Source of the DNA: a virus
Strand: one strand, 5' to 3'
Length of the DNA stretch: 21,279 bases
IMG/VR virus record: IMGVR_UViG_3300048687_000115
Coordinates: 1 to 21,279 of that record
Both the position numbers and the translations under genes were made by a program. Of this stretch, positions 1 through 21,279 are shown piece after piece. Numbering within the stretch: the stretch's first letter is position 1; each line of letters begins with the position of its first letter. A model generated the notes under the pieces. It was not told the DNA's origin, made no database searches, and saw nothing but the letters and a program-made list of their open reading frames with translations.

Positions 1-437
1 GGAGTATCGGCCACGCGAATGCCTGTCCGCGACGATTTTGGCCAGAAAAAACTGACCTCATCCGCTGTTTCACGTGAAATATCCTGCGAATATTGTCGCT
101 CTACGTCACTAACAGGCACATTATTACTATCTAATTCGGCCGGCCCTTTGACCCTTTGATTTACGGTCTTTGCTCGGTCATTCCAGCCTGGTAATTCACC
201 CACTGCATTGGCACCGGCCGATAGGTTGCACCAGGCGTGAGCTGGTCGGGCGTCCTCATCCCTACCGCCTTGGCTCTTTGGTACTAGGCCATGGTCAAGG
301 TGCCATGCCTGGTCAGGCTCAACGTCTTTGCCACAGCGCGTGCATGGCACTGGCAGCATGGATTGCCAACGGGCGCGCAGGCGTCGCCAACGGCGCGTGC
401 TACCACGACCCCAACCAGGTCGATCACCAACCGTCAT
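1..437 (-). CDS. HNH endonuclease (C-terminus runs off left edge)
   Basis: This reading frame is open from an ATG at 437 to the window edge, giving 145 visible codons. It starts with a basic arginine/tryptophan-rich segment (RPGWGRGSTRRWRRLRARW, residues 6-24) of the kind that precedes phage HNH domains. The zinc/metal domain follows: C32-x2-C35, LDH at 47-49, a GG-x-D turn at 57-60, then H67-x2-C70-N71. HNH proteins beside terminase genes are established packaging partners, as with HK97 gp74, where the nuclease works with terminase at cos. The start overlaps the upstream 65-residue gene by 14 bases. The end of the frame (61-180) is only 46% GC by hand count, clearly below its neighbours. If the contig is circular the frame continues directly into the terminase at the right edge. 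The HNH assignment is secure; whether the gene ends separately or is fused cannot be decided here. Confidence 0.85.
   Translation of the reverse strand, partial: MTVGDRPGWGRGSTRRWRRLRARWQSMLPVPCTRCGKDVEPDQAWHLDHGLVPKSQGGRDEDARPAHAWCNLSAGANAVGELPGWNDRAKTVNQRVKGPAELDSNNVPVSDVERQYSQDISRETADEVSFFWPKSSRTGIRVADT
66..81. other. parS-like palindrome inside the HNH frame
   Basis: TGTTTCACGTGAAATA matches the chromosomal parS consensus TGTTTCACGTGAAACA at 15 of 16 positions and has a perfect 12-bp palindromic core, TTTCACGTGAAA. It lies in the relatively AT-rich stretch near the left edge and reads as codons for ISRET in the minus-strand frame. No other copy was seen in the window and no ParA or ParB gene is visible, so function is uncertain. 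It could bind the host ParB, or be chance. Confidence 0.3.
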
Positions 438-621
438 CGTCATCCCTAAGCGGTTGCGTTGGTTGGTCAGCCACCTTGCGTGGCAGGTAGCCAGCGCCTT
501 TGCACAGCGGACAAAGCTGCGCTACCTGGTCACCGCTCTTGCTGGCTTTGGCGCGCCACGCCTTGCCAGTGCCATGGCAGCGCCAGCACGGCACGAGCTC
601 ACCAAAGACGATCCTTGCCAT
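424..621 (-). CDS. Small DnaJ-type zinc-finger protein
   Basis: This 65-residue protein has two CxxCxGxG-type motifs, CWRCHGTG at residues 12-19 and CPLCKGAG at 37-44. That is the signature of the DnaJ central zinc finger without any J domain. It ends in an acidic DDDDGW tail. The ATG at 621 lies 6 bases after the stop of the 172-residue gene, with no clear Shine-Dalgarno sequence, so translation is probably coupled. Its last bases overlap the HNH start. Stand-alone proteins of this type are common in phage early regions and may bind nucleic acid or a host protein, but no precise function can be given. Confidence 0.75.
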   Translation of the reverse strand: MARIVFGELVPCWRCHGTGKAWRAKASKSGDQVAQLCPLCKGAGYLPRKVADQPTQPLRDDDDGW

Positions 622-627
622 GGCTGG

Positions 628-1146
628 CTATGGCCGTGCGCCAAGCAGCTCGGCCGCGTCAGCGTCCCATTGGTCAGCTGCAGCGAGCTCGGCGCCTTGC
701 TCATTCCAGAGCTTTGCAATGCGGTTGCCGAAGGTCAGCTCACCATCGCCATTGTGGTAAACGTCAACCGCTAGTGGCGTGTCGGCCGAGCACTGCATAA
801 AGGTCGTGTGTGGCGGCAACGCCCATGACCTCAGCCGCTTCGGCACCGTATACGTGCCGATCGCGGTGGCGTCCTCTGAGCCATCCGGTAGCAGCCTGAC
901 CAGCTTGACCTTTAGGTAGGTCGGGTCGGTCTCATCGTCGGCCAGGTCAGGGTAGAGCTGCAGCGTGACGTGCAGCGCATCGTCAATGGTTGGCAGGTCG
1001 GTGCCGAGCGGCCAGCGCAAGCGGACCCACTGACCTGGCGCGATCGGTTGCGGGTCGCTCTTTTCCGTCCAGCTGACGTAATAGGCACCATCGCCACCGG
1101 TCTCGCGTGGCTCTGGCCAATCGTCGTGCTGGTCGTGCTCGATCAA
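628..1146 (-). CDS. Beta-rich protein sharing a C-terminal tail with the lysin
   Basis: This 172-residue protein is of unknown function. It starts at TTG in a TTGA overlap with the upstream stop codon; there is no nearby ATG alternative. Residues about 20-150 alternate hydrophobic and polar positions as a beta-sandwich would (WVRLRWPLG, LHVTLQLYP, LKVKLVRLLPDG, LAVDVYHNGDGELTFG). The pattern resembles the sandwich domains attached to actinophage lysins and tail proteins, but that comparison is from memory. The C-terminus, ELAAADQWDADAAELLGARP, closely matches the last residues of the lysin at 7575-8705, with different synonymous codons. It could be a virion or lysis accessory protein despite lying among the early genes. 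Confidence 0.75.
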   Translation of the reverse strand: MIEHDQHDDWPEPRETGGDGAYYVSWTEKSDPQPIAPGQWVRLRWPLGTDLPTIDDALHVTLQLYPDLADDETDPTYLKVKLVRLLPDGSEDATAIGTYTVPKRLRSWALPPHTTFMQCSADTPLAVDVYHNGDGELTFGNRIAKLWNEQGAELAAADQWDADAAELLGARP

Positions 1147-1379
1147 TGGACCGGTGACCCTTCACGCTCGGCCGTGAGCTCTAGGTCAGCCATGAGCACG
1201 TGGCTGGCGCCCATGCCAAGGTGCGCCAGGCTATCGGCCATGCGCCGCGCTTGATCGGGCGTTAGCTCGCGCTCGTGGTCGAGCAGGTCATGCAGCTCTT
1301 TGAGCGCACCGCAGGCGATATCGACCCGCGTGACAAAGGTACTGACAGCTCGCTCGATATCGCGTGCCTGGTCGTGCAT
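1143..1379 (-). CDS. Small helical protein, unknown function
   Basis: This 78-residue protein has no motif I recognise. It is predicted mostly helical, with charged heptad-like stretches (ELHDLLDHERELTPDQARRM). The ATG at 1379 is supported by a good ribosome binding site, AAGGA about 6 bases upstream. The stop codon overlaps the next gene's TTG start, so the two are translationally coupled. It follows a 104-bp gap that contains a long inverted repeat, and so may be the first gene of its own transcription unit. A single cysteine argues against a zinc site. Confidence 0.7.
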   Translation of the reverse strand: MHDQARDIERAVSTFVTRVDIACGALKELHDLLDHERELTPDQARRMADSLAHLGMGASHVLMADLELTAEREGSPVH

Positions 1380-1398
1380 TTCGATCCTTCGGCTTTAG

Positions 1399-1472
1399 CG
1401 CGTGACGGTCGGCCGGATCGGGGCGCGCATGGCGGGGGTCACCAGCGCTGACCTACGGCCAACCGTCACGCG
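1399..1472. repeat. Intergenic 16-bp inverted repeat
   Basis: The arms 1399-1414 (CGCGTGACGGTCGGCC) and 1457-1472 (GGCCAACCGTCACGCG) pair at 15 of 16 positions around a 42-base loop. They occupy nearly all of the gap between the genes at 1484-2632 and 1143-1379. There is no U-tract after either arm, so it is a poor intrinsic terminator. It could be an operator, an attenuator, an RNA-processing hairpin or a replication-related dyad. Confidence 0.6.
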
Positions 1473-1483
1473 GTCAGCATGCG

Positions 1484-2632
1484 CTAGCTGTGCTCTAGGC
1501 GCGGTCGGTTATGCAGCTCATTCCAGAGCCGCACCAGCTCAGCCTCAGCGGGCGTTTTGGCGAGCTCGTCACGGACCAGCTCGGCCGCTTCGGTCTTGCC
1601 AGCGGCTTGCAGCGCTTCGATGGCCGGTGCTACCTGGCGGTCGAGCTCGGCCAGCGCCGCTGCGATCGGATACTCAGCGTCGATGATCTTGACCGCCGCC
1701 CACGTGCTAAACGCCGCAGGATCGGCCACAGCGGCGCCGTTCGCCTTTGGTGCCTGGTTACTCGGCTTTGGCGCTGCGGTCGGCTCAGCGGCCGTTTTAG
1801 GCGCACTGGCGGGCGTTTCCGCGGTGGTCGCTGGCTTTGGCGGTAGGTGCTCAGCGATGACGTGCGCCGCGAGCTGGTGATCGGCTGGCGTGTGCTTCGG
1901 CTTGCCACCTTGATGGCCGATTTCGGCCGCGGTCTTGCGCGATCGGTCAGGCGCGACGCCACCAGGATGCTCGGATAGGTAGCGCTCGACCTTGACCAGC
2001 AGGCCAGCTTTGCCGCCACCGCGCTCGCTAAAGCTCTTGCGACCTGACGCATAGCGGTGGTCGGTCAGCATGGCGAACCAATCGCCATCGGCACGCTCAC
2101 GCAGCTTGACCTCATGGCCGAGCACCGTGACGGTTTCACCGCTGACGTAGGCGAACGCGCCACCAGCGCGCCTGGCCGTTGGCTTTGGCGCGAATTCGTG
2201 CGCCGCTCGGATCGGTTGCATAGGGTCGGTCGGCCGTGGCTCTTGCATGGTCGTTTCTCCCGTACTGCCTGGCTCGTCGTGCGTGGCTCGCACGATCGAC
2301 AGCGCTGGTTGAGCGGATGGCGCCAACGATCGAGCCACGACCGGTGACGCCATCCGCTTTCGCTGGCTGTGCGCAGGATCGCGCCAGCCAGCGTGCCGCA
2401 GAGCGGCTTTGACATTGGCTACCACGTGGTAGCTGTCGGCTTTGGTTGAGCTCATCCAAACGCGGTTGCCGTCAGGCGACACAAGCACCGGATGGCCAGA
2501 GCCGTTGAGCTCGATCGTGAAACCTTGCGCCATGGCCGATCTAGCCAGGTCGCGCAATCGGCCGGACCGTATGCCACGGACTAGGCCATAGGCGCCGTTT
2601 GCGCCCGGTAGGGTCGTGCTCTGCGTGGTCAT
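1484..2632 (-). CDS. HicA-like N-terminal domain, Ala/Pro-rich multidomain protein
   Basis: This is a 382-residue protein. Residues about 25-85 read like the dsRBD-like HicA fold: an amphipathic helix, GFTIELNGSGHPVLVSPDG, a short strand, then VKAALRHAGW. HicA normally binds mRNA and acts as an RNase toxin, with its catalytic histidine in the strand where GSGHP sits here. A second folded segment (residues about 155-235) includes TVLGHEVKLRER and FAMLTDHRYASGRKSF. An Ala/Pro/Lys/Thr-rich linker (about 255-305) and a helical C-terminus follow. No HicB antitoxin is adjacent. The ATG at 2632 has GAGG about 10 bases upstream. A role in early control of host RNA or replication is possible but unproven. 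Confidence 0.75.
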   Translation of the reverse strand: MTTQSTTLPGANGAYGLVRGIRSGRLRDLARSAMAQGFTIELNGSGHPVLVSPDGNRVWMSSTKADSYHVVANVKAALRHAGWRDPAHSQRKRMASPVVARSLAPSAQPALSIVRATHDEPGSTGETTMQEPRPTDPMQPIRAAHEFAPKPTARRAGGAFAYVSGETVTVLGHEVKLRERADGDWFAMLTDHRYASGRKSFSERGGGKAGLLVKVERYLSEHPGGVAPDRSRKTAAEIGHQGGKPKHTPADHQLAAHVIAEHLPPKPATTAETPASAPKTAAEPTAAPKPSNQAPKANGAAVADPAAFSTWAAVKIIDAEYPIAAALAELDRQVAPAIEALQAAGKTEAAELVRDELAKTPAEAELVRLWNELHNRPRLEHS

Positions 2633-2654
2633 GGGGTCAACCTCGCTTTGCTAG

Positions 2655-3521
2655 CTAAAAGCCAGGGTCATGCTCAGCGCGCTCGGATGCGCGCGCTACT
2701 TTCTCGCTAAAGGTCAGGTCAGCGTCAGCGCGCTTGCGCTCGCAAACGGTGCACTTCCAACCGATGCCAGGAAACCAGCGGTGATCGCCACGGTGCGCCT
2801 GGTACTCATCGCATTCGATCGCGTTAGGGTCGATCGGCGGAGCGTTGCGCGGTGGCACCACCGCGGCGCCGTTCGTGCGCGTATGCGCGGGCGCGCGCGT
2901 GGTTGGTGACACTGAGCTAGTGCTAGCCAAGACCGACCCTTTAGAGAGGGTCGGCTTGTCTAGCTCTAGCTCTAGCTCTAGATCGCTGGCTTGCTGGTCA
3001 CCAGCACCGCTGGTCGAGCGGTTGCTACCAGCGACCTTGCCAGCGACCTGGCCAGCGGTATTGGCCATCGCGTCCCCCGTGCTCTCACCAGCGCGCGAGC
3101 TCAGAGTAGCCAGCGAGCCACCAGCGTCAAGCTCGTTGCTGGTGCCAGCGTCATCCGCCAGCGAGTCACCAGCACCAGGTAGCCAGCGGCCGAGCTGGTC
3201 ACGGATGCCACCGCGGGCGCGTGCCGACCCGCCAGCATGGCCACGCGGTAGCTCAGCCGCGCGCAGCTCGTCTAGGCCATGGAAGCGGTACAGGTCACCG
3301 CTCACGAGCTCGATGATGCCGAGCTCAGCCAGCTCGGTTTCTGTGTCGCCATCAAGACCGCGCGGTATCGGCGCCGCGGCCGGATAGGTGCGCTGCGCGT
3401 ACATGAGCAGGCGCAGCCACCAGGCGAGCAGGTGATCGCTCCCCCAAATGGCTGGCTGGTCGTCAGCGAGCTGCAGCCAAACGCGCACGTATGGCGTGCG
3501 CAGGTAGTCAGCTGTCGGCAT
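2655..3521 (-). CDS. Probable phage replication protein (winged-helix N-terminus, zinc-binding C-terminus)
   Basis: This 288-residue protein starts at ATG 3521, overlapping the preceding gene by 14 bases; the same frame extends upstream only as noise. Residues 1-105 (ADYLRTPYVRVWLQL, LLAWWLRLLMYAQRTYP, ELAELGIIELVSGDLYRFHG) have the layout of replisome-organiser winged-helix domains. A long low-complexity Ser/Gly/Ala linker follows, containing an acidic LELELELD run encoded by a hexanucleotide repeat. The C-terminus has C, H and CxxC residues (CDEYQAHRGDHRWF, then CTVC) that could bind zinc. By position between a recombination pair and the other early genes it is the best candidate replication initiator or helicase loader. 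No helicase or primase is visible, so it probably recruits host machinery. Confidence 0.65.
   Translation of the reverse strand: MPTADYLRTPYVRVWLQLADDQPAIWGSDHLLAWWLRLLMYAQRTYPAAAPIPRGLDGDTETELAELGIIELVSGDLYRFHGLDELRAAELPRGHAGGSARARGGIRDQLGRWLPGAGDSLADDAGTSNELDAGGSLATLSSRAGESTGDAMANTAGQVAGKVAGSNRSTSGAGDQQASDLELELELDKPTLSKGSVLASTSSVSPTTRAPAHTRTNGAAVVPPRNAPPIDPNAIECDEYQAHRGDHRWFPGIGWKCTVCERKRADADLTFSEKVARASERAEHDPGF
2959..2984. repeat. Hexanucleotide microsatellite (TAGCTC)n
   Basis: TAGCTC is repeated three times in tandem and followed by the variant TAGATC, inside the replication-like gene. On the minus strand it reads CTAGAG units coding for Leu-Glu repeats. Slippage here would add or remove whole codon pairs without changing frame, so it could vary linker length. 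Confidence 0.8.
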
Positions 3522-3756
3522 TCGGCACCGTGGCCAGGTTGGCGCGATCGACCATGCAGCGGTCAAGCGCCGCTGCGAATTCCGGTAGCGCTTCGGTTGG
3601 CAGGATCAAATAGCTGCGGTCGATCACGAGCACGACCACCGGCTCACCATCGTCGGCAATGGCCGTGGCCAGCGCCACGCGATCACGCGGCACGATGCGG
3701 TGGTCAGGCTCGCCAAGCATGCGGCGCAGCTCGTCAGCTTCGGTCACCTCACGCAT
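3508..3756 (-). CDS. Small unknown early protein
   Basis: This 82-residue protein starts at ATG 3756. It overlaps the stop of the annealing-protein gene by 8 bases (ATGCGTGA), and its own end overlaps the replication-like gene by 14 bases. An N-terminal helical segment (VTEADELRRMLGE) is followed by a beta-like strand pair (GEPVVVLVIDRSYLILP) and a helix (EALPEFAAALDRCMV). No family is recognised. The tight overlaps on both sides place it in the recombination/replication operon. The frame extends further upstream, but that part lies within the neighbouring gene and is not needed. Confidence 0.7.
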   Translation of the reverse strand: MREVTEADELRRMLGEPDHRIVPRDRVALATAIADDGEPVVVLVIDRSYLILPTEALPEFAAALDRCMVDRANLATVPNADS

Positions 3757-4225
3757 CGGTATCGACCGCGCCAGGGTCCGCAGGCTCACTGATGAAAATG
3801 CCGACCATGCGCAGCGTGGCTCGACGGTGCGCGCTGGTCGCTGCGCTCTTGATCGAGCGAGCCAGGCTATCGGGTCGGTCCGGCCAATAGCTGCTAGCGC
3901 CAACGTCACGCAGCATGCGCCCGTCAGGCGCGCTCTTGGCCACCTTGACGATCACGACCGGTGGCGTTTCACGGATATCAACCGTGAGCTCATCATCACT
4001 GAGCTCGTGGCGCTTGGCGAGCTCGGCCGCGCCACGAGCATTGATGTAAACGCGGATAGCGCCGTTTTTGTCGGTTATCAGGTCGATTGGCGCGAGCGCT
4101 GCGTCAACGCCCATGCGCTCAGTGAGCGCCGCTACCAGTGCGCCCATGGCGTCACGCGTCATGCCGCGCAGGTCGTTGCGCAAGAGCGCCAGCGTTTGCG
4201 GGTCGGTGGTCGGCTCAACGGTCAT
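3749..4225 (-). CDS. RecT-like single-strand annealing protein
   Basis: This 158-residue protein carries the pattern of a short RecT-like family found beside phage exonucleases. It has a strand segment with DLITDKNGAIRVYINARGAAELA, beta-strands VVIVKVAK, a small GRMLRDVGAS turn, and a terminal ARSIKSAATSAHRRATLRMVG that matches the usual Ala/Lys-rich 'KRRATL-x3-G' helix. Such proteins coat and anneal single-stranded DNA ends produced by a 5'-3' exonuclease. The ATG at 4225 has a good ribosome binding site, AAAGGTG. The YqaJ-type exonuclease lies immediately upstream, separated only by a 41-residue membrane peptide gene, so the two should form a recombination pair. At 158 residues it is shorter than canonical RecT, so a truncated or distinct subfamily is possible. 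Confidence 0.65.
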   Translation of the reverse strand: MTVEPTTDPQTLALLRNDLRGMTRDAMGALVAALTERMGVDAALAPIDLITDKNGAIRVYINARGAAELAKRHELSDDELTVDIRETPPVVIVKVAKSAPDGRMLRDVGASSYWPDRPDSLARSIKSAATSAHRRATLRMVGIFISEPADPGAVDTDA

Positions 4226-4238
4226 CGGGTCACCTTTG

Positions 4239-4364
4239 CTAGCTCAATACCCATACGTAGCGCAGCGCCAAGCCGACCCATAGACCGAACAGCGCCGCGC
4301 TGAGCACAAACAGGCTCACCAGGACGATCACGGCGCCGATCGCATCGGCCAGGCGCGTCCTCAC
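4239..4364 (-). CDS. 41-residue single-pass membrane peptide
   Basis: This short frame starts with GTG in a GTGA overlap with the exonuclease stop codon, and ends 14 bases before the annealing-protein start. After a charged N-terminus (RTRLADA) it has one continuous hydrophobic stretch of about 26 residues (GAVIVLVSLFVLSAALFG, then LWVGLAL) and a short C-terminus. It fills an otherwise empty gap with phage-like codons, which supports it as real. The function is unknown. A membrane peptide between the two recombination genes is unexpected; candidates include superinfection exclusion or a lysis accessory. Confidence 0.65.
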   Translation of the reverse strand: MRTRLADAIGAVIVLVSLFVLSAALFGLWVGLALRYVWVLS

Positions 4365-5275
4365 GAGCTGCCAAGCGCGCGGAACACAAACGAGCTCGAC
4401 CGCCGCGTATGCGCTTCGATCAGCTCAGGCGTGGCACCAGCGTCAACGCTCACGCCTTTCCAGCTCACATCGGCACGCTGGCGCCAGCTGGCACGCCAGC
4501 CAAGGCCAAGCACGTCAGAGTCAGTGGCACGCTCGGCCAGCGAGCGGCGCAATTCGTCCTGGCGCCGCTCTAGCTCACCGATCGCGGCGCCGACCCGCAA
4601 GAGCTCTTGGCCGGTCACTTGCTCGTCAGGCGTGGCGATGCGCTCGGCCAGGCGCGCTGCGCTCGTGTCAGCGGTGGCGCCGAACAGCCGCCACGCCGCG
4701 TCAGGCGTGTCAGGGTCGGGCGCGAGCTGGCCATCAATGTAGGTGCGCCACCAGGACGCCACGCGCTCTACCAGCGCGTCCTCAATCGCACGATCACGCT
4801 CAACGCGGAACGTGCGCAGCTCGGCGCCAACCAGCGCGATCACGACCGCCTCACGCGATGGCCGCACGCAGGCGAGCTGCGCAGCGACCTGCGCCCGCAC
4901 GTAGCCTGGCGCGCCGTCCTGCCAGTCAGCGAAGCGCCGACCGACCAGCTTGACCTCAGCCAAAACGTGCCGCTTCGGCCCATAGCCATCGGGCGTGGCA
5001 AAGAGCGGCACGTCAGGCCAATCCGGGTGGCGGATCGGCGCCGCGTTGTGCCGAAATGGCATGCCGAGCTCGTCAGCGGCCAGCCGCAAAATGGACGTTT
5101 CCAGCGCACGGCCGGTGACCATCGGCGCCGTTTCGATCTTGGCCGGTGCCATACCCATGCGATCGAGCCAAACGTCACTGGCGGTCATCCATGGCGACGG
5201 CTCACCGAAGATCGCTGCGACCTCACTGGCGCCAAGGCCATTGGCTTTGAGCTCATCGCGGGTCAGCTGGCTCAT
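4361..5275 (-). CDS. YqaJ-type 5'-3' exonuclease
   Basis: This 304-residue protein is of the lambda-exonuclease/YqaJ PD-(D/E)xK superfamily. It shows the motifs in order: GLGASEVAAIFG at residues 13-24, GRALE at 55-59, the metal-binding aspartate D96 in ATPDG, E107-V-K109 (the E-x-K signature), then Q129 and Q133 in VRAQVAAQ. These enzymes trim one strand of double-stranded ends to load an annealing protein, supplied by the gene at 3749-4225. The start is ATG 5275 in an ATGA overlap with the upstream stop; the longer frame above it is unnecessary. A C-terminal region of about 100 residues (ELERRQDELRRSLAERA) is helical and may mediate oligomerisation or partner binding. Confidence 0.85.
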   Translation of the reverse strand: MSQLTRDELKANGLGASEVAAIFGEPSPWMTASDVWLDRMGMAPAKIETAPMVTGRALETSILRLAADELGMPFRHNAAPIRHPDWPDVPLFATPDGYGPKRHVLAEVKLVGRRFADWQDGAPGYVRAQVAAQLACVRPSREAVVIALVGAELRTFRVERDRAIEDALVERVASWWRTYIDGQLAPDPDTPDAAWRLFGATADTSAARLAERIATPDEQVTGQELLRVGAAIGELERRQDELRRSLAERATDSDVLGLGWRASWRQRADVSWKGVSVDAGATPELIEAHTRRSSSFVFRALGSS

Positions 5276-5508
5276 AGGTGCCACCAGCCACCGGCCCAAC
5301 CGAAGCGCAAGACCAGCTCACGCCGCTGCATTTTGCCGTCAGTGACGCGTTCCTCAATCCAGCGTTGCTCGCGCTCGCGGTCAGGGTCAACGTGGCAGGC
5401 GTGGCAAATGAACAGCTCAGCCTCAGCGTCATTGCGCCCGCAGCGCACGCACGGATGGTTGCGCGGTCGGCCGGTGGCGTAAGGATCGCGCACCGGATGC
5501 GACGCCAT
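5272..5508 (-). CDS. Small zinc-binding protein
   Basis: This 78-residue protein has two CxxC knuckles (CVRC at about residues 20-23 and CHAC at about 35-38) separated by 11 residues, which suggests a small treble-clef or ribbon zinc site. The remaining half is basic and helical (REREQRWIEERV) and ends in an aromatic tail. The ATG at 5508 lies two bases after the excisionase stop, and its own stop overlaps the exonuclease start. It may bind DNA or modulate host transcription, but no family is recognised. Confidence 0.7.
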   Translation of the reverse strand: MASHPVRDPYATGRPRNHPCVRCGRNDAEAELFICHACHVDPDREREQRWIEERVTDGKMQRRELVLRFGWAGGWWHL

Positions 5509-5510
5509 CG

Positions 5511-5735
5511 TCAGCCGTCCTGGCGGTCAGCCATGCGCTGCAGGTAGCTGACCAGGCTGGTGCGCAGGACGCGCGTGCCGCGTGCGCCGATCTTGACGGT
5601 GGCGAGCTCGCCATCATGGATGAGCCGCCAAACCTGGCGCGGTGAGCTGGACAGCTCGCGCGCCACCGCGGCCACGGTCATCAATTCGGGCGCGTTGGCG
5701 AGCAGGTCGTCAGGCATAGCGGTAGCTAGGGTCAT
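5511..5735 (-). CDS. xis: Excisionase-like helix-turn-helix protein (Xis/recombination directionality factor)
   Basis: This 74-residue protein holds a MerR/excisionase-type winged helix-turn-helix. Residues about 19-66 read MTVAAVARELSSSPRQVWR, then LIHDGELATVKIGARGTRV and a closing helix, as in the HTH_17 family, where the wing follows an LI-x2-GELP-like turn. Such proteins bind near att and push the integrase toward excision, and may also repress early promoters. It is divergent from the integrase with about 240 bp between them. ATG 5735 and ATG 5717 are both possible starts. The second would give an 8-base ATG-x2-TGA overlap with the small gene upstream, like the 3749/3756 junction. No strong ribosome binding site decides between them. 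Confidence 0.75.
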   Translation of the reverse strand: MTLATAMPDDLLANAPELMTVAAVARELSSSPRQVWRLIHDGELATVKIGARGTRVLRTSLVSYLQRMADRQDG

Positions 5736-5895
5736 GCGATTTGGTCCGATAGGGTCGGCCGGTCGGCCGGTGGCTATGCGTCGTGGTCGGCTCTCCCCCG
5801 GTAGGGTCGGCTTTGGCGCGCTTCGGTAGGCCAAACCTTGCCGCAGCTGCGCTGAGCTGGTCAACCGTTTGCGGAATGTCGGCACGACCTGGCAC
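5710..5895 (-). CDS. Possible small basic protein upstream of excisionase
   Basis: This 61-residue frame starts at GTG 5895 and ends overlapping the excisionase start region. Residues 11-30 (VDQLSAAAARFGLPKRAKAD) look like an amphipathic helix with a basic end; the rest is a Thr/Pro/Arg-rich tail. Evidence for coding is the fit between the divergent promoter region and excisionase, codon choice like its neighbours, and the ATGCCTGA-type overlap with a possible excisionase start. Against it are the lack of a ribosome binding site and the low-complexity tail. The alternative is that this is simply the excisionase leader. Confidence 0.4.
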   Translation of the reverse strand: MPGRADIPQTVDQLSAAAARFGLPKRAKADPTGGEPTTTHSHRPTGRPYRTKSHDPSYRYA

Positions 5896-5971
5896 GCACT
5901 GTCACGCCGTAGTACCCTAGTTTGAGGGTCGTTGATTTCACGGCCACCAGCACCGAAAGGCGAGACTCCCA
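5896..5971. promoter_or_regulatory. Divergent control region between integrase and early genes
   Basis: This 76-bp gap separates the plus-strand integrase from the minus-strand early operon, so it must hold at least one promoter. It contains a small inverted repeat, ACCCT-6-AGGGT, around 5918-5935. The right half is the reverse complement of the GACCCTCAA repeats found past the integrase. AAAGG lies 11-15 bases before the integrase ATG, followed by GCGAGACTCCC (5960-5970), a sequence found twice more in the window. No convincing -35/-10 pair could be picked by eye. Confidence 0.45.
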
Positions 5972-7174
5972 ATGCCGACACCGGACCGCACCGCGCCCGA
6001 CCGCCGCCAACGTCGTGGCGAAGGTGGCAAGCCAGCTTATGTAGCCAGGCGCAACGCCTACCGCGTGCGCCTGCCACGCCTGCCAGGTCAGCGCTACCAG
6101 CGTGATCGGTGGATTGCTTGCGATGCTCGTGGCGAGCACGACAGCAAAGCGCTCACCGAAGCGTGGCGCGTCCTGCGGCGCGAGCTCACCGCGGCCGAAG
6201 CTGGCACAACGCCGCGCCACCAGGATCGGCGCACGCACGTCGGCCCATACGTCACGCGCTACGTTGATGAGCTGGCGACCAACCTGCGCCCGAGCTCGCG
6301 CCGCGGTCACGCCTACGTGGCCAAGCACATTGCGCGCGAGCTCGCTGGCATCAAGCTCACCGCGCTCACGGCCGGTGACGTGGCTGCGATGCTGGCCAGG
6401 CTAGAGCGCCGCGGCTTGACCGCCAACCGCCGCTATACCGTCCTGAGCTTGCTGCGCACCGCGCTCACCGCGGCCATGCGCGATGAGCTCATCCCGCGCA
6501 ACGTGGCCACGATGGTCGATAGTCCGAAGCGCTCGACCGCCCAAATCCGGCCACCAACGCCCGATGAGATTGACCGCGTTTGGCGGCACGTGGCCAGCGA
6601 CCCGGTATACGGCGCCGCTTACGCCGTTTGCATCGCTACCGGCATTCGCCAAGGCGAAGCGCTCGCGCTGCGCTGGCAGGACATTCGGCCCGATGAGCAC
6701 GGCCGACCCTCGCTGTATATCAATGCCACCATGACCTATGGCACCGACGATCGAGCTGACGCACCAAAGAGCGCCGCGGGCGTTCGGCGCGTGCCGCTGG
6801 CGCCGTTCGCGGTGCAGGCGCTAGAGGATCGCAAGCGCTGGCAGCTCGCTGACGGATCGACCAGCCGCGATGGTTTCATCTTCACGGTGCCGACCTGGCG
6901 CGCCAGCTGGCATCGCGCGCCAGGGTCAGTGCTGCACGCCAATGCGCTCTATGAGCACTGGCGCCGCACGCAGCGCGCGCTAGAGCTCGGCCCATACCGC
7001 TGGCACGATTTCCGGCACGAAGCGGCCAGCCGCATGGTGCGCGCGGGCGTTGACCTGCGAACCATCCAGCTGGTACTTGGCCATGCCAGCCTGGCCACGA
7101 CCGCACGCTACCTGCATACCAATGCTGACGTGCTTGGCGCGCTCGACCCGTTTGCGGCGCAGGCCAACGGGTAG
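5972..7174 (+). CDS. int: Tyrosine integrase
   Basis: This 400-residue tyrosine site-specific recombinase has all catalytic residues in place: R226 in ATGIRQGEAL, K266, H345 and R348 in WHDFRHEAAS, H371 in LVLGHAS, and the nucleophile Y380 in TARYLHT. The N-terminal 75 residues are basic (RRQRRGEGGKPAYVARRNAY) and fit an arm-binding domain. Residues about 88-185 form the SAM-like core-binding domain. It integrates and, with excisionase, excises the phage genome. It is the only plus-strand gene, divergent from the excisionase/early operon and convergent with the lysis genes. The start is ATG 5972 with AAAGG somewhat far upstream. The downstream gap carries repeats that look like its arm-binding sites. 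Confidence 0.95.
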   Translation: MPTPDRTAPDRRQRRGEGGKPAYVARRNAYRVRLPRLPGQRYQRDRWIACDARGEHDSKALTEAWRVLRRELTAAEAGTTPRHQDRRTHVGPYVTRYVDELATNLRPSSRRGHAYVAKHIARELAGIKLTALTAGDVAAMLARLERRGLTANRRYTVLSLLRTALTAAMRDELIPRNVATMVDSPKRSTAQIRPPTPDEIDRVWRHVASDPVYGAAYAVCIATGIRQGEALALRWQDIRPDEHGRPSLYINATMTYGTDDRADAPKSAAGVRRVPLAPFAVQALEDRKRWQLADGSTSRDGFIFTVPTWRASWHRAPGSVLHANALYEHWRRTQRALELGPYRWHDFRHEAASRMVRAGVDLRTIQLVLGHASLATTARYLHTNADVLGALDPFAAQANG

Positions 7175-7210
7175 GCCGATCGTCCTGGTGGCAGCTGCAA
7201 CGGCGTTACA

Positions 7211-7391
7211 GGTTGACCCTCAACCAAGACCCTCAATGCGTGGCAGGCTCGTGCTCAGCCTGGCGCGCTCTGGCAACCGACATTGAGCACAACGAGCAGG
7301 CACCGTGGAAACTTCGGTTTCCACGGTGCTCATTCGTTTTGAGCACGAAATCGCCTGTTTGGCGAGCGGTGACCCTCGCAGCGACCCTCAA
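7211..7391. other. attP: Candidate phage attachment site (attP) with paired arm repeats
   Basis: In the gap after the integrase, GACCCTCAA occurs at 7215-7223, 7228-7236 and 7383-7391, with the variant GACCCTCGC at 7371-7379. All are in the same orientation and form two pairs 12-13 bp apart. The copies at 7228 and 7383 share 13 bases (GACCCTCAATGCG). Paired same-orientation sites flanking a core are typical of tyrosine-integrase arm sites. A 13-bp perfect inverted repeat at 7300-7329 lies between the pairs. No bacterial half-site is available to define the crossover, so the core is not assigned. Confidence 0.5.
7300..7340 (+). terminator. Strong intrinsic terminator after integrase
   Basis: Thirteen perfect base pairs (GCACCGTGGAAAC with GTTTCCACGGTGC, 7300-7312 and 7317-7329) close a TTCG tetraloop, an especially stable RNA loop. 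A TTCGTTTT tract follows at 7333-7340. This is a good rho-independent terminator for the integrase transcript. It sits midway between the two pairs of GACCCTC repeats, so it could also coincide with the attP core. Confidence 0.7.
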
Positions 7392-7440
7392 TGCGCGTCA
7401 CAGCGCGTCACGCCAGGTCACAAGCCACCAGGACGGTCAC

Positions 7441-7474
7441 GGCGCCAGCAGAGCAACGCTCGGATGCTGGCGCC
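7441..7474. terminator. Second intergenic hairpin between int and lysin 3' ends
   Basis: GGCGCCAGCA (7441-7450) and TGCTGGCGCC (7465-7474) form a perfect 10-bp stem. An inner GAGC/GCTC pairing extends it to 14 bp around an AAC loop with a three-base bulge. It lies 100 bases beyond the lysin stop on the minus strand and after the integrase on the plus strand. There is no U-tract on either strand, so it may be a weak or bidirectional terminator or an RNA-stabilising structure. Confidence 0.45.
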
Positions 7475-7519
7475 GCCCCAAGACCGCAGCGACGATCCTA
7501 GAGCATCAGCGGCGCCGCA

Positions 7520-7530
7520 GCGAGACTCCC
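7520..7530 (+). repeat. GCGAGACTCCC repeat, one of three copies
   Basis: The same 11-mer occurs at 5960-5970 (directly before the integrase ATG), here, and on the minus strand at 19304-19314 (leader of the portal operon). By composition it would be expected far less than once. Copies one and two flank the integrase as 12-bp direct repeats (GCGAGACTCCCA). At 19304-19314 it is one arm of a hairpin. Its role is unknown. Confidence 0.6.
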
Positions 7531-7574
7531 ATCAGCGCCCGCGGCACCGCTGGCCGCTAGCGTAGCTGCGATGG

Positions 7575-8705
7575 CTAGCTCGGCCGAGCGCCAAGCAACG
7601 CGGTGGCGTCGCTATCCCACTGCGCGCGCCTGGCTGCGAGCTCGTCAGCTTGGCCAGGATCGGCGCACGGATAGCGGCCAGCGTCATCATGCGCGAGCTG
7701 CCAAATGCTCTCTTGCCAATCCTTGACCTCACTGGTGGCAGCGTCAGGCAGGTCGGCACGCTTGGCCCACAGCACCGCTCGCATTTGGCCACCATCGGTC
7801 CGCAGCTGGCCGGTGGTCACCAGGACCGCTAGCGCTGTGTAGTCAGTGCCATCGTCATCTTTCTTGGCGATGCCGCCCAACGTGGTCAGCTCACCGCCAG
7901 CGGTCGTGGTCGTGATCTTGTTGGTGCACGAGCTGTCTAGGTAGAGCGCTACGCCAGGGTCCGCATAGACCTGCGGCCGGTATGAGATACCCAAATCAGA
8001 GCCACCTTTCGCGGTCGTTGGATGCGTGACGGTGTAAAGGATCGAGCCGCCACCGGTCTCGCCAGGATGCTGCAGCGTGCCGTATGGCTTGTCAGGGTCA
8101 GCCGAGCTCATCAAGCGCTTGACGATCCTGGCCACGATCACGATGACGCGCGGGTCACGCGGTCCGCTGCTATCGCTCGGATAGTCAGGCTCATCGGCCG
8201 CACGGCCATAGACCTCAGCGCCCCATTGCTCAGCGCCTTTGCGCAGCTTGCTCTCAGGCCAGCGGTGATAGCCATTGGTGCACCACGGATCGCCAACGAG
8301 CCAGCCGTCAGCGTTGTAATCCGGTAGCACCATGATCGTGTGGCCATAGGCGCCCGACCCTGACAAGCACGGACCGCCGCACGCTGCGTGCCATACGTCA
8401 AGGTGCACCGCTCGATACGCACGCAGGTCAGCTAGCGCCTGGTCAAACGTATTGCCGTCACGGACGGTCAACGATTGGTCATAGCCACGATCCCAAGCTT
8501 GGCGCGCGTCACCGCTGTCGGTGCCACCGCTTTGGTCATCGGTATAGCTGCGCATCTTGCTACCGGTCGATTTGTCAGCGCCTTTGGTCTCTAGGTCAAC
8601 GCCCATGGCGATGCTGGCCATGCGGCAATTGGAATTGGCCAGCTTGCTGCCATCGCGCTGCGTCACAAAGGCTGGCCGGTAGGCTGGCGTTTGCGGTGAG
8701 CTCAT
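7575..8705 (-). CDS. Lysin with C39/papain-like cysteine peptidase domain
   Basis: This 376-residue protein directly follows the holin-like gene, which it overlaps by ATGA. The N-terminal domain (residues about 10-165) has a cysteine-peptidase layout: C27 in NSNCRMASIAM at a helix start, H122 in AYGHTIMVLP, and D139 in LVGDPWC. C39-like peptidases cleave peptide cross-bridges of the cell wall in several phage lysins. Residues about 200-330 are beta-rich, repetitive and Thr/Gly-rich (DSSCTNKITTTTAGGELTTL) and could bind wall or be a spacer. The last 20 residues, ending QWDSDATALLGARPS, recur at the end of the gene at 628-1146. Endolysin is the best call by position. A virion-associated peptidase or a bacteriocin-like processing role is a less likely alternative. 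Confidence 0.7.
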   Translation of the reverse strand: MSSPQTPAYRPAFVTQRDGSKLANSNCRMASIAMGVDLETKGADKSTGSKMRSYTDDQSGGTDSGDARQAWDRGYDQSLTVRDGNTFDQALADLRAYRAVHLDVWHAACGGPCLSGSGAYGHTIMVLPDYNADGWLVGDPWCTNGYHRWPESKLRKGAEQWGAEVYGRAADEPDYPSDSSGPRDPRVIVIVARIVKRLMSSADPDKPYGTLQHPGETGGGSILYTVTHPTTAKGGSDLGISYRPQVYADPGVALYLDSSCTNKITTTTAGGELTTLGGIAKKDDDGTDYTALAVLVTTGQLRTDGGQMRAVLWAKRADLPDAATSEVKDWQESIWQLAHDDAGRYPCADPGQADELAARRAQWDSDATALLGARPS

Positions 8706-8905
8706 TGCCGATCACCTCTGCTACGCACGACCTCAGCGGTTGCCAGGCCAGCCAGAGCGGCGCCCGCGGCCGCAGCTGCGGTGCCAAGGTCGCCACTGTC
8801 ACCGCCTTGCACCGTGACAGTGATAAAGGCACCGAGCAGCGTGGCTAGCAGCACGGTCATGCCGATGATGGCGAACGCCAGCGCGCTCAACCTAGCGAGC
8901 TCCAC
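8702..8905 (-). CDS. Holin-like small membrane protein
   Basis: This 67-residue protein has two hydrophobic segments, residues about 7-33 (LAFAIIGMTVLLATLLGAFI) and 39-58 (LGTAAAAAGAALAGLATAEV). They are separated by a short polar turn (QGGDSGD), and the C-terminus is charged (VRSRGDRQ). This is the topology of class II holins and fits its place between the last tail gene and the lysin. The start is GTG 8905, overlapping the tail gene by 19 bases; an internal ATG (MTVLL) would cut into the first membrane segment. Holins form the membrane lesions that time lysis. Confidence 0.7.
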   Translation of the reverse strand: MELARLSALAFAIIGMTVLLATLLGAFITVTVQGGDSGDLGTAAAAAGAALAGLATAEVVRSRGDRQ

Positions 8906-11268
8906 GTCACATCAAGCCAGTCAAAACCGGCATCGCCTGGCAGCATGCCGTACAGCCGCACGTCATCAAACAGCACCGATGAGCCAGCGACAGGCGCAGC
9001 GTTTTGCAGGACGCATTGCACCTCTACTTGCGTGGCACCAGCTGGCGCCTGCATCGAGCCAGCGACCTGGCCGTAGCTCGTGGTCGTGCCGGTCAGGATG
9101 AGATTGGTGCCGGTTTGCGCACCGGTCGCGTCACGGAAAAGCACCAGGATCGAGCCGAAGGTACCTGCAGCGGTCGGCCGTGCAATCCAACCTGACACCG
9201 CATACCAGGCGTTTTGGATGACGCCAAACCGCTGGTAATAGCCCATATAGCCACCAGTGCCGACGTTGACGCGCAGCACGCGCAAACCTTCGGGCGCGGT
9301 TGACCACGGAATCGAGCCAGAGCCAGCGCCGAGCACGCCACGCACCGCCCAATTGGCCATGCTGGCATCCTCAAAACCAGGATCGGCATTGATCGGCCCA
9401 TCGTCAGCCTGGCGATACATACGCAGGCGCAGGCCAAGGTACGCATTGGTCGCTGGCAGCTCGGCTTGCACGGTGGCGAGCTGGCTGCGCGGTCGCCACA
9501 GCGCTGCGCCGTTTGGCGTGCTCGGATTGGTTTGCGCCCGGTAGGCCATAAAGCAGGCGTCAAGCTTTGGCGTTTCCACGGTGGCCAGGCTGGTCACGCT
9601 ATCGCCAAGCGCGATCGCGCCAAGGTACTCACCAGCTGCGAAGCGCACGCGCCTGGTCTCGACCGTTTGGCTGGCGTTGGCCGCGGTCAGGGTCAGCGTC
9701 ACGAGCAGCGTGCCTGCGTACCAGGCTGGCGCGAAAACGTCCGGCCGGAACGCGAATTCATAGACGCTGCCAGCTGGCACGATGCCACTGATATTGGCGT
9801 TGCTAATCAGCGTGCCAACGGCCGGACCGCCTACGCCGCTGTCGATCACCTCAACGCGGTTGAGCAGGCTGGTGATCGTCGTGCCGCTCTGCGGCGCATA
9901 GCGCACTTGGAACGCGCGCACCGCGATATGCGGCAACGTCGTCACTGGCGCCCAATCGGTCATTTCGTTATCGCGGTATGGCGACCAGCCGCCATCGCTG
10001 TCAGGAAATGTCCACGTCAGGACGGGCGTGGTTGTGACCACCGTAAACGCCCGATATGCCGACCAGCTCGACCAAACGGCCGGACCGCTGACGGGCGTGG
10101 AATGGACGCGCACGCGGACCAGCTGCGCACCGCCAGGCAGGTCGGCTTGCGGTGTATGCGTCACGGTGGAATTTGGTGAGCCAGGCGTGATCGTGGCGTT
10201 TTGGCTGGCGCGCTTATAGGTCGATGGTCCGGCCACGCCACCGCCAGCGTCCTGGTAGACCTCAACGTCATACAGGTCGATGGCGTCACCATCGGCATCG
10301 GTCGCGGTAAAGGTGATTGGCGGGCGTCGCGTGCCGGTGACGCTGGCCGGTGGCGCGCTAAAGGCCACGACCGATGGCGGCCGATCGACCGTAAACGCCA
10401 CGTCAGCCGACCAGGCGCCATAGACGCCATTAGCCTGCGCCCGAGCTCGCAGGGTCAGCGGACCGCTCGATAGGTTGGCGGTCACTTTGTGGCTACCGAA
10501 CGCCATTGGCGGTCCGGCCGTGGTCGGCAACGTCGGACCGCTGGCGTAGTGCAAAGCGCCAGCCTTGCGGACCTCAAAATCAAACGCGGTCACCGGGTCG
10601 CCATCGGCGTCGATCGCGCTGGCGGTCAGCGTTGGCAGGACCGTAGTGACCACGCCAAGCGCGTCAGCGGTCGTGACGGGCGCGGTATCGGTCTCATAGG
10701 TGACAACGATGGTTGGCTTATTGCTGGACGCGCGGTAGCTGTAAAACTCGCTTTGGTCCGATGACGCCGAGCTCGCATCAAGGCGCACGCCGTAATTGCT
10801 CGACCCGCCACCGCCCTCAACCGATGCTGGCGCCCATGCGCGCACGATTGCGGTGATATCAACGTCAAAGCCAGTGCTCTGGCTGGTCGGACAGCGTTTG
10901 GTGACCTTGCCAGTATCGCTAGCGCTCGGACCAGGGTAGGTGGTCGGTGACGTTGACCAGCCGCCACCGCCACCGCTGTCGGCCGAGCTCTGGCCACCGT
11001 TTGCCGACCAGCTCGCGGTAGCGCGCCTGACCACAACGTCAGGCGCCGAGCTAAAGCCAAGGTGCACTTGCGTCGTTGTGGTCAGGTGCAGCACGGCTTT
11101 AGTGATGCGCACCATGCCGGACCAATCGGTAGCGAATTGCACCGCGGATCGGAACGTATAGCCTGACCAGCTGCCAATAGGCATGTGATCGTCAGCACCG
11201 CCGCCAAGGTTGCTCGGCCCATCCGCAAACAGGCTCGATTTGGTTGCGGCAAACGTCCTGGTAGCCAT
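8887..11268 (-). CDS. Large adhesin-like minor tail protein (DNRLRE, Ig-like and carbohydrate-binding domains)
   Basis: This 793-residue protein has three parts. Residues 1-195 match the DNRLRE pattern: a strand-rich domain with KAVLHLTTTTQ, FDVDITAIVRAW, YGVRLDASS and a closing KPTIVVTYE. Residues about 200-410 hold two Ig/fibronectin-like repeats, each with a DADGDxxxxxDxEV loop (DADGDPVTAFDFEV, DADGDAIDLYDVEV). The C-terminal 150 residues (NADPGFEDASMANWAVRG to GSSVLFDDVRLYG) look like a CBM4/9 jelly-roll carbohydrate-binding module. Together this suggests a receptor-binding or adhesin tail protein acting at the host surface. It starts in a TAATG overlap with the hub protein and ends overlapping the holin. 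Confidence 0.75.
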   Translation of the reverse strand: MATRTFAATKSSLFADGPSNLGGGADDHMPIGSWSGYTFRSAVQFATDWSGMVRITKAVLHLTTTTQVHLGFSSAPDVVVRRATASWSANGGQSSADSGGGGGWSTSPTTYPGPSASDTGKVTKRCPTSQSTGFDVDITAIVRAWAPASVEGGGGSSNYGVRLDASSASSDQSEFYSYRASSNKPTIVVTYETDTAPVTTADALGVVTTVLPTLTASAIDADGDPVTAFDFEVRKAGALHYASGPTLPTTAGPPMAFGSHKVTANLSSGPLTLRARAQANGVYGAWSADVAFTVDRPPSVVAFSAPPASVTGTRRPPITFTATDADGDAIDLYDVEVYQDAGGGVAGPSTYKRASQNATITPGSPNSTVTHTPQADLPGGAQLVRVRVHSTPVSGPAVWSSWSAYRAFTVVTTTPVLTWTFPDSDGGWSPYRDNEMTDWAPVTTLPHIAVRAFQVRYAPQSGTTITSLLNRVEVIDSGVGGPAVGTLISNANISGIVPAGSVYEFAFRPDVFAPAWYAGTLLVTLTLTAANASQTVETRRVRFAAGEYLGAIALGDSVTSLATVETPKLDACFMAYRAQTNPSTPNGAALWRPRSQLATVQAELPATNAYLGLRLRMYRQADDGPINADPGFEDASMANWAVRGVLGAGSGSIPWSTAPEGLRVLRVNVGTGGYMGYYQRFGVIQNAWYAVSGWIARPTAAGTFGSILVLFRDATGAQTGTNLILTGTTTSYGQVAGSMQAPAGATQVEVQCVLQNAAPVAGSSVLFDDVRLYGMLPGDAGFDWLDVTWSSLG

Positions 11269-12617
11269 TACGGCAGCGGCCGCTTGGTGATCGTCGTGAG
11301 CTGCACGCCAGGCTCACGCGCGGTGGTATTGAGCGCCGTGCCTTGCGTTGGCACCGCTAGCCACTCGTCACCGGTATCAATGCGCCGATGCCTGGCAACC
11401 TGGCGGATGCTGGCATCTTCACCCACGATCGCATTGAGCTCAACGTAGGCCGGTGCAATCGCCCACTTGGCGCCAAGCCAACGTGCCGTGCGGTCAATCA
11501 CCGGTCCATGGTGCTCATCGTAGATACGCACGATGGCGCCGAGCTGCATGGCCAGGATCGCGGCCAGCGTTGGCGCGTCAGGTCGCGTGCTAAAGCCATT
11601 GACGCCGATGGCCGGATAGGCTTGGCGGGTCAGGTAAAAGCTCATCCAAAGGTCACGCTCACCATCGGTGGCGACCTGCAAATCATTCTGCACGTGGCTA
11701 TGCCGACCAAAGAGCGCCAGGCTATCGGCATCGCTCACGGTGGCTTGCGTGCCGGTGGCGCGCGATGCGCTGAGCACGTTGACCAAATTGCCTTGATCGG
11801 CTCGCATGGTCATGGTGCCGATAAAGGCATCACTCTCAGGACAGCCGAAGGTCAGCACTGGCGCGCCAGGCGCCCATGCGGTTGCACGGTTGCGCCACGC
11901 GACCTTGCCATCACCGGTCAGCCACAGCGCGCCGAGCTCGTTGGCGGTCACGGCCACGAGCTCTGACCAGGCGTCACTAGCCACCGTGCCAGCCTGCATG
12001 GCCACGCCACCGCCACCAATGTCGCGCCGATCAGCTGGCCAGCTGGCTAGGTCAAGGATGCGATTGACCCTGGCGCTAGCGGTCTCAGCTGGTACCGACG
12101 TTTCCACGAATTGCACCGCTGCGAGCTCGGCCACGCCATCGGTCAGCGTGATCGTGGCGACCTGCAAATCATGCTGCACGTCATCAACGCGGCCACGGAA
12201 TGCAGGCAGGCCATTGATCGTGACGCGCACGGTTGAGCCGATGCCAGCAAAGGTGCTCTCAGCGTTGGTCGGGTCATAGAGCCGCAGCGGATCGACCAGG
12301 CGCAGCGTGCCTGAGCCAGCGTCAGCGCTGGTGGTCACGCCAACGTCACTGCCAGCGCCCCAACCAAAGGTGAGCTCTAGGATGGCGCACGCGTCGATAG
12401 GCACCGGTGGCGTACCGATCGTGACGCTAATGGCCACGGTGCCAGGGTCAGCGCGCAGCGACGGCACGCGCAGGCGCAGCGGATGGCCAGCGTGGCTGCG
12501 GTGCCGGACCCATTCGGCCAGGTCATCCGGCCAGGCTGGCAGGTCGATCACCGGCTCAGCCGCCCGATGCGGATGCGGCAAATGCGGTGGCTTTGGTCCG
12601 GGTCGGGTCAGGACCAT
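11268..12617 (-). CDS. Minor tail protein, probable baseplate hub/tail tip
   Basis: This 449-residue protein follows the tape measure, overlapping it by 10 bases, the position of the distal tail or hub proteins of siphoviruses. After a Pro/His-rich N-terminus (PGPKPPHLPHPHRAAEP) it has beta-strand-rich segments (STVRVTINGLPAFRGRVDDV), a pattern seen in hub domains where a strand pair ends with F-x-G-x-V. A helical middle (ARVNRILDLASWP) and more strands follow. Two similar segments, VQHDLQVATIT and VQNDLQVATDG, are encoded by nearly identical DNA 486 bp apart. It is expected at the tail tip, holding the adhesin-like protein that follows. Confidence 0.7.
   Translation of the reverse strand: MVLTRPGPKPPHLPHPHRAAEPVIDLPAWPDDLAEWVRHRSHAGHPLRLRVPSLRADPGTVAISVTIGTPPVPIDACAILELTFGWGAGSDVGVTTSADAGSGTLRLVDPLRLYDPTNAESTFAGIGSTVRVTINGLPAFRGRVDDVQHDLQVATITLTDGVAELAAVQFVETSVPAETASARVNRILDLASWPADRRDIGGGGVAMQAGTVASDAWSELVAVTANELGALWLTGDGKVAWRNRATAWAPGAPVLTFGCPESDAFIGTMTMRADQGNLVNVLSASRATGTQATVSDADSLALFGRHSHVQNDLQVATDGERDLWMSFYLTRQAYPAIGVNGFSTRPDAPTLAAILAMQLGAIVRIYDEHHGPVIDRTARWLGAKWAIAPAYVELNAIVGEDASIRQVARHRRIDTGDEWLAVPTQGTALNTTAREPGVQLTTITKRPLP
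11668..11695. repeat. 28-bp direct repeat, partner at 12154-12181
   Basis: The two copies differ at one of 28 positions and lie within the hub-like gene, 486 bp apart (162 codons). They encode the matching segments VQNDLQVAT and VQHDLQVAT. The near-identity at third codon positions suggests a recent duplication or gene conversion, or very strong codon bias. Confidence 0.7.
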
Positions 12618-13735
12618 CGTGGCAAGACCTGCGCCGCGCCATTGGTCCGGTCATAGCGGCGCAGTGCGCGCACGACCGCTGACTCAATGAGCTGCGGGTC
12701 GCCATACGCATGGATGGTCACAGGCGACCAGCCAGCCTGGCCGCTCGTGGCAAACGGCGTTGCGGACAGAGCTGACACACCGCCACCGCCACCGCTCGTG
12801 GCGTTGAGCGAGCCAACCAGGTTGCCAACGAAACCGCCAATAGCCTTTAGCGGTCCGATCTTGTTGAGCAGGTCGCCAATGGCGCGCGCCATCTTGCCAA
12901 ACCAGCTGACCACCTTGACCACGACCTCAACGACTCGGACCAGGATGCCAGCCACGATGCCGAGCGCTTTGCCGAGCAGCTTGACCAGCGGCACCAGCAA
13001 CGGCAGCAGGCTTTTGACCAGCGTGCCGAACGCGGCCAGGATCGGAATGAGCGCCGGAATGATGGCATCAAGGATCGGCAAAAACACTGAGCCGATCGTT
13101 TCGGTGAGCTCGCTAAACGCAATGCTGCCTTGCTCGCCCATGCCTTTGCTTGATTTGGCATAGGTATCAGCTGAGCCAGCCGCCAGCTTTTGCGCACCGG
13201 CCAGCGTATCCATGGCGGTGGCGCCTTTGGCGAGACCAGGCATGAGCTTACGTAGTGCGCCATCGCTACCGGTATGCGCCTTGGCCACCGCCTTGCTGGC
13301 GGTCTCTAGGTCAACGCCCGACAGCCGCGCAATGTCCTGCGCGATGGCTAGGTCTTGATTGGCGAGCGCCACGTCACCGGTAGCGGTCACCAGGTCTTGC
13401 ATGCTGGCTCTGATTTCGCTATCGGTAAACGCCAGCGTTTGACCCTTGGCGATGCTCTCATCAAGGATCGCTTGCCAATTGCCGTGCGCTGCGCCCGCAG
13501 CCTCAATGGCCGTGGCCAAGGCGTTTTGCTCGTCACGGTCAGCGGCCGCGGCTTGCGTCATGCCGATGATCGCGCTGGCCGCTAGACCGACCGCACCAGC
13601 AACCGCGGCGCCTTTGGCAATGACGCCGATATCGAGCTCTTTGCCGAGCACCTTGACGCTACCGGATGCCTTGCCAGCTTCGGCCGACAGCTGGCTAGCG
13701 TCAGCAAGGAATTTGACCAGTAGCGTTAGCGCCAT
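12608..13735 (-). CDS. Tape measure protein (short)
   Basis: This 375-residue protein starts at ATG 13735, four bases after the chaperone stop; upstream in-frame sequence lies inside the previous gene. The N-terminus (ALTLLVKFLADASQLSAEAGKASGSVKVLG) is typical of phage tape measures. Hydrophobic helices occur at residues about 38-58 and, densely, about 205-290 (IPALIPILAAFGTLVKSLLP, LLVPLVKLLGKALGIVAGIL). A Gly-rich stretch and a compact C-terminal domain follow. Tape measures set tail length at roughly 0.15 nm per residue, which would give a tail of about 55 nm, near the short end for siphoviruses. It is shared-operon neighbour to the chaperones upstream and the hub protein downstream. Confidence 0.85.
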   Translation of the reverse strand: MALTLLVKFLADASQLSAEAGKASGSVKVLGKELDIGVIAKGAAVAGAVGLAASAIIGMTQAAAADRDEQNALATAIEAAGAAHGNWQAILDESIAKGQTLAFTDSEIRASMQDLVTATGDVALANQDLAIAQDIARLSGVDLETASKAVAKAHTGSDGALRKLMPGLAKGATAMDTLAGAQKLAAGSADTYAKSSKGMGEQGSIAFSELTETIGSVFLPILDAIIPALIPILAAFGTLVKSLLPLLVPLVKLLGKALGIVAGILVRVVEVVVKVVSWFGKMARAIGDLLNKIGPLKAIGGFVGNLVGSLNATSGGGGGVSALSATPFATSGQAGWSPVTIHAYGDPQLIESAVVRALRRYDRTNGAAQVLPRWS

Positions 13736-13739
13736 GAGC

Positions 13740-13994
13740 TCACCGCTGGCGCCGCGAACGGCCACCGCTGGCGCGCGCATTTGCCATGCGCTGCGCCGCA
13801 GCTACCGCCCGATCAAACGCCTGCCAAGCTTCCATTTCCAACAGCGTCACCTCACGGATTGACCGCCGCAACGGCACGCCCGTCAGCCGCGCTTGCGCGA
13901 CGATCCAGCCAGCGCGCGCGAGCGCTTCGGCATCGCGCTGGCTTGCGTAGGGTCCGGTTTGGTCGTGCCTACGCCAACGAGCTCGATTTGCCAA
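13740..13994 (-). CDS. Tail assembly chaperone, second frame (frameshift extension)
   Basis: This frame overlaps the end of the first chaperone by 112 bases in the -1 frame, and is open from a TGA near 14013 down to 13740. It has no good start of its own (TTG at 13994, no ribosome binding site). The sequence (DAEALARAGWIVAQARLTGV, then LLEMEAWQAFDRAV) has the helical content of the T part of a G/GT pair. By analogy to lambda it would be made only as a fusion through programmed frameshifting and bridges tape measure and tail tube subunits. No canonical X-XXY-YYZ heptamer was found. A proline-tRNA slip from CCT to CCC within GAC-CCT is one possibility near 13938. Confidence 0.6.
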   Translation of the reverse strand: MANRARWRRHDQTGPYASQRDAEALARAGWIVAQARLTGVPLRRSIREVTLLEMEAWQAFDRAVAAAQRMANARASGGRSRRQR

Positions 13995-14308
13995 AAGCGG
14001 CGCACGTAATCAAGGCTCAAATCCGGGTCACCTTTGCGCCCGATAATCCAAGCCAGGACGATGGCCACGTCTAGCGCCACGTTGCTGCCACCGCGGGTCA
14101 GCACCGTTTGCAACCGGCCAGGATCGGTGCCGAGCTCACGCGCCATATCCTCAACGTCACCCAAGCTCAACAGCTCTTTAGCGTTGAGCCGCGCCAGGTC
14201 AAGCCGCTTGTGCACGACCGGATGCGCATTGGCAATGGCGGTCAGGTCGTCGTCAGGGTCGAGCTCGGCGCCGAGCTCGTCGGGCGCGAGCTCGTCGGCG
14301 TCGATCAC
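13883..14308 (-). CDS. Tail assembly chaperone, first frame
   Basis: This 141-residue protein lies between the major tail protein and the tape measure, the fixed place of the G chaperone. It starts at GTG in a GTGA overlap with the tail-tube stop. The N-terminus is acidic (DADELAPDELGAELDPDDD). A helical core follows (KRLDLARLNAKELLSLGDVEDMA, LDVAIVLAWIIGRKGDPDLS), and the last 45 residues are basic and overlap the second frame. These proteins coat the tape measure before tail tube polymerisation and are not in the virion. Confidence 0.75.
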   Translation of the reverse strand: MIDADELAPDELGAELDPDDDLTAIANAHPVVHKRLDLARLNAKELLSLGDVEDMARELGTDPGRLQTVLTRGGSNVALDVAIVLAWIIGRKGDPDLSLDYVRRFWQIELVGVGTTKPDPTQASAMPKRSRALAGSSRKRG

Positions 14309-14799
14309 GCAGGCACCGCCTCAGCGGTCTTGCTCTTGCTGCGCTTGCCAGTGCTCGCAGCTGCGGCCAGCGTGCCGCTGGTCAGCGTGTCGGGCGTGCC
14401 GCTAATCGGCAGCTCAACATCGTACTCAGCCCATGTGTCTCTTTCTCCGCCATACGTAGGCGCCTGGCCGATGCAGGTGCCGGTCTTGGCAGGCTCGCTG
14501 ACGCTTGGCGGCATCGTGCCGTGCGCTTGGAAAACGAAAGTGAGCTCAGCGCCGTCGTGCTCGTCAAGGTATTTGGCCAAGCCGTCAGCGTCCCAATTTT
14601 GGACGCCTACCAGGTGCAGCACGTAGGTCGTGGCTGCGCGCTGGCTGTAGGTGCCGTCAGGACAGAGCGTGACGTAGGTGACGGTATCGCCCGCCTCTGG
14701 CTCGATCGTGGCTGCGTGCACGTCACAGTGAAATTCGGTGGCGACGCCTACGCCATCGGTCAGCGTGAGCGAGATTTCGCGCATAAAGAGCGGTGCCAT
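14305..14799 (-). CDS. Major tail (tube) protein
   Basis: This 164-residue protein is called from its position before the chaperones and its beta-rich sequence typical of tail tubes: SLTLTDGVGVATEFHCDV, a TVTYVTLCPDG strand, TYVLHLVGVQNWDADGLAKYL, AELTFVFQAHG, and a late WAEYDVELPISG. Segments such as GLAKYLDEHDGAELTF are characteristic of tail-tube monomers. The last 25 residues are a flexible Ala/Lys/Ser tail. The ATG at 14799 has one of the best ribosome binding sites in the window (GAAAGGAAAGG), which fits a highly expressed structural protein. Confidence 0.75.
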   Translation of the reverse strand: MAPLFMREISLTLTDGVGVATEFHCDVHAATIEPEAGDTVTYVTLCPDGTYSQRAATTYVLHLVGVQNWDADGLAKYLDEHDGAELTFVFQAHGTMPPSVSEPAKTGTCIGQAPTYGGERDTWAEYDVELPISGTPDTLTSGTLAAAASTGKRSKSKTAEAVPA

Positions 14800-14817
14800 G
14801 GTTGCCTTTCCTTTCGC

Positions 14818-15183
14818 CTATGCCATGCGGTCAACGTCGGCCAAAACGCCGCTCATCCATTGGTCAGCGATAGCCTCAGCTCGCTCGGCCATCGCGTTAT
14901 AGCCAGCCGCCATAAAGCGCGCGCCTGGCATATAGACGGTGCCGAATTCGGCAAACGGCGCATAGCCAACCTCACTGCCAAGATCGGCGCCGTTTTGGCC
15001 AACCTCAGCGCCGATCGAGCTGACCAGCTCGCCCGTCCGTGACGGTGCCGCAGCCTGCGCCGCATCAACGCCAATGGCGGCAATCTCTTGCGCGATCGTG
15101 CTGGCATCGCTGGCTTTGCTGGCGAGCTCGTCAAAGGCGCGCGCGACCTGCGCCGTACCCTCAACGGTCGAGCTACCTGGCAT
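14818..15183 (-). CDS. HK97 gp10-like neck/tail-completion protein
   Basis: This 121-residue protein has the features of the HK97 gp10 family. A helical N-terminus (QVARAFDELASKASDASTIA) is followed by AAPSRTGELVSSIGAEV, where a P-x-x-TG-x-L turn leads into a strand. YAPFAEFGTVYMPGARFM follows; the Y-A-x-x-x-E-FGT motif is the family hallmark, followed by Pro and aromatic residues. The last helix runs to the C-terminus. Such proteins sit at the head-tail interface. It begins three bases after the upstream stop and precedes the tail-tube gene. Confidence 0.85.
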   Translation of the reverse strand: MPGSSTVEGTAQVARAFDELASKASDASTIAQEIAAIGVDAAQAAAPSRTGELVSSIGAEVGQNGADLGSEVGYAPFAEFGTVYMPGARFMAAGYNAMAERAEAIADQWMSGVLADVDRMA

Positions 15184-15186
15184 CGG

Positions 15187-15555
15187 TCAGCCAATCCACG
15201 CGTTATCAACACAGCCGACCCGGATGGCAGGCACGCCCGCATTGCCAGGCTCGACCGGAATGCGCACCGGCTCAACCGCTTCGATCACCAGGCCAGCGCT
15301 TTTGAGCGCTGCGATGAGCGGTGCGAGCACCGGATCGGTGCTAGCGATGGTTGAGCCCTCATCGGCACCAGGACCGACCACCATGACGTACCAGCGGACC
15401 TCTAGCGCGCAACCGCCCATGGTCACGCGCTCATTGCGCAGCACCGGCCAGCTGGCACCGGCATCGAGCGTTGGCGGTCGGTCAGGCGTGGCGGAAACGC
15501 CTGGCACGACCCCAACGGCCGATGCGATATCAGCGCGTGACAGTGGCGAGCTCAC
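15187..15555 (-). CDS. Probable tail terminator or head-closure protein
   Basis: This 122-residue protein starts with GTG in a GTGA overlap with the connector's stop; extra sequence upstream in the frame is inside that gene. The alternating pattern CALEVRWYVMVVGPG, a helix APLIAALKSAGLVIE and a final strand AVEPVRIPVEPG, VPAIRVGCVD suggests the alpha/beta fold of tail terminators. Position after the connector and before the gp10-like protein would also allow a stopper. The assignment is by context more than sequence. Confidence 0.6.
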   Translation of the reverse strand: MSSPLSRADIASAVGVVPGVSATPDRPPTLDAGASWPVLRNERVTMGGCALEVRWYVMVVGPGADEGSTIASTDPVLAPLIAALKSAGLVIEAVEPVRIPVEPGNAGVPAIRVGCVDNAWIG

Positions 15556-15884
15556 GCCACGACCGGTGCCACGTAGGCACTTTCTAAACGCTCTACTTCG
15601 GACTCCCAACGCGACAGCCTGACCGCGCCAAATTCCGCATCGGCGCCGAGGATGCCGAGCGGAATGGCTTTGGCCGAAGCGTGCCGCGCGCAGCGCCGAT
15701 AAAACGCCGCGATCACGTCGTCAGGCGCGTCAGGCGAGCTCGACCAAACGAGCTCGCCTTGCTGCGCTTGCTCGGCCGCTGCAATGACGCTGAGCTGCGC
15801 GTCATCGAGCACCGTGGCTGGCACCTTTAGCCACGCCCGCAGCTCTGCGAGCGATGGATAACCAGCGCCAGGCGAATAGGCCAC
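15552..15884 (-). CDS. Head-tail connector (gp6-like adaptor)
   Basis: This 110-residue, mostly helical protein lies directly after the major capsid gene, as head-tail adaptors do. PSLAELRAWLKVPATVLDDAQL matches the opening helix and D-D-x-x-L turn of gp6-type connectors. A second helix carries paired arginines (AAFYRRCARHASAK), followed by a region (FGAVRLSRWESEVERL) resembling the family's end. It starts at GTG 15884, five bases after the capsid stop. Twelve copies would dock below the portal. Confidence 0.75.
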   Translation of the reverse strand: MAYSPGAGYPSLAELRAWLKVPATVLDDAQLSVIAAAEQAQQGELVWSSSPDAPDDVIAAFYRRCARHASAKAIPLGILGADAEFGAVRLSRWESEVERLESAYVAPVVA

Positions 15885-15889
15885 CGTGG

Positions 15890-17065
15890 CTACGCCGCTG
15901 CGGTCTCAGCGAGCGCCAGCGGGTCAGTGATCGCGCTCTTGTAGCGACCCTCAGCCAAGATCACCAAAATATTCTTGATGAACAGGTCGTTATGGCTGTC
16001 GCTCACGAAAACGTCAGCGACGCCGCGATCAAAGAGCGTGACGCCTTCGGTGAAATCACCGACGATCGCGCTACCGGCCGTCAGGCCAGGCACGCTCACC
16101 GGCTTTAGACCCCAAAAGCTGTCAGTGCGGATCGGACCCTTGGCCGCGGCCACCGCGCTATTGATGTCGATGGTGGCGAAATCGGCCGGATTGAGCAGCA
16201 CGGCGTTTGGCCGATAGCCCTGCGCCTCAACGAGACCGATACCCTTGCGGATAGCCTTGCTCATATCGGCATCAACCGCGCTCTGCAGCACGGCCGCATT
16301 GAGCAGCGCAGCCAAATCAGCTTCGATCTTGCGAAGCAGGCCATTCCTGAGCTTGCCTTCGATCAGTGACCGCATATACGGCGCGTCGCTGAGCGCCTGG
16401 CGCGTGATCTGGACCCAATGCGCGATGGTGTCCAGCGTGCTGGTCTTTGGCGTCATGGTGAGCGCCGCCTCTGGCTTGGCAGCACCCTCAGCGACCACCG
16501 CGGCCACCGGATCAGGCCCGAGCTCGACCCACTCGACCACGCCCGAGCTGACGCGGACCGTATTGATAACGTCAATGAGCGGCATAGCAGGCGTTTGCAG
16601 CTCGTTGCGCCAAACGAATGGCTGCAGCGCCAGGCTGGCGGTCGTGATCGCGGCGCGTCGCTCGACCGTGACGTAATCGGTGACCTCAACCGGGTCCATC
16701 CGGCCACGGCCGGTATAGGCGCGGAATTCGGCCGAGCTCGTCACGAGCTCGCCAGCGCTGACCGCTGTGCCGGTGCTCTCGTGGCCACCAGCGCCGCGCG
16801 TTTCGGTCGCAGCTGCAGCCTCGCGGCCAGCCTCAATGCGCTGCGCGAGCTGCGCGAACGCACGTGCTGAGCTCGCCTGGCTCTCATGTTCGGTGAGCTG
16901 GTCATCAATGGCGCTGCAGCGTTCCTGCAGGCGCGCGATTTCGCTGCGCTCGCTGTCCTCTAGGTCACGCTCAGCGGCCGCGGCGCGATCGCGCAGGCCA
17001 GTGATAACGCCAGTGAGGCTCGTGCGCTCGTCAAGCAGCCGATCAAGGTAGGAAATTGCAGGCAT
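15890..17065 (-). CDS. Major capsid protein, HK97 fold with scaffold-like delta domain
   Basis: This 391-residue protein has the two-part layout of HK97-type capsids. Residues 1-85 form a coiled-coil delta domain (LDERTSLTGVITGLRDRAAA, LQERCSAIDDQLTEHESQ) that replaces a separate scaffold and is cut off by the protease. An Ala/Gly-rich linker follows at about 85-105, the likely cleavage zone. The shell domain includes ASLALQPFVWRNELQTPAMP, VEWVELG, AHWVQITRQALSDAP and RPNAVLLNPADFATI, all family landmarks. The ATG at 17065 is chosen over a GTG three codons earlier because GGGAG lies 8 bases upstream. No lysine/asparagine cross-link pair can be confirmed by eye. Confidence 0.9.
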   Translation of the reverse strand: MPAISYLDRLLDERTSLTGVITGLRDRAAAAERDLEDSERSEIARLQERCSAIDDQLTEHESQASSARAFAQLAQRIEAGREAAAATETRGAGGHESTGTAVSAGELVTSSAEFRAYTGRGRMDPVEVTDYVTVERRAAITTASLALQPFVWRNELQTPAMPLIDVINTVRVSSGVVEWVELGPDPVAAVVAEGAAKPEAALTMTPKTSTLDTIAHWVQITRQALSDAPYMRSLIEGKLRNGLLRKIEADLAALLNAAVLQSAVDADMSKAIRKGIGLVEAQGYRPNAVLLNPADFATIDINSAVAAAKGPIRTDSFWGLKPVSVPGLTAGSAIVGDFTEGVTLFDRGVADVFVSDSHNDLFIKNILVILAEGRYKSAITDPLALAETAAA

Positions 17066-17214
17066 TGCGGACACTCCCGGTCAACGTCGGTTGGTCGGGT
17101 CGGTGCATGCCGTAGGTGCAACAGGCTTTGACGTGCGAGGCGCCACCGCTGGTGGCTGCGTGCTCTCGTCGGTGCCGTGCGAGCTGGCTTGCGAGCGCCG
17201 TTATCGGAATGAGC
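17066..17214 (-). other. Noncoding gap and leader before the capsid gene
   Basis: This is the longest break in the structural operon apart from the 19272-19434 region. It has no ORF with a start and ribosome binding site, although two minus-strand frames happen to be open. GCCACCGCTGGTGGC (near 17148-17162) can form a 6-bp hairpin. It could be a capsid-gene leader carrying a promoter or RNA-processing site that boosts capsid expression. The capsid ribosome binding site GGGAG lies at its capsid-side end. Confidence 0.4.
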
Positions 17215-17823
17215 TTACGCGCGCCGTCCAGTCAGGTAGCGCAACAGGTCAGGTAGCGGTGCGCGATCGACCTGCGGCACCGGATGCTCAGCGAGCCAGG
17301 CGTCAAGCTCAGCGATAGACGCTGGCGCCGAGCTCGGTGCGCGGACCTCTAGCAGCCTGGCGCCGTCATAGGCGCCGAGCGGCAACAGCTGGACCTCTGC
17401 CAGCTCAGCCTCTAGCACCTCACGTGCGCCATCGTCGCCACGGCGCGTGCGGATCGCCCGAAAGCCAACGCTAAAGCTGTCAAGCAAACCCTCAGCAACC
17501 TCAGCGAGCGCCGCGTCACCAGCTGGCGTATTGCCGACCCGCCAATCAATCCACAAGCCATCCGGGTGGCGCGGGTCGAGCTTCACCGGCCGTGCGATCG
17601 CCTGCGCATGCTGGTGCTCAGTGGCGCCACGGAACAGCTTTAGACGCTCACCGCGCGCCTTGACGGTGCGCGTGAGCGAGCCAGGCATAAAGCGCTCGCC
17701 TTTCGGATCGGGCGTTAGGTAGCTGGTCTCATTCCACGGCACCGCGATACCGCCAAGGATGCGCTCATCGGTGCTCATCGCTCGCAGCTCGATCGGATAA
17801 ACGATGGCGGTGCTTTCGGTCAT
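17215..17823 (-). CDS. HK97-family prohead protease
   Basis: This 202-residue member of peptidase family U35 (herpesvirus assemblin-like fold) opens with ILGGIAVPWNETSYL, the conserved start. ERFMPGSL follows, then a catalytic histidine in the TEHQH segment (H70 or H72), and the catalytic serine S118 in LLDSFSVGFRA. The C-terminal part, ELAEVQLLPLGAYDGARLL, matches the usual L-x-E-V-S-x-V-x-x-PAY closing motif. It cuts the delta domain from the capsid protein during maturation. It starts by ATGA overlap with the portal stop. Confidence 0.9.
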   Translation of the reverse strand: MTESTAIVYPIELRAMSTDERILGGIAVPWNETSYLTPDPKGERFMPGSLTRTVKARGERLKLFRGATEHQHAQAIARPVKLDPRHPDGLWIDWRVGNTPAGDAALAEVAEGLLDSFSVGFRAIRTRRGDDGAREVLEAELAEVQLLPLGAYDGARLLEVRAPSSAPASIAELDAWLAEHPVPQVDRAPLPDLLRYLTGRRA

Positions 17824-19043
17824 GCGGTGAGCTCGCTTTCTGCAGCCTCTAGGTACTGCGGTGGCACGTCCTCTAGTGCTTGTGCATAGGCCAGCGGATA
17901 GATACCAGCGCCAACCATGCTGGTCAGGAATGGACCGCGCGTGCTGGCGTCACCGCGCTGCAAGCCGTCAAGCGCCACCTTGATGCCGATGCCGCGGCCG
18001 AATTGCGCATCAAGCACCGCCTCAATGCGGCTCGACCATGGCAGATAGGTAAAGGTCACCAGGTCGCGGCGCCGACCTTCCAAATTGGCATAGGTCGCGT
18101 TGTCACCAGGCGCGCCGATCATGTAGCCAGGTACGCCAAAGGCGTTGGCAAGCTCGTTGAGATTGGCGCTAATCACGTCGGTCAGCGTGCTATCAACCGG
18201 TGACCAGGTGAGCGGTTGATAGTCGGTGGTCGCGTTGAGCACGGCCGTTCGGCGCATGGTGCTCTGGCCGTGCTTGGCGTCCCAACGCGTTGCCAGGTCG
18301 TCAGCTTTCTCTTGCGTCAGGCCATCTTTGTTGACCTTTAGGTAGCCACTTGGCACGCCCGAATAGAAAACGCTGGCAGCGTAATCCTTGACGCTCAACG
18401 TATAGCCAAGCTCGGCCGCGAAGCGCGCAAATGCGCCAGTGCCACGACCGCCAACGATCGGACCCGGACCGCGCAAATGGATGACCGCCGTGCTATCGAG
18501 CTTGGTGTCACGGACCCAATAGCTACCGTTGCGGATATCAACGTCTAGCGGATGCAGCAACCAAATCGGTGGCTTAGGCGAGCCGTCAGCCGATCGAGCT
18601 GGCGCATAGATCAAACCATCGCCCCACCAAAGCGCATCGGTCAGCCAATTTGACCAAAAATCAACGTGGCTCAGGCGCACGTCAGCGCTAGCGTCAGGAT
18701 CGACCACGCGGCCGTCCAGCCGCAGCGCTTGCGGGTCGGCAATCCAATCCGGTAGCGGCAGCTCATCGCGGCCGCGGTAGAGCTTCCATGGCACCGCTGC
18801 GAGCTCGTCAACGATGATGCTTGTGCAGCGAGCCACGGCCGGAATGCCGGACAAATTCGCCCATGGCGTTGCGCCCGGAATGGGATTGCCAAACGGACCT
18901 TGGATGCCGTCAGAGGGTCCAGACCACCATAGCCATGGTTGCTCTACTTCCCAACCATCGGGCGAATTGAGCAGCACGTCACGGCCATCGGTCGCGGTCA
19001 GGATCGAGCTGCTAATGCGCCTCAGCTCAGCGATAACGCCCAC
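17820..19043 (-). CDS. HK97-family portal protein
   Basis: This 407-residue protein has portal landmarks. A Trp-rich N-terminal region leads to NLSGIPAVARCTSIIVDELAAV, then a wing (VDFWSNWLTDALWWGDGLIYA), a VIHLRGPG strand, PSGYLKVNKDGLTQEKADDL, and DYQPLTWSPVDSTLTDVI with the helix ISANLNELANAFGVPGYMIG, which is the most conserved portal segment. A C-terminal helix follows from LPWSSRIEAVLDAQF. Dodecameric portals form the DNA channel and bind terminase. The GTG at 19043 lies three bases after the upstream stop. Confidence 0.9.
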   Translation of the reverse strand: MGVIAELRRISSSILTATDGRDVLLNSPDGWEVEQPWLWWSGPSDGIQGPFGNPIPGATPWANLSGIPAVARCTSIIVDELAAVPWKLYRGRDELPLPDWIADPQALRLDGRVVDPDASADVRLSHVDFWSNWLTDALWWGDGLIYAPARSADGSPKPPIWLLHPLDVDIRNGSYWVRDTKLDSTAVIHLRGPGPIVGGRGTGAFARFAAELGYTLSVKDYAASVFYSGVPSGYLKVNKDGLTQEKADDLATRWDAKHGQSTMRRTAVLNATTDYQPLTWSPVDSTLTDVISANLNELANAFGVPGYMIGAPGDNATYANLEGRRRDLVTFTYLPWSSRIEAVLDAQFGRGIGIKVALDGLQRGDASTRGPFLTSMVGAGIYPLAYAQALEDVPPQYLEAAESELTA

Positions 19044-19046
19044 TGG

Positions 19047-19271
19047 CTAGCGCTTGCTGGTGGCGGTGCTCTTGGCGGTCGTGGTCTCAGTGGCGCGCGC
19101 TGCCTGCGGGTCAGGATCGGCGCCAAGCAAAATCTGCGGACCGCTGGTGACGCCATCCACCGTAGGGTGAAATTCCGGGTCGGGCGTTTCGCCAATGCGG
19201 TTGATGAGGAATGCGCTGGCTCGCTCACGGCGCCGCGGCGCACGAAAACGACCGTTGGCGGATCGTGGCAT
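19047..19271 (-). CDS. Small basic protein before portal, unknown function
   Basis: This 74-residue protein starts at ATG 19271 because GGGAG lies 6 bases upstream; a longer frame begins six codons earlier without such a site. The N-terminus is basic (PRSANGRFRAPRRRERASAF). A segment EFHPTVDGVTSGPQILLGADPD follows, and the last 25 residues are Ala/Thr/Lys-rich and flexible. It is not recognised. Its position next to portal and terminase would allow a head decoration, DNA-binding or packaging accessory role. A small-terminase role is not supported: there is no HTH pattern. Confidence 0.65.
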   Translation of the reverse strand: MPRSANGRFRAPRRRERASAFLINRIGETPDPEFHPTVDGVTSGPQILLGADPDPQAARATETTTAKSTATSKR

Positions 19272-19275
19272 AGGT

Positions 19276-19314
19276 GACTCCCGGTGCATGCAAACGGTGC
19301 CGGGGGAGTCTCGC
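19276..19314 (-). promoter_or_regulatory. Leader hairpin that can occlude the ribosome binding site
   Basis: On the minus strand, GACTCCC (19304-19310) pairs with GGGAGTC (19276-19282), with two more G-C pairs after a two-base bulge and a loop of about 15 bases. GGGAG is the ribosome binding site of the gene starting at 19271, so folding would block it. The upstream arm belongs to GCGAGACTCCC, also found before the integrase. This suggests translational control at the head of the portal operon. Confidence 0.55.
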
Positions 19315-19345
19315 CACGAATGCTACGCGCCGCGTCTAGTCAGGT

Positions 19346-19424
19346 CGTGCGATTCGCACGATTTTAGATCTTCGGGTCGTGCGATTCGCGCGCCGACGGA
19401 TCTAAATTGCGTGCGATTAGCACG
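19346..19424. promoter_or_regulatory. Three 15-bp palindromic iterons at 32-bp spacing
   Basis: CGTGCGATTCGCACG (19346-19360), CGTGCGATTCGCGCG (19378-19392) and CGTGCGATTAGCACG (19410-19424) start exactly 32 bp apart, about three helical turns. Between them TTTAGATC (19363-19370) and its complement GATCTAAA (19399-19406) are symmetric about the central copy, so the whole block is a nested dyad. TAAAAT on the minus strand (19361-19366) could be a -10 box with the central repeat covering the -35 position. It is likely an operator or activator array, or an origin or packaging site. Confidence 0.75.
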
Positions 19425-19434
19425 CCATAGCGTG

Positions 19435-19671
19435 TCAGTCCGTGCCAGCCAGCAAGGCTAGGCGTTCGCGCTGGTCGATCGGCACGACCTGGCCGGATAG
19501 CAACCGGTTATAGGCGTCAATGAGCTCGGCGCCGCACATGGCATGCAGCGGTATCGGCTCGCGCTCGCTGTCGATCGGCGCCAACAGCTGCGCGGTCGGC
19601 TCACCGCACCAGCGGCACGCCTGCATAGGCTCACGCCCGAACAGGTCAAACGGACCGGACAGACTTGGCAC
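19435..19671 (-). CDS. Small zinc-finger-like protein after terminase
   Basis: This 78-residue protein starts at GTG 19671, directly after the stop of the membrane peptide gene; an internal ATG 15 codons later (before QACRWCGE) is possible. CRWC at about residues 19-22 and HAMC at about 43-46 would make a four-ligand zinc site across 24 residues. The C-terminal half is helical (AELIDAYNRLLSG). The fold is reminiscent of small HNH-like or recombination-endonuclease-VII-like knuckles, but no catalytic residues are evident. The gene ends where the iteron block begins, so its product could be a regulator acting there. Confidence 0.65.
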   Translation of the reverse strand: MPSLSGPFDLFGREPMQACRWCGEPTAQLLAPIDSEREPIPLHAMCGAELIDAYNRLLSGQVVPIDQRERLALLAGTD

Positions 19672-19785
19672 CTAGAGCACCGGCCGAGCGGCCAGGATGG
19701 CGAACGCCACCGCGATCAATGCAAAGGTGATCGCCACCAGCGCGAAGATCGCAGCCAGCGCCCAAAGGTTTGCAGGGTCACGCAC
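19672..19785 (-). CDS. 37-residue single-pass membrane peptide
   Basis: This short frame starts with GTG sharing one base with the terminase stop (TAGTG) and ends where the next gene begins. After VRDPANL it has about 26 hydrophobic residues (ALAAIFALVAITFALIAVAF) and ends RPVL. The exact fit between two genes, with 1-base junctions on both sides, supports it as real. It resembles the 41-residue membrane peptide at 4239-4364 in size and topology but not in sequence. The function is unknown. Confidence 0.7.
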   Translation of the reverse strand: MRDPANLWALAAIFALVAITFALIAVAFAILAARPVL

Positions 19786-21279
19786 TAGAAAACCGCTGGC
19801 TCATCAACGCCAGCCGTCGTGCGCGCTGCGAGCTCGACCGCCCAAACCGCTGCGCGCGCCAGGTCGTGCCGCGTGCTGTGCTGCCAAATGCTCAGGCCAT
19901 TGATGCCGCGCGCCACGCGCAGCGCTAGCAGCTGGCTGCGCAGGTCGGCACCGCCATCGTGCGCGATCGCATGCTCATCAATGAGCTCACGCAGGCGTGG
20001 CAGGCCAAGGCGCGTGGTCGTGGCGGTGCCTGGCTCGATCACCGCCACCGGTACGGCGTTGATCGCGTCATCGCGCAGCAACGTGGCACCGGCCACCAGC
20101 GTTGAGCCAGGATGCTCACCGGCCAGCAACGCTGCGAAATCACGCGCCTCAATCCGCCGCGCGAACGCTCGACCAAAGAGCAAGAGCCGCCCATCGTCCA
20201 GCTTGGCGGTGGCTGCCACCGCGGCGCCGCGGCCAAAATGGTCCTCAATGGCGATGGTCAGCGGTCCTGGCGGAATGGCCGCGGCCAGGTCGATCAACGC
20301 CAGCCAGCTCGCCTCATCGGTCAACGGCTCGATGCGCTCGTCAGCTGAGCTCGTGCGCCGAGCTGGCCAAATGTTGAGCCATTGCGTGCGGAACGCTTCG
20401 ATAGGGTCAGGCTCGTCAGGATCGTCAGAGCCACCGGCCATGGCGCGCAGGTGCCGCGCGTCAACCAACCGCTCACGTCGGCTTGACCAGTGCGGACTAG
20501 CGAGCCGCCAGGCGAGCCGATCGTCAAGCGCTGCGCCTGGCTCTGCGGACCATTCCAAGAGCAGCGCATCGGTCGGCTCAGCCAACGTATCGAGCGCAGC
20601 GCTGCGCCGCTCTGGCACCAGGCTCGTGGCTTGACGGTGCGCCGTGCTGACGATCGCCAATTGAGCTGACGCGCGCTCGGCCATGGTCGGCTCAATGCCG
20701 TCCTCAACGATTTCGGCGTCTACTTTCCACGCCTCATCAACGCCAGCCAGGCTGGCGCTGTAGCCATAGACGCTGCCACGCCCGCGGATCAACCAGCGCG
20801 AGCCGTCAGCGGTCTCAATTTCTTCCATGCCGTTGCTGTCGCGCACGGTGTAGCCAGCGTGCATGCGCGCCCAAGCTCGCGCGGGTCGTTGGATTTCGCG
20901 GCATACCGGTAGGTCTTTGCCAGTGTGCAAGACAAGCTGCGGCTCACCGAAGCGCTCGCCTTGATGGATGCGCCAAAGGAATAGCTCACGCAGCAACCAG
21001 CTTTTGCCGACCTGGCGAGCGGTCGATAGCAGCCAGCTCAGCCAAACCAGCTGGCCAGCCTGGTCATGCTCTAGCGTCCTGGCCAGGGTCAGCCGTTGCC
21101 ACCAGCGCAGCGGTAGGCCAGTGCGCCACTGCGCGAATTCCTCAACCTCAGCGCCGAAGCTACCGACCGCGGCCGGATGCGGCGCCGTCATCAACCGCGG
21201 CCAGGACGCCTCAGCTGGCACGTTGCGCAGCTCGCTCAGCCACGGCGCGACATTCCAGCTGTCGTGATCGGCGCCAGGC
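19785..21279 (-). CDS. terL: Large terminase subunit (N-terminus runs off right edge)
   Basis: The frame is open to the edge, giving 497 visible residues. A GTG at 21221 is a possible start, and the numbers below count from it. The ATPase domain has Walker A ARQVGKS (68-74) and Walker B with its glutamate, AGVDEAW (160-165). The opening PRLMTAPHPAAVGSFGAEVEEFA resembles actinophage terminases. The C-terminal nuclease region includes LTIAIEDHFGRGAAVAATAK, an acidic metal-binding strand, and a late HDLARAAVWA segment. TerL powers DNA packaging and cuts the concatemer. Upstream of the GTG the sequence (DHDSWNVAPWLSELRN) stays in frame with no stop, and on a circular molecule it would continue the HNH gene at the left edge. 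No small terminase subunit is visible. Confidence 0.9.
   Translation of the reverse strand, partial: PGADHDSWNVAPWLSELRNVPAEASWPRLMTAPHPAAVGSFGAEVEEFAQWRTGLPLRWWQRLTLARTLEHDQAGQLVWLSWLLSTARQVGKSWLLRELFLWRIHQGERFGEPQLVLHTGKDLPVCREIQRPARAWARMHAGYTVRDSNGMEEIETADGSRWLIRGRGSVYGYSASLAGVDEAWKVDAEIVEDGIEPTMAERASAQLAIVSTAHRQATSLVPERRSAALDTLAEPTDALLLEWSAEPGAALDDRLAWRLASPHWSSRRERLVDARHLRAMAGGSDDPDEPDPIEAFRTQWLNIWPARRTSSADERIEPLTDEASWLALIDLAAAIPPGPLTIAIEDHFGRGAAVAATAKLDDGRLLLFGRAFARRIEARDFAALLAGEHPGSTLVAGATLLRDDAINAVPVAVIEPGTATTTRLGLPRLRELIDEHAIAHDGGADLRSQLLALRVARGINGLSIWQHSTRHDLARAAVWAVELAARTTAGVDEPAVF

Follow-up and report, generated by a model that had tools for sequence, protein, structure and literature searches.

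Three short palindromes at exact 32-bp spacing lie between the terminase and portal genes of IMG/VR virus record IMGVR_UViG_3300048687_000115, the whole 21,279 bases of which were analysed and are referred to here as the window. With somewhat better than even confidence, we regard them as a cis-acting cluster of three putative sites for a dimeric DNA-binding protein, situated upstream of the candidate promoter of the structural operon. The array is real and non-random, and it most probably belongs to a familiar class of cis-regulatory sites.

Structure of the array

The basic architecture reported in the earlier note was confirmed: the copies start at 19346, 19378 and 19410, giving two intervals of exactly 32 bp, and the second and third copies are single-change variants of the first. 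The elements of the array are as follows.

19346 to 19360, no strand: palindrome copy 1, CGTGCGATTCGCACG, with seven of seven pairs round a central base; the copy nearest to the downstream promoter core
19378 to 19392, no strand: palindrome copy 2, CGTGCGATTCGCGCG, one change
19410 to 19424, no strand: palindrome copy 3, CGTGCGATTAGCACG, one change
19363 to 19370, plus strand: AT-rich arm in spacer 1, TTTAGATC, an inverted match with 19399 to 19406, overlapping the minus-strand TAAAAT
19399 to 19406, plus strand: AT-rich arm in spacer 2, GATCTAAA, an inverted match with 19363 to 19370
19366 to 19361, minus strand: TAAAAT box, read from the sequence

When the whole window was shuffled 500 times with dinucleotides preserved, no equally spaced triple of 15-mers as similar as these arose, and outside the array the window contains no match to the 15-mer with fewer than two mismatches. 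The two spacers, each of 17 bp, share an 8-bp inverted match (TTTAGATC/GATCTAAA) that was reached in 4 of 5,000 spacer shuffles in a post hoc test. The symmetry around the middle copy that had been proposed nearly holds: the inverted match is present, but its arms deviate by one base from a perfect dyad, and copies 2 and 3 each have one broken pair, a fold of the block needing a bulge.

Since each strand folds as one long hairpin (z of -4.3 and -4.85), and the spacer arms help the fold in that only 15 and 14 of 500 spacer-shuffled controls were as stable, the block might act as RNA. Transcripts reading through from the terminase gene, or starting at TAAAAT, would then form a long nested hairpin with a role in insulating or processing the mRNA between terminase and portal. 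We consider this unlikely because the block has no match in Rfam even at an E-value of 1 and no T-run for termination, and copy 2, which makes a U-G pair on the plus strand, has a C-A mismatch in the coding-strand RNA. The palindromes of the relatives described below also lie upstream of the -10 box and would not be transcribed from that promoter, and there is no homologous array for a covariation test.

Genomic setting

On the minus strand, the genes are arranged in the order terminase, a putative 37-aa transmembrane peptide, a CxxC...HxxC protein, the array, a small protein, portal, protease (PF04586) and capsid (PF05065). The features around the array are listed below.

19785 to 21278, minus strand: terminase large subunit (phrog_9), running off the window end
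19672 to 19785, minus strand: possible 37-aa membrane peptide, inferred from the sequence, its start codon overlapping the terminase stop codon
19435 to 19671, minus strand: small CxxC-x20-HxxC protein, directly after the terminase; also in L045 and L028
19320 to 19325, minus strand: TAGCAT, candidate -10 box of the structural-gene promoter, in a block aligned with TAGGAT of L045 and TAGACT of L028
19047 to 19271, minus strand: small basic protein, the first gene past the candidate promoter; an equivalent precedes the portal gene in most relatives
17820 to 19043, minus strand: portal protein (Pfam PF04860, phrog_12)

The array starts 10 bp past the stop codon of the Cys protein gene, within a gap spanning 19272 to 19434. 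The start at 19289 listed for the small-protein reading frame is probably wrong because the relatives align to the ATG at 19271.

Searches of IMG/VR with the portal protein returned 35 and 53 loci, among which the closest relatives were L045 (81%) and L028 (74%). The Cys protein gene of the window was missed by its own IMG/VR search and was found in both relatives by local tblastn, directly after the terminase gene (about 45% in L045 and 50-60% in L028). This protein had no match in Pfam, and its predicted structure (pLDDT 52) was too low in confidence to use. In both relatives, accessory genes occupy the interval from the Cys gene to the small gene, and the array is absent. Those of L045 (5195-6250) are four in number, include one for an HTH_17-like protein, and are preceded by a promoter-like TGACAA-16-TATATT. 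HTH_17-like genes also occur on the opposite strand between the protease and capsid genes of L046 (4445-4585) and L049 (4341-4481), and in L006 and L007 homologues of these are located ahead of the small gene.

A MITE- or REP-like insertion, in which a small palindromic mobile element would have landed between the terminase and portal genes, would fit an array that is an imperfect dyad overall, specific to the window and located where relatives carry accessory genes. However, the window has no second copy, exact-pattern searches of IMG/VR and 85k genomes detected none, and no convincing target duplication was found, which makes such an insertion highly unlikely.

A candidate promoter before the structural genes

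A core, TAGACG...GTAGNNT, aligns just upstream of the small gene in the window, L045 and L028, and plausibly holds the -10 box. In the window, the candidate box TAGCAT, which matches TATAAT at only four of six positions, is 20 bp from the end of the array; 28 bp separate its first base from the centre of copy 1, which lies upstream. Promoter prediction yielded no sigma-70 promoter in the array region, and no recognisable -35 element precedes the candidate -10 box.

Comparisons with more distant phages point to the same position. An initial scan for -10 boxes between -60 and -15 found them in 14 of 28 loci against 7.3 expected, a weak result because boxes close to the start codon were missed. 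When 22 more distant loci, two of which are near-duplicates of others, were lined up on the start of the first gene after the terminase, 21 proved to carry a -10-like hexamer whose first base is 11-16 bp ahead of the start codon of the first structural gene, whereas 1.8 were expected from the same upstream DNA. The hexamer was loosely defined (NANNNT with at least three of six matches to TATAAT), and the formal value of the test is lower because it was devised with the sequences already known. Two previously unused loci found through their terminases have the same leaderless-type layout, with TATAGT-N8-GTG in L041 and TACAAT-N8-GTG in L042. Judged from these alignments, the terminase/portal junction looks like a promoter across the wider relatives.

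In leaderless actinobacterial promoters, a TANNNT -10 box stands close before the start codon and there is no consensus -35 element (PMC3898074), an arrangement resembling that of the 21 relatives. In contrast, a leader with a ribosome site is present both in the window and in its close relatives; that of the window is longer than those of the relatives. A portal-profile search of genome contigs gave no confirmed relative from which a host could be named.

The TAAAAT box noted previously between copies 1 and 2 is present, although on the minus strand (19366-19361). With five of six matches to TATAAT, and with the centre of copy 2 at 19 bp upstream of it, a distance similar to the 15-19 bp of several relatives, this box could itself serve as the -10 element of a repressed promoter. 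Copies 1 and 2 would then flank the start and the -35 region, with copy 3 further upstream, and bound dimers would block or loop the DNA. We judge this arrangement decidedly unlikely: no -35 match lies upstream of TAAAAT, the box sits inside the inverted AT-rich arm, and it is TAGCAT whose core aligns with L045 and L028.

Palindromes upstream of the box in relatives

Palindromes whose arms number 7 bases or more, in the 100 bp upstream of the first gene, were found in 6 of 28 loci, including the window, against 1.3 expected. One of them, GTTGCAAATGCAAC, is common to four related phages (L023, L062, L073 and, with one change, L017). The distance from its centre to the box is 7.5 bp in L073, 16.5 bp in L017 and L023, and 27.5 bp in L062, steps of approximately one helical turn in a pattern that rests on these four related phages. 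In L017, L023 and L062, it occurs at a single place per record with 0 or 1 mismatch. A regulator common to the phages with this palindrome was looked for, and no candidate was obtained. Other palindromes are TATGCAnnCTGCATA in L046 and L047, 17 bp from the box, and GTAGTCAACnGTTGACTAC in L016 and L021, at 19; the junction also holds a 7-4-7 palindrome in L043 and an 8-1-8 palindrome in L044, in which the box is less clear. Approximately half of the relatives have no clear palindrome.

The conservation of the 15-mer in homologous phages was not borne out, as neither L045 nor L028 has it, and exact-pattern searches for the array found nothing in IMG/VR or 85k genomes. The exact sequence of the array is thus private to this record among the collections searched in this manner. 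At the DNA level, 17500-21279 had no match to catalogued phages, the portals of which were all less than 60% identical by tblastn (23-25% among the matches listed). What recurs at the equivalent promoter of several relatives is only the position and type of site, the palindromes there being different from the 15-mer.

A possible replication origin or packaging site

Two further roles had been suggested for the array. Its three phased palindromes and AT-rich spacers resemble, in general form, the iterons of a replication origin or partition site. Nevertheless, GC skew, which had been proposed as a check, is unchanged near 19.3 kb and gave no support to an origin; the genes for the recombinase YqaJ (4361-5299) and at 2655-3566 are far away, and close relatives lack the array. 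An origin or partition site therefore appears very improbable.

A packaging (cos or pac) site might be expected near the terminase gene, and the array is close downstream of it. The ends of independent contigs, which serve here as a stand-in for virion ends, are instead upstream of the terminase and far from the array: the terminase N-terminus could be recognised in 17 contigs, 10 of which begin 42-147 bp ahead of it, six of these ten have a related starting sequence, and the window itself is cut there. L045 is without the array despite a 71% identical terminase. A packaging function is accordingly disfavoured, and we assign it hardly any probability.

The six contigs (L007, L010, L011, L046, L048 and L049) open with GAG, a run of purines and then CCCGTG, approximately 90-100 bp ahead of the terminase N-terminus, as expected of natural virion ends. 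In the window (1-443 and 21222-21279), an HNH frame runs off at position 3 and continues in frame across 1/21279 into the terminase; HNH and terminase are in one 690-aa open frame in L045 (2893-4965), and the HNH frame of L046 ends with a stop codon. It is possible that the record represents a near-complete genome in circularly permuted form. Downstream of the integrase gene, a perfect 13-4-13 inverted repeat, GCACCGTGGAAACTTCGGTTTCCACGGTGC (7300-7329), is perhaps a terminator or an att-site arm.

A probable regulator-binding cluster

Among the three roles originally proposed (late-gene switch, origin and packaging site), the switch is the best supported, by the recurrent promoter position and by the palindromes upstream of the -10 box in relatives, although the 15-mer is unconserved. 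Repeated dyad sites stand beside a promoter that was placed by comparison, and the absence of the 15-mer from the other gaps of the window makes it look specific to the structural-gene promoter. Against this reading, L045 and L028 share the promoter core yet have no array.

In the mechanism that we infer, in which protein binding, the start site, the sign of the effect and co-operativity are all putative, the promoter would start the small protein-portal-protease-capsid operon on the minus strand. If transcription begins approximately 7 bases past TAGCAT, the site centres would fall near -40, -72 and -104, all facing the same side of the helix. From the position of copy 1, an activator could compensate for the lack of a -35 element, and co-operative binding to copies 2 and 3 would increase occupancy. 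The lack of a recognisable -35 element fits activation; a repressor bound at copy 1 is also conceivable, and the variable distances between palindrome and box in relatives would suit one.

The nearest parallel in position is the Mor-dependent middle promoter Pm of Mu, at which a dimer binds an inverted repeat centred at -43.5 and replaces the -35 element (PMC4390567). Similarly, copy 1 lies at approximately -40, upstream of a -10-like box without a good -35 element; however, Pm has one site and a known activator, whereas the window has three phased copies, and no Mor homologue came to light in the analysis. Late promoters of P2 carry dyad TGT-N12-ACA sites at structural operons and are activated by the small Cys-rich protein Ogr (PMC3931495), and a small CxxC...HxxC gene, whose product may bind DNA, adjoins the array. 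In P2, the site is present at four promoters; the 15-mer occurs at one locus only and differs from TGT-N12-ACA, so that late control of the Ogr type was rejected. The motif of the window protein is C-x2-C-x20-H-x2-C, not the C-x2-C-x22-C-x4-C of Ogr. A classical immunity operator is unlikely because no further copy of the site occurs in the remaining gaps, including that between the integrase and HTH genes (5736-5971). When 18 proteins of the window were compared with Pfam, only the product of the HTH_17 gene at 5511-5735 matched a helix-turn-helix family.

Taken more broadly, the comparisons tentatively suggest a family of uncultured phages in which one structural-gene promoter at the terminase/portal junction is kept and its operator is exchanged: each lineage would have its own palindrome, set about a helical turn nearer to the -10 box or farther from it, and an undescribed, fast-diverging late regulator acting at that promoter alone would read it, the window being the three-site extreme; we regard this as possible, at well below even confidence. 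By itself, the array is a control element of an ordinary sort, and the comparative pattern surrounding it is more useful. The timing of structural gene expression in small temperate soil phages is poorly known, and a recurrent promoter position with lineage-specific operators would offer a defined place in which to seek the regulator as well as a simple reporter test.
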